From contig NZ_OY781091.1 in the NCBI RefSeq assembly GCF_963676275.1, forward strand, positions 2,768,775 to 2,832,774: a stretch of DNA of 64,000 nucleotides, in the 5' to 3' direction. Both the position numbers and the translations under genes were made by a program. Below the pieces are notes generated by a model. It ran no database searches and was not told the DNA's origin. It saw nothing but the letters and a program-made list of their open reading frames with translations. Origin of the DNA: an uncultured Cohaesibacter sp. GTDB taxonomy: Bacteria; Pseudomonadota; Alphaproteobacteria; Rhizobiales; Cohaesibacteraceae. Below are positions 1 to 64,000 of this stretch, one piece after another. How positions within the stretch are numbered: position 1 is the stretch's first letter; each line of letters begins with the position of its first letter.

Positions 1-567
1 GGCGAACGCCAGATTGATCGTCGTGGCAAGGAATTTCTCGACACGGCCAAGAATATCGATCTGATCAACATCAACCGTGCCGAAGCAGAGTTGATGATGC
101 CAGCCCTTCTGGACTATTCCAGACATTCCAACATGCGCACGGTCAAGATGGATCAGAGCGCCAGCAAGAGCCTGATGACTCGCGGTCTGATCATGGATCA
201 TGTCCATTGCTCCCTGTCCGGCTTCATGTCTCTTCTGATGTCAATCGGTCCGAAATATATCCTGATCACCGACGGCACCGGCGGTGCCTATCTGGGCAGT
301 CAGGAAGGCATTTATCATTGCCCGATCAAGAAGACCAATGTGCGCGGTACCGCTGGCGCTGGTGATGCATTCACATCCACCTTCGGCGCCATTCTGGGCG
401 CTGGCGCAACCGCTGAAAAAGCTCTTCAGATCGCAACCATCAACTCTTCATCGGTCTGCGAATATGTCGACACCCAAAGCGGCCTGTTGACGATCAAGGA
501 AGCAGAAAAACGCTGGGAAGCAGACAAGGCAAATCTTCCCGTATCCTTCTGGCCATGGCAAGACTAG
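1..567 (+). CDS. PfkB-family carbohydrate/nucleoside kinase, 5' truncated by window edge
   Basis: The frame is open from base 1, so this is the C-terminal 188 residues of a larger protein whose start lies outside the window. The segment VRGTAGAGDAF matches the PfkB C-terminal signature (usually DTxGAGDAF), which holds the anion hole and the catalytic base Asp. The upstream NRAEAELM segment is typical of the ribokinase/adenosine kinase fold, where residues near the lid contact substrate. Such enzymes phosphorylate a sugar or nucleoside hydroxyl with ATP in the cytosol. The usual DT of the motif is GT here. The substrate cannot be named from this fragment. A strong terminator follows directly. 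Confidence 0.85.
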   Translation, partial: GERQIDRRGKEFLDTAKNIDLININRAEAELMMPALLDYSRHSNMRTVKMDQSASKSLMTRGLIMDHVHCSLSGFMSLLMSIGPKYILITDGTGGAYLGSQEGIYHCPIKKTNVRGTAGAGDAFTSTFGAILGAGATAEKALQIATINSSSVCEYVDTQSGLLTIKEAEKRWEADKANLPVSFWPWQD

Positions 568-602
568 AGGCCAAATCAGGGGTCAGCCCCACCATCTTTC
601 AG

Positions 603-634
603 AAAGGCCGCAGCTTGACGCTGTGGCCTTTTTT
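603..634 (+). terminator. Rho-independent terminator of the PfkB kinase
   Basis: A 10-bp stem (AGGCCGCAGC with GCTGTGGCCT, one G-T pair), a 5-nt loop and six T residues lie 36 bp after the kinase stop. Confidence 0.85.
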
Positions 635-1024
635 GTTGCCCATAGAGCCCCCGGGCGCCAAAACCAAAACAAAGCCGCCCACAGGCCCCTATGGGCGCAC
701 ATACAGGCTTTGAGAGAAAGCCAGCCCCAGCCGACCTACAGCCAGCCCAAAGTCAGCCCAGATCCAGCCCAGAGAGCCTTCCCGCCAGTCCTCTCCTCCG
801 CGCAGCACATAAAGCCGGGCACAGCACATGCCGGGCACAGCAAACAAGGCAGGGCACAGCAAACAAGGCAGGGCACAGACGTTTTCTTTGAGGGATAAAG
901 GCATGCGCGAACAGATTCCGGCCCCGCCAGCGAAAATTGCCAGCAGAAAAGACACGATCCACCATTTCATAGTGAAATGAAGGCGTCTGTCACATCAATG
1001 TCAAAGGAGAATGCCATGAGAAAA
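635..1024. other. Gene-poor stretch between terminator and tRNA-Asp genes
   Basis: No convincing gene is visible. The segment 720-780 is rich in degenerate CAGCCC units and 810-880 in GGGCACAGC units. A minus-strand frame (970 to 689) starts MKWWIVSFLLAIFAG, which would make a plausible signal sequence, but it has no Shine-Dalgarno sequence and most of its length translates the repeats, so I do not call it as a gene. Confidence 0.5.
841..878. repeat. Two perfect 19-bp tandem repeats
   Basis: The unit CAAACAAGGCAGGGCACAG occurs twice with no gap (841-859, 860-878). It is preceded by two shorter related units ending in CCGGGCACAG. The array is intergenic and looks like a slippage-type minisatellite. 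Confidence 0.9.
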
Positions 1025-1101
<77 letters not shown>

Positions 1102-1144
1102 GCATTTCATGCCAACAAGAAACTTGTCGGCTGGGGTTTCGGGA

Positions 1145-1221
<77 letters not shown>

Positions 1222-1643
1222 ATTACCCGAACCACACTCACCGCCGCTGAAGCGACATGTTCCGTGTGGAGTGGCGCTGAAATACGACGCGAACGAGGGT
1301 AAGTCAAGCACCCAAGAAATTCTTTTTGTGAAAATTTCACAGTCCATTTGCAGAACCGGCTTATTCCTGCCATTTCCCTTGTTGGAAAGCGAAATTTATC
1401 CAAAGGCAACTTGCTCACAGCCATACAGAACCCCTTTTCCCTCAGCAAATTTCTGCTGAAAGATCAGAAACAACCATCCTGTTATCAAGCCCATAAAGCA
1501 GATCCATCGGGCACGCTTTGCAATGCCAATCAGGGGTGCGCGCCCTCCTCCACTGATTTCCCCAGAGAATGGTTTCAACTGTCATTTTTTTGTTGCATGC
1601 CCGGCACTCAGCATCTAAAAGCAGCTCACGCATTAAGGCGCGA
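1222..1643. other. Spacer between tRNA-Asp and tRNA-Val pairs
   Basis: The two tRNA pairs are divergent (Asp minus, Val plus), so this spacer should hold both promoters. No coding region is supported: the open frames lack ribosome binding sites and recognisable protein. Confidence 0.5.
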
Positions 1644-1720
1644 GGGTGTTTAGCTCAGCTGGTTAGAGCATCTCGTTTACACCGAGAGGGTCGGGAGTTC
1701 GAATCTCTCAACACCCACCA
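1644..1720 (+). tRNA. tRNA-Val (anticodon TAC), copy 1
   Basis: The 77-nt gene begins GGGTGTTTAGCTCAG, has anticodon loop TTTACAC (TAC, reading GTA/GTG valine codons), a canonical T-arm GAGTTCGAATCTC and an acceptor stem GGGTGTT/AACACCC, and encodes its CCA. Confidence 0.97.
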
Positions 1721-1831
1721 TTCCCTGACTTTCGCATGTCGAAAGCCTTCGAAATCGTCCAGCAGGAATGTTTTCGACAAGGGAACGCTTCTGAATGCAT
1801 TGATCGCATTTCATTTTAGGAAATGCAGAAT

Positions 1832-1908
1832 GGGTGTTTAGCTCAGCTGGTTAGAGCATCTCGTTTACACCGAGAGGGTCGGGAGTTCGAATCTCTCAAC
1901 ACCCACCA
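1832..1908 (+). tRNA. tRNA-Val (anticodon TAC), copy 2
   Basis: This is identical over 77 nt to the copy at 1644-1720, with encoded CCA. The 111-bp spacer between them is unrelated sequence, so only the tRNA unit is conserved. Confidence 0.97.
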
Positions 1909-2148
1909 TTCCCCAAAGCCTTAAAAGATTAATAGCCTCAAGCGCTCGTCTGGATAATTCTGTTTTTCAACGATCGCTGCATTGGCCAAGATGCTTCATG
2001 CATCATGTGGCCTGATGTCGCTTGGCTGCTTCCTTTTCCGCCCCCGTCATCCCAAATAGGCAATCTCGCCTCTGCTCTACACTCCGGATGAAACCGGCAG
2101 CCGTTTTGGCATGCTCTTTGCTCTTTTAATCACGTATCCGATTTGTTG

Positions 2149-2517
2149 ATGAACAAAACGAGCAAAATCATGTCTATCTATACTTCGACTTATGACAGTA
2201 CAAACAGCCTGCTGGCGCTCCTCTCGTCAAACTCGACAAGCAGCACCAGCAGTACAAGCAGCGACGACACATTCAGCACACTCTTTGGATCGGACGAAGA
2301 AACATCTGATACTTCAAGCAGTTCCAGCAGTTCATCGTCCACGTCTTCGCTTTTCTCGGCAGAAACGCTCAACGCCATGCTGAGTCTTCAGGAAGATGTT
2401 TCCAGCCAAACCATGGATGAGATGCGAATGGGCCCTCCACCGGGCGGTTCAACATCACCTGAGGAAACTACCAATACAGAATCTGCCTCCCAGGCAGGAT
2501 TTACCCTGCAGGTTTAG
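2149..2517 (+). CDS. Serine/threonine-rich small protein of unknown function
   Basis: The 122-residue product has no family I recognise. Residues about 20-75 are low complexity: runs of Ser and Thr interrupted by acidic residues, including nine consecutive serines. A short ordered-looking segment follows (LFSAETLNAMLSLQ) and then a Pro/Gly/Glu-rich tail. There is no signal peptide or membrane segment. No strong Shine-Dalgarno sequence fixes the start: ATG 2149 and ATG 2170 are both possible, and a TTG at 2143 is in frame. Similar serine-rich proteins with a FSxxTLxALLSLQ-type motif occur in alphaproteobacteria, but I cannot assign a role. Confidence 0.6.
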   Translation: MNKTSKIMSIYTSTYDSTNSLLALLSSNSTSSTSSTSSDDTFSTLFGSDEETSDTSSSSSSSSSTSSLFSAETLNAMLSLQEDVSSQTMDEMRMGPPPGGSTSPEETTNTESASQAGFTLQV

Positions 2518-2622
2518 CCCACTTGTGACCAAATCTGCAATGCATATTCGCCCGTCAGCCAGCCAAACTGGCTCCCGGGCGGAATTGCACGCGCTCTTTC
2601 TTGCAGACCACACAGACTGCTT

Positions 2623-3132
2623 TCAGGCAACATGATGCCTGAGGCTTTTAAGGAAGGCATGGACGGCAGCTTCAGTCCCCTGCGCCTCAAAGCCTTCCAG
2701 CCGTTCCTCGCTCCAGCCATCAACCGGCTCCAGATCGGCCATGAGCACATCAAAGCGATCCATCTCATCATAGGTGAGCGGCAGTTGTGAGGCCGTCTGC
2801 AACAGTCCCATCAATTGGTGAATCTTCAGCATGATGACAAAGGCCCGGGTCATTGGCGCCACCAGTCTGGAGTCATCGCGCCAGTTGCGGCCGCCAAATA
2901 CCTCCTGCGTTACCCGCTGCCCTGCCCCCAGACAATCAAAATGCATGCAGCCCCGATAGCCCTGCTGTTCGCGCTCCTCATAGATCTTGCAGCTCTGCCC
3001 CTCGGTCAATTGCGGGCACGGCTCTCCGTTTGGCTTGTCGATGGGAAACTCGTCAGACTTATCAAAGGCCAGACAGATGCAGCAAAGGGCCGCGCAATTC
3101 TGGCAATCGGGGATCAGTGAGGATTCGGTCAT
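2623..3132 (-). CDS. Cysteine-cluster protein (YkgJ-like, putative metal/Fe-S binding)
   Basis: The 169-residue protein has a dense cysteine pattern: CQNCAALCCICLAF near the N-terminus, then a Cys in EPCPQL, one in SCKIY and two in CMHFDCLG. This spacing resembles the YkgJ/CxxCxxxxC cluster proteins thought to bind zinc or an Fe-S cluster. The rest is helical with no membrane segment. I chose ATG 3132 because AAGGGTGG lies 6 nt upstream; an in-frame ATG at 3207 lacks a good ribosome binding site. The gene stands alone, convergent with the serine-rich gene. Confidence 0.8.
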   Translation of the reverse strand: MTESSLIPDCQNCAALCCICLAFDKSDEFPIDKPNGEPCPQLTEGQSCKIYEEREQQGYRGCMHFDCLGAGQRVTQEVFGGRNWRDDSRLVAPMTRAFVIMLKIHQLMGLLQTASQLPLTYDEMDRFDVLMADLEPVDGWSEERLEGFEAQGTEAAVHAFLKSLRHHVA

Positions 3133-3280
3133 GGTCCACCCTTCAGCTATTTGCATGCGCCTTGCCCGCGCATAAACCACGGCAAAGGCGATCATTCTCT
3201 TTGTCATTGCAGCCCGGCTCCAACTGGTCGCATGAAACCGTGCATTTGAGATTTTTGCTTATACAGCATTCCCAAAATGT

Positions 3281-3315
3281 AAAAACCCCCAGTTCGGTCC
3301 GAACCGGGGGTTAAA
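3281..3315 (-). terminator. Rho-independent terminator of the HU gene
   Basis: On the minus strand a near-perfect stem (AACCCCCGGTTCGG with its complement) is followed by five T residues, 31 bp after the HU stop codon. Confidence 0.9.
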
Positions 3316-3345
3316 AATCTTGTCGCGATAAATGGTCAATCGCGC

Positions 3346-3624
3346 TTATTTGCCGTTGACGGCGTCTTTCAGACCTTTGCCAGCTTTGAACTTAGGCGTT
3401 TTGGAAGCCGGGATCTGAATGGTGTCACCAGTGCGGGGGTTACGGCCTTCGGTAGCGGCACGTTCGGTGACAGAAAAGTTTCCGAAGCCAATGATGCGGA
3501 CTTCTTCATTGTTTTTCAGGGTTTCAGAAACGATGTCAAACAGCGCATCAACCGCTTCGCCAGCCTGTGCTTTTGTGAGATCTGCTTTTTCCGCAACAGC
3601 AGAGATCAGTTCGTTCTTGTTCAT
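3346..3624 (-). CDS. hupB: DNA-binding protein HU
   Basis: The 92-residue product matches histone-like HU along its whole length: MNKNELISAVAEKA at the N-terminus, the core GFGNFSVTERA, the arm motif GRNPRTGDTIQIPAS and the end KFKAGKGLKDAV. HU dimers bend and compact DNA in the nucleoid. AAGGA lies 7 nt before the ATG. It sits downstream of lon on the same strand, the usual alphaproteobacterial lon-hup arrangement, but a terminator between them and about 300 bp of spacing imply a promoter of its own. Confidence 0.97.
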   Translation of the reverse strand: MNKNELISAVAEKADLTKAQAGEAVDALFDIVSETLKNNEEVRIIGFGNFSVTERAATEGRNPRTGDTIQIPASKTPKFKAGKGLKDAVNGK

Positions 3625-3814
3625 ATTTTCTTCCTTTTCGGTTCAATCGCAAAAGCTCATGGTCCTTCGCAACGCTTCACCACTAAGAATCAACACACCT
3701 TGGGAAATACCAGACGCGGAATGCGACAATCTGGCGAAACGGGTCAGAAATCAAGAGGGAATTTCGCAGAAATCAGCCATTTTTGGGGCTTTAAACAGGA
3801 ATTAACAGCCTGAC

Positions 3815-3858
3815 AAGAAAAAAAGGCCCTTCCTTAGTAGGAAGAGCCTTGTTTTTTC
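3815..3858 (-). terminator. Rho-independent terminator of lon
   Basis: The hairpin AAGGC..CTTCCT / AGGAAG..GCCTT around 3824-3849 has T-runs on both sides (an A-run at 3817-3824 for the minus strand). It lies about 65 bp after the lon stop codon. Confidence 0.8.
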
Positions 3859-3920
3859 TTACCTGTCACATTGAACAAGGCCAAAATCGCTCGCCAAAAC
3901 GCAATCGATTCTTTCCCCGA

Positions 3921-6347
3921 TCAGTGAGCAACCGAAGCGTTTTCCTCACTTTCGGACTGAATGCCCGGATCCGGCATCTGGCTCTCGTCCCACTCGATGG
4001 GCTCGAACTTTTCAACCAGCGCCTTCTCGAGAACCTGACCGACGTTGCTGACCGGAATGATTTCCATTCCATTCTTCACATTGTCAGGAATATCGACAAG
4101 ATCCTTGGCATTCTCTTCCGGAATCAGCACGGTCTTGATACCACCGCGCAGAGCTGCCAGCAGCTTTTCCTTCAGACCACCGATCGGCAAGACGCGGCCA
4201 CGCAGCGTGATCTCACCGGTCATCGCAATATCCTTGCGCACCGGAATGCCGGTCATCAGGGACACGATGGCAGTCGCCATGGCGATACCGGCGGACGGAC
4301 CGTCCTTCGGCGTAGCCCCCTCAGGCACGTGAACGTGAATGTCCTTCCTGTCGAACAACGGAGGCTCGACGCCGAAGTCCACGGCACGGGAACGCACATA
4401 GGAGGCTGCGGCCTGAATGGATTCCTTCATCACGTCGCGCAGGTTACCCGTCACCGTCATCTTGCCCTTGCCGGGCATCATGACGCCTTCGATGGTCAGC
4501 AATTCGCCGCCCACCTCGGTCCATGCCAGACCGGTGACAACGCCCACCTGATCCTCGGCATCGATTTCGCCGAAGCGGAAGCGTGGCACCCCGAGATAAT
4601 CCTCGATATTGGCGACAGTGATGTCGATCTTGTCGAGTTTCTTCATGATCAGGTCCTTGGTAACCTTGCGTGCCAGCTTCATCAGCTCGCGCTCAAGGTT
4701 ACGGACACCGGCCTCGCGGGTATAGCGCTGAACGATCAGACGCAGGGCTTCCTCATCAAGGCTGAACTCGCCTTCCTTCAGACCATGATCGGACATGGCT
4801 TTGGGCAACAGATGACGACGCGCAATCTCGATCTTCTCATCCTCGGTGTAACCGGCGATGCGAATGACTTCCATGCGGTCCATCAGCGGAGCCGGAATAT
4901 TAAGCGTGTTGGCCGTGGTGATGAACATGACGTTGGAAAGGTCATATTCCACCTCCAGATAATGGTCCACAAAGGTACCATTCTGTTCCGGATCAAGCAC
5001 TTCAAGCAGAGCCGAAGACGGATCGCCGCGGAAGTCCATGCCCATCTTGTCGATCTCGTCGAGCAGGAACAGCGGGTTGGCCTTCTTGGCCTTCTTCATC
5101 GACTGGATCACCTTGCCCGGCATGGAACCGATATAGGTCCGGCGATGACCGCGAATTTCCGCTTCATCGCGCACACCACCAAGTGCCATGCGCACAAATT
5201 CGCGTCCGGTAGCCTTCGCAATGCTCTTGCCAAGCGAGGTCTTGCCAACGCCCGGAGGGCCAACGAGGCAAAGGATCGGGCCCTTGAGCTTGTTGGTCCG
5301 GGTCTGCACGGCAAGATATTCGATGATCCGCTCTTTGACCTTCTCGAGGCCATAGTGATCGACATCCAGAATCTCTTCCGCCTTTTCCAGATCCACCTTG
5401 ACGCGGGACTTCTTGCTCCAGGGAATACCCAGCAGCCAGTCGAGATAGTTGCGCACCACGGTAGCCTCGGCAGACATCGGGCTCATCTGCTTGAGCTTCT
5501 TCAGCTCGGCCTCCGCCTTTTCCTTGGCTTCCTTGGTCAGCTTGGTCTTCTCGATCGCCTGTTCCAGCTCGCGAATCTCGTCCGCGCCTTCCTCGGAATC
5601 GCCCAGCTCCTTCTGAATGGCCTTCATCTGCTCATTCAGATAATATTCGCGCTGGGTTTTCTCCATCTGGCGCTTGACGCGACTGCGGATGCGCTTTTCG
5701 ACCTGAAGAACGGAGATCTCGCTCTCCATCAGGCCAAGCACCTGTTCCAGACGCTCGATCACGCTGACAATACCGAGAATTTCCTGCTTCTCCTGAATCT
5801 TGATGGCAAGATGGGAAGCAACGGTATCGGCCAGCTTGGAATAGTCATCGATCTGGGACACTGCCCCGATCACTTCAGGTGAAACCTTCTTGTTCAGCTT
5901 CACATAATTCTCGAATTCGGTCGCAACAGAACGCGCCAGAGCCTCGACTTCAACCCGCTCGCCATCTTCGTCATGCAACACGGTAGCGGTTGCTTCATAA
6001 AGATCATCGCGCTTGGTGAAATCGCCCAGCTTGGCCCGGTTCACGCCTTCGACGAGCACCTTGACGGTGCCATCGGGCAGCTTGAGCAGCTGCAGCACGG
6101 TTGCGAGCGTACCAATTTTGAAAATGTCCCCGGGGGCGGGATCATCATCGCCGGCATTCATCTGCGTTGCCAGCAAAATCATCTTGTCCGACTGCATCAC
6201 TTCTTCAAGTGCGCGAATGGACTTTTCGCGTCCCACAAAAAGCGGAACGATCATATGTGGAAAGACAACAATGTCTCTCAGTGGCAAGACCGGATAAGTA
6301 TCCGAAGCCATCGGGTTGGCTGCGCCAATCACAGGTCCTTCGGTCAT
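3921..6347 (-). CDS. lon: ATP-dependent protease Lon
   Basis: The 808-residue product is a full-length LonA. The N-terminal substrate-binding domain starts [15 protein letters not shown]. The AAA+ module has Walker [14 protein letters not shown] and Walker [11 protein letters not shown]. The C-terminal protease domain has the catalytic Ser in [12 protein letters not shown] and the Lys in [15 protein letters not shown]. Lon degrades misfolded and specific regulatory proteins in the cytosol. AGGTAGGA precedes the ATG. It follows clpX on the same strand after a terminator, so it probably has its own promoter in the 377-bp gap. Confidence 0.98.
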
Positions 6348-6724
6348 GCTTTCCTACCTTTCTTGGATCATTGACCCTTCCCGTCAGAGACAGGGTATAT
6401 ATGCGGCCCTTGGCCCGCAATAAAGCCGATACAAAGTCATACGCTCATAAAGAGCCGCTGGACCAGAAACGTCATCGGCAGATGAACAGAGTGAGACTCA
6501 CACACAAACAGAAATCGCCTCACGGTACCACTTAGTTGGGGCTTCGCGACATGCTTTTCAAGCCACTCCACAGACCCTTTCCAACATTGTGAAAAAAGGG
6601 TCGCGTCCGGGCCGTGTATGATATCGCTCTGCCTTGCAAGAATAGCGCCAGACGGCCTTATTCCGACTGACAAAAAAGGCGACCCAAGGCCGCCCTTTGA
6701 ATTCATTGCGCAAAGACCGGCCAA
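6348..6724 (-). other. lon leader / clpX-lon intergenic region
   Basis: No gene is supported. The region should hold the lon promoter on the minus strand. I could not find a clean sigma-32 (CTTGAA...CCCAT) or CIRCE element. A near-palindrome (TGCGGCCC TT GGCCCGCA, one mismatch) lies at 6402-6419, next to a TATATA tract, in the lon 5' leader. Confidence 0.4.
6672..6698 (-). terminator. Probable terminator of clpX
   Basis: On the minus strand AAAGGGCG pairs with CGCCTTTT with one bulge, and a T-run follows. It lies 27 bp after the clpX stop. Confidence 0.6.
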
Positions 6725-7993
6725 TCAGGCGGAGGTCGGTTCCGCCTCGCTCTTCATGTCGCCATAAATATAGAGCGGGCGTGCCTCTCCTTTGACCACA
6801 TCGCCGGAAATGACCACTTCTTCAACACCTTCGAGCCCGGGGAGCTCATACATTGTATCAAGAAGAATGGCTTCCAGAATGGACCGCAGACCACGGGCAC
6901 CGGTTTTTCGCTCGATCGCCTTCTTGGCAACCCCGCGCAGAGCATCGTCATGGAATGTCAGGCGCACGCCTTCCATTTCGAACAGCGCCTGATACTGCTT
7001 GACGATCGCATTCTTGGGCTGGGTCAGAATGGAAACCAGCGCCTCTTCATCCAGATCTTCAAGGGTGGCCAGAACAGGTAGACGACCGACAAATTCCGGG
7101 ATAAGACCGAACTTGAGCAGATCCTCCGGTTCCAGTTCCTTGAACAACTCGCCAGTGCCGCGCTCATCAGGATCTTCCACCTTGGCAGCAAAGCCGATGG
7201 AGCTGTCTACACCGCGCGCGGAAATGATCTTGTCCAGACCAGCAAAGGCCCCGCCACAGATAAACAGGATGTTGGACGTATCCACCTGCAGGAATTCCTG
7301 CTGCGGATGCTTGCGCCCGCCCTGAGGCGGAACGGAAGCAACAGTCCCTTCCATGATCTTGAGCAATGCCTGCTGAACGCCCTCACCCGAAACGTCGCGG
7401 GTGATGGATGGATTGTCGGACTTGCGGGAAATCTTGTCGATCTCGTCGATATAGACAATCCCGCGCTGTGCCTGCTCGACATTGTAATCGGCAGCCTGCA
7501 GCAGCTTGAGAATGATATTCTCGACATCCTCACCCACATAACCAGCTTCGGTCAGTGTCGTAGCATCGGCCATCGTGAAAGGCACATCCAGAATGCGCGC
7601 CATGGTCTGGGCAAGGAAGGTCTTGCCGCAACCGGTCGGGCCGATCAGCATGATGTTGGATTTAGCAAGTTCGAGATCCGAGCTCTTCTTTCCGTGGGCA
7701 AGACGCTTGTAATGGTTGTGAACGGCAACAGAAAGAACCTTCTTTGCCCTTCCCTGACCAATTACATAATCGTCGAGCACATCGCAAATTTCCTGCGGTG
7801 TAGGAATACCGTCCTTGGATTTCACCATCGAAGACTTGTTCTCTTCGCGGATGATATCCATGCACAACTCGACGCATTCATCACAAATGAATACCGTCGG
7901 CCCCGCAATCAACTTGCGCACTTCATGCTGGCTTTTGCCACAGAAGGAGCAGTAGAGCGTATTTTTGCTATCACCACCACTAGCCTTACTCAT
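6725..7993 (-). CDS. clpX: ATP-dependent Clp protease ATP-binding subunit ClpX
   Basis: The 422-residue unfoldase starts with its C4 zinc-binding domain (CSFCG ... CDEC, residues about 15-45). The AAA+ core has Walker [14 protein letters not shown], pore loop GYVGED, Walker [11 protein letters not shown] and a C-terminal small domain. ClpX hexamers unfold tagged substrates and feed them to ClpP. In alphaproteobacteria this includes cell-cycle regulators. AGAGG lies 8 nt before the ATG. The gene lies 263 bp downstream of clpP on the same strand, so co-transcription is likely but not certain. Confidence 0.98.
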
Positions 7994-8256
7994 GTATGTG
8001 CCTCTTCTTTCGTTGCATTCGGCGGTCTCGATTTGAACACCGACTTACTAGTTTAGAATGCTCTGCAACGTCTGCAAGCAAAATAAACCCAATCTCCCTG
8101 ACGCCTGACGCATAAATTTGCCAATTTCAGCCAAAAGCCGCCAGATTTATAAAAGCATGTACCCGAAAAGATCAATATAGGTTTAACAGGGTCTATTCGG
8201 CATGCCAGAACCGGATCGGCAGACACGATCTGCCAGCCAACCGGCCCTGCAAGAAC

Positions 8257-8904
8257 TTAGTCCTTGCCTTTCTCTTTCTTGTCTTCAGGCGCAAGGGAAT
8301 TGCGATTCTCGACAACCTTGTCGACGAGCCCCCATTCCTTGGCCTCCTGTGCGGTCATGAAATGATCACGATCGAGCGTCTTGTCGACCGTTTCATAATC
8401 CTGTCCGCAATGCTTGACATAAACTTCGTTCAGACGGCGCTTCATCTTCAGGATATCTTCGGCATGGCGCTGGATGTCCGATGCCTGACCCTGAAAGCCG
8501 CCCGATGGCTGATGCACCATGATGCGCGCATTTGGCAGCGCAAAACGCATATCCTTGTGCCCTGCGCAAAGCAGCAGCGAGCCCATGGAAGCAGCCTGCC
8601 CCAGGCAGAGCGTGGCAACCGGCGGCTTGATGAACTGCATGGTGTCATAAATGGACATGCCTGCCGTCACAACGCCTCCGGGCGAATTGATATAGAGAGA
8701 AATCTCTTTCTTGGGGTTATCCGCTTCCAGAAACAGCAACTGGGCACAGACCAGAGCAGCCATGTGATCTTCAATCGGGCCCGTGATAAAGATAATGCGT
8801 TCCTTCAGGAGGCGCGAATAGATGTCATAGGCGCGTTCTCCGCGATTTGACTGCTCCACCACCATTGGAACCAGATTCATAGTGAGATCGAGTGGATCCT
8901 TCAT
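8257..8904 (-). CDS. clpP: ATP-dependent Clp protease proteolytic subunit ClpP
   Basis: The 215-residue serine peptidase has the full catalytic triad: Ser106 in GQAASMGS, His131 in MVHQPSGG and Asp180 in LDRDHFM. ClpP forms the tetradecameric barrel that ClpX caps. Length and motifs are ordinary. AAGGAAAG lies just before the ATG. The order tig-clpP-clpX-lon matches most proteobacteria. The C-terminal tail is Lys/Glu-rich (EDKKEKGKD). Confidence 0.98.
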
Positions 8905-9334
8905 TCGTCTTTCCTTATCAACTCCAACCGGGCAAAGGCATCATCGCCCCTCTGCTCCACACGCCAAACCTTAAACACTAACCCTGATTAAGGCCATCTG
9001 GTGACGCAAAGTCACCATATTTGATCTTACTCCGCAAAAAACAGCGCTTTTGCCAGAGCAACGCCGGACAATCTGACATATATGCCATGAAATCCTTCCA
9101 CCTCGCAAAACCAACAGCACAAAGGCCAGAGAATCACGAGAATGGACCAGCACAGTCTCATTAGCACCGTGACAATGAATATTTTACTGACAAATATTCA
9201 AAGACCGGGAAATCAGCGGATCAATGAGTCGCGACCGGCACACTATCCGCAAATGGCGGCCACTGACCAGCCCATTCGCCTTCTAAAATGAATAGATATG
9301 GTTAACCGGGATAAATTCAACATGTTGTAAACAG
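8905..9334 (-). other. tig-clpP intergenic region with clpP promoter region
   Basis: No gene is supported in this stretch. A perfect 7-bp inverted repeat, TGGTGAC GCAAA GTCACCA, sits at 8999-9017, about 95 bp upstream of clpP. It could be a regulator site or a leader hairpin. No recognisable CIRCE element is present. Confidence 0.45.
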
Positions 9335-9367
9335 AAAGACGCCCACCGTGGAAAACGGCAGGCGTCC
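9335..9367 (-). terminator. Rho-independent terminator of tig
   Basis: On the minus strand GGGACGCC pairs with GGCGTC around a CG-rich inner stem and loop, and TTT follows, 30 bp after the tig stop. Confidence 0.75.
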
Positions 9368-9397
9368 CGAATTTCAAGCCGAGAGCGAAGAATGTGA

Positions 9398-10747
9398 TTA
9401 TTCTTCGTCTTCAGTGACCATCTTTTCCAGCTCTTCCTTGGTAACGGTCTTGTCTTCAACCTTCACCAGTTCGAGCAGATAGTCGACCACTTTTTCTTCG
9501 AAGATCGGCGCACGAATGGAAGCCAGAGCTTCCGGATTCTTGGTGTAATATTCGAAGACCTGACGTTCCTGACCCGGGAACTGCTGGGCACGCTGCATGA
9601 TGCCGCGCTGCACTTCCTCGTCAGCAACCGTAATTTCGTTCTTCTCACCGATTTCGGAAAGCACCAGACCAAGGCGAACGCGACGTTCGGCAATTGCCTT
9701 ATACTCTTCCTTGGCTTTCTCTTCGGTCGTATCCTCGTCTTCAAAGGTCTTGCTGGCTTCATTCATTTCAGCAGTGACCTGACGCCAGATATTCTCGAAT
9801 TCCTGTTCCAGAAGGGTTGGCGGAACGTCAAACTTGTGCAGCTCGTCCATCTTGTCAAGAAGCTGACGCTTGACGCGCTGACGGGTCAGCTGACCATATT
9901 GGGAAACGATCTGGTCCTTGATCAGCTCTTTGAGCTTGTCGAGGGATTCGATACCCAGTTTGGTAGCAAATTCGTCGGTCAGTTCCAGCTCGCCCGGAGC
10001 CTGAACTTCCTTGACCTTCACTTCGAATTCAGCGTCCTTGCCAGCGAGATGCTCGGCGCCATATTCCTCGGGGAACTTGACCTTGACAACGGTTTCGTCA
10101 CCGGCAGCAACACCGATCAACTGCTCTTCAAAGCCCGGAATGAACTGGCCGGAGCCCAGAACCAGCTGGCCATTTTCATCAGCACCGCCGTCAAAGGCTT
10201 CGCCGTCGATCTTGCCCAGATAGGACATGACAACACGGTCGCCATTTTCAGCCTTGCCTTCCTTGGTTTCGAAAGGACGGGAGCTTTCAGCGATCTGGTT
10301 GAGGCGTTCCTCAACTTCGCTATCCTCGACTTCGACGACCGGACGTTCGATCTCGACGCCGGAAACATCAGCAACCTCGATGGTCGGCAGCACTTCATAG
10401 ATGATGCTGAAATCGAGATCAGCCTTGCCATCCATGATTTTGCCAGCTTCGACTTCATCTTCAGTCAGCTTATACTGAGGCTGCATGGCCGATTTTTCAT
10501 TGCGATCAGCCAGAGTGGTCCGAGTGGTCTCGTTGATCAGCTCCTGAATGATTTCGCCCATCAGGGCCTTACCATGCAGTTTGCGGACATGAGATGCCGG
10601 TACCTTGCCTGGGCGGAAGCCGTTAATTCGGATCTGACCCTTGATTTCATCAATTTTGGCGACCAGCTTGGCTTCGAGATCAGAAGCAGGAACCACGACT
10701 TTCAGTTCGCGTTTCAGACCTTCGGACAGGGTTTCAGTGACCTGCAT
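9398..10747 (-). CDS. tig: Trigger factor (ribosome-associated chaperone / prolyl isomerase)
   Basis: The 449-residue protein begins MQVTETLSEGLKRELKV. It has the ribosome-binding signature GFRPGKVP near residue 45, a central FKBP-like isomerase domain (GDRVVMSYLGKIDGEAFDGG) and a long helical C-terminal chaperone domain. It binds ribosomal protein L23 at the exit tunnel and shelters nascent chains. I chose ATG 10747 because family members start here; the frame is open 28 codons further up, without support. The C-terminus is strongly acidic (EKMVTEDEE). Confidence 0.96.
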   Translation of the reverse strand: MQVTETLSEGLKRELKVVVPASDLEAKLVAKIDEIKGQIRINGFRPGKVPASHVRKLHGKALMGEIIQELINETTRTTLADRNEKSAMQPQYKLTEDEVEAGKIMDGKADLDFSIIYEVLPTIEVADVSGVEIERPVVEVEDSEVEERLNQIAESSRPFETKEGKAENGDRVVMSYLGKIDGEAFDGGADENGQLVLGSGQFIPGFEEQLIGVAAGDETVVKVKFPEEYGAEHLAGKDAEFEVKVKEVQAPGELELTDEFATKLGIESLDKLKELIKDQIVSQYGQLTRQRVKRQLLDKMDELHKFDVPPTLLEQEFENIWRQVTAEMNEASKTFEDEDTTEEKAKEEYKAIAERRVRLGLVLSEIGEKNEITVADEEVQRGIMQRAQQFPGQERQVFEYYTKNPEALASIRAPIFEEKVVDYLLELVKVEDKTVTKEELEKMVTEDEE

Positions 10748-10974
10748 ATCAATCTGCTTTCGTTCTTTGTCAAATTCAGTTGGTTCGAGGCGCACCAAAA
10801 GGGAAAACCCCGGACGGTTTGGCGCGTCCAATTTCTTATCAATCTGCTGTCGTCAAACAGCCTCGCGCCACTCACTACCAACGAAGACAGGCCGCGACAG
10901 AGGCAAAAACCATCTTGCGTGCGACCTAGACATGTCTCCCCCCTCTTTCCAATTTCACATGAAAAGAGAAGCTA

Positions 10975-11059
<85 letters not shown>

Positions 11060-11468
11060 ACAGCGCGGCGCATGGTGCGCCAGCAAATCGAGCGGAGCCT
11101 CTATAACACCCGATATGGAAAGCGCAAAGGAAAATTCACAAAAAGTGCAAAATTCCCCATGAGCCTTGGGGGTATCAGGTGAATTTTGCAACAAAAAACG
11201 CACAGACCGGCGCCTCCCGCCCGACAGGCCACAACGGTCGCCCAGACAGCGCCCCGCTTTAGCCATCAAGTTTCAATGGCGCAAAGCTGTCACAAATCTG
11301 CGATATTTGGGATAACCAAGGCCTTGTGACGAGCAGGAAAAGCAGGCGGCAAAAAGACGCCGCCACCCCATTTACTCCACCCGCCAGATATCTCTCGATC
11401 AAACGGCCATCAACAAAGAATGAGCGCCCGATTGGCAGCCAAGGACAGCTAGATGACAACCGAACCCA
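11060..11468. other. Spacer between tRNA-Leu and nnrDE
   Basis: No gene is supported. It should contain the tRNA-Leu promoter and the 3' end of the nnrDE transcript. Confidence 0.4.
11337..11364 (-). terminator. Possible weak terminator of nnrDE
   Basis: The minus strand reads GGCGGC, an 8-nt loop containing five T, GCCGCC, then TGCTTTTCC. The stem is short and the T-run late, so this is tentative. Confidence 0.35.
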
Positions 11469-13106
11469 TCAGTCGTCGTCACCATAACTGTCCATATCCG
11501 GCCCGTCCTCATCGATGTCATAATCCTCGAACAGGCTTTCATAAACCTTCGGCAAAATGTCGACGAGATCTTCGGAAATGAGCCCCGGCCCGAGAGTGGA
11601 ACCGGCCTGACTGTGAAGCCACACGCCAGCACAGGCAGAATCGAAGGTCGGCATGCCTTGCGCCATCAGGCCACCAACAATACCGGCGAGCACATCACCA
11701 CTGCCCGCCGTGGCCAGAAACGGCACGCCTTGCGAATGAATGACCGCATAACCATCCGGGCTGGCGACAACGGTATCAGCCCCCTTAAGAATAATGACAG
11801 CACCGCTGCGCTGCGCAGCAGCAACGGCACAATCCAGCTTGGAAAGCCGCTTCTCTTCGCGCATACGATAAGAGAGATCGGGGAACAGACGTGCAAACTC
11901 GCCTTCATGGGGCGTCAGAACCAACCGTCCTGATTGCGCTGCGGGACAATCATGCAGATGCGCCATGTCTCTTGAGCCGTCAGCAACAGCCTTTGCAAAG
12001 CAGGTAATCGCATCGGCATCCAGCAGCAGCCCCATATCTTGCCCAAGCGCTTCTTCCACCAGTTGCTGCTTTTCAGCCTCGGTGCCAAGCGCTGGTCCGG
12101 CAACGAGAATATCGCAATCGCGACGCTCGAAAAGACCGGCAAGCGAACCGGCAACCGTCATGGGTTCGATCATGATGGAGGTCACCTGCTGAGCAACGGC
12201 AATCGCAGCATCAGCAGGAGGAGCCAGTGTCACGAGCCCTGCCCCCGCCCGCAACGCCGCCCGCGCGGCAAGACGCGCAGCACCGCTATGCAACGCATCA
12301 CCACACAGTACGACACAATGGCCGCGATGGAATTTGTGATCCGCCAGCCGTTCCGCCTGGATGACATCCAGAGGCTTGAGCGCTTCAGGCCAATTGCTCA
12401 GCCAAAGCGAAGGCACATTCTCGAACGCACAGCAACCGGTGTCTTCCAGCACATCGTCCTTGATGCCGATATCGGCCACCACCAGCCGCCCACAGGAGGC
12501 CTTGCCCGGATAGAGAAGATGGCCGGGCTTCTTGCGAAAGAAAGTGACCGTCTGATCGGCACGCACCGCAGCACCGCCAATCTGGCCACTAGCCCCTTCA
12601 ACACCGCTTGGCAGATCAACCGAGAGAACAGGCAAGCCGCTCAGATTGAGTTCATCGATCAGTTCGGCAATCTCGCCGGTGATCGGTCGATCCAGCCCGG
12701 CACCGAAAAGCGCATCAACAACGATATCGGAATCATCCCAGAGGCTGGCGGACAGGCTGTAAACTTCATCACCCCATTCTTCCGCAGCCCGTCGCGCATC
12801 CCCCTTGAGATCATCCACCTCGACCATGCAGCCGATAATAACGCTCCAGCCCTCTTCTTCGAGCAATTGCGCCGCGACAAAGCCATCGCCACCATTGTTG
12901 CCCGGACCGCAGAGAATACAGACCATACCCGACGCCGCAGAGCCCGTCTTGCGTTCCAGCAGATCCATGGCCGCAGCAGCCACGGCCTGACCGGCACTTT
13001 CCATGAGTTGATATCCTTCGGTTCCTCTTTCGATTGTGAGACGATCCGCCTCCCCCATTTGCGCCGGCGTTAGAATTTCAACGGCAGTTTCGCTCATCTC
13101 AGACAT
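11469..13106 (-). CDS. nnrD: Bifunctional NAD(P)H-hydrate repair enzyme (epimerase + ADP-dependent dehydratase)
   Basis: The 545-residue protein fuses two domains. The N-terminal YjeF_N epimerase has LCGPGNNGGDGFVAA near residue 65 and converts R-NAD(P)HX to S. The C-terminal ribokinase-like dehydratase has LTPHEGEFARLFP and the GSGDVLAGIVGG motif, and restores NAD(P)H using ADP. Damage repair of reduced cofactors is a housekeeping function. GAGGAA lies 8 nt upstream of ATG 13106; a second ATG is three codons in. It is divergent from glnB with a large shared regulatory gap. The C-terminal tail is Asp-rich. Confidence 0.95.
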   Translation of the reverse strand: MSEMSETAVEILTPAQMGEADRLTIERGTEGYQLMESAGQAVAAAAMDLLERKTGSAASGMVCILCGPGNNGGDGFVAAQLLEEEGWSVIIGCMVEVDDLKGDARRAAEEWGDEVYSLSASLWDDSDIVVDALFGAGLDRPITGEIAELIDELNLSGLPVLSVDLPSGVEGASGQIGGAAVRADQTVTFFRKKPGHLLYPGKASCGRLVVADIGIKDDVLEDTGCCAFENVPSLWLSNWPEALKPLDVIQAERLADHKFHRGHCVVLCGDALHSGAARLAARAALRAGAGLVTLAPPADAAIAVAQQVTSIMIEPMTVAGSLAGLFERRDCDILVAGPALGTEAEKQQLVEEALGQDMGLLLDADAITCFAKAVADGSRDMAHLHDCPAAQSGRLVLTPHEGEFARLFPDLSYRMREEKRLSKLDCAVAAAQRSGAVIILKGADTVVASPDGYAVIHSQGVPFLATAGSGDVLAGIVGGLMAQGMPTFDSACAGVWLHSQAGSTLGPGLISEDLVDILPKVYESLFEDYDIDEDGPDMDSYGDDD

Positions 13107-13480
13107 CCCAGATATTCCTCAAAATGGCGACCGTCCCGCAATGGCGAAACAGTCCTGACGGCGCTCCTTGCGAAGCACTCGCCTTTGTTATTGTCTGAAA
13201 ATCTATAACCAGAATGCGCAAACAACAATCGCGCCAGCCCCTATTGCCCACGCTAATATCGCGAGCTGGCAAGAATTTTCGCCTCTCCGCCCGACCGAGC
13301 CGGAAAATTAACATTCTCCAACCATCGGATCGGCGCTCCAACTGCCTCATCGGAATGAAAATCCACAGAAAGAATCAGCCCAAACAGTGCCTCGATATTA
13401 TGCAAAAGTAGGGTTCGAAAAGAAAAAGTGACCTAAAAGTGACCATCAAAGTCAACAAATTCGACTGTTGACCAAAGGCC

Positions 13481-13502
13481 ATGATGCATAAATATGCATC
13501 AT
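13481..13502. repeat. 22-bp near-perfect palindrome upstream of glnB
   Basis: The arms ATGATGCATAA / ATATGCATCAT match at 10 of 11 positions. The centre lies about 117 bp upstream of the GG of the sigma-54 promoter, a distance usual for an enhancer. The spacing differs from the enteric NtrC consensus (TGCA-N6-TGCA instead of TGCA-N9-TGCA), so the binding protein is uncertain. Confidence 0.6.
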
Positions 13503-13605
13503 TTGCCTAATTTTACATCATTTCATTTCCCCAAAATGCCTCAAAATTCGACCGTTGGGTACTGGTGAACGCAAGCTTTTCCTGCTTTTATTCCCTACAA
13601 CACAA

Positions 13606-13623
13606 TTGGCACACAGAATGCAT
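13606..13623 (+). promoter_or_regulatory. Sigma-54 (RpoN) -24/-12 promoter of glnB-glnA
   Basis: TTGGCACACAGAATGCAT has the invariant GG (13608-13609) and GC (13620-13621) exactly 10 bp apart. The flanks match the consensus TGGCAC-N5-TTGCA closely. It lies 163 bp upstream of the glnB ATG. Nitrogen control of glnBA by NtrC and RpoN is standard in proteobacteria. Confidence 0.85.
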
Positions 13624-13746
13624 AAATTTTCACAAACCGGAAAGCGGCTGAAGATGTCCCCTAGGGCTTCGGATGACTGAGGCAATCCGGCTCAAAAGTT
13701 AACCAGGGTCCGATTGAGCGCTCGCAGATCTGGCAATGGTTGATAG

Positions 13747-14124
<378 letters not shown>

Positions 14125-14136
14125 TTTGCAAATAAA

Positions 14137-14205
14137 GCTCCGGAGCGTCCCGACCCGGAGCATATGATACAACCTTCCAAGGGACAATAAACACCTTCCA
14201 AGGGA
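14137..14205 (+). repeat. Hairpin and paired 13-bp direct repeats in the glnB-glnA spacer
   Basis: A 7-bp stem (GCTCCGG 14137-14143, CCGGAGC 14155-14161) follows the glnB stop. Then ACCTTCCAAGGGA occurs twice, at 14172-14184 and 14193-14205, offset by exactly 21 bp, two helical turns. The arrangement suggests a protein site controlling glnA separately from glnB. Confidence 0.7.
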
Positions 14206-14292
14206 ACAGTTCAGACACAAGTTGGGAAATCGGAGAAACGGAGTGCAAGACGTTTTCCTATTTCCAATTCACAGACAGTAAAGGATACTGGA

Positions 14293-15702
14293 ATGAGCAC
14301 ACCAGCTGATATCGTCAAATTGATTTCAGAGCAGGACGTCAAGTATGTTGACATCCGTTTTACCGACCCTCGCGGTAAATTGCAGCACGTAACCGTTATT
14401 GAAGACCAGGTTGATGAAGACTTCCTCGAAGAAGGCTTCATGTTTGACGGTTCCTCTATCGCAGGCTGGAAATCCATCGAAGCTTCTGACATGAAGCTGA
14501 TGCCTGATTGCGACAGCGCCTATATCGATCCGTTCTATGCAGAAAAAACCCTCTGCATTCACTGTTCTGTTGTCGAACCAGACACCGGTGCTCCTTACGA
14601 GCGCGACCCGCGCGGTACCGCACAGAAAGCCGAAGCTTACCTCAAAGCAACCGGCATTGGTGACGTAGCCTATTTCGGCCCTGAAGCCGAATTCTTCATC
14701 TTCGATGACGTGCGCTATGCCAACACCATGAACAAGGTGTCCTACGAAGTAGACGCCGCTGACGCAGCATGGAACACCGACACCGAATATGAAACCGGCA
14801 ACACCGGTCATCGTCCGGGCATCAAGGGCGGCTACTTCCCTGTAAACCCGACCGACTATGCTCAGGACATCCGTTCCGAGATGCTTTCCACCATGAAATC
14901 TCTCGGCATGAAAGTTGACAAGCACCACCACGAAGTGGCTTCCTGTCAGCATGAGCTGGGCCTGATTTTCGATAGCCTCACCAAACAGGGTGACGAGCTG
15001 CAGAAATACAAATATGTCATCCATAACGTTGCTCAGGCATATGGCAAATCTGCCACCTTCATGCCAAAGCCGATCTATGGCGACAACGGCACCGGCATGC
15101 ACTGCAACATGTCCATCTGGAAAGACGGCAAGCCGCTCTTCGCTGGCGACAAATATGCTGACCTGTCCGACGAAGCCCTGTATTTCATCGGCGGTATCCT
15201 CAAGCATGCGAAAGCCCTGAACGCTTTCACCAACCCGTCCACCAACTCCTACAAGCGCCTGATTCCGGGCTTCGAAGCTCCGGTTCTGCGTGCATATTCC
15301 GCACGTAACCGTTCTGGCTGCATCCGTATTCCTTGGACCGAATCTCCAAAGGCAAAACGCGTTGAAGCCCGCTTCCCGGATCCGTCCGCCAACCCGTATC
15401 TCTGCTTTGCAGCCCTGCTGATGGCTGGTCTTGACGGTATCAAGAACAAGATCCATCCTGGCGATGCAATGGACAAGAACCTGTACGATCTGCCACCTGA
15501 AGAACTCGAAGGCATTCCAACCGTTTGCGGTTCCCTGCGTGAAGCCATCGAAGAACTCAAGGCCGACAGCGACTTCCTGCTGGCTGGCGACGTATTCACC
15601 AAAGACCAGATTGCTGGCTATATCGAACTGAAGGAAGAAGAAATCCAGCTGTTCGAACACACCCCGCATCCGGTTGAATTCCTGATGTATTACAGCTGCT
15701 AA
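14293..15702 (+). CDS. glnA: Glutamine synthetase type I
   Basis: The 469-residue enzyme makes glutamine from glutamate, ammonia and ATP as a dodecamer. Visible motifs are the N-terminal [25 protein letters not shown], the metal/ATP segment [11 protein letters not shown], the glutamate-binding [17 protein letters not shown] and Tyr398 in [10 protein letters not shown], the GlnE adenylylation site. It is therefore the GSI-beta type controlled by GlnB/GlnE. AAGGA lies before the ATG. The preference for codons such as GGC, CTG and AAA looks like that of a highly expressed gene. Confidence 0.99.
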
Positions 15703-15707
15703 GTCTT

Positions 15708-15732
15708 TAGCGTTTGGCCCCGCCAAACGCTA
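15708..15732 (+). terminator. Perfect 11-bp hairpin directly after glnA
   Basis: TAGCGTTTGGC, loop CCC, GCCAAACGCTA begins 5 bp after the stop. No T-run follows, so it is more likely a 3'-end stabilising hairpin than the terminator itself. Confidence 0.5.
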
Positions 15733-15802
15733 AAATCTCACAGTATTTTGTGAGCCGCAGCGACAGGTGCCGTTTCCATAAACAGCACCGAAAGCCAATA
15801 AA

Positions 15803-15832
15803 CAAAGGGCCGGTTTTAACCGGCCCTTTTTT
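15803..15832 (+). terminator. Strong terminator of glnA
   Basis: AAGGGCCGGTT and AACCGGCCCTT form an 11-bp stem with a tiny loop, followed by a T-run. The A-run on the other side makes it work for the convergent gene as well. Confidence 0.92.
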
Positions 15833-15868
15833 ATAAACCTAATAATTCAAGGCTTTTCTGATCAGTTA

Positions 15869-16669
15869 CTACAGAGCCGACTGCATAGTAAAACCCGCCT
15901 TCACACACGAATTAGTTACAGTATATATATCGACTGCTTCCCCTTTATATGATTTTGGAAAAGTGGGGTAAAAATGATTCTTCTTTGAAGCCAAAAATCC
16001 ATGATAGGGAACAACTTCACGCCCAACCCGCATATAGCCACAAACATCCAGAACTGTTTTCTTGTGTTTTTTCGAAGCATAGGAAAGCAATTTCACCACT
16101 TTACTACCCTTGTAAAGTTTCAAATCACCGAGCCTCTTGCTAAGCCCAAGTTCAATAGCCCTTCTCTGTTTTGATGTTAATTTGAGATTGCCCCCTCCAA
16201 CTTTGGGTGAACTTGATTTTATAAGTTTATTCCAACGTCCCAATGCGATCCCATTCAGAGAGCACGCATAGTGAACAGCATAATAGTAGGAAGTACCTGG
16301 ACCGCGGTTTAGCAAAGCTTTCTTGTTCGGATTTCGAACAATCCGCCATTTTGAAGACTGCTTATAGAATTCAGCAGCAAATGGCAGCCTATTTCCGTCA
16401 TAAGAGAAAAAGGCACAAGCATAAAAGCCCTTCGCTCCGGAACCATAATGAATGTCACTCAACGCAACATCCTTAACGCCCAAAACCTTTGCAACGGCAG
16501 ACGCCAATTTCGAGCGACTTTCTTCAGGAATCTGAGACGCGCTAATGGGGTGGTATCGCTGTGCCGCGTAAGTCAGATGGGAAAACAAACAAAGGAATGT
16601 TGCGATAACACCAAACCAGAACCATCTTTTATATTTTTGCAACTCAACCGGTTTTAGTAAGAAATACAT
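15869..16669 (-). CDS. Exported protein of unknown function, AT-rich orphan
   Basis: The 266-residue protein starts MYFLLKPVELQKYKRWFWFGV, and an uncleaved anchor or long signal sequence ends near SHLTYAAQR. GGAGG six nt before ATG 16669 fixes the start; an in-frame start 10 codons up is not supported. The mature part is Lys/Ser/Tyr-rich and basic, with four cysteines (ACAFFS, YACSLNG, DVCGYM, NSCVKAG) that could form disulfides. I recognise no family. The gene is clearly more AT-rich than its neighbours, with codons such as AAA, TTT and ATA, which suggests recent acquisition. Confidence 0.8.
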   Translation of the reverse strand: MYFLLKPVELQKYKRWFWFGVIATFLCLFSHLTYAAQRYHPISASQIPEESRSKLASAVAKVLGVKDVALSDIHYGSGAKGFYACAFFSYDGNRLPFAAEFYKQSSKWRIVRNPNKKALLNRGPGTSYYYAVHYACSLNGIALGRWNKLIKSSSPKVGGGNLKLTSKQRRAIELGLSKRLGDLKLYKGSKVVKLLSYASKKHKKTVLDVCGYMRVGREVVPYHGFLASKKNHFYPTFPKSYKGEAVDIYTVTNSCVKAGFTMQSAL

Positions 16670-16732
16670 AAGCTCCTCCAACAATAAAAACGAAATCAAA
16701 ATTTGAAATTTACATAACTCTAAAATGAATGA

Positions 16733-17317
16733 TCAGCTCTCTTCCATCGGCCGCCAGCCATGCAGCATACTTCTTGCGCCCCAGTCATAAGTGAAATAGA
16801 AGCCCGGAGATGGCGGTGTGAAGTCCTGACCGATCGCCTGTCCGGTCAGATAGCAATAGAGCAGCGCGCCAACGCGCCCGTGCCCGACCATCAGCACATC
16901 GCCTCGCATGCCGCTCGAAATCACCCGTTCCATCGCCATTTGATAGGCTGCCGCAATCCGGTCCTGCGCATCCATGGCCGTTTCCCAACCGTCTCCGGCA
17001 CTTTCCTCAGGCTTTGAGAAGAAGCGCTTGAAATGATCCAGAAAACGCTTTTCGGGCAAATAGCCCGATGCCATGTTATCGCTCTCGTCCATTTCGGGAA
17101 AGGCAACAGGAAACAGCGAAAGCCTGTCGGCGATGATGGCGGCGCTCTGAGAAGCTTTTTTCTGACTGCTGGAAAAGATATAGGCCGTACTGGCAAGCAG
17201 GCCAGCTGCAGCAAAAGCTTCAGTGCGCGCCTTGCCCCGCTCATCCAGTTCCCATTCACTGGCAGGAACCGCGGGATCCATTTTCACTTCAGGATGTGTG
17301 AGATATCGAACCAACAT
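16733..17317 (-). CDS. Histidine phosphatase (PGAM-like) family protein
   Basis: The 194-residue product belongs to the phosphoglycerate-mutase-like superfamily: VLMVGHGRVGALLYC carries the second catalytic His, and SSQKKASQSAAIIADRL is the usual region after the first arginine. The N-terminal RHG motif is altered to LVRYLTHPEV, as I recall for a known subgroup. If so, the nucleophile His is displaced by two or three residues or absent. ATG 17317 is chosen because the longer frame would run into the small gene at 17371. The substrate is unknown. Confidence 0.8.
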   Translation of the reverse strand: MLVRYLTHPEVKMDPAVPASEWELDERGKARTEAFAAAGLLASTAYIFSSSQKKASQSAAIIADRLSLFPVAFPEMDESDNMASGYLPEKRFLDHFKRFFSKPEESAGDGWETAMDAQDRIAAAYQMAMERVISSGMRGDVLMVGHGRVGALLYCYLTGQAIGQDFTPPSPGFYFTYDWGARSMLHGWRPMEES

Positions 17318-17370
17318 GCTCGGGCCAACCGGTTGCGGCACAGCACCGGATCGCTTCAAACGGCGCTGCC

Positions 17371-17544
17371 CTAGATCAGAAGAAAAAACAGCGCAAGCAA
17401 ACAGGTGACGGTCGCATTCAGCCAAGGCGACATGCCTGCGACATCCTGATATTGCAATCTTGCCCTGTCGGCTCTGTACAGGCTTGACTTCAACTCAAAC
17501 ACCGACGTGCGCAGATTGTCAATTTCCGCCTCAACCTCGTTCAT
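17371..17544 (-). CDS. 57-residue tail-anchored membrane microprotein
   Basis: This short frame reads MNEVEAEIDNLRTSVFELK at the N-terminus, a charged helix likely to form a coiled coil, then a PWLNATVTCLLALFFLLI hydrophobic end forming one C-terminal membrane segment, and TAG. It lies 53 bp upstream of the histidine phosphatase on the same strand, so the two are probably an operon. No strong Shine-Dalgarno sequence is present. The protein-like amphipathic-then-hydrophobic design supports it, but homologs would be needed for certainty. Confidence 0.5.
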   Translation of the reverse strand: MNEVEAEIDNLRTSVFELKSSLYRADRARLQYQDVAGMSPWLNATVTCLLALFFLLI

Positions 17545-17962
17545 GAATAATCCGTTTGTTTTGTCCCCTGTATTGGAAATCTAACGGCCAAATGGTTAAC
17601 AAAGATTAACCATAATGCAAAAGTTTGACACGGCCTTGTCAGGTCATACTCAAACAAGAAGCAAGCCAGCCCCAGACATCGCCTGCGCGCAGTCTAGCCC
17701 TTGCGATTGCGCGATATTTCTGCCTCAGAAAGGCGCAAATGCCGCAGGGATTCACATTTCCTTTCATCGAACACTTGACCATTGGACGTTAGCCAAAGAC
17801 ATTGTGGAAACAAAATTGAGCCTGATTCGCGCGATTTGCTGCGCATCATCCGCACTTGCGATCAGCCCGTAAAATGATAAGACCGAACGAAGTCGGATCG
17901 GTAACGCCTCAGGCAATCGTTACCGAAACCAGAACCGTCCTGTCGGAACCCAAGAGTAGTCC
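17545..17962. other. Divergent promoter region upstream of parE
   Basis: No gene is supported. A perfect inverted repeat ATGGTTAA CAAAGA TTAACCAT lies at 17592-17613, nearer the microprotein gene. The paired TTAA units recall CtrA sites, but the spacing is 6 bp rather than 7. Confidence 0.45.
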
Positions 17963-20032
17963 ATGTCTGCGTCTGACGATCTTTTTGCATCTGTGCCAAC
18001 ACCAAAGGGAAGCGCGCCCAAGCCGAAAGCCCCGAAGGCGGCTGATGTCGCGCCAAAAACCGAAGCCCGGAACAGTGCCCCTGCATCGGTTCCCGGCGTC
18101 AAGGCCGATTATACCGCAGCTGACATCGAGGTTCTTGAAGGGCTGGAGCCTGTACGCCGCAGACCGGGCATGTATATCGGCGGCACCGATGAGAAGGCAC
18201 TGCACCATCTGTTTGCCGAAATCATCGACAACTCGATGGACGAGGCCGTTGCTGGCTACGCTTCCTGGATCGAGGTGGAACTGCTGCCGGACAATGTGAT
18301 TGTCGTCACCGACAACGGGCGCGGCATTCCGGTTGACCCGCATCCCAAATTCCCCAACAAGTCGGCGCTGGAAGTCATCCTGACCACCCTGCATGCCGGC
18401 GGCAAGTTCGATTCCGCCGTCTATGAAACATCCGGCGGTCTGCATGGCGTTGGTGCATCCGTAGTCAACGCCCTCTCGGAAAGCATGTCGGTGGAAGTCG
18501 CCACCAACAAGAAGCTCTATCGCCAGAGCTTTTCGCGCGGCATCCCGACAGGGGCGCTGGAATTTCTCGGCGACGTGCATAATCGCCGCGGCACCAAGGT
18601 CACCTTCAAGCCGGACTATGAGATCTTCGGCAAGAAGCTGCGCTTCAAGCCCGAGCAATTGCTCAACATGTCCCGCTCGAAGGCCTATCTCTTCGGCGGC
18701 GTGGAAATCCGCTGGTCATGCGCTCCGGAATTGCTTGAACATTGCCCTGACGTGCCCGCCAAGGCGACATTCCATTTCCCCGAGGGCCTGAAAGACTATC
18801 TGGCAGCAACCCTTGGCAAGACCAATCTGGTCACTCAGGAGATCTTCGCCGGTCGCACGGAAAAGACATCGGGCCACGGAGCCGTGGAATGGGCCGTCTG
18901 CTGGTTTGGCGGTGACGGTTTCTTCAATTCCTATTGTAACACCGTACCGACCCCGGAAGGCGGCACCCATGAAAGCGGTCTGCGCACTGCCCTTCTGCGC
19001 GGTCTGAAGAATTATGCCGAACTGACCAGCAACAAGAAGGGTGCATTGATCAGTGCCGATGATGTGATGACCAGCGCCGGTGCGATGCTCTCGGTTTTCA
19101 TTCGCGAGCCCGAATTTGTCGGCCAGACCAAGGATCGTCTGGCAACCACGGCAGCCACCCGCATTGTCGAACAGGCCGTGCGCGACCAGTTCGACCACTG
19201 GCTTACCAATGCCCCGCAACAGGCCAACCGTCTGCTTGAATGGGTGATTGATCGCGCCGAAGAGCGCCTGCGCCGCCGCAAGGAAAAGGATGTCAGCCGC
19301 AAGTCTGCTGTGCGCAAGCTGCGCCTGCCGGGCAAGCTGGCCGACTGTTCACAGAATGCCAAGGGTGACACCGAACTCTTCATCGTGGAGGGCGACTCCG
19401 CTGGCGGCTCTGCCAAACAGGCCCGCAATCGAACGACGCAGGCCGTTCTTCCCCTGCGCGGCAAAATCCTCAACGTCGCCAGTGCCTCCAGCGACAAGCT
19501 CCATGCCAACCAGCTTCTGGCCGATCTGGTGCAGGCCCTCGGCTGCGGCACACGCAAGCAGTATAATGATGACGATCTGCGTTATGACCGCGTCATCATC
19601 ATGACCGACGCCGACGTCGACGGCGCCCATATCGCCTCGCTGCTGCTGACCTATTTCCAGCGTGAAATGCCGCAACTGATCCATAACGGCCATCTGTTTC
19701 TGGCGGTTCCGCCGCTTTATCGCATCAGTCAGGGTGGCAAGACCCTTTATGCCAGAGACGACATGCATAAGGATGAGTTGCTGGCCAAGGAATTCAAGGG
19801 CAAAGGCAAGATCGAAATCGGCCGGTTCAAAGGTCTGGGCGAAATGCGTTCGGACCAGCTCAAGGATACGACCATGGATCCGAAGAACCGCACATTGCTG
19901 AAAGTAAAAATCGTTGATATGGTTCCGGGACAAACGAAAGATGTCGTGATGCGACTGATGGGCAACAAACCGGAAGCGCGCTTTGAATTCATTCAGGAAA
20001 ATGCCGAATTTGCGACCGATCTTGACATCTGA
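17963..20032 (+). CDS. parE: DNA topoisomerase IV subunit B
   Basis: The 689-residue protein has a disordered N-terminal tail of about 50 residues, then the GHKL ATPase domain (EIIDNSMDEAVAG; GRGIPVDPH; YETSGGLHGVGASVVNALS) and the TOPRIM domain (LFIVEGDSAGGSAKQ; IIMTDADVDGAHI). It ends with the GyrB/ParE C-terminal motif GRFKGLGEMRSDQL. The GGTDE after RRPGMYI and the short overall length favour ParE over GyrB. With ParC it decatenates daughter chromosomes. It is followed at once by the TIGR02301 gene. Confidence 0.96.
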   Translation: MSASDDLFASVPTPKGSAPKPKAPKAADVAPKTEARNSAPASVPGVKADYTAADIEVLEGLEPVRRRPGMYIGGTDEKALHHLFAEIIDNSMDEAVAGYASWIEVELLPDNVIVVTDNGRGIPVDPHPKFPNKSALEVILTTLHAGGKFDSAVYETSGGLHGVGASVVNALSESMSVEVATNKKLYRQSFSRGIPTGALEFLGDVHNRRGTKVTFKPDYEIFGKKLRFKPEQLLNMSRSKAYLFGGVEIRWSCAPELLEHCPDVPAKATFHFPEGLKDYLAATLGKTNLVTQEIFAGRTEKTSGHGAVEWAVCWFGGDGFFNSYCNTVPTPEGGTHESGLRTALLRGLKNYAELTSNKKGALISADDVMTSAGAMLSVFIREPEFVGQTKDRLATTAATRIVEQAVRDQFDHWLTNAPQQANRLLEWVIDRAEERLRRRKEKDVSRKSAVRKLRLPGKLADCSQNAKGDTELFIVEGDSAGGSAKQARNRTTQAVLPLRGKILNVASASSDKLHANQLLADLVQALGCGTRKQYNDDDLRYDRVIIMTDADVDGAHIASLLLTYFQREMPQLIHNGHLFLAVPPLYRISQGGKTLYARDDMHKDELLAKEFKGKGKIEIGRFKGLGEMRSDQLKDTTMDPKNRTLLKVKIVDMVPGQTKDVVMRLMGNKPEARFEFIQENAEFATDLDI

Positions 20033-20042
20033 TGCAAAGGCT

Positions 20043-20417
20043 ATGGCCTTGCTCCTGACATTGGCATGCTCTTTGTGCCTCACTCCCGTTCATGCAAAGG
20101 CGGCGGAGAATAATCTGCCTCCCTATGAGCAAAGCCTCAGACGCCTCAGCGCCGTTGTTGGCGCGCTGATGTTTCTTGATCCGCTGTGCAATGGCAGCGA
20201 TCCCAAGGACTGGTATCTGCAAATGGCCGCGCTGCTCGAAGCGGAAAATGCCGATGACACCCGCACAAGGCAGCTAAAGGACCGCTTCAATAAAAGCTAT
20301 CTCACCTATTCCAGCACTTATAAAAGCTGCAACGCGCAGGCAAAAATGATCACGCGCCTCTATCATGAAGAGGGTCAGTCACTGCTGACCACTTTAAAAC
20401 TTAAGCATGCACGTTAA
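20043..20417 (+). CDS. TIGR02301 family exported protein
   Basis: The 124-residue product starts with signal peptide MALLLTLACSLCLTPVHAKA. It carries the family pattern PPYEQSLRRLSAVVGALMFLDPLC, a WYLQM segment, RFNKSYLTYSSTYKSC and a final RLYHEEGQSLL. The two cysteines probably pair in the periplasm. TIGR02301 proteins are restricted to alphaproteobacteria and have no known function. Translation could also begin at an in-frame ATG at 19983 inside parE; I prefer 20043, just after the parE stop, with AAAGG before it. Position right behind parE suggests co-transcription. Confidence 0.8.
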   Translation: MALLLTLACSLCLTPVHAKAAENNLPPYEQSLRRLSAVVGALMFLDPLCNGSDPKDWYLQMAALLEAENADDTRTRQLKDRFNKSYLTYSSTYKSCNAQAKMITRLYHEEGQSLLTTLKLKHAR

Positions 20418-20632
20418 CCATCTGCACCAAATCTTAAGGAAAACCTTAACCTTTTGGTAACGAATTGCCCACAGCTCCGCAGAATCTGCTATCTCTTGAA
20501 CAAAGATAACAGAATCAAGGTCTTGAGATTTCGGCTAGGCTGGGCATTTGACGACCAACTTGCAATTGCATCATCCCTCTCCTCGCCCGTTTCTCAGACA
20601 AGACAGATATTACTCTCAGGAGACGCGCACAC

Positions 20633-20911
20633 ATGTCCGATCAAACCTTTACAAGCCAAGGGTCAGCCCCGGAAAAGGACATGCGCGAAATCGACAAGCA
20701 GAAGCAGCAGGCACTTTGCATTCTGGGCGATCTGTGGGATCAGGCATCCGATGATGGCCTCAATATCGATTGCCTTTCCCACGCCGCCCTGTTTCAGGCC
20801 CTGAGCAGCCTTGTTCTGGCCTATGGCGAAGAAAGCGTCGCCGAATTCTGCTCTGATTTGCCAAGCCGTATCCTGTGCGGAGACTATACGCTGGATCGCT
20901 GCATCCAGTAG
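20633..20911 (+). CDS. Small conserved hypothetical protein
   Basis: The 92-residue soluble protein is predicted almost entirely helical after residue 18. The core LWDQASDDGLNIDCLSHAALFQALSSLVLAYGEESVAEFCSDLP resembles a Rhizobiales hypothetical family as I recall it, with a helix-turn-helix-like outline but no clear DNA-binding residues. AGGAG lies 9 nt before the ATG, a strong start. No function is assigned. Confidence 0.75.
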   Translation: MSDQTFTSQGSAPEKDMREIDKQKQQALCILGDLWDQASDDGLNIDCLSHAALFQALSSLVLAYGEESVAEFCSDLPSRILCGDYTLDRCIQ

Positions 20912-21054
20912 ACATCCGGCAGAGCGCTGCCTCAGCCGGACTTGATTACAGCACAGAAGCAAATGGCACTTGCAATAGCCGGCGCTTCGGCTAACAATTC
21001 CGGAGATAAAATCCGGGCCCGAGCCCAGCGCATACAAGCCGACAGGTCTGCTCC

Positions 21055-21783
21055 ATGAAGCCAGCGCGCCATTCTGCCAAGACTGCCATTGCCGCCATCC
21101 TGCTCGGCCTGACATTGATGACAGATCCGATATGTGGGTCGGCACGCGCCGAGAGCGGCGTTACGATTGACGGCGTCATAAAGCTGCCGGACTATTCCGC
21201 CTCCAGTCAGGACGGTGCCTATTCCAATGGTCCGATCAGCTCAGGAGCCACAGTAGATGGCCGCCCCGTGGGCGCGCAGAGCGGGCAATTCTTCTCCAGC
21301 AGCTCAGCTCAAGGCCCCACCATTTACCGGGATCTGGACGCCCTGCCCGCCCCTGTCTGGCAAATGGTCATGGCGCTTCTGGACGCCAGTCAGGCCGAGA
21401 GCCTCGAAGCCTTGCGCGGCCCGATCGAAATGAACGAAATGCCGCCCAGCTTTGGTGCAACCGATCCCGACATCATCGATCCGATAAAACAGCTGCGGTC
21501 CCTTTCCGAAAGCGCTGAAGAGGGCGAAATACTCGCCGCACTCAACGCCATCCTGCAAAGCGGCTTCGTTCTGACCGACATTGGCACCCCTTACGAGGCC
21601 TATGTCTGGCCCTATTTCGCCTATTATGACATCCCGTCCCTGAATATGGCCCAAAGAGATGAGCTGCTCCAGCTACTCCCCCAAACGGCATTGGAACAAA
21701 GCCTGCGGAGCGGTCAATATAGCTATTTTCAATTGGGCATAAGTCCTGATGGCGTCTGGCAATATTTCTTCAAACAACAATAA
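21055..21783 (+). CDS. Exported protein of unknown function with conserved C-terminal YVWPYFAYY domain
   Basis: The 242-residue product has a signal peptide with probable cleavage near GSARAES. A Ser/Gly-rich linker (residues about 45-90) leads to a C-terminal globular domain: EAYVWPYFAYYDIPSL, ELLQLLPQTALEQSL and LGISPDGVWQYFF. I recall this aromatic-rich module in other Rhizobiales exported proteins, with no known function. The start has only a weak AGG upstream. It stands between two small conserved genes on the same strand. Confidence 0.75.
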   Translation: MKPARHSAKTAIAAILLGLTLMTDPICGSARAESGVTIDGVIKLPDYSASSQDGAYSNGPISSGATVDGRPVGAQSGQFFSSSSAQGPTIYRDLDALPAPVWQMVMALLDASQAESLEALRGPIEMNEMPPSFGATDPDIIDPIKQLRSLSESAEEGEILAALNAILQSGFVLTDIGTPYEAYVWPYFAYYDIPSLNMAQRDELLQLLPQTALEQSLRSGQYSYFQLGISPDGVWQYFFKQQ

Positions 21784-21899
21784 CGCCCAGAAAAAATGCA
21801 GGATCGTCTCTTTCACAAGGTTGAAATTAACTGTATTCTTTCCATATTTCAGGTTGCACGATGACGGCCCGCGCAGCAGCGCGGCAAAGGGGGACAAAA

Positions 21900-22370
21900 A
21901 TGGCATGGTCAAGAAGCGCCAGACAAAAGCGTGTTTTTGCTCCTTTGCATGCTGATCGTCACCAGCAATATGAACGCAAGAAGCAAAGCATTCGCCCCCA
22001 CAGAAGCCAAAGCTATGGCGATCTCGTCAGGCGCACCCTCTATTTCCAGCTCAGGCTTGCAGCGGACAATATTCGCGACATTCTTCTAAGCCCGCTTGCC
22101 GTTGTGGCCGCCCTTCTGGGGCTTCTCCGCCCGAGCGATCCCTCATGGGCACTTGATCGTCTGATGCTATTCGGGCGGGCGACGGATCGCTGGATCAATC
22201 TGTTCGAGGAAGATGATCCTGACCTGAAATCATCAAGAACCATCGACGATCTGTTCGATCATGTTGAAACCGAAATAAAGACAAAGCTGGATCCCGACAC
22301 CCCGGCAGAAGAGTCGACATGGGCGAGCAGTTTTGCCGCTTTTCAGGCTTCTCACCAAGCGCGCAAATGA
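21900..22370 (+). CDS. Hypothetical protein with one hydrophobic segment
   Basis: The 156-residue protein has a very basic N-terminus (about 50 residues rich in Arg/Lys/His), then a helix FQLRLAADNIRDILLSP and a hydrophobic stretch LLSPLAVVAALLGLL, probably a single membrane segment or monotopic hairpin. The C-terminal half is acidic. AAGGGGG six nt before ATG 21900 fixes this start over the longer frame from 21861. It lies upstream of the DEAD-box helicase. No family is assigned. Confidence 0.7.
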   Translation: MAWSRSARQKRVFAPLHADRHQQYERKKQSIRPHRSQSYGDLVRRTLYFQLRLAADNIRDILLSPLAVVAALLGLLRPSDPSWALDRLMLFGRATDRWINLFEEDDPDLKSSRTIDDLFDHVETEIKTKLDPDTPAEESTWASSFAAFQASHQARK

Positions 22371-22480
22371 TACAACCGCCTTTTGCAACAATAGGTTTCA
22401 ATAAAATCAATTGAAATTTGGGGAAAATTGTCCAAATCCCGCTTTTAACTCCGCAAATAAACCGTATTTGCCGCATTGCA

Positions 22481-22508
22481 TTGACAAATTCTCTCAAAAT
22501 CGTATGGT
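22481..22508 (+). promoter_or_regulatory. Sigma-70-type promoter of the DEAD-box helicase
   Basis: TTGACA (22481-22486) and TATGGT (22503-22508) are separated by 16 bp. Transcription from about 22515 would give an 85-nt leader before the helicase ATG, which could carry cold-shock control; no CSD-box was identified. Confidence 0.5.
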
Positions 22509-22600
22509 TCCGCCAACTTCTAAAACCTAAGCACGTCTTCAGGCTTACCCAATGTCGGGCAAAACCGTAGGCGATGCGCAACAACTGGTTCCATCATCTG

Positions 22601-24091
22601 ATGAATTTTTCGGATCTAGGTCTGAGTGAAAAAGTGCTCGCAGCAGTGCAATCTGCCGGGTACGAAAAGCCAACACCCATTCAGGAGCAGGCAATTCCTC
22701 ATGTTCTTGCCCGCCGTGATGTTCTGGGTGTTGCCCAAACCGGCACAGGCAAGACAGCCTCATTCACGCTTCCTATGCTTTCCCTTCTCGAAAGCGGACG
22801 CGCACGGGCGCGTATGCCTCGCACGCTCATTCTGGAACCGACCAGAGAATTGGCCGCTCAGGTGGAACAGAGCTTTGCTGTCTACGGACAGAATCATCGG
22901 CTCACCGTATCCCTTCTGATTGGTGGCGTCTCTTTTGCCGAACAGCTCAAGAAGCTGGATCGCGGCGCCGATGTTCTGATCGCCACGCCCGGTCGCCTTC
23001 TCGACCATTTCGAAAGAGGCAAACTGCTTCTGACTGGCGTGGAGACATTCGTCGTCGACGAAGCCGACCGCATGCTGGATATGGGCTTCATTCCCGACAT
23101 CGAGCGCATTTGCCAATTGCTGCCTTTCACACGTCAGACCGTCTTTTTCTCGGCAACGATGCCAAAGGAAATTCAGCGTCTGGCAGACCAGTTCCTGCAT
23201 AATCCGGTCAAGGTGGAAGTCTCTCCCGCCGCGTCCACGGCTAAGACAATCACCCAGCGCCTGATCTCTTCGGGCTCCAAGCCCTGGGACAAGCGCGCCG
23301 TTTTGCGCTCGCTGATCAATGACGCGAAGGATCTGACCAACGCCATCATTTTCTGCAACCGCAAACGCGATGTTGCAACAGTCTGCCGCTCCCTTTCCAA
23401 ACATGGCTTCAGCGCAGGCGCCCTGCATGGTGACATGGACCAGACCTCTCGCATGGCCACGCTGGACGGCTTCAAGAAGAATGAAATCACCCTGCTTGTT
23501 GCCAGTGACGTAGCCGCACGCGGACTGGATATTCCGAGCGTCAGCCATGTGTTCAACTTCGATTTGCCAACCCATGCGGAAGACTATGTGCATCGCATCG
23601 GGCGCACCGGTCGCGCAGGACGTTCCGGCTCTGCCGTTTCCATCGCAACAAAGGCCGACAAAAAATATATCGACGCCATTGAAGCGCTGACTGGCGACAC
23701 CATCGAATGGCTCGGTGAAAAAGACTTCACCTCCCGTTCCTCCGACAATGACGATCAGGAACAGGAAAAGCCGCGCAGATCACGCCGCACCCGCGGCAAG
23801 TCAAGAACCGATTCAGCAAAATCGGCTGACCATCAGCAGCCCAAAGCCGAAACAGCGCCAAAACCGGCCACCGCAAGCAGAAGCGAGCCGGTCCAGCAGC
23901 AGGAAAGCGGACGCAAACCGGGCGCTGCCCGCACCGAGCGGCCGGACAACAATATGCGAAACAACAGAAATCGCTCCAAGGACCGTGGTGAGCGCCAGAT
24001 TATCGGTATGGGCGACCATGTTCCGGCCTTCCTGCTTCAGCCAATTCGACCCACCAAAGGCAAAGCTGAGAAAAGCAACGGGACGGATTAA
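22601..24091 (+). CDS. DEAD-box ATP-dependent RNA helicase (RhlE-like)
   Basis: The 496-residue protein starts MNFSDLGLSEKVLAAVQSAGY with the Q motif PTPIQEQAI. Motifs in order are AQTGTGKT (I), PTRELAAQ (Ia), DEADRMLDMGF (II), SATMP (III), and HRIGRTGRAG (VI). After residue about 375 comes a basic, disordered tail rich in Arg, Lys, Ser and Gln, as in RhlE-type helicases, which would bind RNA. It likely remodels structured RNA during ribosome assembly or decay. A start 9 codons upstream is open but without support. Confidence 0.95.
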   Translation: MNFSDLGLSEKVLAAVQSAGYEKPTPIQEQAIPHVLARRDVLGVAQTGTGKTASFTLPMLSLLESGRARARMPRTLILEPTRELAAQVEQSFAVYGQNHRLTVSLLIGGVSFAEQLKKLDRGADVLIATPGRLLDHFERGKLLLTGVETFVVDEADRMLDMGFIPDIERICQLLPFTRQTVFFSATMPKEIQRLADQFLHNPVKVEVSPAASTAKTITQRLISSGSKPWDKRAVLRSLINDAKDLTNAIIFCNRKRDVATVCRSLSKHGFSAGALHGDMDQTSRMATLDGFKKNEITLLVASDVAARGLDIPSVSHVFNFDLPTHAEDYVHRIGRTGRAGRSGSAVSIATKADKKYIDAIEALTGDTIEWLGEKDFTSRSSDNDDQEQEKPRRSRRTRGKSRTDSAKSADHQQPKAETAPKPATASRSEPVQQQESGRKPGAARTERPDNNMRNNRNRSKDRGERQIIGMGDHVPAFLLQPIRPTKGKAEKSNGTD

Positions 24092-24179
24092 TCGTCCAGC
24101 CAGGCGCAAGTCTTGTTCAGCTCTTCTTAAGAATTACAGCGCACGAATCAAGTCTTACAACAATAGTTCAAGAATTAGA

Positions 24180-24211
24180 TCAGCCCCGACCAAGTTCGGG
24201 GCTTTTCTTTA
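24180..24211 (+). terminator. Terminator of the DEAD-box helicase
   Basis: AGCCCCGA, loop CCAAG, TTCGGGGCT, then TTTCTTT. It lies about 90 bp after the helicase stop codon. Confidence 0.88.
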
Positions 24212-24324
24212 CATGGAAGAAACTGGCCATTCTTGACAAAATTACCTAGCCTGTAAGGATTAACCAATTTAAACAATATTTATTTGACATTTTTAGGCGC
24301 AGCAGCACCAAACTCCTCACTCGT

Positions 24325-24339
24325 TTAACGTCGCCTTAA
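24325..24339. promoter_or_regulatory. Candidate CtrA box upstream of the GGDEF gene
   Basis: TTAA CGTCGCC TTAA matches the CtrA consensus TTAA-N7-TTAA exactly. It lies 53 bp upstream of the GTG start, in the promoter zone. One such match is expected by chance in a window this size, so position is the main support. Confidence 0.35.
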
Positions 24340-24391
24340 GCCTTGTACGACTAGTATTGAATACGATTTGGGGCGAAACCGAGGGGATTGC

Positions 24392-25480
24392 GTGACTAGT
24401 CACGTAGCAAACGCAATGGACAATAGCGATTTCAAACGCACATATATCTATGGTGAGTCTGCGCTGGGAAATCTGAAAAAAAATCAGATGCCGGCTTACC
24501 CTCGCAATTACGAGATATGGTACACCTACGCTGCGGGCTTTAATCGCGGATTGAACAAGGCAATCAACGATATTCTGCGCACCAACGGATCCATAACCCT
24601 TTCCCAGCTGGACGCGATTTACAACGAACATCTGGCTCCCAGCCGTCTGGGCGACCGCGTTGACGAAGTCGGCGGCAAGATTTCAAGTGAAATCCGTTCT
24701 ATTGTGCGGGAAGTCGAAGGCTATATTTCGGCAACAAGCCACTATGGCGACACCCTGATGGGCGCTTCGCACAATCTTTCCAAAACAGAAGATCGCAATG
24801 CCATCCGGGAAATTGTTTCTCAGCTGATTCAGGAAACCAAGGAAGCCGAAGAACAAAACCGCTCCTTGAGCGAACAGCTTGCAGCCTCTCAGGCGCAGGT
24901 GCAACAGTTGCGCGAGTCGCTGGATACGATCCGCTACGAATCCCTGACCGACGACTTGACCACCCTTGCCAATCGCAAGCATTTTGACCGCTCTCTTGAA
25001 CAGGCGCTGGAAGAAGCCGTCGAAAATGACGAGCCACTTTCCCTGCTGATGACCGATATCGATCATTTCAAGAAGTTCAACGACACATATGGTCACCAGA
25101 CAGGCGATCAGGTTTTGCGTCTGGTAGCTGTTGCGGTGAAACAAAATGTCAAGGGACGCGATGTTCCCTGCCGCTACGGCGGAGAGGAATTTGCCGTTGT
25201 CTTGCCAAACACCAATCTGCGTCAGGCAATTGCCGTTGCCGAAAGCATCCGCAAGGCTGTTATGGCAAAAGAATTGATCAAGCGCTCTACCGGAGAAAAT
25301 CTCGGACGCATCACCATTTCCATTGGCTGCTCCACGCTTTCCAAAGGCGACAGCATTCAGGATCTGATCGAACGCGCCGACCAGTCTCTCTACGCAGCAA
25401 AGCGCGGTGGACGCAACCTCGTCAAATGCGAAACCGACCCGGATGTCAACTTCCTGGCTGACGAAACCGGTGCAGCCTAA
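24392..25480 (+). CDS. Diguanylate cyclase (GGDEF domain protein)
   Basis: The 362-residue protein has an N-terminal helical domain (YGESALGNLKKNQMPAYPRNYEIWYTY) found in front of many alphaproteobacterial cyclases, a coiled coil (residues about 130-175) and a C-terminal GGDEF domain. The active motif is intact (RYGGEEFAVVL), and so are DIDHFKKFND and the GCS motif. The inhibitory I-site RxxD is K-G-R-D, so product inhibition may be weak. It makes c-di-GMP from GTP. GTG 24392 is chosen because GAGGGG lies 6 nt upstream; the ATG at 24416 has none. There is no membrane segment, so it is cytosolic. Confidence 0.93.
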   Translation: MTSHVANAMDNSDFKRTYIYGESALGNLKKNQMPAYPRNYEIWYTYAAGFNRGLNKAINDILRTNGSITLSQLDAIYNEHLAPSRLGDRVDEVGGKISSEIRSIVREVEGYISATSHYGDTLMGASHNLSKTEDRNAIREIVSQLIQETKEAEEQNRSLSEQLAASQAQVQQLRESLDTIRYESLTDDLTTLANRKHFDRSLEQALEEAVENDEPLSLLMTDIDHFKKFNDTYGHQTGDQVLRLVAVAVKQNVKGRDVPCRYGGEEFAVVLPNTNLRQAIAVAESIRKAVMAKELIKRSTGENLGRITISIGCSTLSKGDSIQDLIERADQSLYAAKRGGRNLVKCETDPDVNFLADETGAA

Positions 25481-25507
25481 GCCTGCCTTGGTCAAACAAT
25501 GAATATG

Positions 25508-25535
25508 CAAAAAGCGGCCTTGGGCCGCTTTTTTG
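25508..25535. terminator. Bidirectional terminator between the GGDEF gene and sufA
   Basis: AAAAGCGGCC, loop TTG, GGCCGCTTTTTT. A-run and T-run flank the stem, so it can end both the GGDEF transcript and the suf operon arriving from the other strand. Confidence 0.9.
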
Positions 25536-25589
25536 TTATCATAACGCATCTCGGTTCAAACGCATTCAGGCCATAAACCAAACAGGATA

Positions 25590-25976
25590 TCAGGCATTCT
25601 TGCGCATTGCTTCCAATGCAGAAGGGTCAACCGGCGTCAATTCGACGGATTCACCACAGCCACAAGCCGAAGTCTGATTTGGGTTATTGAAAGTTAGCCC
25701 AGAGCGAAACTTGGTCTGTTCATATCCAAGCTCTGTTCCAAGCAGGAACAGCACAGCCTTGGGATCGACATAGACTGCAACGCCCTTGTCCTCGACCAGA
25801 TCATCAGCCGGATTTGCATCCACGACCTTGTCCAGCACATATTCCATACCGGCGCAGCCGCCATTCTTCACCCCGATCCGGATGCCCTTGACGGGCTCAT
25901 CGGACGCTTCCACGATGGACCGGATGAAATCTGCGGCCTCGTCAGAGATCTTCAGAACCTGAAATTTCCCAACCAT
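25590..25976 (-). CDS. sufA: A-type Fe-S carrier SufA (HesB/IscA family)
   Basis: The 128-residue protein has the three conserved cysteines of A-type carriers: one in NGGCAGMEY and two in TSACGCGES near the C-terminus. It accepts clusters from SufBCD and passes them to apoproteins. It is the last gene of the suf operon, 297 bp after sufT, with no recognisable gene in the gap. AAAAGGAA precedes the ATG. Length and motifs are normal. Confidence 0.95.
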   Translation of the reverse strand: MVGKFQVLKISDEAADFIRSIVEASDEPVKGIRIGVKNGGCAGMEYVLDKVVDANPADDLVEDKGVAVYVDPKAVLFLLGTELGYEQTKFRSGLTFNNPNQTSACGCGESVELTPVDPSALEAMRKNA

Positions 25977-26273
25977 ATCCGTTCCTTTTCATAAGTCGTC
26001 ATGTGGCACACAAGCGCCAGATCAGACCGATCATTCAATACCGAAAATCTCGCCCCGAACAGTTAGCCCAGAGCAACCAGCCTAAAGCAACTGGCTCGGC
26101 GCGTCCTGCAATGAAGAGAATGCGACGACAAAAGCCTCTGCCCCTTTGCTGGAAGATGGCGATTGCATCGCGATTATCAAGCCCCTTCCATGGCGCTCCA
26201 TGCCGTCTCAAGGGCAAGATGACCATCTCCCTTGCAGACAAGAGCAATGGCCCAACATTGACATGATCAAGGC

Positions 26274-26666
26274 TCAGTACCAGTTGATCGCAATCTTTGC
26301 CTCTTCGCTCATCCGGTCCGGTGTCCATGGCGGATCAAACACCATATTGACCTTGACGACACCGACACCGGCAACCGAACTCACAGCATTCTCCACCCAT
26401 GACGGCATTTCACCAGCCACCGGACAGCCCGGCGCGGTCAGGGTCATATCGATTTCGACATTGCGATCATCATCAATATCAACCCGATAGATCAGGCCAA
26501 TCTCATAGATATCGGCGGGAATCTCGGGGTCATACACCGTCTTGAGAGCACCGACAATTTCGGAGGTCAGTCGTTCCAGCTCGGCTTCGGGAATAGCCGA
26601 AGTCTGCGCCATATTGGGAACATTTGGCTCAACGAACTCACTATCGCTCACTGTTTCACTCATCAT
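26274..26666 (-). CDS. sufT: SufT-like MIP18/DUF59 Fe-S assembly protein
   Basis: The 130-residue product carries the DUF59 core: TVYDPEIPADIYEIGLIYRVDI, then TAPGCPVAGEMPSWV with its single conserved Cys, and NMVFDPPWTPDRM near the end. SufT proteins help mature Fe-S enzymes. The N-terminal 25 residues are an acidic extension. Two adjacent ATGs (26666, 26663) could start it and neither has a clear Shine-Dalgarno sequence. It lies 60 bp downstream of sufS on the same strand. Confidence 0.92.
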   Translation of the reverse strand: MMSETVSDSEFVEPNVPNMAQTSAIPEAELERLTSEIVGALKTVYDPEIPADIYEIGLIYRVDIDDDRNVEIDMTLTAPGCPVAGEMPSWVENAVSSVAGVGVVKVNMVFDPPWTPDRMSEEAKIAINWY

Positions 26667-26726
26667 TTCGAACCCATATTTCTGTCTTTCACCCTATCAC
26701 AAAGGAACGGCTTGAGACCAATCCAT

Positions 26727-27977
26727 TCAAGAGAAGAAAGACCGAGCCTTCACAAGCGCATCGGCGAGAATATCGATTTCCGCCTTGGTGTTGTAAAGAC
26801 CAAAGGAGGCCCGGCAAGTGGAGGTAACACCAAACCGGGTCAATAGCGGCTGCGCACAATGGGTGCCAGCCCGAACTGCCACGCCCGATCGATCAATCAC
26901 CATCGACACATCGTGCGCATGAATGCCATCCAACGCAAAGGAAACGATCGCACCTTTCCTCTTCGCCTGCCCGATAATGCGCAAGGCATTGATCGAACCA
27001 AGCTTTTCATGGGCATAGGCGCGCAGGGTTTCTTCATGAGCAGCAATCTTCTCGCGCCCGATCTTGTCCATATAGTCAAGCGCCACGCCCAAGCCGATAG
27101 CCTGAACGATTGGCGGCGTGCCAGCCTCGAACTTGTGCGGAGCAACCCCGTAGGTGACGCCATCCAGCGTCACATCCTTGATCATCTCGCCCCCACCCAT
27201 GAAGGGAGGCATGGCATCGAGCAACTCGGCCTTGCCATAAAGCGCCCCGATCCCGGAAGGACCATAGAGCTTGTGGCCAGTGATCGCGAGAAAATCGACA
27301 TCGAGATCCTGCACATCAAGCGGCATATGCACGGCGCTCTGGCTGGCATCCACCAGCACCTTGGCTCCGGCTGCATGAGCCTTGGCGATGACATCCTTGA
27401 CCGGCACAATCGTCCCGATCGCGTTTGACATCTGCGTGATGGCAACGATCTTGGTCTTCTCCGTCAGGAGCTTTTCAAATTCCTCCATCAGGAAATTGCC
27501 ATCATCGTCCACCGGGGCCCATTTGATAACGACGCCACGCTGCTCGCGCAGGAAGTTCCACGGCACGATATTGGAATGGTGCTCCAGAATGGAAATGATG
27601 ACCTCATCCCCCTCCTTGAGCACCATGCCGCCATAGGAATGGGCAACCAGATTGATCGCTTCCGTCGATGAGCGCGTAAAAATCACATTATCGACCGAAG
27701 GGGCATTGAGAAAGCGGCGCACGGTCTCGCGCGCCGCCTCGAAATGGTCGGTTGCCAGATTGGAGAGATAATGCAAGCCCCTGTGCACGTTGGCATATTC
27801 GCTTGAATAGGCCTTCGATATGGCATCGATAACGACCTGCGGTTTCTGCGCAGACGCACCATTATCGAAATAGACCAGCGGCTTGCCATAGACTTCCGAG
27901 GCCAGAATGGGAAAATCGGCGCGAATGGCCTCTACATCATAGATTTCATCGCCTGCCAGTTGGGGAGAATGCATCAT
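26727..27977 (-). CDS. sufS: Cysteine desulfurase SufS (group II)
   Basis: The 416-residue PLP enzyme shows the PLP lysine in AITGHKLYGPSGIGALYG, the histidine of EHHSNIVPW and the active-site Cys in VRAGTHCAQPLL. It liberates sulfur from cysteine for SufBCD. The short loop around the Cys is typical of group II enzymes, which normally need SufE or SufU, and neither is in this cluster. ATG 27977 or 27974 follow AGGA closely; the longer frame to 28007 is not supported. Confidence 0.95.
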   Translation of the reverse strand: MMHSPQLAGDEIYDVEAIRADFPILASEVYGKPLVYFDNGASAQKPQVVIDAISKAYSSEYANVHRGLHYLSNLATDHFEAARETVRRFLNAPSVDNVIFTRSSTEAINLVAHSYGGMVLKEGDEVIISILEHHSNIVPWNFLREQRGVVIKWAPVDDDGNFLMEEFEKLLTEKTKIVAITQMSNAIGTIVPVKDVIAKAHAAGAKVLVDASQSAVHMPLDVQDLDVDFLAITGHKLYGPSGIGALYGKAELLDAMPPFMGGGEMIKDVTLDGVTYGVAPHKFEAGTPPIVQAIGLGVALDYMDKIGREKIAAHEETLRAYAHEKLGSINALRIIGQAKRKGAIVSFALDGIHAHDVSMVIDRSGVAVRAGTHCAQPLLTRFGVTSTCRASFGLYNTKAEIDILADALVKARSFFS

Positions 27978-28034
27978 GGTCCTAAATCCAGTCTGGGCAC
28001 CCCGCAAAGGGTGCCCGTCAATTCAAATCACATA

Positions 28035-29345
28035 TCACTCGGAAAGACCAAGACGGTCCAGAATATAGCTTTCCAGAGCTTCTACAAACTGCTCGTTTGA
28101 AACATTTTCAATCGCTTCAGCCAGAAAGGCCATGACCAGCATTTTCTTGGCCACATCCTTGGAAATGCCGCGCGCCCTCAAATAGAACAGCAGATCCTCG
28201 TCCAGATCACCACAGGTCGCGCCATGGCCGCAGACGACGTCATCGGCATAGATTTCAAGCTCTGGCTTGTTGTTGAAGGAGGCATCCTCAGACAACAGCA
28301 GCGCCTGACTCATCATCTTTGCGTCTGTCTTCTGGGCATATTGGCGCACAATGATCTGGCCCTGAAACACAGCCTCGGCCTTGTCATCAAGCACCGTGCG
28401 ATATTGTTCCTTGGAATTGCAGTGAGGCACCGCATGATCCATTTTCAGCGTGATGTCGCTATGGCGATTGCCATCGACCAGCGAGGCACCGAACAGATCT
28501 GCATCGCTATATTCACCCAGCATCGCCACAAAGGACTGGCTGCGCACGAACTGGCCGCTTGCAGACAGGGTGAAATGTTCAAAATGCACCTGCCCGCCCA
28601 CTTTCGCGGTGGTGGAGCCAAGATGAATGGCATTATCGCCCTCATTGATGATGCGCAGCACATTGAGCTTGGCTTCATCACCGATACGATAATCAATCGC
28701 GCTATTGAGCTGATAGGAAGCCTCATCGCCGACAAAGGTCTCGATGATGCCAACCTTGGCGCCCTTGCCGATCACCACCCGGTTGCGCAGGGTGGCAAGT
28801 CCACCGCCCAGCATCACATGGCGAATTTCAATCGGCTTGCTGATCTCGGCCCCTTCGGCGATCTCGACAATGACACCATCCTGAAGAAGCGCCGTGTTGA
28901 GAGACAGGGCAATGTCACCCTTGGCGATTTCCGGATCATCAAGCACGAAGTCGCCAGCCTGCAGCGCATCGGCTACCGAGCGCACGGAAATGGCATCGCC
29001 CAGATCGGCAAGATCGGACAATTCGGCAGAGAAGCAGCCATTGACCAATACCAGCTGATTTTTCTCGATTGATCTGAGAATGCCGGAACCGGACAGATGC
29101 CCTCTGGCCGTATCGGCAGCCACCGGTTCGGCAAGCGCCAGATCGGCAGGCATGGCCCGCTTGAGATCGGAATATTTCCATTCCTCAACCCGACGCGTCG
29201 GCAACCCGTTTTCTTCAAAGTCAGATACGGCAGCCGAACGCAAGGAGGAGAAATCCGCATTGCCCGGCAGGCCTGCCTGTGCGGCTTTCAGCAGCTCTTG
29301 CAGAGCCTGATCCGCAGCCGTTTTGATTATAGGCGTAGTCATCAA
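28035..29345 (-). CDS. sufD: Fe-S cluster scaffold subunit SufD
   Basis: The 436-residue protein is the SufB paralog of the SufBC2D scaffold. It has the beta-helix core and the C-terminal region VCGHGATCGDLDEDLLFYLRARGI with the conserved His used in cluster assembly. GGGAGG lies 7 nt upstream of the first ATG. It begins 11 bp after sufC, indicating tight coupling. Motifs are ordinary. Confidence 0.95.
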   Translation of the reverse strand: MMTTPIIKTAADQALQELLKAAQAGLPGNADFSSLRSAAVSDFEENGLPTRRVEEWKYSDLKRAMPADLALAEPVAADTARGHLSGSGILRSIEKNQLVLVNGCFSAELSDLADLGDAISVRSVADALQAGDFVLDDPEIAKGDIALSLNTALLQDGVIVEIAEGAEISKPIEIRHVMLGGGLATLRNRVVIGKGAKVGIIETFVGDEASYQLNSAIDYRIGDEAKLNVLRIINEGDNAIHLGSTTAKVGGQVHFEHFTLSASGQFVRSQSFVAMLGEYSDADLFGASLVDGNRHSDITLKMDHAVPHCNSKEQYRTVLDDKAEAVFQGQIIVRQYAQKTDAKMMSQALLLSEDASFNNKPELEIYADDVVCGHGATCGDLDEDLLFYLRARGISKDVAKKMLVMAFLAEAIENVSNEQFVEALESYILDRLGLSE

Positions 29346-29356
29346 TATCCTCCCGA

Positions 29357-30109
<753 letters not shown>

Positions 30110-30235
30110 TGTTTTGTTTCCTTTGGGGCGTCGCCTCTCCGGCTTCGCCATCCCAGTAATCATAAGTGTCCATTACCCCGTCCAGAGGGGCCAAGCGCAA
30201 GGATAGAGCAACATTTCATGAAACATGAAATGTGC

Positions 30236-31720
30236 CTAGCCAACTGATCCTTCGAGCGAAATATTGATCAGTTTCTGCGCTTCAACTGCGAATTCCATTG
30301 GCAGTTGCTGGATCACATCCTTGACAAATCCGTTGACGATGAGCGCCACAGCTTCCTCTTCGCCGATGCCGCGTGCCTGACAATAGAACATCTGGTCATC
30401 GGAGATTTTCGAGGTCGTTGCTTCATGCTCGAAAATGGCCGAGGCATTCTTGCTCTCCACGTAAGGCACCGTATGCGCACCGCACTGATCACCGATCAGA
30501 AGGCTGTCACACTGGGTGAAGTTACGGGCGCCAGAGGCTTTCTTGTGCGCTGACACGAGCCCGCGATAGGTGTTGTTGGACCGCCCTGCGGAAATGCCCT
30601 TGGAGATGATGCGCGAGGACGTATTCTTGCCCAGATGGATCATCTTGGTGCCACTGTCGATCTGCTGATAGCCATTGGAAATGGCAATCGAGTAGAATTC
30701 GCCGGTGGAATTTTCACCACGCAGAATGCAGCTTGGATATTTCCAGGTAATGGCCGAACCGGTCTCTACCTGTGTCCAGGAAATCTTGGCATTCTTCTCG
30801 CGACAGTCACCGCGCTTGGTAACGAAGTTATAGATGCCGCCCTTGCCTTCGCTGTCGCCCGGATACCAGTTCTGGACCGTCGAATATTTGATCTCGGCAT
30901 CTTCCAGAGCGATCAGTTCCACCACCGCAGCATGCAACTGGTTCTCGTCGCGCTGAGGTGCCGTGCAGCCTTCCAGATAGGAAACATAGGACCCCTTGTC
31001 GGCAATGATCAGCGTGCGCTCGAACTGCCCCGTATTCTGCTCGTTGATACGGAAATAGGTCGAAAGCTCCATCGGACAACGCACCCCTTCAGGCACATAG
31101 ACAAAAGAACCGTCGGTAAAGACCGCGCTGTTCAGCGTCGCATAGAAATTATCCGATACCGGCACCACGGAAGCGAGATATTTCTTCACCAGTTCCGGAT
31201 GCTCACGGATGGCTTCCGAAATGGAGCAGAAAATGACACCGGCCTTTTTCAGCTCTTCCTTGAAGGTGGTCGCAACCGAGACCGAGTCGAACACGGCATC
31301 GACAGCCACCTTGGCATATTGCCGATTCTCTTCGGTGACACCCGCCAGAATTTCCTGTTCCTGCAGCGGAATGCCCAGCTTCTCATAGGTTCTGAGCAGC
31401 TCGGGATCCACCTCTGCAAGGCTTTTGGGGCCTTCAGCGATTTTCGGCGCGGAATAATAATAGATCTCGTTGAATTTCGGCTTGGGATAATCAAGCTTGG
31501 CCCATGTCGGTTCTTCCATGGTCAGCCAGCGCCGATAGGCGTCCAGACGCCATTCAAGCATCCATTCCGGTTCTGATTTCTTGGCAGAAATGAACCGGAT
31601 CACATCCTCGTTCAATCCAAGCGGGGCTTTTTCGGATTCGATATCCGTCACAAAGCCATATTTATACTGGTCAACGTCGATCTGTTTGACTTGATCGACA
31701 GTCTCCTTCACAGCAGCCAT
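30236..31720 (-). CDS. sufB: Fe-S cluster scaffold subunit SufB
   Basis: The 494-residue protein is full length. The C-terminal core has [25 protein letters not shown], with the conserved Cys and the His/Glu region, and [18 protein letters not shown]. It is the cluster-building subunit of SufBC2D. GGAG lies 7 nt before the ATG. It is 126 bp upstream of sufC and 251 bp downstream of the first cysteine desulfurase, a gap that could hold a second promoter. Confidence 0.97.
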
Positions 31721-31971
31721 TTGCTACTCCATCCTAGCGCGGTTTCAAGGACCGCCGGTCATAGGGCTGCTCGCCCAGTTCCCTGCATTATCGTTGATCC
31801 GACACTGGTCTGTCGGCAAGGCAAAAAGGGTCGAGATGCCCGATCGCAGATTTTAACTCATCTCATCTTGCCTTGATGCCACCGGCCTCTGACCAGTGGC
31901 ACATCCGTTTAAAATCAGAGCGCCTCACGATTGCACCATGATTTCAATCCATGATGACTATATAAGCGCGC

Positions 31972-33159
31972 TCACAACGCCTTCTCAATGCCTCTTGAGT
32001 TATTTTTTGAGTTTTTGACGCATATTTGTTCAAGAGCCTCGATAAGTGCATTGATTTCAGGCTCTTTGCTATTCCAGCCAAGGCTCATACGAATGGCTGA
32101 ACCGGCAAGTTTCGACTCATATCCCATCGCCAGAAGCACATGGGATGCCGAAACCTTGCCCGAAGAACAGGCCGAACCCGAGCTGACAGCAACCCCGGAA
32201 AGATCGAGACGAATGAGACTTGTCTCCCCCTTCATTCCCGGAATTGCAAACTGACATGTATTCCCAACCCTTGGCGCATCCTGCCCGAATATCACGACAT
32301 CAGGATCAAGCGCCCGCAATCCTTCTTCAAACCGATCGCGTAACCCAGTCAGCCGGGCAAACCCGTCCGGCCTTTCCAGCTCCTTGGCCACCGACTGACA
32401 GGCCACCCCGAATCCGACGATCCCGGCGACATTCTCGGTTCCGGCCCGAAGCCGGTTTTCTTGCGGACCACCGGTGATCAGAGGCTCCGGTTCTGTTCCT
32501 TCATGCGCCATTACAAGCGCACCAACGCCCTGCGGGCCTCCAAGCTTGTGCGCCGAGAGCGAGAGGCTCGTACAGCCCAGAGCCGCCATATCGAGCGGAA
32601 TACGGCCCGCAGCCTGCACCGCATCGAGATGGAAATAGGCGTCAAATTCCCCGGCAAGTGCCGCAATCTCCTCAATCGGCTGTATAACGCCCGTTTCGCT
32701 GTTGACCGCCATAACGGCAACCATCGGACGCCCCTTCAGACGGTCATGCGCCTCAAGCTTTACCCGCAACGCCGACAGGTCGATCTGCCCATTTCGCAAA
32801 ACCGGAATCTCGCACCTTGCCTCGACGCCAAAACGCCCGCCAGACAGCACCGAGGGATGCTCAATCGCACTCATATAGAGGCGGGAGGCCGGATCGGGCT
32901 GATATTCAACCTTCATATTCGGTGTCAGCGCCAGCATATTGGCTTCGCTCGCCCCGGAGGTGAAAATCACCTGCCGCACCGCGCCACCGACCAACTCGGC
33001 CACCTTCCCCCTTGCCCGCTCAACCAGAGCCCACGCATCACGACCTTCCTTGTGTACGGAGGAGGCATTTCCAACCCCGTCCCACACATCAAGGATGGCG
33101 GCCTTCACCTCTGGGCGTAATGGCGAAGTCGCATTGTGATCTAGATAGGCGCGTTGCAT
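31972..33159 (-). CDS. Cysteine desulfurase, IscS/NifS-type (group I)
   Basis: The 395-residue PLP enzyme heads the operon. It starts YLDHNATSPLRPEV, has the PLP Lys in SLSAHKLGGPQGVGALV and the mobile Cys loop VAVSSGSACSSGKVSASHVL of group I desulfurases. Having a group I enzyme first and a group II SufS later is a common alphaproteobacterial layout. CGGGAA precedes the ATG. A roughly 210-nt leader from the predicted promoter precedes it. No Rrf2-type regulator gene lies next to it, unlike in many relatives. Confidence 0.93.
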   Translation of the reverse strand: MQRAYLDHNATSPLRPEVKAAILDVWDGVGNASSVHKEGRDAWALVERARGKVAELVGGAVRQVIFTSGASEANMLALTPNMKVEYQPDPASRLYMSAIEHPSVLSGGRFGVEARCEIPVLRNGQIDLSALRVKLEAHDRLKGRPMVAVMAVNSETGVIQPIEEIAALAGEFDAYFHLDAVQAAGRIPLDMAALGCTSLSLSAHKLGGPQGVGALVMAHEGTEPEPLITGGPQENRLRAGTENVAGIVGFGVACQSVAKELERPDGFARLTGLRDRFEEGLRALDPDVVIFGQDAPRVGNTCQFAIPGMKGETSLIRLDLSGVAVSSGSACSSGKVSASHVLLAMGYESKLAGSAIRMSLGWNSKEPEINALIEALEQICVKNSKNNSRGIEKAL

Positions 33160-33295
33160 GTCAATTTCCCGTATTCAACCCTCCGGAACCTTTCCGGAGG
33201 CCTTTGCCCGATCATTTACCATGACTGGGCGAAAATTTGAGCCAATCGGGCAAGTTATTTCGCCTATACCCTGCAAAAAGACTTGAAATTCGACC

Positions 33296-33329
33296 ATCCA
33301 TTTGTGCTAAGAAGGGCAATCAAATGGAT
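33296..33329 (-). repeat. Inverted repeat in the suf leader
   Basis: ATCCATTTG (33296-33304) and CAAATGGAT (33321-33329) are perfect 9-bp arms around a 16-nt loop. In the suf mRNA they would form a hairpin in the 5' leader. Confidence 0.65.
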
Positions 33330-33355
33330 CGCACCGACCTGAGCGCTGACAATAG

Positions 33356-33372
33356 TTTTGAATCATTCTAAA
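33356..33372. promoter_or_regulatory. Irr/ICE-like box at the suf start site
   Basis: TTTTGAATCATTCTAAA matches the ICE consensus TTTAGAANNNTTCTAAA, as I recall it, at 13 of 14 fixed positions. It covers the predicted transcription start of the suf operon (about 33370, minus strand). Irr is the haem/iron-responsive Fur-family regulator of Rhizobiales and is known to act on suf operons there. Confidence 0.65.
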
Positions 33373-33376
33373 AAGA

Positions 33377-33405
33377 GCAATATAAAACTTGTGCCAATTA
33401 GTCAA
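33377..33405 (-). promoter_or_regulatory. Sigma-70-type promoter of the isc/suf operon
   Basis: On the minus strand, -35 TTGACT (33405-33400) and -10 TATTGC (33382-33377) are 17 bp apart. The predicted start is near 33370, giving a leader of about 210 nt before the desulfurase ATG. Confidence 0.65.
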
Positions 33406-33412
33406 GTTTTAT
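33382..33412. promoter_or_regulatory. Palindromic operator over the suf promoter (IscR/Rrf2-like)
   Basis: Perfect arms ATAAAACTTG and CAAGTTTTAT flank an 11-bp centre and span -10 to -35. On the minus strand the left half CTTGACTAATT matches the enteric IscR type-1 half-site fully from position 3 to 14; the right half agrees partly. About 19 of 25 positions fit the consensus I recall. Confidence 0.6.
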
Positions 33413-33416
33413 AGCC

Positions 33417-33435
33417 GCATCCATTGTATGGATGC
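33417..33435. repeat. Perfect palindrome upstream of the suf promoter
   Basis: GCATCCAT TGT ATGGATGC has 8-bp perfect arms. It lies upstream of the suf -35 and about 90 bp upstream of the hydrolase gene. It shares the ATCCAT/ATGGAT element with the inverted repeat at 33296-33329. Confidence 0.6.
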
Positions 33436-33524
33436 AGGAATGTACACATATTAATGCAACAGGCTCAGACACAAGTCGCGAGATCCCCAAAAGTGAACCA
33501 ATTTGAAAGAGGACCGGGCAACAA

Positions 33525-34229
33525 ATGCCAGAGGTGATCTTTAATGGCCCTGCCGGGCGTCTGGAAGGGCGGCTGCACCCTTCCAAAAACCGCAAGGCTC
33601 CAATCGCACTGATTCTCCATCCGCATCCACGCTTCGGCGGCACCATGAATAACGAGATCATCTATCATCTCTATTACATGTTCGCCCGTCGCGGCTTTAC
33701 GGTTCTGCGTTTCAACTTCCGTGGTGTCGGTCGCTCTCAGGGCACTTTCGACCATGGCGTTGGCGAATTGTCCGATGCGGCGGCGGCTCTGGACTGGGTC
33801 CAGACCTTCCATTCCGAAGCTCCCGGCGTCTGGATTGCCGGCTTCTCCTTCGGAGCCTGGATCGGCATGCAGCTCCTGATGCGCAGACCAGAGGTGGAAG
33901 GCTTCATCTCCATCGCCCCTCCGGCCAACCTTTACGACTTCTCCTTCCTTGCTCCCTGCCCGTCATCCGGGCTCATCACCCACGGTGGCATGGACAAGGT
34001 GGTTCCGCACAAGGATGTTCAGGCACTCGTTGACAAGCTCAAGACGCAGAAGGGCATTGTCATCGATCAGGAAATCATTCCGGGAGCAAACCACTTCTTC
34101 AAGGAAGAAACCGACCAGCTGATCAATGTTTGCGCCAACTATCTGGACAAACGCATCGGCTTTGATCCCTCTCAGTTGGAAGACATCAAGGAGTCGGGCG
34201 ACAAGTCTGATTCAGCCATCCAGCTGTAG
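33525..34229 (+). CDS. Alpha/beta hydrolase (suf-adjacent conserved family)
   Basis: The 234-residue enzyme has the oxyanion region HPHPRFGGTMNN, the nucleophile elbow GFSFGAWIG with its Ser, the acid region HGGMDKVVP and the catalytic His in GANHFFKEE. Proteins of this kind sit beside cysteine desulfurase or suf genes in many alphaproteobacteria, but their substrate is unknown. It is divergent from the suf operon and shares its control region. The C-terminus has an acidic, Ser-rich tail. The start is supported by family fit; the purine-rich AGAGGA is somewhat far. Confidence 0.9.
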   Translation: MPEVIFNGPAGRLEGRLHPSKNRKAPIALILHPHPRFGGTMNNEIIYHLYYMFARRGFTVLRFNFRGVGRSQGTFDHGVGELSDAAAALDWVQTFHSEAPGVWIAGFSFGAWIGMQLLMRRPEVEGFISIAPPANLYDFSFLAPCPSSGLITHGGMDKVVPHKDVQALVDKLKTQKGIVIDQEIIPGANHFFKEETDQLINVCANYLDKRIGFDPSQLEDIKESGDKSDSAIQL

Positions 34230-34259
34230 GCTTCCGCCGCAGGGCTTTACAACAATATC

Positions 34260-34292
34260 AAAGGCCGCCTCACCTAGTGGGCGGCCTTTTTG
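34260..34292. terminator. Terminator between the hydrolase and methyltransferase genes
   Basis: AAAGGCCGCC..CAC, loop CTA, GTG..GGCGGCCTTTTT. It ends the plus-strand hydrolase and may also serve the converging minus-strand genes. Confidence 0.85.
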
Positions 34293-34316
34293 TTACAGTC
34301 TGAACACAGAGCGACC

Positions 34317-34949
34317 TCACACCATGATCGAGCCATATAAGCTCAGGCCCTTCCTGAAAGCAAAGCGGCTCCATGTAATGCCCTTGGCCTTGTTAAGGGG
34401 CTGGATCGATTCCACATTGGCGTGACTGACCAGAGAAAGCCCGAGCGCCCGTGCCGCCTCAATCACCTCTTCATCGGCGATCTCAAACATCAGGCGCCCT
34501 TCTGGCGGCTCGCCATGACGCACCGTCATTACCAGCAGCCCACCGGGATTGAGCAACTCATTGAGCCGCACCATGCCCTCTTCCCGTTCATCGACATCCA
34601 GATGCATCCAGACAGCAATAAGGGTGACGACATCAAATGCCCTCTCTTCCAGCAGGGCAAGCTCGGGCAAGGTATCCTCCAGCCACTCTATGGCATCGGC
34701 CCCGTCCTTTGCCATGGCGATCTTTCGGAAAGCATCGGTCGGCTCCACCGCCGTCACCTGATAGCCCTTGGCGGCATAATGAAGCCCGTCGCGCCCCGAT
34801 CCTGCACCAATATCCAGCACGCTCAAGGGAGCCGGTGGCAACATATCAAGAAACCAGCCATGGGTTTCCTCTATCTCATATCCGTCATATCGCTTGGACA
34901 GGCTTGCCGCCGTGATTTCATATCCCCTGTTGCTCGGAACACTGACCAT
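34317..34949 (-). CDS. Class I SAM-dependent methyltransferase
   Basis: The 210-residue protein has motif I VLDIGAGSGRDGLHYA, the acidic residue of motif II in VTAVEPT and the later motif FDVVTLIAVWMHL. GGGGG seven nt before ATG 34949 sets the start; the longer frame begins further up. It lies 47 bp downstream of anmK on the same strand. The substrate is unknown. Motif I is typical of the Methyltransf_11/25 small-molecule type. Confidence 0.88.
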   Translation of the reverse strand: MVSVPSNRGYEITAASLSKRYDGYEIEETHGWFLDMLPPAPLSVLDIGAGSGRDGLHYAAKGYQVTAVEPTDAFRKIAMAKDGADAIEWLEDTLPELALLEERAFDVVTLIAVWMHLDVDEREEGMVRLNELLNPGGLLVMTVRHGEPPEGRLMFEIADEEVIEAARALGLSLVSHANVESIQPLNKAKGITWSRFAFRKGLSLYGSIMV

Positions 34950-34996
34950 GAAATACCCCCTGTTTCTTGTCGTGTCTGTCGATCCCGTTATCAATT

Positions 34997-36136
34997 CTAA
35001 ACCGGCGGAGAATAAACGCCCCCGCTCAGCGGCTGCTTGACCCCGGTGGTTCCGGGGAAAGTAAGCGGTAGCTGCCGCATCGACCGGACGGCGAGATATG
35101 CGAAAGCTTCCGCTTCCAGCCCGTCTCCATTCCAGCCCAGATTGTCTGCCAACATGATGGGGCTATCCAGCGCTTCGGCCAGTTGCTCCATCATATGTCC
35201 ATTATGCTGGCCTCCGCCGCAAACTACAACCATCTTAGCCGGTTCGCCTTCCCGGATCTCCATATGCTCTAGTCCAAGACAGAGCGTCTCGACAGTGAAG
35301 GCGGTCAGCGTTGCCGCGCCATCCTGCAAGGACATGGCCTTGATGGGTGTCATGTCGAAGGCATTCCGGTCCAGAGACTTAGGGGCGGATTTCTTGAAAT
35401 AGGGATTGCCCATCAGGGCAATCAGCCCCAGAAAGTCAACGGCGCCGCTGGCAGCGATCGCACCATTCTCATCCATTGCCACCCCTTCCTTGCTGAATAC
35501 CCAGTCATTGATCAGGGCATTGCCCGGTCCGCTGTCAAATGCCGTCAGCGCCCCGTCCTTGCCGATCCATGTGATATTGGCCACCCCGCCAATATTGATG
35601 ATGGCCAGCGGTTGTTGCAGCGGAATGACACTCGATGCCTGCAATGCCTTGTGATAGATGGGCACGAGCGGTGCGCCCTGCCCTCCAGCGGCGACATCAG
35701 CGGCCCGGAAATCATGCACGACGGGGATCTTGACCGCATTGGCCAGCGCCTGCCCGTTGCCGATCTGTACCGTTACACCGGCGGCGGGATCATGCCAGAC
35801 GGTCTGGCCATGAAAGCCGATCACATCGGGCTTGAGACCAGAAGCCCCCTTTTGCGACAACAGTTGCGATACAGCTTCCTTATGGGCACGGGTCACCAGC
35901 GCTTCGGCTTCCACCAGACATCCCGGGCGCGCCTTTCTGTCTTTCATGCCTTTGGCATCGACAAGAGCTTGCCGCAAAAGAACCTGCTCCTGATAATCAT
36001 AGGGACGAAACGCCGAAAGGATGGAGCGAACCTGTCCCTCTCCATCGGTTTCGATAAGCGCGGCATCAACCCCGTCACAGGAGGTTCCGCTCATCAAACC
36101 CACAGCAAGCGACAGTTTTTCCTCATTTTTTGCCAT
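34997..36136 (-). CDS. anmK: Anhydro-N-acetylmuramic acid kinase
   Basis: The 379-residue kinase starts MAKNEEKLSLAVGLMSGTSCDGVDAAL, the AnmK signature. FDSGPGNALINDWV and VVCGGGQHNGHMM complete the ATPase-fold motifs. It converts anhydroMurNAc from recycled cell wall to MurNAc-6-phosphate. GGGGA five nt before ATG 36136 and the usual family length favour this start over upstream in-frame candidates at 36178 and 36241. It is divergent from tyrS, a common pairing. Confidence 0.96.
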   Translation of the reverse strand: MAKNEEKLSLAVGLMSGTSCDGVDAALIETDGEGQVRSILSAFRPYDYQEQVLLRQALVDAKGMKDRKARPGCLVEAEALVTRAHKEAVSQLLSQKGASGLKPDVIGFHGQTVWHDPAAGVTVQIGNGQALANAVKIPVVHDFRAADVAAGGQGAPLVPIYHKALQASSVIPLQQPLAIINIGGVANITWIGKDGALTAFDSGPGNALINDWVFSKEGVAMDENGAIAASGAVDFLGLIALMGNPYFKKSAPKSLDRNAFDMTPIKAMSLQDGAATLTAFTVETLCLGLEHMEIREGEPAKMVVVCGGGQHNGHMMEQLAEALDSPIMLADNLGWNGDGLEAEAFAYLAVRSMRQLPLTFPGTTGVKQPLSGGVYSPPV

Positions 36137-36289
36137 TTTTGTCCCCGTCTCCCCAATCTTGTTAGTGATCTTTGTCATGATCTTTGCTAGACCATCTTCC
36201 CGAAAGGCCGTCCTGTCCGGTGTGCCCAGCATCAATGACATTTGGCCAGACTAGCAGCAACAACCGTATCTTTAAGGAGAAAAAGCGGC

Positions 36290-37546
36290 ATGACCGCCTT
36301 CAAATCCGAATTTCTTCACACTTTGAGTGAGCGTGGCTTCATTCATCAGTGCTCAGACCCGGAAGGGTTGGACAAACTCTTTAAGACGGAGACGGTAACT
36401 GCTTATGTGGGCTATGACTGCACGGCTCCTTCTGTCCATGTGGGCAACCTCGTTTCCATGATGATCCTGCACTGGATGCAGAAGACCGGCCATCGCCCCA
36501 TCGCCCTGATGGGCGGCGGCACCACCATGGTCGGCGACCCTTCCGGCCGGGATGAAACCCGCCAGCTCCTGACGCCTGAAAAAATCCAGCAAAACAAGGA
36601 AAGCATCCGCGAGGTCTTCTCCAAACTGCTCGACTTTGGCGACGGACCGACCGATGCCATCCAGGAAGACAATGCCCGCTGGCTGCTGGAACTCAACTAT
36701 GTTGATTTCCTGCGCGACATCGGCTCCCGCGTCTCCGTGAACCAGATGCTGGCCCGCGATTCCGTTCGCCTGCGCCTTGAGCGCGAGCAGGCTTTGAGCT
36801 TCCTTGAATTCAACTATATGCTGCTGCAGGCCTATGACTACACACAGCTGAACAAGCTTTATGGCTGCAAGCTACAGATGGGCGGCTCTGACCAATGGGG
36901 CAATATCGTCTCCGGTATCGACCTCTGCCGCCGCATCAACAATGACGAATGCTTCGCCCTGACCGTGCCGCTGATCACCAAGTCGGATGGCTCCAAGATG
37001 GGCAAATCCGTGTCTGGCGCCATCTGGCTGCGTGGCGACATGTACAGCCCCTATGACTATTGGCAATTCTGGCGCAACGTTTCCGACGCCGACGTAGGAC
37101 GCTTCCTCAAGCTTTATACCACTCTGCCAATGGACGAGATCCGTCGTCTGGAAGCGCTGGAAGGCAACGAGCTGAACGAAGCCAAGAAGATCCTGGCAAC
37201 CGAAGCGACAGCGCTCATTCACAGTCGCGTGGAAGCGGAAAATGCCGCCGAAACCGCCTTCAAGACATTCGAAGCCGGCATGGCCGCAGAAGCAAATCTG
37301 CCGAGCATCGATATCCCGGCAAGCGATCTGGAAGCCGGCATTGGCATCCTGAGCGCTTTTGTCACCGCCGGCCTTGCCAAATCCAACGGCGAAGCCCGTC
37401 GCTCCGTCAAGGGAGGCGCCTTGAAGGTCAATGACGAAACCGTCACCGACGACTCCATTGCCCTGACAAAGGCAAACCTCAATGAGGATGGGGTCATCAA
37501 GCTGTCCATGGGCAAGAAAAAGCACGTTCTGCTCAAGCTTTCCTGA
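36290..37546 (+). CDS. tyrS: Tyrosyl-tRNA synthetase
   Basis: The 418-residue class I synthetase has the HIGH-type motif APSVHVGNL, the tyrosine pocket [11 protein letters not shown] and the KMSKS-type SKMGKS. A C-terminal S4-like RNA-binding domain follows ([13 protein letters not shown]). AAGGAG is 10 nt before ATG 36290; the frame is open 16 codons upstream. A strong terminator follows. Length and motifs are normal. Confidence 0.98.
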
Positions 37547-37601
37547 GAAAGCGCTCCGCTCTCAGAAAAGTCAGTTAATGCGACCGCATTTGCTCTTATT
37601 T

Positions 37602-37641
37602 CAAACCTACACGCCACCCAGTATGGTGTGTAGGTTTTTTT
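37602..37641 (+). terminator. Terminator of tyrS
   Basis: AAACCTACAC.CCA and TGG.GTGTAGGTTT form a long stem, followed by seven T residues. Confidence 0.92.
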
Positions 37642-37740
37642 GTGCCCCCAAAAATGGGAGCTTTAAAACAGGGCCTTGAAACTGGGCAACCACTTGGCAG
37701 CGTGAATGGCTGAAGCAAAGATGACGCCATTCTCCATGGG

Positions 37741-37770
37741 CCAGACCTCCATAGACCAGACCTCCATGCC
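37741..37770. repeat. 15-bp tandem duplication
   Basis: CCAGACCTCCAT recurs with a period of 15 bp, at 37741 and 37756, and a further CTCCAT lies just upstream. It is intergenic, beyond the 3' end of the GT51-like gene. Confidence 0.8.
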
Positions 37771-37815
37771 CCGACGCAAACCAGACAAGGCGCATGGCCA
37801 TGAGCCTCAGGCTTC

Positions 37816-38472
37816 CTATTTGCAGCCCTCCAGCCAGACATCGGCATTGTCGAGGGGAACACAATCCCCCTTGACCAATCGGCGAATGCGCTCCACTCGA
37901 TTGACCAGAGCTTCGTTGCCCGATCCAATTTGAAAACGCCCCGGTGCGATCAGAACCGCGACAAGAGAGAGATATTGATCCTCACTGATCAATGACGGCG
38001 GCGCACCAAACAAAGCCACACTCATTTGATGGAACCCCGTCACCCAGCCCTTTGGCCCCTGCCCCATTTCCAGAGTGTCTAGCCAGAGCGCCATGATCTG
38101 CTCTTTGTTCAGCCTGCTCTCGAGCCCAAGCGCATATCCGGTTTGTCTTATTTTTCCAATGCCCGGGGTGAATTTCTGAAAGCCGACACGCTTTGCCAGT
38201 GACTGGGAAATGGTCGTAACGCCCGCTCCCGGCGTCGTCATATCCACTCCATTGTGTTGTTCGAAACGGGGATCTTGCACCATTAACAATTGTCGATAGC
38301 GCTCTTCTCCCAGAGAAGAGCCTCCAAACCCGGATGCAATTAGCGCTTCTGCGCGCGCTCTCAGTGTATCCGCATCAGAAATGGCATCCATATAGCCATA
38401 GCCGAACAAGCCTCCGCATACAGCGAGCAGCAGCATGAAGATGATGCCAAGGGCCACGAAGAATTTCTTCAT
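37816..38472 (-). CDS. Degenerate GT51 (biosynthetic transglycosylase-like) membrane protein
   Basis: The 218-residue protein has an N-terminal membrane anchor (MKKFFVALGIIFMLLLAVCGG) and one periplasmic GT51-like domain. Compared with PBP1A in this same window, AEDKNFYSH becomes VQDPRFEQH, GASTITQQVAKN becomes GVTTISQSLAKR and KIKEALL becomes KIRQTGY. Gln66 and Gln110 thus replace both catalytic glutamates, and about 24 residues between motifs are missing. Other divergent members with QDP are known to me, so this is probably a family trait. AGGA lies 8 nt before ATG 38472. It follows the DUF3971 gene on the same strand. Confidence 0.82.
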   Translation of the reverse strand: MKKFFVALGIIFMLLLAVCGGLFGYGYMDAISDADTLRARAEALIASGFGGSSLGEERYRQLLMVQDPRFEQHNGVDMTTPGAGVTTISQSLAKRVGFQKFTPGIGKIRQTGYALGLESRLNKEQIMALWLDTLEMGQGPKGWVTGFHQMSVALFGAPPSLISEDQYLSLVAVLIAPGRFQIGSGNEALVNRVERIRRLVKGDCVPLDNADVWLEGCK

Positions 38473-38662
38473 CAGATCCATCCTGATCAAAAACCAATAT
38501 AACAGAACTAAAGATCAGGATTGCGACATCACTAAGGTTGCAATCAGGGAGAATGCATCACGAGCAATCAAATGGGTAGCTTGCCAGCCCCCCAAACCAC
38601 CCCCGCAAGAAGCCCCCCACTCGGGAACCCATTCCTTCAGATGCTCTTGTTTCCGGAATAAA

Positions 38663-41600
38663 TCAGAATTCGAATATCTTGCGAAAGACACCCGGAGCCA
38701 ACAGCGAGGCGGGATTGACGATCAGGGTCGGATTGGCCATATCGCCCTTTACCACATAGGTGATACCGAGCAGACCTTCATTCTTGCGGTTGCCGAGCGC
38801 CCTGCCGATGATCGGCAATCGGCTGAAGATGTTATTGACCCGATAGGCGGGAATATAGGTGCCGGACAAATTCAGGATGCGGGATTTCAGATCGATGGTG
38901 CCGTCTACGGTAGCGCCCAAGACCGGCCCCTTCAATATTCCGCGAGAGAGATTGAAGACCCCCTTGTTGCCCTGATACTGGACCGAGAAGGCATCAAAGC
39001 CGCTATCGACATTCTGCGTCGTCGCCTTGGAGGACTGATGCCGCTCCACCTGACCGCTGATCTTGAAATCCCTTAAGGAAACAGCACCCGAAATGGTATT
39101 GAGCCCCTTCTGCAAGGCGACACTGAGAGCCAGTCGCCCGCCGACCACCCGGTCGATAGCCCCGAGAAAGCGCAGGAAATTGCCCGCATCGCTCGCATCC
39201 AGATGCACCGTGGGATATTGCTCCATCTTGGTGGTAACCTCGATCGGATTGGAACCATCGAGCATGCCATTCAATTGAATGTTCCGCGGCATGCCATTCT
39301 CCACCTGCACCGTAGCAATCAGTCCTGTAATGGCATGACCGGAAAGGCCGATAACCTTCTTGATACGGGCATTGAGGATCGCGTCTTCCGCTTCGCCCCC
39401 CTTGGCATCATTGGCAATGAAAGGACTCTTGAGAAGCTTGCCACGCAAATCGAGAACATCCCCATCCACATTGACATGATAGGGGCCCTGACCGTTTCTG
39501 GTAACATCAACAGACAAGCGATCGCCGCGACTGAGCACCAATTCGTCAATCCTGAGAGATTGCAAGCCATCATCCTTGTCGATCTCAACCGCCCCAGAAG
39601 CATCAAAGCCATCGCCGGAGACGGAGAGATTCTCAACCGAGAAATGATCCCCCTTATCGACCAGATCAAATCCTGCGCTGCCACGCACATTGGGCTTCTT
39701 GCTCCAGCCCAATATCTTCAAATCCAGCTCGGCCTTTGTCAGATCGGCTTCCACTGTGGTGACATTGGGCCTGTCGCCACGCTGAATGGCGCGCACGGAA
39801 ACTGGACCGCGCAACCAGTCCTCCAGCCCAAGCCCGAAGCGACTGCGATCAGCATCATTGAGCACCATATCAAAGCTGGAGGAAGAGACGACGGAATCAT
39901 CAGTCGACGAAATGAGTTCGAGCGCCGCCCGCACGCCATCCACGGTCGCCTGTCCCTTGATATCCATCCGCTTGCCATCGGTGTTGATGACCACATCGGC
40001 ATTGGCGACGCTATGCCCACGCAGCGGAGCCTTGCTGTCCACCGCCCTGAGCGTGATCTGGGCATCATAATCAACATCCTCAAGCCTGAGCGGATCAATG
40101 AAGGGGAAACTGAGGCGCACCTTGGCGCTGGCTTTCCCACTCAGATCGGATGCCTTCTGCTTTTCCTGCTTGAGCGTATTGAGCGGATCACTATCGACAA
40201 TCTCGCCAAAAGCCACCGCATCTCCCTCGCCGTCGAGAACCAGCACACCAGTCGCAGGCTTCTGGGAATGATCGGGAATTTCAAAGCGCCCCTTGCTGAC
40301 GGGAAAGAGCAAACCGCTTTTGGTGACGAACTCGCCGCTATCGATCGAGGTATGAAAGGTCCGGCCGGTAACAACGCCCTGTCCGGACAGCTTCTCGCTT
40401 TCGGGCAGATCACCAAACGGCTTGAGCTTTGCATCGGTGAAGCCGAAAGTTCCATGAACGGAGTCATCTGGCAGAATGAGACGCCCTTCCTCATTGCGCT
40501 TGAGCATGCTTTCGGTCAGCGCCAGATCAAAATGCCCGCCTGTGGTGATTCCGCCCCGCAAATTCTTGATGAGCCACTTGCGCGCGCCATTGGCGATATT
40601 GACCGGCCACATATGCAACAGCAGATCATAGGGCATCTGCGAAATATCGAAGCCCATATTGAGAGCCAGTTCGCCATTGATCATGGCAATCGTGCCATTG
40701 CCGCTTACGCTGCCCTCATCGGCAACCATCCGGAAATCATCAACAGTGGCCACATGTGTCTGTCGATCAATACGAGCCTGAAGCGACAAGGCATTGAGCA
40801 TGCGGCTGGGATAAGGATTGTCGCGCGCGGCCAGCTTGAGATTCTGCCCCAGCAACTGAACCTGAATATTGCCCTCAAGGCTATCTGGCCAGGCAGCGAC
40901 CCCGCGCAAGCTGCCGCCGGTCTCGCCAAAAAAGACCGTGCTGTTCAACAGCCGCAACTGATGCGTTTTGGGCGCCCAGACAAAGCGCAACGTGGCGCTG
41001 TTCAGATAGGCTTCGTCCTTTTCACCAAATTCCAGCAACCCTTCCCCGACATCGAGCTCCATTCTCATGCCCGCAAGGGTATCAGCCTCATTGAAATCCA
41101 GCTGCGCTCTGCCGGCAAAGGCCGAACTGAAACTGAAATTATGGTTTTCTCCGGCAAAGCGCGGCAAAATATCTGCCAGCGAAATATTCTCGAAAACCAG
41201 CTGAATGGAACGACCAGCAGCCTTCTTGTCGGATGTGGTAATGGGAGACTCGCCCATTGCAGAATGAATGCGCCCATGACGACCGTCATAGGCAAAATCG
41301 ATACGCCACAGATTGTCATCCTCCCCCAGCGGATTATAGGCGAAGGCGACATTCTCATAGGTCATTTCCTTGTCGATGACCTCGTCCCGGAAATGGATCT
41401 GCGTATTACGAATGAGAATCTGCGGTGGCCGCTTGTTCAGGTCATCATCTGCCAGAGGTTTGATCGCGCGCCGCACAGCATTAAGCACCGAAACAAAATC
41501 CGGCTCATTGGGGTCGTAAAGTCTCTCATCAGGAGGCGCAGCATCGCTGAGCAAACTGGGATCCTGCCCGGCAATCAGCAAGCGCCCGGTAAGATCGCGA

Positions 41601-42085
41601 CGCACCTTCACTTTCATGCTCAATATATTGATGCTTCTGGCGCGAATTTGACGCTTCAGAAGAGCAAGCAGGCCGACTTCAAGATCGATCTTGGGGGCTG
41701 AAAGCAGAATATCATCGCCCTCGCTGAGCGTCACATCGGAAAGCTGAAGCGCAAGGCGGCCATTTTCCGAAAGGCCCACAAGCACCTCGCTCAAACGGAA
41801 TCTCTGCCCCTGCGGCAGGCGGTTGACAACGAGCGCCTCGATTTCACCTTTGAAACTGCTAATTGACAGCGGCGCATAATAGAGCCTCAGGCCGACACCG
41901 CCGATAATCAGGGCAAGGACAACAACAAGCGCCCCCAGAGAAAAGAGGGTGCGTCTGACCAATCTGGAACGTTGCCTGACTTTGGGCAAGGCGTCAGGGC
42001 TGGGCGAATGCGGCTCCGGCGGGCCATCCTGCTCCTGCGACGTATCCAAGCGATTAGCCAAACTGATATGCCTCCATGCACGCAC
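38663..42085 (-). CDS. AsmA-like/DUF3971 (YhdP-like) large envelope protein
   Basis: The 1140-residue protein has a Pro/Ser-rich cytosolic N-terminus, one membrane segment (TLFSLGALVVVLALIIGG, around residues 46-63) and a very long periplasmic part of repetitive beta strands. It carries the DUF3971 region and an AsmA_2-type C-terminus with IPAYRVNNIFSRLPIIGRAL. Such proteins form long grooves thought to carry phospholipid to the outer membrane. The start is a GTG at 42085; a TTG at 42061 has a better GGAGG spacing and is an alternative. It is divergent from bcp. Confidence 0.9.
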   Translation of the reverse strand: MRAWRHISLANRLDTSQEQDGPPEPHSPSPDALPKVRQRSRLVRRTLFSLGALVVVLALIIGGVGLRLYYAPLSISSFKGEIEALVVNRLPQGQRFRLSEVLVGLSENGRLALQLSDVTLSEGDDILLSAPKIDLEVGLLALLKRQIRARSINILSMKVKVRRDLTGRLLIAGQDPSLLSDAAPPDERLYDPNEPDFVSVLNAVRRAIKPLADDDLNKRPPQILIRNTQIHFRDEVIDKEMTYENVAFAYNPLGEDDNLWRIDFAYDGRHGRIHSAMGESPITTSDKKAAGRSIQLVFENISLADILPRFAGENHNFSFSSAFAGRAQLDFNEADTLAGMRMELDVGEGLLEFGEKDEAYLNSATLRFVWAPKTHQLRLLNSTVFFGETGGSLRGVAAWPDSLEGNIQVQLLGQNLKLAARDNPYPSRMLNALSLQARIDRQTHVATVDDFRMVADEGSVSGNGTIAMINGELALNMGFDISQMPYDLLLHMWPVNIANGARKWLIKNLRGGITTGGHFDLALTESMLKRNEEGRLILPDDSVHGTFGFTDAKLKPFGDLPESEKLSGQGVVTGRTFHTSIDSGEFVTKSGLLFPVSKGRFEIPDHSQKPATGVLVLDGEGDAVAFGEIVDSDPLNTLKQEKQKASDLSGKASAKVRLSFPFIDPLRLEDVDYDAQITLRAVDSKAPLRGHSVANADVVINTDGKRMDIKGQATVDGVRAALELISSTDDSVVSSSSFDMVLNDADRSRFGLGLEDWLRGPVSVRAIQRGDRPNVTTVEADLTKAELDLKILGWSKKPNVRGSAGFDLVDKGDHFSVENLSVSGDGFDASGAVEIDKDDGLQSLRIDELVLSRGDRLSVDVTRNGQGPYHVNVDGDVLDLRGKLLKSPFIANDAKGGEAEDAILNARIKKVIGLSGHAITGLIATVQVENGMPRNIQLNGMLDGSNPIEVTTKMEQYPTVHLDASDAGNFLRFLGAIDRVVGGRLALSVALQKGLNTISGAVSLRDFKISGQVERHQSSKATTQNVDSGFDAFSVQYQGNKGVFNLSRGILKGPVLGATVDGTIDLKSRILNLSGTYIPAYRVNNIFSRLPIIGRALGNRKNEGLLGITYVVKGDMANPTLIVNPASLLAPGVFRKIFEF

Positions 42086-42327
42086 TCATCCTGATCACAA
42101 AAAAGCCCCGCCGCCCCTGCAACTCTATGATCTGTTAGGCCAGATTCGTGCGCCTCACAAGAGCTTTCTAAATGTCAAAGCGCATATTTGAGAATAAAGT
42201 CCTGTCATCAGGCATGGAAGGCAAGACTCTGATCCACCTCCCGAAGCTTTCCGTAGAATAGATGCGAATTTTCGGATCGACTCAGGTTAATCTAACAGAC
42301 CACAAGATAGAGACAAAAGGATGGCCC

Positions 42328-42813
42328 ATGTCAGATAATATTCAGCCTCTTGAAATTGGCACCAAGGCGCCCGGTTTCACTGCAAAAACCAATGGTGACG
42401 GCGAAATTTCCCTTGATGATTTTGCGGGACGCACCGTCATTCTCTATTTCTATCCTAAAGACAACACGCCCGGCTGCACCACCGAGGCAGTCGACTTCAG
42501 TGCCCTTTATGACGAATTTGCCGCTCTTGACGCCCAGATCATCGGCGTCTCGCCAGACAGCGTCCAGAAGCATGACAATTTTGTCGCGAAGCATAATCTC
42601 TCGGTCCTTTTGGCATCGGATCCGGAAACCACCATCTGCAATGCCTATGGCACATGGGTCGAAAAGCAAATGTATGGCAAAAGCTACATGGGTGTGGAAC
42701 GCAGCACCTTCCTGATCGACAAGAACGGCAAGATCGCCAAGATCTGGCGAAAGGTGAAGGTAAAGAATCATGCCAGCGACGTTTTGCAGTCCGTCAGGGA
42801 TTTGACAGCCTGA
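42328..42813 (+). CDS. bcp: Thioredoxin-dependent peroxiredoxin (Bcp/PrxQ)
   Basis: The 161-residue protein has the peroxidatic Cys in NTPGCTTEAVDF and the flanking YFYPKD. The usual resolving Cys five residues later (TxxAC) is Val here. Instead a Cys occurs in TTICNAYGTW, the alpha-3 position used by some PrxQ enzymes. It reduces hydroperoxides in the cytosol. AGGA is 7-8 nt before the ATG. Twenty-two codons upstream are open but carry no family sequence. It lies 212 bp upstream of the M23 gene. Confidence 0.95.
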   Translation: MSDNIQPLEIGTKAPGFTAKTNGDGEISLDDFAGRTVILYFYPKDNTPGCTTEAVDFSALYDEFAALDAQIIGVSPDSVQKHDNFVAKHNLSVLLASDPETTICNAYGTWVEKQMYGKSYMGVERSTFLIDKNGKIAKIWRKVKVKNHASDVLQSVRDLTA

Positions 42814-43025
42814 GTCTATATGACAGGCATGAAGAAGATGCGCGAACTTGCCCCAAAATGGGGCATGTTCCGTGTATTAACCATATACAGACAGAAACAA
42901 ACCCCAGATTTCTCACGTTTTTCCACTTTTCACCATATGGCCACCGCCATCAGGTAAACGAAATATTAACCATATTCCCAGCCTAATAGATCAAACTGTC
43001 AGTGTGTCTTTTGGCTGGGTGTTGA

Positions 43026-44534
43026 ATGCTTTCCGAAGGTAGAAATAGAGAATTTGGTCGCCGTAAGGAGCCTCATCGTATCATCATTGCCCATGGTGAT
43101 ACGGTTCAGGATTTTGTTGTGCGCCCATGGATCATTTCGGGCCTTTTGTTTTTTGGCGTGCTTTTTAGCATTCTCTATCTTTCCGCGACTGCCTATCTGG
43201 TCTTTCGCGATGACATCATCTCCTTCTCGCGCACCGAGCAGGCGCAGATGCAGAGCGAATATGAAGACAGGATTGCCCAACTGCGCAGCCAGATCGACAG
43301 AATCGCCAGCCGTCAGATGCTCGACCAGCAGGCCCTGCAGAGCCATGTCCAGAATCTGATGCAGAAGCAGGCCGATTTCGAGGCCTATTCGTCGGTTCTG
43401 GAGCCGATCATCGACAAGGCCCGCAAGGCAGGCCTATCCATTCGTTCGGAATTGAAAGTTCCCCTGCCACGCACCGCCCCTTGGCGTTCGAAGGACAATC
43501 AGGCAGCCGCCGAGATACCGCCTGCCACCCGGAGCAATATCCTTCCCGAGACACCCAAACTGGCATTGGCACAAGCCTCTTCCAGCACTTCGGCGGAAGC
43601 GATCTCAAACAGGTTCGAAGAACTGACCCGTCTTGGCTTTCGTAGCAGCTCCTCGCTGACAGATGCAACGGATGGATCAGACAGCGGTACCGGATCTCCT
43701 GTCGAAATTGCCGCCCTCTCCTTTGCCGATACGGATGATTTCACATTGGGGGACGATATTCTGGCTGAAAATGATCCCGATGCGGATCCCTCCATTTTCG
43801 ATGCCGCCAATGTCGCCACCGGAGAAAACAAAACCATCGTCAAGCTCGCCGATGCGGCCGGACGACTGGAAAAGGAAATGCACGAGAGCAAGGTTATCCT
43901 GCATAATCTGCTCAATGATCTGAGATACAAGTCCGGCCGGGTCGAACAGCGCATCGCCTCATTGGGTATCCCGGTGGACGTGCCCGACGAAGAAGGTGCC
44001 GTCGGGGGACCCTATATTCCGCTCTCTGACGACTATAACCACGATCAGCTGGCAGAGGATGCGGAAAAGGTGGAACTGGCTCTTGATCGCTTCATGCAGC
44101 TGAAAAATCAGGTCAGGAAACTACCGATCAACCACCCACTGCCATCGGGCCATTTGAGCAGCAAGTTCGGCATTCGCAAGGACCCCTTCCTTGACCGCAT
44201 GTCGATGCATTCGGGCATTGATGTAGCCGACACTTACGGCGCGCCCATCCGCTCGGCCGGTTCCGGCACCGTCACCTATTCCGGCCCGCGCACTGGCTAC
44301 GGCATCATGGTTGAGGTCAATCATGGCAACGGCGTAATCAGCCGCTACGCCCATATGAGCAAGGCACTCTCTCAGGTGGGCGAGAAGGTCACCACCGGCA
44401 CGATCCTTGGCAAGGTGGGATCGACCGGACGCTCGACAGGCCCTCACCTGCATTTCGAAACCCGCGTCGGGGGCAAAGCCGTGAACCCCTACTCTTTTCT
44501 TATCGCAGGAAAAGAATTGCATAAGCTGATCTAG
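43026..44534 (+). CDS. M23 family metallopeptidase, membrane-anchored (LytM/DipM-like)
   Basis: The 502-residue protein has one membrane segment (IISGLLFFGVLFSILYLSATAYLV, residues 36-59), then a coiled coil (60-140), a Ser/Ala-rich linker and a second helix pair. The C-terminal LytM domain keeps the zinc and catalytic residues: HSGIDVAD, YAHMS, and GPHLHFE. It should cut peptidoglycan cross-links or activate amidases. The coiled-coil-plus-LytM layout is EnvC-like. ATG 43026 has no strong Shine-Dalgarno sequence. A bidirectional terminator follows. Confidence 0.93.
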   Translation: MLSEGRNREFGRRKEPHRIIIAHGDTVQDFVVRPWIISGLLFFGVLFSILYLSATAYLVFRDDIISFSRTEQAQMQSEYEDRIAQLRSQIDRIASRQMLDQQALQSHVQNLMQKQADFEAYSSVLEPIIDKARKAGLSIRSELKVPLPRTAPWRSKDNQAAAEIPPATRSNILPETPKLALAQASSSTSAEAISNRFEELTRLGFRSSSSLTDATDGSDSGTGSPVEIAALSFADTDDFTLGDDILAENDPDADPSIFDAANVATGENKTIVKLADAAGRLEKEMHESKVILHNLLNDLRYKSGRVEQRIASLGIPVDVPDEEGAVGGPYIPLSDDYNHDQLAEDAEKVELALDRFMQLKNQVRKLPINHPLPSGHLSSKFGIRKDPFLDRMSMHSGIDVADTYGAPIRSAGSGTVTYSGPRTGYGIMVEVNHGNGVISRYAHMSKALSQVGEKVTTGTILGKVGSTGRSTGPHLHFETRVGGKAVNPYSFLIAGKELHKLI

Positions 44535-44913
44535 GCATAGATTTTCTTATCCAGCAAGATGCGATCCGCCTGACCATTTGCTTCTCACCAAACATCAGCA
44601 CCGCTTCGCCGACCCATTGACATGACAATGTCCTGCATGCTCTTGCACGCACGACATTCCCATTCCGCAGCATTCGCATTCTCGGCGTTCCCATTCGCGC
44701 ATTTGCTTTCGTACATTTGATTTCACATATTCCATTCACGCACGCACATCGAACAATTAAGAGCAATAAAAAAGCCCGGATCAAAAGATCCGGGCCTTTC
44801 TCAGAGACAATCAACATTTCTCGATCAACGGCCAAACGCCGAGAAGAAAACGAAAGATAAAAGAACCGAATTCTGGTTCCCTACAGACTCCCCACAGGCT
44901 TCCCACAGGCTGC
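44535..44913. other. Convergent gap between M23 gene and prfB
   Basis: No gene is supported. Bases 44650-44750 hold about ten degenerate CATTC/CATTTG units spaced 6-12 bp apart, a low-complexity run of unknown meaning. Confidence 0.4.
44768..44799. terminator. Bidirectional terminator between M23 gene and prfB
   Basis: AAAAAGCCCGGATC, loop AAAA, GATCCGGGCCTTT forms a near-perfect stem with A-run and T-run on either side. Confidence 0.88.
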
Positions 44914-46048
44914 CTAGACGAGATCGTCTACCTTTTCATCCCCTTCCGTGCCATAGGCACGCTGGGCAAGGGCCGCTTCCATATAAGGCGTCAATGCGCC
45001 ATCAAGCACATCTTGCGGGCTGGTGCTTTCCACCCCGGTCCGCAAATCCTTGACCAACTGATAGGGCTGAAGAACATAAGAGCGAATCTGATGGCCCCAG
45101 CCAATATCGGTTTTGGAGGCTGCTTCCGCATTGGCCTTGTCTTCACGAATCTGCAATTCCCGCTCATAAAGACGCGCGCGCAACATGTCCCATGCCTGCG
45201 CACGGTTCTTGTGCTGGGAACGCTCATTCTGACATTGCACGACGATACCGGTCGGATGGTGCGTGATGCGCACCGCCGAGTCGGTCGTGTTGACATGCTG
45301 TCCACCGGCGCCGGACGCACGATAGGTATCGATGCGGCAATCGCTCTCGTTGATCTCGATCTCGATAGTATCGTCAATTACCGGATAGACCCAGACCGAC
45401 GAGAAGGAGGTATGCCGACGCGCCTGACTGTCAAATGGTGAAATACGAACCAGACGATGAACCCCGGATTCGGTCTTGGCCCAGCCATAGGCATTCTCGC
45501 CCTTGACCATGATGGTCGCCGCCTTGATACCGGCCTCTTCACCCGGCGTCACTTCCAGCACATCCACCTTGAAACCGGCTTTCTCGGCCCAGCGGGTATA
45601 CATTCTGAGCATCATCGATGCCCAGTCCTGACTTTCCGTACCGCCAGCCCCGGAATGCACTTCGAGATAGCAATCCATACCGTCGGCCTCGCCCGAAAGC
45701 ATGGTCTCGATCTGTTGCCGCTCGATATTTTTCAAAAGGGCATGCAGGGTCTGTTCAGCATCCTTGACCACATCCTGATCGTCTTCCATCTCGCCCAATT
45801 CGATAAGCTCGATGGAATCTTCAAGATCCTGATTGGCCTTCAGATAGCCATTGATGGCAGCTTCCAGTTTCTGGCGTTCCTGCATCAGCTTCTGGGCATT
45901 TTGCGGATCATTCCAGAGATTGGGGTCTTCAGCGAGATTATTGAGCTCTAGCAGGCGTTTCTGGGCGACATCCCAGTCAAAGATGCCTCCTCAGCAGAGC
46001 AAGACCCTGCTTGATTTCGTCGACTATATTCAGGATTTCTGCGCGCAT
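44914..46048 (-). CDS. prfB: Peptide chain release factor 2 (programmed +1 frameshift)
   Basis: The gene starts at ATG 46048 with [23 protein letters not shown], then meets TGA at 45979-45977. A +1 shift at CTT TGA C continues as [19 protein letters not shown] and joins the long frame through to 44914, giving 377 residues, the normal RF2 length. The GGQ motif is in [14 protein letters not shown] and the SPF anticodon motif is in [10 protein letters not shown]2 ends translation at UGA and UAA. Annotating only the long frame (start 45885) would lose 54 N-terminal residues. It lies 130 bp downstream of mrcA. Confidence 0.96.
45977..45991 (-). promoter_or_regulatory. RF2 autoregulatory frameshift site
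   Basis: On the minus strand AGGAGG, CAT, CTT, TGA, C: an internal Shine-Dalgarno (45991-45986), three bases, the slippery CTT codon, then in-frame UGA. Spacing is identical to the enteric prfB site. Low RF2 slows termination and favours the shift, so RF2 sets its own level. Confidence 0.95.
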
Positions 46049-46130
46049 ATTTCTCTCTTCATTCGTCACAGAGAAGGCAGGCCGCCCCGCCCTCATCTTT
46101 AAAGAAATTCATCTCTGCGGTGACAGCAAG

Positions 46131-46156
46131 GCGGATGCTGGCCAAGCCGCATCCGC
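46131..46156. repeat. GC-rich hairpin between mrcA and prfB
   Basis: GCGGATGC and GCATCCGC are perfect 8-bp arms around a 10-nt loop, 23 bp after the mrcA stop. No T-run follows on the minus strand, so it is not a clear terminator. Confidence 0.45.
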
Positions 46157-46178
46157 CCGTCACATTCAGATTGCAGGT

Positions 46179-48635
46179 TTAATACAGACCACCGGTGCCC
46201 TGCGTCAAGGCATGTTCGGCTTCTTCCGCAGTCACAGGCCGCCCCATATCATCGGTAAAGCCAATGACCGAATAGCTGTCCGGCGGCAATGTGCCCGGCT
46301 TGAAGGCTTCCAGAATGACACCTTCACTCTGGGCCGAAGCCCTCAGGCCAGTGCGTCGGTCAATCGGAATAAGCTCGATGCCTTCAGGAACCTTGAACGG
46401 CTTCTTGGGCTTGTCCTTGAGCGCAAATTTCATGAATTCGGCAAAGATCGGCGCAGCAAGATGACCACCCGACGCCGAGTGTCCCATCGGACGCGGCTGA
46501 TCGTAACCGACATAGACGCCAACCACCAGATCAGGAGAGAAACCGACAAACCAGGCATCGCGCTCATCATTCGTGGTACCGGTCTTGCCTGCGATCGGCT
46601 TGCCGACAACCTTGTTGACGATCGTGCCTGTACCGCGCTGGACAACCCCTTCCATCATGGAAGTGATCTGGTAGGCCGTCATCGGATCGAGCACCTGCTC
46701 GCGGTTGTCAACAACCACCGGCTCGGACTGATGATCCCAGCGCTGGACATTGCAATTTTCGCAAATGCGCTGGTCATGCTTATAGATGGTCTTGCCATAA
46801 CGGTCCTGAACGCGGTCAACGAAGGTCGGCGTAATCCGGCGGCCGCCATTGGCCAGCATCGAATAGGCTGTCACCATACGCAGAACCGTGGTCTCCCCCG
46901 CTCCCAGCGACATGGAGAGCACCGGCATCAGATTGTCATAGATGCCGAAACGCTTGGCATATTCGGCCACCAGCGGCATGCCCATATCCTTGGCCAGCCG
47001 AACCGTCATGACGTTTCGTGAAAGCTCGATCCCGAGACGCAAGGTCGAGGGGCCATAGAATTTGCCGCCATAATTCTGCGGCCGCCACAGGCCCTGCCCG
47101 TTGCCCTGATCGATCTCGATCGGCGCATCCATCACCACGCTGGATGGGGTGTAACCATTATCGAGCGCGGTGGCATAAACAAACGGCTTGAAGGACGAGC
47201 CGGGCTGGCGATAGGCCTGCGTTGCCCGGTCAAACTGGCTCTGCTCGAAAGAGAAACCACCGGCAATGGCCAGAATACGCCCGGTCATCGGATCCATCGC
47301 GATCAGCGCACCGGACACTTCAGGCACCTGCTCAAGCACGAAATTGCCGTCCTTGTCCGTGGAAACGTAAATCACATCACCCGGAGAAAGCACATCCGAG
47401 GTGCCGCGAACAGCCTTGCCCTTGCGCTCGCCCTTGGTCCATTTGGCCCAGCTCATGGATTTGACATTGAGCGTCGCCATCTGGCGCTTGTTGGCATCGG
47501 CGCTCTTGTCGGCTTCATCAGGACGCAGCCCGATGGTTGCTTCCTTGCCTTCAGTGGAAAGCACAACGGCCATACGCCATTCGGGAACATCGGTCAGAGG
47601 CTTCTGTTCCAGCAGCGTCTTGCCCCAGTCACCGGCGATATCGATATTCGCGAGCGGACCACGCCAGCCCTTGGTCTTGTCAAACTCGACCAGACCATGA
47701 TTGAGCGCAATGCGGGCCTCTTCCTGCAATTTCACATCAAGAGATGTGCGCACGGAAAGACCGCCATTATAGAGTTTTTCCTCGCCGAAGGTCTTGTCGA
47801 TCCAGCGGCGCACTTCCTCGGCGAAATAGTCGGCAGCAAAAATATGCGCCCCGCGCGGACGGAAGGTAACCTGAAGATCGGTCGCCTTGGCCTTGTTGGC
47901 CTCTTCGACCGTCACATAACCGTTGCTGACCATCTGATCGATGACCCAGTCGCGACGTTCAATGGCCTTCTGCTTGTGGCGGATCGGATGATAGTTGTTC
48001 GGCGCCTTCATCAAGGCAGCCAGATAGGCCGCTTCGGCCAGCGTCAACTCATGCACCGACTTGTCGAAATAATTCAGGGAAGCCGAGCCGATACCATAAA
48101 CCCCGATGCCGAAATACATTTCATTGAGATAAAGCTCAAGAATCTCGGGCTTGGAGAAGGTCTGCTCGATGCGCATGGAAAGCAGAGCTTCCTTGATCTT
48201 GCGCTCATAAGACTGCTCGGACGTCAAAAGAAAGTTCTTGGCCACCTGCTGCGTGATGGTCGAGGCACCAACGAGGCGACGATTCTGCCCCATATTTTTC
48301 AGGTTGGTGACGACAGCGCGCGCAATACCGGTAAAATCAAGCCCGGCATGGCTGTAGAAATTCTTGTCTTCGGCAGAGATGAAGGCCTCTTTGACGCGAT
48401 CCGGAATTGCCTGAATTGGCAGAAACAGCCGCCGCTCACGGGCATATTCCGCCATCAGCTGCCCATCGCCAGCATGGATGCGCGTGGTCACGGGTGGCTC
48501 ATAATTCCGCAAGGCTGTGAAGTCCGGCAGACCGGCCATCATGGAATTAAGAAAGATATATACAGCGGTGGCGACCACTATGAACAGAACCGAACCTGCG
48601 GCAAAGAGAAAGCCGAAGAAGCGCCAAATTATCAT
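46179..48635 (-). CDS. mrcA: Penicillin-binding protein 1A (class A, GT51 + transpeptidase)
   Basis: The 818-residue bifunctional enzyme has an N-terminal membrane segment (residues about 5-30). Its GT51 domain keeps AEDKNFYSHAGLD, GASTITQQVAKN and KIKEALLS. An OB-like insert follows. The transpeptidase domain has SSFK (RQPGSSFKPFVYA), SRN (ELSRNVMTV) and KTG (AGKTGTTNDERDAWFVGF). It polymerises and cross-links peptidoglycan in the periplasm. AGGA is 7 nt before the ATG. It lies 334 bp downstream of the amidase gene on the same strand. Confidence 0.97.
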   Translation of the reverse strand: MIIWRFFGFLFAAGSVLFIVVATAVYIFLNSMMAGLPDFTALRNYEPPVTTRIHAGDGQLMAEYARERRLFLPIQAIPDRVKEAFISAEDKNFYSHAGLDFTGIARAVVTNLKNMGQNRRLVGASTITQQVAKNFLLTSEQSYERKIKEALLSMRIEQTFSKPEILELYLNEMYFGIGVYGIGSASLNYFDKSVHELTLAEAAYLAALMKAPNNYHPIRHKQKAIERRDWVIDQMVSNGYVTVEEANKAKATDLQVTFRPRGAHIFAADYFAEEVRRWIDKTFGEEKLYNGGLSVRTSLDVKLQEEARIALNHGLVEFDKTKGWRGPLANIDIAGDWGKTLLEQKPLTDVPEWRMAVVLSTEGKEATIGLRPDEADKSADANKRQMATLNVKSMSWAKWTKGERKGKAVRGTSDVLSPGDVIYVSTDKDGNFVLEQVPEVSGALIAMDPMTGRILAIAGGFSFEQSQFDRATQAYRQPGSSFKPFVYATALDNGYTPSSVVMDAPIEIDQGNGQGLWRPQNYGGKFYGPSTLRLGIELSRNVMTVRLAKDMGMPLVAEYAKRFGIYDNLMPVLSMSLGAGETTVLRMVTAYSMLANGGRRITPTFVDRVQDRYGKTIYKHDQRICENCNVQRWDHQSEPVVVDNREQVLDPMTAYQITSMMEGVVQRGTGTIVNKVVGKPIAGKTGTTNDERDAWFVGFSPDLVVGVYVGYDQPRPMGHSASGGHLAAPIFAEFMKFALKDKPKKPFKVPEGIELIPIDRRTGLRASAQSEGVILEAFKPGTLPPDSYSVIGFTDDMGRPVTAEEAEHALTQGTGGLY

Positions 48636-48969
48636 ATCTGTTCCTACTTATCCCGTTTTCCAAAAGCTTGTAACAGCTCAAGCGCGTCAAGCATGGTCAA
48701 GCTGAAAGCTCAACAGTCAACCAGCCGACCAGTGCGACACATAGCGTAAACCGACAGCAAACAGGCCCGGTTTTCAATCACGCACAGACTTATTCTGCCA
48801 ACAATCATTTTGCAACCGTCACATGACATTGGGGCAGCAAAAGGGCTTTGTTAATAAATTTATCCGCATCTATTCAGCCAAAGCTCCGCCACCAAAAGGG
48901 CTTGCATGCCCGTTCTGCCTCATATCCCGCAAGACAAATGGATTTTTGGCCCGGCTTGATTCTCTGCAA
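48636..48969 (-). other. Amidase-mrcA intergenic region
   Basis: No gene is supported. It should contain the 3' end of the amidase transcript and the mrcA leader. No clear terminator is visible, so read-through is possible. Confidence 0.4.
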
Positions 48970-50235
48970 TCAACCTTGCCCGGAGACAAACAGCGCGCTG
49001 CTCTGCACCGACCGCCTGTCAAAAAAGCTGTTAATCGACTTCAAAATCGACTTTATGGCTTTTTCGCGCCAGGCCTTCGAGAGCAGATCTTCACGATCTT
49101 CCTTGTTTGAAAGATAGCCAAGCTCAAGCAGGACCGAAGGGATATCAGGCGCCTTGAGCACACGAAAACCAGCAGAGCGCTCCGGGGTCTTGGAAAGGCG
49201 AATGGAAGATTTCAGTGCGCCAACCAGCGTGCGCGAATAGAGCGCCGAATAGTTGGCCGTCTCCCGCCTTGTCAGATCAATCAGAATGTCGGCAACGACA
49301 TCGTCGGATTCATCGATTTCCAGACCGGCAATCAGATCCGACCTGTTCTCCTGCTGCGCAAGCTTGTGCGCCACGGCATCGGACGCCTTGTCCGAGAGCG
49401 TATAGACAGTGGCCCCGCGCACATAATGTTCCCTGACGATATCGGCATGAATGGACAGGAAGAGATTGGCCTTGTGCTGCTGGGCAAAGGCCACACGCTT
49501 GGAAAGCGAAATGAAGCGGTCGCTGTCTCGGGTCATCAGAATGCGAAACCGTCCGTCCTTTTCCAGAGCCTTGCGCAAGGACATGGCAAAAGACAGAACG
49601 ATGGCACTCTCGTGAACCCCGCCGCTTGAAACAGCGCCGGTATCGATGCCGCCATGCCCCGGATCAAGCACGATCAATGGCCGCCTGTCCTCCTTGTCCT
49701 CTTCAATGAGGTTTTCCTCCGGCTCCAGCGGCAAAAGATCTTCCTGAGGCTTGCCATCAGCACCGATGCGGATCACATCGCGCAAGGCCTGTTCGGCAAA
49801 TTCCTTCTCATCGACGGCTTCCATATTGATGACCAGCCGGGCCGGATTGTTATCAACCGAGGGAAGAATATAGGCGCGCTCCACCTTGGTCGGCCCCGCC
49901 AGATCCAGCACCACGCGCGAACCGGCATGTCCGAACCGGCCAAAGCGGAAATTCCGCACCATCGCCCTCTCGACAATGCCCATGCCCTGCTCCATCTCGA
50001 AGGTCATGTCAGGCAGATCAATGACCAATCGATAGGGTTCATCCAGAGCAAAGACACTGAAGCCGACCGGTTGCGATATATCGAGGATAAACTGTGCCTT
50101 AGCCGTATCCCCGTCGGTTCTGGCCCCCTTGGCAGTTGCAACAGGCCCGTCCTGTTCCTGCGCCATCAGAGGTCCGCAAACGACAAGCAGCAACAGCACC
50201 AAAAATCCTTTTACAAAATTCAATGCTGAAGTCAT
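48970..50235 (-). CDS. N-acetylmuramoyl-L-alanine amidase (AMIN + Amidase_3)
   Basis: The 421-residue protein has a signal peptide (VKGFLVLLLLVVCGPLMAQE), an AMIN domain (residues about 45-140) for peptidoglycan or septal targeting, an acidic linker and a zinc amidase domain with LDPGHGGIDTGA, the Glu of VHESAIVL, the His of FLSIHAD and the C-terminal Glu in VLLELGYLSN. It cuts the MurNAc-L-Ala bond during cell separation. It is AmiC-like. AGAGG lies just before the ATG. The M23 protein nearby is a possible activator, which is inference. Confidence 0.95.
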   Translation of the reverse strand: MTSALNFVKGFLVLLLLVVCGPLMAQEQDGPVATAKGARTDGDTAKAQFILDISQPVGFSVFALDEPYRLVIDLPDMTFEMEQGMGIVERAMVRNFRFGRFGHAGSRVVLDLAGPTKVERAYILPSVDNNPARLVINMEAVDEKEFAEQALRDVIRIGADGKPQEDLLPLEPEENLIEEDKEDRRPLIVLDPGHGGIDTGAVSSGGVHESAIVLSFAMSLRKALEKDGRFRILMTRDSDRFISLSKRVAFAQQHKANLFLSIHADIVREHYVRGATVYTLSDKASDAVAHKLAQQENRSDLIAGLEIDESDDVVADILIDLTRRETANYSALYSRTLVGALKSSIRLSKTPERSAGFRVLKAPDIPSVLLELGYLSNKEDREDLLSKAWREKAIKSILKSINSFFDRRSVQSSALFVSGQG

Positions 50236-51026
50236 AAGCCTCTTCCGTTACAAAAGGGGTGTCACACTGGTTCAAATCTAATGAGAAAAGGTGGCAGCAA
50301 GACAGCGAAAATCAGAATCTCGTTGTATCAGTTCCATTCGCAGATTGGTATGTCAGGGTTAACCTCATCTTGACAGAATCCCTATATACACATTTCTGCA
50401 TGCTATATCTGTATATATAAGTATAGATAACAAGCAAAAACAGCGTATCAACTCACTTGATCAACCGCCTTGCACTTGCATATTTGCGCGAGGAACCCTA
50501 CAAAGACGATTGAGCTATTATTGCCAAGCAATGATCCGATTCGAGAATCCGTATTTCTGACAAAGAACGAACGTCAAAAATGCGTGACTGGCGAAAAGAT
50601 CTGACAGGTCTCCAAGATTGGACATCAACAGGTTTTTCGCGCCGGCGAAGCGGACATACCAAGCTCTGACAAATGGCCAGGAAATTCGGGTTAGCCCCCG
50701 GAGACCGTTACTAATTCGCAGCAATCTGGAACGCGTATCAAAGTCCCGATTGCATGCCAAGAACCCCTGCCGAGGGTGAAACAAGATCCTCGGGCATTGA
50801 GTATTAACAAGAGGACCCACCAAGGGATGTGTCTACAAATGCGTAAGAAAGCCGGAGTTCGCTTTGCAGCAAGCCTGCATGCCCTGGCGCTCAGCCATTT
50901 GCATATCCCTGAACAGAGTAAGGTCGGGTCGTCATCAGACAAAAGCGGAGAAGCGCGAACCTGCCGAGCGTCGGCTCAGTCGGCCAGAACGGTTGTCGGC
51001 GCGCCTTTCCGTGGAGAAAACACTTT
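50236..51026. other. Long intergenic/leader region upstream of rne
   Basis: About 790 bp without a supported gene. A TTGACA at 50370 and a strongly AT-rich tract at 50380-50430, with repeated TATATA, suggest the rne promoter zone. A start there would give a leader of about 600 nt. RNase E autoregulates through its own 5' leader in enterics, and a long leader here would allow the same. The open frame 50776-51159 runs into rne and is not protein-like. Confidence 0.5.
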
Positions 51027-54000
51027 ATGGCAAATCAAATGCTCGTTGATGCGACGCATCCGGAGGAAACCCGGGTTGTCGTCGTACGCGGCAATCGGGT
51101 TGAGGAATTCGACTTCGAGTCCGCCAATCGCAAGCAATTGCGCGGCAATATCTATCTAGCAAAGGTTACCAGGGTCGAACCGTCCCTGCAGGCAGCTTTT
51201 GTTGACTATGGCGGCAACCGCCATGGCTTCCTCGCATTCAGCGAGATTCATCCGGACTATTATCAGATCCCGATGGCAGATCGTCAGGCCCTTCTTGAAG
51301 AAGAACAGGGTCAGGATGACGATGAATTTCATGAAGAAGAAAAGCCGGCCAGAAAATCAAGACGCCGCCGCTCTTCCAGAAAGTCGTCCAAGGCCGCCCG
51401 CGCAGAGACCGCCGAGCAGGAAACGCCATCCGAGGATCAGGCAGAAGCCGTATCCGCAGACAGCGAAGCATCTGATGATAATGGCGAAGGTGTTGCAGCT
51501 TCTTCTGAAGATGCGACAGGTGCCACTCCGCAAGAAAGCGCAGCAGAGAGTTCGGAAACCGGTTCTTCGGAAACTCAGGAAGCGTCCAGCGCTTTCTCAT
51601 CCTCCGAAGAAGACGATGACGGCAACACGCCGCCCGCGCAGGCTCATGCCGTCGCTGATGACGAAAGCGTCAGTGCCGACCCGGATGATCTTGATGATGA
51701 GGACGAAGATGAAGACGAGGATTCCCTCTCTGCTTCGGAAGCCGATTCAGATGATGAAGACGACGATGAGGATGACGACGAAGACGAAGATGCAGGCGTA
51801 GAACATGTCGGTGCAGAAGACGCTCTGGAAGAAGTTCCGGAACGCCGCAGCCGTCGTCGTGCCAAGCAATACAAGATTCAGGAAGTCATCAAGCGCCGCC
51901 AGATTCTGCTTGTTCAGGTCGTCAAGGAAGAGCGCGGCAACAAGGGCGCAGCCCTGACCACCTATCTCTCGCTCGCCGGTCGCTATTCCGTGCTGATGCC
52001 AAACACCGCACGCGGTGGCGGCATTTCACGCAAGATCACCAATGTGTCCGACCGCAAGCGCCTCAAGCAGATCGCTTCCGAACTGGAAGTCGCTGACGGC
52101 ATGGGCGTCATTCTGCGCACCGCCGGCGCGTCTCGCACCAAAACCGAAATCAAGCGTGACTTCGAATATCTGTTGCGCCTGTGGGAGAATGTGCGCGATC
52201 TGACGCTCAAATCCGCAGCCCCGATGCTGGTCTATGAGGAAGGCTCGCTGATCAAGCGTTCGATACGTGACCTTTACAACAAGGATATAGATCAGGTTCT
52301 GGTCGCCGGTGAGGAAGGCTACAAGGAAGCCAAGAGCTTCATGCGCATGCTGATGCCGAGCCATGCCCGCAACGTCCAGCCCTATCGTGAGCCGCAGCCG
52401 ATCTTCACCCGTCTGGGCATTGAAAATCAGCTCGACGCCATGTTCAGCCCGCAGGTTACGCTGAAATCGGGCGGCTATATCGTCATCGACCAGACCGAAG
52501 CGCTCGTTTCCATCGACGTCAACTCCGGCCGTTCGACGCGCGAGCATAATATCGAGGACACGGCGCTTTCGACAAACCTTGAAGCTGCCGAAGAAATTTC
52601 CCGCCAGCTGCGCCTGCGCGACCTTGCCGGTCTTGTCGTGATCGACTTCATCGACATGGAAGAAAAGCGCAACAACCGCGCTGTCGAGAAACGCCTCAAG
52701 GATTGCCTGAAATCTGATCGCGCCCGCATTCAGGTCGGCCGCATCTCCCATTTCGGCCTGATGGAAATGTCCCGTCAGCGCATCCGTACCGGTGTGCTCG
52801 AAAGCACCATGGATCCTTGCCCGCATTGTCAGGGCACCGGTTATGTGCGTGCCGCCGCCTCCGTTGCGCTGCTGGTTCTGCGTTCCATCGAAGATCATTT
52901 GCTCAAGGGCTTCACCCACCATGTGGTGGTCAGAACCCGCGGCAATGTTGCTCTCTATATTCTCAATCAGAAGCGCGAAAATCTGTTCGAGCTGGAAAAC
53001 CGCTTTGGTGTTCATATCCATGTGGAAGTTGACGACCATATCGAAGGCAAGCATCTTGAAATCGACCGCGGCGAGCCACTGGATCAGCCGGTAGCGCCAA
53101 CACCGACCATTTCCATGCAGGCGATGGAAGTTGTTGTCGATGAAGAAGACGAAGCCTTCGAGGCCTATGAAGAGGCCGAGGAAGAAAAAGAGCGCGAAGA
53201 AGAAAGCAGCTCCAAGAAGCGTCGCCGCCGCCGTCGCCGCAAGAAGAATCAGTCCGACGCAAGATCTGGGCGCGATGACGACGAACAGTCCGATGGCGAC
53301 AGCACCGAAGCCGGTGACGATTCTGCAGATGACGCCGATGGCGCAGCCGAAGCACGCGAAGATGACGGCAATGGTGATGACAGACCAAAGAAAAGCCGTC
53401 GCAGAGGCCGCCGCGGCGGTCGCCGCAATCGTCGCAACCGCAATGGTGACGCCGAAGCACAGGAAATGACCGCAGAGGCCATGGAAGTGGTCGGCGAAAG
53501 CCCTGCCGTCTATGATCTTTCCGCAGACGATGGCGAAGCTACCGCCGAGCAAGGCTCTCGGGATGACGCAGAAACAGCTAAGGAAACCGTCATGATTGAT
53601 GCAGAAGCATCAAGCCAGTCCGACGAAGCTTCCCTCGCTTATGTTATTGAGTCCGATGAGACGGACCAGGCAGCCGCCTCTGAAGCGACATCTGATGCTG
53701 CAAGGGTTGAGGAAACCACATCGGAAGCGGAAGAAGAGTCCGTCTTTGTCGCATCGACAGAAACAGGCCCTGTCGCCGAAGCGATCAGCACCGAAGAAAC
53801 CGAGGAAGCGTCACCCCAGCAAGCCTCTTTGGAAGGCGCTGTCGAGGAAGCCGTTTCATCATCCGAGGCTCCTCTTGCAGACGAGAGTGAGGCCGAAGAC
53901 GCTCAGGGTCAGCCGGAAACCGAACCTCAGCAAGAAGCCGAAACGGAGTCCGAGGCTCCCCTTACCGCCGAAGCTGAACAGCAGGAAGAAAAGCCGGAGG

Positions 54001-54050
54001 ACAACCGCCCAAAGCGCACAGGCTGGTGGAATCGCTCAGGTTTTCTATAA
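51027..54050 (+). CDS. rne: Ribonuclease E
   Basis: The 1007-residue endonuclease starts MANQMLVDATHPEETRVVVV. Its S1 domain is split by an insertion of about 190 residues (roughly 95-285), very acidic with a basic patch, a known alphaproteobacterial trait. The catalytic core has the DNase I-like region with IDVNSGRSTREHNIEDTALSTNLEAAEEI, and the Zn-link CPHCQGTGYV. The C-terminal scaffold (after about 690) has Arg-rich RNA-binding segments then acidic repeats, and ends TGWWNRSGFL. It initiates mRNA decay and processes rRNA. GGAG lies 10 nt before the ATG. Confidence 0.98.
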   Translation: MANQMLVDATHPEETRVVVVRGNRVEEFDFESANRKQLRGNIYLAKVTRVEPSLQAAFVDYGGNRHGFLAFSEIHPDYYQIPMADRQALLEEEQGQDDDEFHEEEKPARKSRRRRSSRKSSKAARAETAEQETPSEDQAEAVSADSEASDDNGEGVAASSEDATGATPQESAAESSETGSSETQEASSAFSSSEEDDDGNTPPAQAHAVADDESVSADPDDLDDEDEDEDEDSLSASEADSDDEDDDEDDDEDEDAGVEHVGAEDALEEVPERRSRRRAKQYKIQEVIKRRQILLVQVVKEERGNKGAALTTYLSLAGRYSVLMPNTARGGGISRKITNVSDRKRLKQIASELEVADGMGVILRTAGASRTKTEIKRDFEYLLRLWENVRDLTLKSAAPMLVYEEGSLIKRSIRDLYNKDIDQVLVAGEEGYKEAKSFMRMLMPSHARNVQPYREPQPIFTRLGIENQLDAMFSPQVTLKSGGYIVIDQTEALVSIDVNSGRSTREHNIEDTALSTNLEAAEEISRQLRLRDLAGLVVIDFIDMEEKRNNRAVEKRLKDCLKSDRARIQVGRISHFGLMEMSRQRIRTGVLESTMDPCPHCQGTGYVRAAASVALLVLRSIEDHLLKGFTHHVVVRTRGNVALYILNQKRENLFELENRFGVHIHVEVDDHIEGKHLEIDRGEPLDQPVAPTPTISMQAMEVVVDEEDEAFEAYEEAEEEKEREEESSSKKRRRRRRRKKNQSDARSGRDDDEQSDGDSTEAGDDSADDADGAAEAREDDGNGDDRPKKSRRRGRRGGRRNRRNRNGDAEAQEMTAEAMEVVGESPAVYDLSADDGEATAEQGSRDDAETAKETVMIDAEASSQSDEASLAYVIESDETDQAAASEATSDAARVEETTSEAEEESVFVASTETGPVAEAISTEETEEASPQQASLEGAVEEAVSSSEAPLADESEAEDAQGQPETEPQQEAETESEAPLTAEAEQQEEKPEDNRPKRTGWWNRSGFL

Positions 54051-54083
54051 GCCGGCTGTTTAGGACCTCTCGCTAGCATGAAT

Positions 54084-54121
54084 CAAAAAGCCGCTTCCTT
54101 CTCAAAAGGAAGCGGCTTTTC
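54084..54121. terminator. Bidirectional terminator between rne and the aminotransferase
   Basis: AAAAAGCCGCTTCCTT, short loop, AAGGAAGCGGCTTTT: a 15-bp perfect stem flanked by A-run and T-run. Confidence 0.93.
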
Positions 54122-54162
54122 TGTTGTGATCAGGAATGAAGACGCTTGGAGGAGCTTCCCCC

Positions 54163-55314
54163 TCAGCGGAGCCAATCGCCAAGCCTGCGCACGGCGTCCA
54201 CCATGGTCGCTTCGGTGCCCGCAAAAGACAGACGCACATAGCGATGCCCCCGCTCCCTGTCAAAATCGGCACCCGGCGTGATGGCAACGCCTGCCTCGGA
54301 CAATGACCGCATGGCAAAATCCATCGAGTCATTGGTCAGTTTGCTGACATCGCAATAGATATAGAAAGCGCCGTCAACCGGCATGAAATCACCAAGCCCG
54401 ATACCGGGAAGCGCATCCATCAGGAAGCTGCGGTTGCGCCCATAGGCTGACTTGACCAGATCAAGCTCTTCGCTGGCATCAAAGGCGGCTGAGGCCGCCA
54501 CCTGCGAGAGCGTCGGCGGGCAGAGATAGAGCGACTGACTGAGGCATTCGACCGATCGCTGCGCCTGCTCGGGCAACACCATCCAGCCAATGCGCCAGCC
54601 CGTCATGCAATAATATTTGGAGAAGGAATTGATGATCACCACGTTGGGCGAATAGCGCAAGGCGGTTTCCGCCTTCATGCCGAATTCGAGGCGATGATAG
54701 ATTTCATCGGAAATGAACCAGATACCCAATTCATCGCAAATCTCGACCACCGAGCGCAACGCCTCCGCTTCCATGATCGTTCCGGACGGATTGGCGGGAC
54801 TGGCAATCAGAACGCCTTTCACCGGCTTTTCCGCATGAACCCGCCTTATATCTTCAGCCGTCAGGCTCCAGCGATCCTCGGCCCGGGTTTCCACCTCGAC
54901 CACCTCCAGACCGAGCGAGAAAAGAATATTGCGATAGGCCGGATAGCCCGGACTTGGCAGAATGACCCTGTCACCAACTTCAAACAGCGACAGGAAGGCC
55001 AGATTGAAGCCTGCGCTTGAGCCGGTGGTGACCGCAATGGCCTGAGGCGAAACAGAGACGCCATATTGGTCGGCATAGTGCTGGGCAATGCGCTCACGCA
55101 AAGCCGGAATGCCCAAGGCATCGGTATAACCGATCCGCCCATCCACAAGCGCCTTCTGTGCCGCCTCACGCACCAGCCGGGGCGCAGGAGCGCCGGGTTG
55201 ACCGATTTCCATATGCACGATATCCCGGCCCTCGGCAGCCAGAGCGTTGGCCTTGGCCATGATGTCCATGGCAAAGAATGGTTCGATGGTACCGCGCTTG
55301 GAAATGCTGCGCAT
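54163..55314 (-). CDS. PLP-dependent aminotransferase, class I/II
   Basis: The 383-residue enzyme has the PLP lysine in INSFSKYYCMTGWRIGW, the aromatic region TTGSSAGFNLAFLSLF, SPANPSGTI, ISDEIYHRLEFG and the substrate-binding Arg near YVRLSFAG. It is similar to aspartate or alanine aminotransferases of the AatA type; the actual substrate cannot be told. AAGGAA lies 7 nt before the ATG. It is divergent from the M48 gene and convergent with rne. Confidence 0.93.
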   Translation of the reverse strand: MRSISKRGTIEPFFAMDIMAKANALAAEGRDIVHMEIGQPGAPAPRLVREAAQKALVDGRIGYTDALGIPALRERIAQHYADQYGVSVSPQAIAVTTGSSAGFNLAFLSLFEVGDRVILPSPGYPAYRNILFSLGLEVVEVETRAEDRWSLTAEDIRRVHAEKPVKGVLIASPANPSGTIMEAEALRSVVEICDELGIWFISDEIYHRLEFGMKAETALRYSPNVVIINSFSKYYCMTGWRIGWMVLPEQAQRSVECLSQSLYLCPPTLSQVAASAAFDASEELDLVKSAYGRNRSFLMDALPGIGLGDFMPVDGAFYIYCDVSKLTNDSMDFAMRSLSEAGVAITPGADFDRERGHRYVRLSFAGTEATMVDAVRRLGDWLR

Positions 55315-55565
55315 TTTCTTTTCCTTTTGGCTCTTCTATGTTTCTGCTTGGCCCGCAGATATGTCTGTGCCACATTTTGACCATGGCCACAGGCAAGAAT
55401 TGGGACAAAATGTGACGAATCCATGCCGCCGGAATGGCCAGACAGTCAGACGAATGCACGCTCAGAAGAACTGATGCCTTCTGTGGCTTTCTGAGACTTT
55501 CAGTGGCTTTGATCTCCGACAGATCTCTTGACTGGGGATTGAGAAAATCAAAGAAGGTTGTGATC

Positions 55566-57014
55566 ATGTTTAAGAGCTTTGGTACCAAGTCTTTGCGGAA
55601 AGTTCCACCCATTGGCGCGCAGAAAGAAGCGACAGTTGCCGGGAAGTCCCTCCCGCGCTTGGCTTGTACACTGCTAACGCTTCTGCTCGCCCTGCAACCT
55701 GTTCTTCTGTCGGTCTCCAGCGCCAGCGCCCAAGGCTCCAGCATCAAACTGATCCGGGACGCGGAAACCGAAGAATTGATCCGCGATTATACCCGCCCGA
55801 TCTTCAAGGCTGCGGGCCTGAAACCGGGCAATATCCGCATCCATCTGGTCAAGGACAACAGCTTCAACGCCTTTGTTGTCGACAGCAAGCGCATGTTTAT
55901 CAACACCGGCACCATTATCGAAGCAGATACCCCCAATGAAATCATCGGCGTGCTGGCCCATGAAACCGGCCATATCGTTGGTGGCCACATGATCCGGCTG
56001 CGCGAGGCCATGAAGCGGGCCCAGACCATTGCCGCCATCGGCATGCTGGCAGGTGCCGGAGCCATGGCAGCAGGGGCCGCAGCGGGATCTTCAGACGCCG
56101 CCCGTGCAGGCACCGCCATCATGACCAGCGCACCGGGTATCGCGCAGCGCACCTTCCTCAGCTATGCCAGAACCGAGGAAACCGCAGCCGACCGGGCAGC
56201 CGTGCGCTATCTGGAACAAACCGGCCAATCGGCCAAAGGCATGTTGCGCACCTTCGAGCGCTTTGCTGACCAGTCGCTCTTTTCCAGTCAATATGTGGAT
56301 CCCTACATCCAGTCCCATCCCCTGCCCCGCGAGCGTATAGCCCAGATCGAGCGGCTGGCCAAGAAAAGCAAATATTTCGACAGGAAGGACAGCGCCCAGC
56401 TACAGCAGCGCCATGATATGGTGCGCGCCAAACTGGCCGCCTTCACTCAGGATCCAAAGCGCGTCATGCGCAGCTACAAGGGCAACGATATGCCTAGCCT
56501 CTACGCACAGGCCATCGTCACCTTCCGCCTCGGCAACCGCAACAAGGCCATAAAGCAGATGGATCAACTGCTGAAACTCCAGCCAGACAATCCCTATTTT
56601 CTGGAACTGAAGGGCCAGATCTATCTGGAAACCGGCATGGCAGACAATGCCATCGCTCCGTTGAACAGGGCCGTTTCCCTGCGCCCCGATGAAGGCATCC
56701 TGCGCGTCATGCTCGGACAGGCCATCCTGTCGTCAAAAAGCAACAAGAATTACAGCGCAGCCGTCACCCATCTGCAACGAGGCCTGCAAGATGATCCCGA
56801 TCTGGCGGTTGGTTATCGTTTTCTGGCGCAGGCCTATGAATATCTGGGCCAGCGGGCTCAGGCAGAGATGGCCACGGCCAACGGCTATTTCGCCTCTGGA
56901 GACATCGCCTCGGCCAAGGCCATGGCCGCACGGGCTCAAAAAAAGCTCAAGCGAGGTTCGCCGGAATGGTTGCAGGCAGATGATATCCTGTCCTACAAGA
57001 TACCCAAGATATGA
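55566..57014 (+). CDS. M48 family periplasmic metalloprotease with TPR repeats (BepA-like)
   Basis: The 482-residue protein has a signal peptide (hydrophobic core TLLTLLLALQPVLLS, cleavage near SASAQ), the zinc motif HETGH at residues 132-136 with the third ligand Glu in RTEETAADRAA, and a C-terminal domain of about four TPR units (residues about 300-470). BepA proteins assist or degrade outer-membrane proteins such as LptD. AAGG is 9 nt before ATG 55566; the frame open upstream to 55434 is not protein-like. It is followed by the DsbA-like gene. Confidence 0.93.
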   Translation: MFKSFGTKSLRKVPPIGAQKEATVAGKSLPRLACTLLTLLLALQPVLLSVSSASAQGSSIKLIRDAETEELIRDYTRPIFKAAGLKPGNIRIHLVKDNSFNAFVVDSKRMFINTGTIIEADTPNEIIGVLAHETGHIVGGHMIRLREAMKRAQTIAAIGMLAGAGAMAAGAAAGSSDAARAGTAIMTSAPGIAQRTFLSYARTEETAADRAAVRYLEQTGQSAKGMLRTFERFADQSLFSSQYVDPYIQSHPLPRERIAQIERLAKKSKYFDRKDSAQLQQRHDMVRAKLAAFTQDPKRVMRSYKGNDMPSLYAQAIVTFRLGNRNKAIKQMDQLLKLQPDNPYFLELKGQIYLETGMADNAIAPLNRAVSLRPDEGILRVMLGQAILSSKSNKNYSAAVTHLQRGLQDDPDLAVGYRFLAQAYEYLGQRAQAEMATANGYFASGDIASAKAMAARAQKKLKRGSPEWLQADDILSYKIPKI

Positions 57015-57203
57015 TCATGTGACCTGCAAAAAGCCCGGATACGCGGCCATTCACCAAAATCAGGGCAACCGTGGCGAATGGTCACAATCAAGTGAACAAA
57101 ATGAGTTTTGTCTCACATTCTCATGAATCTGCCCTATTCTGCGGGCCATTCTTGCATATAAAACGCCTGCTCACCCAGACAGAACGCACAAGGACGCCTT
57201 CTC

Positions 57204-57995
57204 ATGCGCCGTAAATTTTCAACGATTTCCTTCCTATTTGCCACTCTTGCTCTCATTGGATTTGCCTCGCCCCCTGCACGCGCAGCCGAATTCAACGACA
57301 CGCAGAAGCAGGAAATCGAAAAGATTATTTCTGACTATCTTCTTGAAAATCCGGATCTTATTCGACAGGTCTTCACCATTATCAGCCAGCAGGAAGCCGA
57401 CAAGCAGCAGCAGGCCGAATTGCAGCGTGCCGAACTGGCCAAGCAGGCGCTGGTTGAAAATCAGGAAGAGCTTTTCAATGCCAAGGATCAGATCGTGCTT
57501 GGCAATCCCAAGGGCGATGTGACCCTCGTCGAATTTCTTGATTATAACTGCGGCTATTGCAAACAGGCCTTCGGCGGCATGCTGGAACTGATGGATCAGG
57601 ACAAGAAATTGCGCGTTGTGCTGAAAGAATGGCCGATCCTCGGGCCACAGTCACAGGAAGCAGCCCTTGTCGCGGTCGCGGTTACCAAGCTCGCTCCGGA
57701 TCAATACTGGGACTTCCACAAGGCGATGATGACCATGCGCGGCACAGCCAACAAGGAAACCGCTTTGCGTACCGCCGAAAAGCTCGGTATTTCCCGCGAG
57801 GGACTTGAAAAATTGTATGAAGACAAAGCCTCCCGCAAGCCCATTCAGGATGCCTATCGGCTGGCCGATGCGCTCAATCTGAACGGCACGCCGGGCTATG
57901 TGCTGGGCGACGAAATCATCCCCGGCTATATCTCGCAGGAAGCCTTCGAAAGCAAGATTTCCAATCTGCGCAGCTGCGGTTCAACCAACTGCTGA
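57204..57995 (+). CDS. DsbA/ScsC-like thiol:disulfide oxidoreductase, exported
   Basis: The 263-residue protein has a signal peptide ending near ARAAE, an N-terminal helical segment (30-95) like the oligomerising stalk of ScsC/DsbG types, and a thioredoxin-fold domain with CGYC at 116-119 and the cis-Pro loop NGTPGYV. The C-terminal tail RSCGSTNC adds two cysteines; I recall this tail in other Rhizobiales DsbA-like proteins. It exchanges disulfides in the periplasm. AAGGA lies 9 nt before the ATG. Confidence 0.93.
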   Translation: MRRKFSTISFLFATLALIGFASPPARAAEFNDTQKQEIEKIISDYLLENPDLIRQVFTIISQQEADKQQQAELQRAELAKQALVENQEELFNAKDQIVLGNPKGDVTLVEFLDYNCGYCKQAFGGMLELMDQDKKLRVVLKEWPILGPQSQEAALVAVAVTKLAPDQYWDFHKAMMTMRGTANKETALRTAEKLGISREGLEKLYEDKASRKPIQDAYRLADALNLNGTPGYVLGDEIIPGYISQEAFESKISNLRSCGSTNC

Positions 57996-58361
57996 TCAGG
58001 CGCAAGAAAAGGCAATCTGGCCAACGAGCACCGGCCGGGCAGGACAGCCCGGCCCCGCGCCGTCAGGGACAGGCGCAGGCTCGACAAATGCCTTTCATGC
58101 AGTTTTCCCGCATATCCCCAATTGCTTTCCCACAAAGCCGCGCGGCACCACAGAATCGTCTTTTTTGGCAAGAATCATGACGATAACTAGGAATGAATAG
58201 CATTACCGTCCTTTTCATATCTTTTCACACAGTTAGGGACCGCCTATAAGGAACCTCTAGAGGAAAACGCCCCGGGGGCGCTTTCGTCACTTGTCTCTTC
58301 CGCTTTCGCGAATAGGGCGGGACAACAAAACAGCTTCAGGATTTTTTGCGCGGACAGCGAA
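57996..58361. other. DsbA-aroQ intergenic region
   Basis: No gene is supported. A perfect GC hairpin GGCCGGGC AGGACA GCCCGGCC lies at 58033-58054, 38 bp after the dsbA-like stop, without a T-run. A second short hairpin CGCCC CGG GGGCG lies at 58268-58280, and the aroQ promoter should be nearby. Confidence 0.45.
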
Positions 58362-58811
58362 ATGACCAAAACTCTCTATGTTCTCAATGGCCCAAATCTT
58401 AACATGCTCGGACTGAGAGAACCCGGTATCTACGGCGCCACCACCTTGAAAGACATCGAAATGATGTGTCAGGAGAAGGCAGCCTCCATGGGGTGGTCAA
58501 TCGCCTTTCGCCAAAGCAATCATGAAGGTGAACTGATCGACTGGATTCATGAAGCCCGAGAGAAATCGAGCGGCATCATTTTCAATCCAGCAGCTTTCAC
58601 GCACACATCCGTCGCACTGCAAGATGCAATTCGAGCTGTGAGCCTGCCAGTTATCGAGGTTCACCTGTCCAATATTCACGCACGCGAATCCTTCCGCCAC
58701 CACTCCTTTGTTTCACCTGCGGCGCTCGGCGTCATCTGCGGGCTGAATGCCAAGGGATATGTGCTGGCGATTGAGGCGCTTGTGGAACATCTAGAAAAGG
58801 CACAGGCGTAA
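58362..58811 (+). CDS. aroQ: 3-dehydroquinate dehydratase, type II
   Basis: The 149-residue enzyme of the shikimate pathway starts [25 protein letters not shown], which includes the flexible lid with the catalytic Tyr. The [26 protein letters not shown] and [11 protein letters not shown] motifs complete the active site. It forms dodecamers. The order aroQ-accB-accC is conserved in alphaproteobacteria and suggests an operon; the gap to accB is 66 bp. The Shine-Dalgarno sequence is weak (GGACAGCG). Confidence 0.97.
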
Positions 58812-58877
58812 AGCCTTTTGCCACCCCGGGCATAGGCTTTGTGCATGCCTGGCGACTAACCAACGGAATGCGAACAT

Positions 58878-59351
58878 ATGACCACAGAAAAAAGCAAACT
58901 TGATCCTGATTTCATCCGTCAGCTGGCGGAGCTGGTTAAGTCTCAGGACCTGACTGAAATTGAGATCGAGCAGAAAGACTTGCGAATTCGTGTCGCCCGT
59001 GAAATCGTCGTTCAGCAGGCCATCGCTGCACCGCTGGCAGCAGCTCCTGCCGCTTCGGTAGCTCCAGCACCGGCCGCTGCGCCTGCAGCTGCTGCCGCAG
59101 ACAACGACGCAAATCTCAACAACGCAGTCCGCTCACCGATGGTCGGTACTGCCTATCTGTCTCCGGAGCCGGGGTCTGCCCCATTTGTATCCGTGGGAGA
59201 TCAGGTCAAGCTCGGCGACACGCTGATGATCGTCGAAGCCATGAAAACCATGAACCAGATTCCTGCCACCAAAGCCGGCAAAATCACGGCTATTCTGGTG
59301 GAAGACGCCCAGCCGGTCGAATTCGACGAGCCGCTGGTCATCATTGAATAA
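58878..59351 (+). CDS. accB: Biotin carboxyl carrier protein of acetyl-CoA carboxylase
   Basis: The 157-residue protein has an N-terminal helix pair, an Ala/Pro-rich linker (residues about 50-75) and a biotinyl domain with EAMKTMNQI, where Lys123 receives biotin. The thumb [13 protein letters not shown] is present. It carries carboxybiotin between AccC and the carboxyltransferase in fatty-acid synthesis. It is separated from accC by 21 bp. Confidence 0.97.
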
Positions 59352-59372
59352 TCAGGAATGTAGGGGAAATCC

Positions 59373-60713
59373 ATGTTTTCTAAGGTTCTGATCGCAAACC
59401 GGGGTGAAATCGCCCTTCGTGTATTGCGAGCCTGCAAGGAACTTGGCATTCAGACGGTTGCGATTCATTCCACCGCCGATGCCGAGGCAATGCATGTCAA
59501 GCTGGCCGATGAGAGCGTCTGCATCGGGCCGCCTTCGGCCCGTGACAGTTATCTCAACATTCCGCAAATTCTGGCAGCCTGTGAAATTACCGGCGCTGAT
59601 GCGGTTCATCCCGGCTATGGCTTCCTTTCGGAAAATGCCCGTTTCGCGCAGATTCTGGAAGAGCACAAGATCAGCTTCATCGGCCCAAGCGCCGAGCATA
59701 TCCGCATCATGGGCGACAAGATTGCCGCCAAGCAGACCGCAAAACGCCTCGGCATTCCGGTTGTTCCCGGCTCTGAAGGTGGTGTCGACACGGTCGAGGA
59801 CGCCAAGCGCTGCGCTGCCGAAATGGGCTACCCGGTTCTGATCAAGGCCGCCTCCGGCGGCGGCGGCAAGGGCATGCAGGTGGTGCATTCCGAAGACAAG
59901 ATGGGTCTTGCCTTCACGACCGCCCGCTCTGAAGCGTCTGCCAACTTCGGCGATTCAACGGTCTATATCGAGAAATATCTCGAAAAGCCGCGCCATATCG
60001 AAGTTCAGGTCATGGGCGATGGCAAGGGCCATGCGATCCATCTGGGCGAACGCGACTGCTCCTTGCAGCGCCGTCACCAGAAGGTCTGGGAAGAAGCCCA
60101 ATCCCCTGCCCTCAATGAAGAACAGCAGAAGCGCATCGGCGATATCTGCGCCACTGCGATGCAGGGGCTGGGCTATTCCGGCGCCGGTACCATCGAGTTT
60201 CTCTACGAGAATGGCGAATTCTATTTCATTGAAATGAACACCCGCCTGCAGGTGGAGCATCCTGTAACCGAATCCATCACCCGCATTGACCTTGTCAACG
60301 AACAGCTGAAAGTCGCTTGCGGTGCCGGGCTCGATATCCGTCAGGAAGATGTGGTTTTCCAGGGTCACGCCATCGAATGCCGTATCAACGCTGAAAATCC
60401 GGAAACCTTCGTTCCGTCTCCGGGCAAGATCACCTATTACCACCCGCCGGGGGGGCTTGGCGTGCGCGTTGATTCCGGCGTCTATCAGGGCTATTCCATC
60501 CCGCCCTATTATGACAGCCTGATCGGCAAGCTGATCGTAACCGGCCGCAATCGGGTCGAATGCATGATGCGTCTGCGCCGTGCGCTGGATGAATTCGTCG
60601 TTGATGGCATCCAGACCACATTGCCGCTGTTCCGCAAGCTGGTCGACAATCCCGATATTGCCAATGGTGCCTATGACATTCACTGGCTGGAAAAATATCT
60701 CGGCATGAAATAG
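59373..60713 (+). CDS. accC: Biotin carboxylase subunit of acetyl-CoA carboxylase
   Basis: The 446-residue ATP-grasp enzyme starts MFSKVLIANRGEIALRVLRACKELG. It has the glycine-rich ATP loop KAASGGGGKGMQVV, the metal-binding FIEMNTRLQVEHPVTE and the C-terminal biotin carboxylase domain. It carboxylates biotin on AccB with bicarbonate and ATP. TAGGGGAA precedes the ATG. A terminator follows, so accBC ends here; accA and accD are elsewhere. Confidence 0.98.
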   Translation: MFSKVLIANRGEIALRVLRACKELGIQTVAIHSTADAEAMHVKLADESVCIGPPSARDSYLNIPQILAACEITGADAVHPGYGFLSENARFAQILEEHKISFIGPSAEHIRIMGDKIAAKQTAKRLGIPVVPGSEGGVDTVEDAKRCAAEMGYPVLIKAASGGGGKGMQVVHSEDKMGLAFTTARSEASANFGDSTVYIEKYLEKPRHIEVQVMGDGKGHAIHLGERDCSLQRRHQKVWEEAQSPALNEEQQKRIGDICATAMQGLGYSGAGTIEFLYENGEFYFIEMNTRLQVEHPVTESITRIDLVNEQLKVACGAGLDIRQEDVVFQGHAIECRINAENPETFVPSPGKITYYHPPGGLGVRVDSGVYQGYSIPPYYDSLIGKLIVTGRNRVECMMRLRRALDEFVVDGIQTTLPLFRKLVDNPDIANGAYDIHWLEKYLGMK

Positions 60714-60750
60714 GTCGATGCCTTGATCTTGCAACAGGTAGAACAATATC

Positions 60751-60779
60751 AAGACCGCGCACAAGAGCGCGGTCTTTTG
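60751..60779 (+). terminator. Terminator of the aroQ-accBC operon
   Basis: AAGACCGCGC, loop ACAAGA, GCGCGGTCTT then TT. It lies about 40 bp after the accC stop. Confidence 0.9.
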
Positions 60780-60837
60780 CTTTGGCCGGGCGCCGATTGC
60801 ATCAAATCGTAAAGAGAGCTGTGGTAAAGTCCAGATC

Positions 60838-61476
60838 ATGACTGACGAATCTTCCACCTTGGATATCACTCCCCAGATCCTGCTCAGGGCCTATGCCTGC
60901 GGCATATTCCCCATGTCCGAGGGGGCCGACGATCCCACCCTGTTCTGGATCGAACCGGAGATGCGCGGCATCATTCCGCTCGACAATTTCCACATTCCCA
61001 AAAGGATGCTGCGCACCATGCGCACCACATCCTTCCAGATTCGCGTGGATACGGATTTCGGCGGCGTCATGGATGCCTGCGCGGCCTCGGCGCCCGGACG
61101 AACGACCACATGGATCAATCCTCAGATCCATGCGCTCTATCGCGATCTGTTCGATATGGGCCATAGTCATTCGGTGGAAGTCTGGGATGGGGACAGCCTT
61201 GTCGGCGGTCTATATGGCGTCAGTCTGGGCACCGCCTTTTTCGGCGAAAGCATGTTCTCGCGGGCGCGGGACACCTCCAAGATGGCGCTCATTCATCTTG
61301 TGCAAAGGCTCAATGCCGGCGGTTACACCCTGCTCGATACCCAGTTCATAACGGATCATCTCAAGCAGTTCGGCACGGTGGAAATACCCAAGGCCGAATA
61401 TCATGCCCTGCTAGACCACGCCATGCAGAGACGCGCAGACTTCTACGCCCTCGATAAGCCGTCACAACAGTCCTAA
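60838..61476 (+). CDS. aat: Leucyl/phenylalanyl-tRNA-protein transferase
   Basis: The 212-residue GNAT-fold enzyme has the family N-terminus [27 protein letters not shown], the core [30 protein letters not shown] and [14 protein letters not shown]. It adds Leu or Phe to proteins with N-terminal Lys or Arg, marking them for ClpAPS degradation (N-end rule). It lies convergent with the DUF2155 gene, the usual alphaproteobacterial neighbour. The Shine-Dalgarno sequence is weak. Confidence 0.96.
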
Positions 61477-61623
61477 ACGCAGATTGAAACCCAGTCAGCG
61501 CACGACCAGAAATGATGGCGCAAGAGAAGCAGAGAGACAGATAGTCAGACAGCCTGCTTCAGGGCCATGCCATAAGCCATGGCCGCGCGTGCAGCTCTAT
61601 CCCGAGAGAAAATGAAGCAGATA

Positions 61624-62019
61624 TCAGTTCGGCTTGGGCACGTCGGTATTCTGTTTGCAGCCCACCAGCCAGACATCATAAACCGGATGCTCAACCGCAT
61701 TCATGCCCGGACTGGATGCAAACATCCAGCCGGTGAAAATGCGCCGAACCTTGCGTTCGAGCGTAATCTCGTCGACTTCGACAAAGGCGGTTTCTTCCTG
61801 CCGCTCCGTCTCCGGGCGCGTATAGCAGACCCGAGGGGTCACCTGCAGTGAGCCGAACTGAACGGTCTCGTCGATATAAACGTCGAACTGAATCATCCGT
61901 GCCGTGATCTTGTCCAGCCCTGCGAAGGTGGCGACAGGGTTTGCAACCTCTTCGGCCTTTGCCTGCAGGCCCAGCAAACACCCCAATAAGAACAGAGAAG
62001 CAATCGCAGCTCTTCTCAT
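61624..62019 (-). CDS. DUF2155 family exported protein
   Basis: The 131-residue product has a signal peptide (MRRAAIASLFLLGCLLGLQAKAEE) and the DUF2155 core: ATFAGLDKITARMIQFDVYIDE, FGSLQVTPRVCYTRPETE, AFVEVDE and RIFTGWMFASSPGMNAVEHPVYDVWLVGC. Two cysteines probably form a disulfide. The function is unknown. GGGGG seven nt before ATG 62019 sets the start; the 50 codons open upstream do not resemble the family. It lies between aat and NDUFA12, its common context. Confidence 0.92.
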   Translation of the reverse strand: MRRAAIASLFLLGCLLGLQAKAEEVANPVATFAGLDKITARMIQFDVYIDETVQFGSLQVTPRVCYTRPETERQEETAFVEVDEITLERKVRRIFTGWMFASSPGMNAVEHPVYDVWLVGCKQNTDVPKPN

Positions 62020-62499
62020 GATCCAGCCCCCTTTGCGGCCCACGAAATAATTCATTCCAAACTCCGACGATCGGTTGGACACCCACTGGTCATAGACCAG
62101 CATCCCAAAGACCAAGCCGCCCTGCATCTTTACCGGTTCCACGGATCGGCTGTTTGTCCAACAGCCCATCCATCAAACACCTGTCTTGACGATTGCAGCA
62201 ACGGCAACCGCAAACCACCCCGTTCCTAGCCCTGTTTTGGGGCAAAAGGCAAGGCTCATTTGCCAATTCTCCCGGGCTCGGGTCCCGATAGTTTCGACGC
62301 TGGCCAAAATGCATTCCGCCAGCGCAAGAAACAGGATCATTATAGGAAAACAGGCATAGAGTGAGAAATGGACGATTCTTTGTCCAACAAGCAGATTACG
62401 CTTTTCCCATTGCCATTGCAGACAATGAAAAGCCCTCACCGACGACAAGGTCAAAGGCCAAAAGGATCATTGAAGATAATGCGGACGGTTCACAAGCCG
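62020..62499. other. NDUFA12-DUF2155 intergenic region
   Basis: No gene is convincingly supported in these 480 bp. Open frames on the minus strand start from TTG without ribosome binding sites and lack recognisable protein. The gap is longer than usual for these two neighbours. Confidence 0.45.
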
Positions 62500-62916
62500 C
62501 TAGGGGCTCCATGCCTCATAGTCGGCGGCCTTGTCGGCAGAAGGCTTTTGCGCAGATAGCAAGGAGCCTGCCGGACGATAGGCTCGGGATGTGCCGGTCA
62601 TGTTGGGCTGATGAGCCCGCTCCCACGACCAGTGTTTCACCTCGGCCTCGCTGGGGGCAACATCGCTTCTGTAATGCATCCAGCCATGCCAGCCAGCCGG
62701 AATGGTGCTCGCCTCTGCCGGATTGGCATAGACAACCCAGCGCCGCTCACCCTTGCGCTCTGCCCCATAGCTCGGATTCTTGGGAACCTTCTGCTTGTAA
62801 TATTTGTTGCCAAACTCATCCTGACCGACAAACACACCGAACCGCTTGGTGTGTAGCCAGGTTCCGAAGGTCGTTTTTCCCCACCAGGTAAAAAGCAGAA
62901 GCAGAAAATTTTTCAT
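62500..62916 (-). CDS. NADH:ubiquinone oxidoreductase accessory subunit NDUFA12 (B17.2)
   Basis: The 138-residue product starts MKNFLLLLFTWWGKTTFGTWLHTKRFG and has the family pattern VGQDEFGNKYYKQK, ERRWVVYANPAEASTIPAGWHGWMHYRSD. The C-terminal tail (YRPAGSLLSAQKP) is typical of bacterial members. This accessory subunit of complex I occurs in alphaproteobacteria and mitochondria and assists complex assembly at the cytosolic face. ATG 62916 fits the family; the 35 upstream codons do not. Confidence 0.93.
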   Translation of the reverse strand: MKNFLLLLFTWWGKTTFGTWLHTKRFGVFVGQDEFGNKYYKQKVPKNPSYGAERKGERRWVVYANPAEASTIPAGWHGWMHYRSDVAPSEAEVKHWSWERAHQPNMTGTSRAYRPAGSLLSAQKPSADKAADYEAWSP

Positions 62917-63052
62917 GACAGCCCATATGCAAGCGGATTGAACGGCAGCCACTATGCCTACATATTTAAGCAGATGTCCATAGAGTGAGGCAAAATATCC
63001 GACGAATGGATCACCCCTCACCGCAACCAGTCAAAGCGCCAATCGAGCCCGC

Positions 63053-63778
63053 CTATCGGCGGCGTCCTCCCACGCTCGCATAGCGCTTCGAACGGGATGG
63101 CCGGGAGGCTGTGGAGCCCGCCGATTTTGCCGCCTTGAGAAAGCGGTTTCCCTGATAGACGCTTTGCGGCTGTTCGTTCGCCTGCCCTTCTTCCTCATTG
63201 CGCTGCAGAATGCGATCCACATCGCGCTGGCTGCGTTTGGCCTGAGGCAGGGTTTCTTCGTGAAACTGCCGCGCCTTGGCAAGGGAACGCAGACGTGAGC
63301 GCTTTTCCTCCAGCACTTCATGCATGCCCTCGATGACAAAGCGGTCCCCCTCCAGACGCATCAGACGCTTGTCTGAACAAAGAGACATCAGCCTTTGCTG
63401 AATGGCCGCCGAAGACATCGGCTTGGCAAGCACATGATGTGCACCGGTCTCGAAAAGACGGGCCACACGCTGCTCTGTTGCATGGGCTGTAATCACAATG
63501 ACCGGAATATAGCACAAGGGCTCCATGGTCTGGCGGCGAATGAGACTGAGCAATTGCAAGCCGGACATCGGTGCCATATTGAGATCGGTGATGAGCACAT
63601 TTGGTGGCTCATGCATCATCGCATGCAACGCCGTGTCGCCGCGATCATAGGATCTCACCCGCGCCACCTTCATTGAGGATATCATGGATCGAATCATGGT
63701 GAGCACGGACTTCGAGTCATCAACGATGACGATGTCGAGCGATTCGATACTGAGCCCGTAGGCCGAATGATGCTCCAT
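63053..63778 (-). CDS. Single-domain response regulator with basic C-terminal tail
   Basis: The 241-residue protein has one CheY-like receiver (residues about 14-135): acidic pair Asp20/Asp21, phospho-acceptor Asp65 (VLITDLNMAPMSG), Thr in VIVITAHA and Lys in HVLAKPMS. After it come a helical, charged segment and a very basic tail (SRPSRSKRYASVGGRRR). No DNA-binding or enzymatic output domain is recognisable, so it probably acts by protein contact, or through the tail on nucleic acid. ATG 63778 is used; the frame extends to a TTG at 63790. No sensor kinase is in the window. Confidence 0.88.
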   Translation of the reverse strand: MEHHSAYGLSIESLDIVIVDDSKSVLTMIRSMISSMKVARVRSYDRGDTALHAMMHEPPNVLITDLNMAPMSGLQLLSLIRRQTMEPLCYIPVIVITAHATEQRVARLFETGAHHVLAKPMSSAAIQQRLMSLCSDKRLMRLEGDRFVIEGMHEVLEEKRSRLRSLAKARQFHEETLPQAKRSQRDVDRILQRNEEEGQANEQPQSVYQGNRFLKAAKSAGSTASRPSRSKRYASVGGRRR

Positions 63779-64000
63779 AAATATATCCAACCTGCTGTTT
63801 TATTGTGACTTTTTTCTTGGTCGGATTTCAGGATCGCATAAAGCCATTAATTCGCGTTCAAAAAGGGTTTTTGCATTTGATTTCAATTTTAACAGATTTG
63901 TTAAACCGGCCAAAAAAGTTAATTTCCCCACCCCCGAAGCAGTGAAGGCGCGGTTTTTTCCCATTCTTGCGACCATCGCAAAAAACACTATATATAGATT

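What the first reader, a model, noticed from the sequence alone, without database searches (positions are those of the whole stretch)
33356..33412. Isc/suf operon promoter overlapped by an IscR-like palindrome and an Irr ICE-like box
Seen in sequence: a minus-strand promoter (TTGACT-N17-TATTGC) is covered by perfect 10-bp arms ATAAAACTTG/CAAGTTTTAT, and a 17-bp site one base off the ICE consensus I recall lies on the predicted start. Known: Rrf2 regulators (IscR, RirA) and Irr control suf operons in alphaproteobacteria. Inferred: two signals, Fe-S status and haem/iron, converge here on one promoter, with the Rrf2-like factor occupying -35/-10 and Irr the start site. The arrangement could be a useful model of dual iron control.
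Basis: partly seen in the sequence, partly recalled or inferred. Interest (0 to 1): 0.75.

Follow-up and report, generated by a model that had tools for sequence, protein, structure and literature searches.

The report
Iron-controlled suf promoter with facing promoter
Upstream of the iron-sulfur-cluster assembly genes of a Cohaesibacter bacterium lies a conserved promoter carrying two predicted iron-regulator sites, a known kind of arrangement, here with an unusual version of one site and a second promoter that appears to fire towards it.

Summary
Perfect 11-bp arms (33381-33413) cover the -35 and spacer of a minus-strand promoter of iscS-sufBCDS-sufT-sufA, and an ICE-like box one base off the recalled palindrome (33356-33372) lies on the predicted start. 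All 18 Cohaesibacter genomes examined keep both boxes, start to start 35-36 bp.

The interpretation needs correction. No Rrf2 protein of this genome is IscR; two are RirA-like, and Irr is present. The operator is neither a canonical IscR box nor a strict RirA IRO box (TGA-N9-TCA): 18 of 18 genomes have ACA or GCA in place of TCA. Exact AACTTG-N11-CAAGTT occurs mainly at suf in this genus (17 of 21 sites). IscR-box plus Irr-box geometry at an isc-suf promoter is already published for Rhodobacter sphaeroides.

It is kept in 18 of 18 Cohaesibacter and found behind an ICE box in 30 more of 397 genomes of the order, against 0 of 397 in the opposite orientation. It resembles the published promoter P5 of R. 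sphaeroides. This is a new variant of a known kind.

The parts
33381..33413 (-). Rrf2-type (probably RirA) operator: perfect 11-bp arms, core AACTTG-N11-CAAGTT; holds the -35 TTGACT (33405-33400) and reaches into the -10
   Evidence: conserved in 18 of 18 genus loci, one with a mismatch; 0 of 40 non-genus loci at up to one mismatch
33377..33405 (-). predicted suf promoter TTGACT-N17-TATTGC, start expected near 33370
   Evidence: Sequence; TTGACT and the TA of the -10 kept in 18 of 18; start not mapped
33356..33372 (-). ICE-like Irr box TTTAGAATGATTCAAAA on the predicted start
   Evidence: 13 of 13 fixed bases invariant in 18 loci; within one mismatch in 22 of 40 non-genus loci
33283..33311 (+). 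predicted facing promoter of the hydrolase, TTGAAA-N17-GCTAAG, start expected near 33318
   Evidence: 18 of 18 genus loci; behind ICE in 48 of 397 genomes against 0 of 397 in the opposite orientation
25590..33159 (-). iscS (nifS-like), sufB, sufC, sufD, sufS, sufT-like, sufA
33525..34229 (+). divergent alpha/beta hydrolase

Best explanation
This is the iron-regulated promoter region shared by the suf operon and a divergent hydrolase. Shown by sequence and conservation: an operator on -35 and spacer, an ICE box on the predicted start, and a predicted facing hydrolase promoter 59-87 bp downstream of the predicted suf start, so that the two transcripts would overlap by about 50 bp. Inferred mechanism: cluster-loaded RirA sits on -35/-10 and represses suf when Fe-S supply is good; haem-free Irr sits on the start and represses suf when iron is too scarce to build clusters. 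The operon is fully on when RirA has lost its cluster but Irr is inactive, as under oxidative damage with iron present. The facing promoter fires through the ICE box and operator and adds a cis effect (supercoiling or interference) on suf, as P5 does in Rhodobacter; Irr bound between the two starts would also obstruct the hydrolase transcript.
For: Both boxes conserved in 18 of 18 genus loci at fixed distance. Irr over both Irr cut-offs, RirA-like L003 and L002, no IscR. L003 86-95% identical in the 14 other genus genomes searched. Sites of IRO form near iron-linked genes in the same genome: 4 of 7 looked at. A second exact AACTTG-N11-CAAGTT with the same asymmetric right half lies upstream of feoB in G015. 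Facing element: 18 of 18 in the genus, 48 of 397 in the order, orientation control 0 of 397. RirA is reported to regulate Fe-S biogenesis in R. leguminosarum (PMC7762939, passages).
Against: The right half is ACA or GCA, not TCA, in 18 of 18, so the strict IRO box is not met. Sister genus G019 has a 65% RirA relative but no palindrome. Irr did not bind the R. sphaeroides P2 box in vitro, and loss of Irr lowered P2 activity (PMC6956336 section 18). In S. fredii a passage, cut in the listing, reports slightly lower sufB in a rirA mutant (PMC6386902). The facing -10 is far from TATAAT. No start site or binding was measured here.
Confidence: 0.6

Rival explanations
1. The palindrome is read by a different or specialised regulator (the second RirA-like protein L002, the CymR/IscR-like Rrf2 L001, or an unrelated factor), making AACTTG-N11-CAAGTT a suf operator outside the RirA regulon.
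For: 17 of 21 exact sites in 18 genomes are at suf. The right half AACTTG[TC] (17 of 18; L027 differs) lacks the A of an IRO half. The palindrome is absent from G019, which has a RirA relative.
Against: The left half and the register are those of Rrf2 Fe-S boxes. One of the four other exact sites is upstream of feoB. L002 has a 59% relative in another family (G031), so it is not private to the genus.
Confidence: 0.27
2. The block at 33270-33335 is not a facing promoter but a leader RNA element or another protein-binding site of the suf leader.
For: Extra conserved bases flank the two hexamers (GATCCATTTG; TCTTTT); the -10 is far from TATAAT.
Against: No consensus RNA fold over 18 sequences (energy 0.0) and no Rfam match there. 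Two conserved hexamers with a 17-bp variable spacer, orientation-specific across the order (48 of 397 against 0 of 397), beside the hydrolase in 29 of 30 loci checked. R. sphaeroides has a promoter of this orientation.
Confidence: 0.12
3. The ICE-like box is a relic, or a site of some other factor, and Irr does not act on suf here.
For: Irr did not bind the comparable P2 box of R. sphaeroides (PMC6956336).
Against: 13 of 13 fixed bases invariant in 18 loci, within one mismatch in 22 of 40 other loci, and Irr present.
Confidence: 0.12

Closest known systems
Rhodobacter sphaeroides isc-suf promoter P2 with facing promoter P5 (PMC6956336)
   Same: Rrf2-type box over -35/spacer and Irr box next to the start of an isc-suf operon; a promoter downstream, on the other strand, drives a hydrolase gene
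   Different: There iscR is the first gene and IscR reads the box; here there is no iscR, the right half of the operator is altered, and the ICE box lies at about -2 to +15 rather than -13 to +1
RirA IRO box (TGA-N9-TCA; PMC6386902)
   Same: Same spacing of the halves, left half TTGA, RirA-like proteins in the genome
   Different: Right half is ACA or GCA in 18 of 18 genus loci; binding untested
IscR box of isc-suf operons in other families of the order
   Same: Left half CTTGACT doubling as the -35, ICE box 35-48 bp behind
   Different: AGTC-type right half and an adjacent iscR-like gene there; neither here
Irr ICE box
   Same: TTTAGAA-N3-TTC-N-AAA, Irr encoded, Fe-S assembly operon
   Different: One base off the perfect palindrome; binding untested

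Membership tests
RirA IRO box | TGA-N9-TCA (consensus from PMC6386902) | tested here: not met
   TGA-N9-ACA or GCA in 18 of 18 genus loci
RirA IRO box | a RirA protein in the genome | tested here: inconclusive
   L003 181.1 and L002 157.6 bits, best model RirA, cut-off 193
RirA IRO box | binding by cluster-loaded RirA | not testable with these tools
   needs purified protein
IscR type 1 box | two inverted YYGACT halves (consensus recalled) | tested here: not met
   left half only; the right half reads CTTG[TC] in 17 of 18, CCTGC in L027
IscR type 1 box | an IscR protein in the genome | tested here: not met
   best IscR score 75.5 against 207.55
Irr ICE box | TTTAGAA-N3-TTCTAAA or one base off (consensus recalled) | tested here: met
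   one base off here; 13 fixed bases invariant in 18 loci
Irr ICE box | an Irr protein in the genome | tested here: met
   L010, 213.1 over 150 and 202.8 over 170 bits
Irr ICE box | binding by Irr | not testable with these tools
   needs purified protein
R. sphaeroides P2/P5-type facing pair | promoter on the opposite strand downstream of the suf start, pointing to the hydrolase | tested here: met
   by pattern only: 18 of 18 genus loci; 48 of 397 genomes
R. sphaeroides P2/P5-type facing pair | facing promoter stimulates the sense promoter in cis | not testable with these tools
   needs reporter fusions

The most novel reading that the evidence does not exclude
After losing IscR, Cohaesibacter rebuilt its suf operator into a half-and-half site (one Rrf2 half-site doubling as the -35, one private CTTG[TC] half) read by a specialised RirA-like protein. 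The Irr box lies between the two starts of a pair of facing promoters that is widespread in the order, so that Irr controls suf, the hydrolase and their interference from one site.
Probability: 0.25. Interest if true: 0.6.

Novelty: new variant of a known kind. Interest (0 to 1): 0.4.

Why it matters
It shows how an Fe-S assembly promoter can keep its two-signal layout while its Rrf2 regulator is exchanged and the operator rewritten. It also extends a feature known to me from one species (the R. sphaeroides facing promoter) to loci in about ten family labels of the order, which makes the unsolved cis effect of facing promoters testable in natural variants. The dual iron control itself is expected from published work.

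Tried and rejected
A conserved RNA structure in the suf leader: no consensus fold, no Rfam match there. An upstream ORF in the leader: in L016 the fourth codon after the ATG matching window 33301 is a stop (sequence), so it was dropped. The weak second operator copy at 33232-33264 (76% over 33 bp): not kept in the relatives.

L002 as genus-specific reader: weakened by a relative in G031 (a tree with several long branches). One search used a spacing one base too short and missed the window's own site; one search repeated it correctly. The pattern was written after I had looked at those sequences, so I give more weight. Of the 397 genomes there, 61 had been handled before and 336 had not; 26 of those 336 match. 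Of the 48 matches, 30 loci were returned and checked: 29 hold the hydrolase and IscS, L191 holds neither; 18 were not checked. In one search, 7 of 23 non-genus loci without an upstream Rrf2 ORF were left out for lack of an ICE within two mismatches, and one of the 7 positives of 16 (L065) looks like a chance match to me.

Of 61 genomes, 58 upstream regions were used; G035, G037 and G051 (partial matches) were left out. Of the 57 distinct places listed, 8 have IRO form; 7 were looked at, of which 4 have an iron-linked neighbour, L135 an ABC transporter, and L219 and L220 none that I recognised, in or next to other reading frames; the eighth was not looked at. One search was a mis-framed reference that returned SufB and was not used.

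Full report
WHAT IS THERE. The window lies in a 5.03-Mb genome of the genus Cohaesibacter. The genus is inferred from the only named relative found, C. marisflavi, whose IscS is 83% identical. On the minus strand runs iscS(nifS-like)-sufB-sufC-sufD-sufS-sufT-like-sufA (33159 down to 25590), and on the plus strand a divergent alpha/beta hydrolase starts at 33525. The 365-bp gap between them is the subject.

THE TWO BOXES. The palindrome TATAAAACTTG-N11-CAAGTTTTATA (33381-33413) and the ICE-like TTTAGAATGATTCAAAA (33356-33372, minus) are as described. The palindrome's left half holds the -35 (TTGACT), and the ICE box would span about -2 to +15 of the predicted start (near 33370, not mapped). In 18 of 18 Cohaesibacter loci (this one and 17 relatives) AACTTGACT and the 13 fixed ICE bases are invariant. 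CAAGTT has one exception (CAGGTT in L027), and the distance between box starts is 35-36 bp. The background is 22 of 315 invariant columns. Outside the core the long arms decay, for example TTTAACTTG...CAAGTTCAC in L026.

WHO READS THEM. The genome has three Fur-family proteins, one of them Irr (L010) over both Irr cut-offs; the other two score best on Fur and Zur models, below cut-off. Of four Rrf2 proteins over the Pfam cut-off, L003 and L002 fit RirA best (181.1 and 157.6 bits, cut-off 193). L004 also scores highest on RirA, at 97.6. L001 scores highest on the Rrf2 superfamily model, with CymR its best equivalog. None fits IscR. L003 orthologues are 86-95% identical in the 14 other genus genomes searched (G005, G009 and G015 were not searched).

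Of the 57 distinct places listed (up to three mismatches), 8 have the IRO form TGA-N9-TCA. I looked at 7. Four lie by iron-linked genes: a TonB receptor (L109), an enterochelin-esterase-like protein (L119), a periplasmic binding protein PF01497 (L136) and fumC (L132; its iron link is recalled). One is at an ABC transporter read by eye (L135), and two, L219 and L220, are in or next to other reading frames with no iron gene recognised.

The suf site differs from these: the right half is ACA or GCA where an IRO box (TGA-N9-TCA; PMC6386902, passages) has TCA, in 18 of 18. Exact AACTTG-N11-CAAGTT occurs 21 times in 18 genomes, 17 of them at suf; the control pattern read backwards occurs 9 times. 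Of the 4 others, one is upstream of feoB in G015 with the same asymmetric form, one in this genome has no recognised iron gene nearby (L137), and two in G016 are in or next to other reading frames. I therefore favour RirA with an altered half-site and keep a different or dedicated reader as a rival.

HISTORY OF THE OPERATOR. Among 40 non-genus loci, 17 have an Rrf2 ORF upstream of iscS. Three of these proteins were scanned, and IscR is their best model, at 171-191 bits, under its cut-off of 207.55. By eye, 10 of these 17 loci carry a CTTGACT...TC(A/G)G-type box 35-48 bp before an ICE within two mismatches. Of the 23 loci without that ORF, 16 have ICE within two mismatches, each with a TTGAC some 20-50 bp before it, mostly without a palindrome (L035 has a canonical one). 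The genus-type operator is found in none of the 40 at up to one mismatch, including the sister genera G018 and G019. ICE within one mismatch: 22 of 40; within two: 27 of 40. Inferred: loss of iscR, then a rewritten right half in the Cohaesibacter line.

A THIRD ELEMENT. A block at about 33270-33335 is also strongly conserved. It has no consensus RNA structure. On the plus strand it reads TTGAAA-N17-GCTAAG (GCTATG or GTTAAG in relatives), at constant spacing in 18 of 18 (TTGTAA in L028 and L029). It points at the suf promoter and towards the hydrolase. In 16 non-genus loci without an upstream Rrf2 ORF that have ICE, 7 carry CTTG-N20-GNTA in that orientation and 0 in the other, with 0.05 expected from shuffles; this pattern was set after seeing the sequences. 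A wider test, ICE-N25-55 followed by the antisense element, matched 48 of 397 genomes of the order: 18 Cohaesibacter and 30 others, 26 of them among 336 genomes not handled before. The opposite orientation matched 0 of 397, and no reversed-pattern control hit was listed. So 349 of 397 do not match this exact form. Of 30 returned loci, 29 have the hydrolase and IscS beside it.

MECHANISM. From passages of PMC7762939 and PMC6748827: cluster-loaded RirA binds under good iron supply and loses its cluster under low iron or oxygen, while haem-free Irr binds ICE. Put together, suf would be repressed by RirA at high Fe-S status and by Irr in deep iron shortage, and be most active when clusters are damaged but iron is present. 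This is inference.

Results that speak against it: Irr did not bind the P2 box of R. [quoted passage not shown] a passage of PMC6386902 speaks of slight decreases of sufB and irr in an S. fredii rirA mutant, while the same paper says that rirA loss raises Fe-S biosynthesis genes in other rhizobia. For the facing promoter: R. sphaeroides P5 drives the hydrolase gene RSP_0444; a -35 mutation that almost abolishes P5 removes its stimulation of P2, and antisense RNA supplied from a second plasmid has no effect (PMC6956336 sections 14 and 16). A similar cis effect is the natural expectation here.

NOVELTY. The dual Rrf2/Irr layout and the facing promoter are in print for Rhodobacter (sections 3, 14, 16, 18 and 20 of PMC6956336 read). 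That paper says, citing a 2006 bioinformatic study, that Rhizobiales lack IscR homologues; the IscR-like genes in relatives here qualify that. Six literature searches listed no paper on suf control in Cohaesibacter or on order-wide conservation of the facing promoter. The library lacks most subscription journals and the 2006 study itself, so this is weak evidence of absence. I rate it a new variant of a known kind.

Noticed in passing
window 1025-1908: Two tRNA-Asp (gtc) genes on the minus strand and two tRNA-Val (tac) genes on the plus strand, each pair in tandem, the pairs divergent.
   Followed up: no
window 33232-33264: A 76% direct copy of the suf operator region (33384-33416) lies in the predicted suf leader; it is not kept in the relatives.
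   Followed up: partly
L107, L104, L103, L100 (site at 1501 in each): Other ICE-like sites of the genome lie by an AhpC-type peroxiredoxin (L107), an Fe/Mn superoxide dismutase (L104) and a solute-binding protein (L103), each with one mismatch; an exact one (L100) lies near a LysR-like reading frame.
   Followed up: no
L003 and L011 (G000:C1:4437595-4438812): The RirA-like gene L003 and a Zur-like Fur-family gene L011 lie next to each other on the same strand.
   Followed up: no
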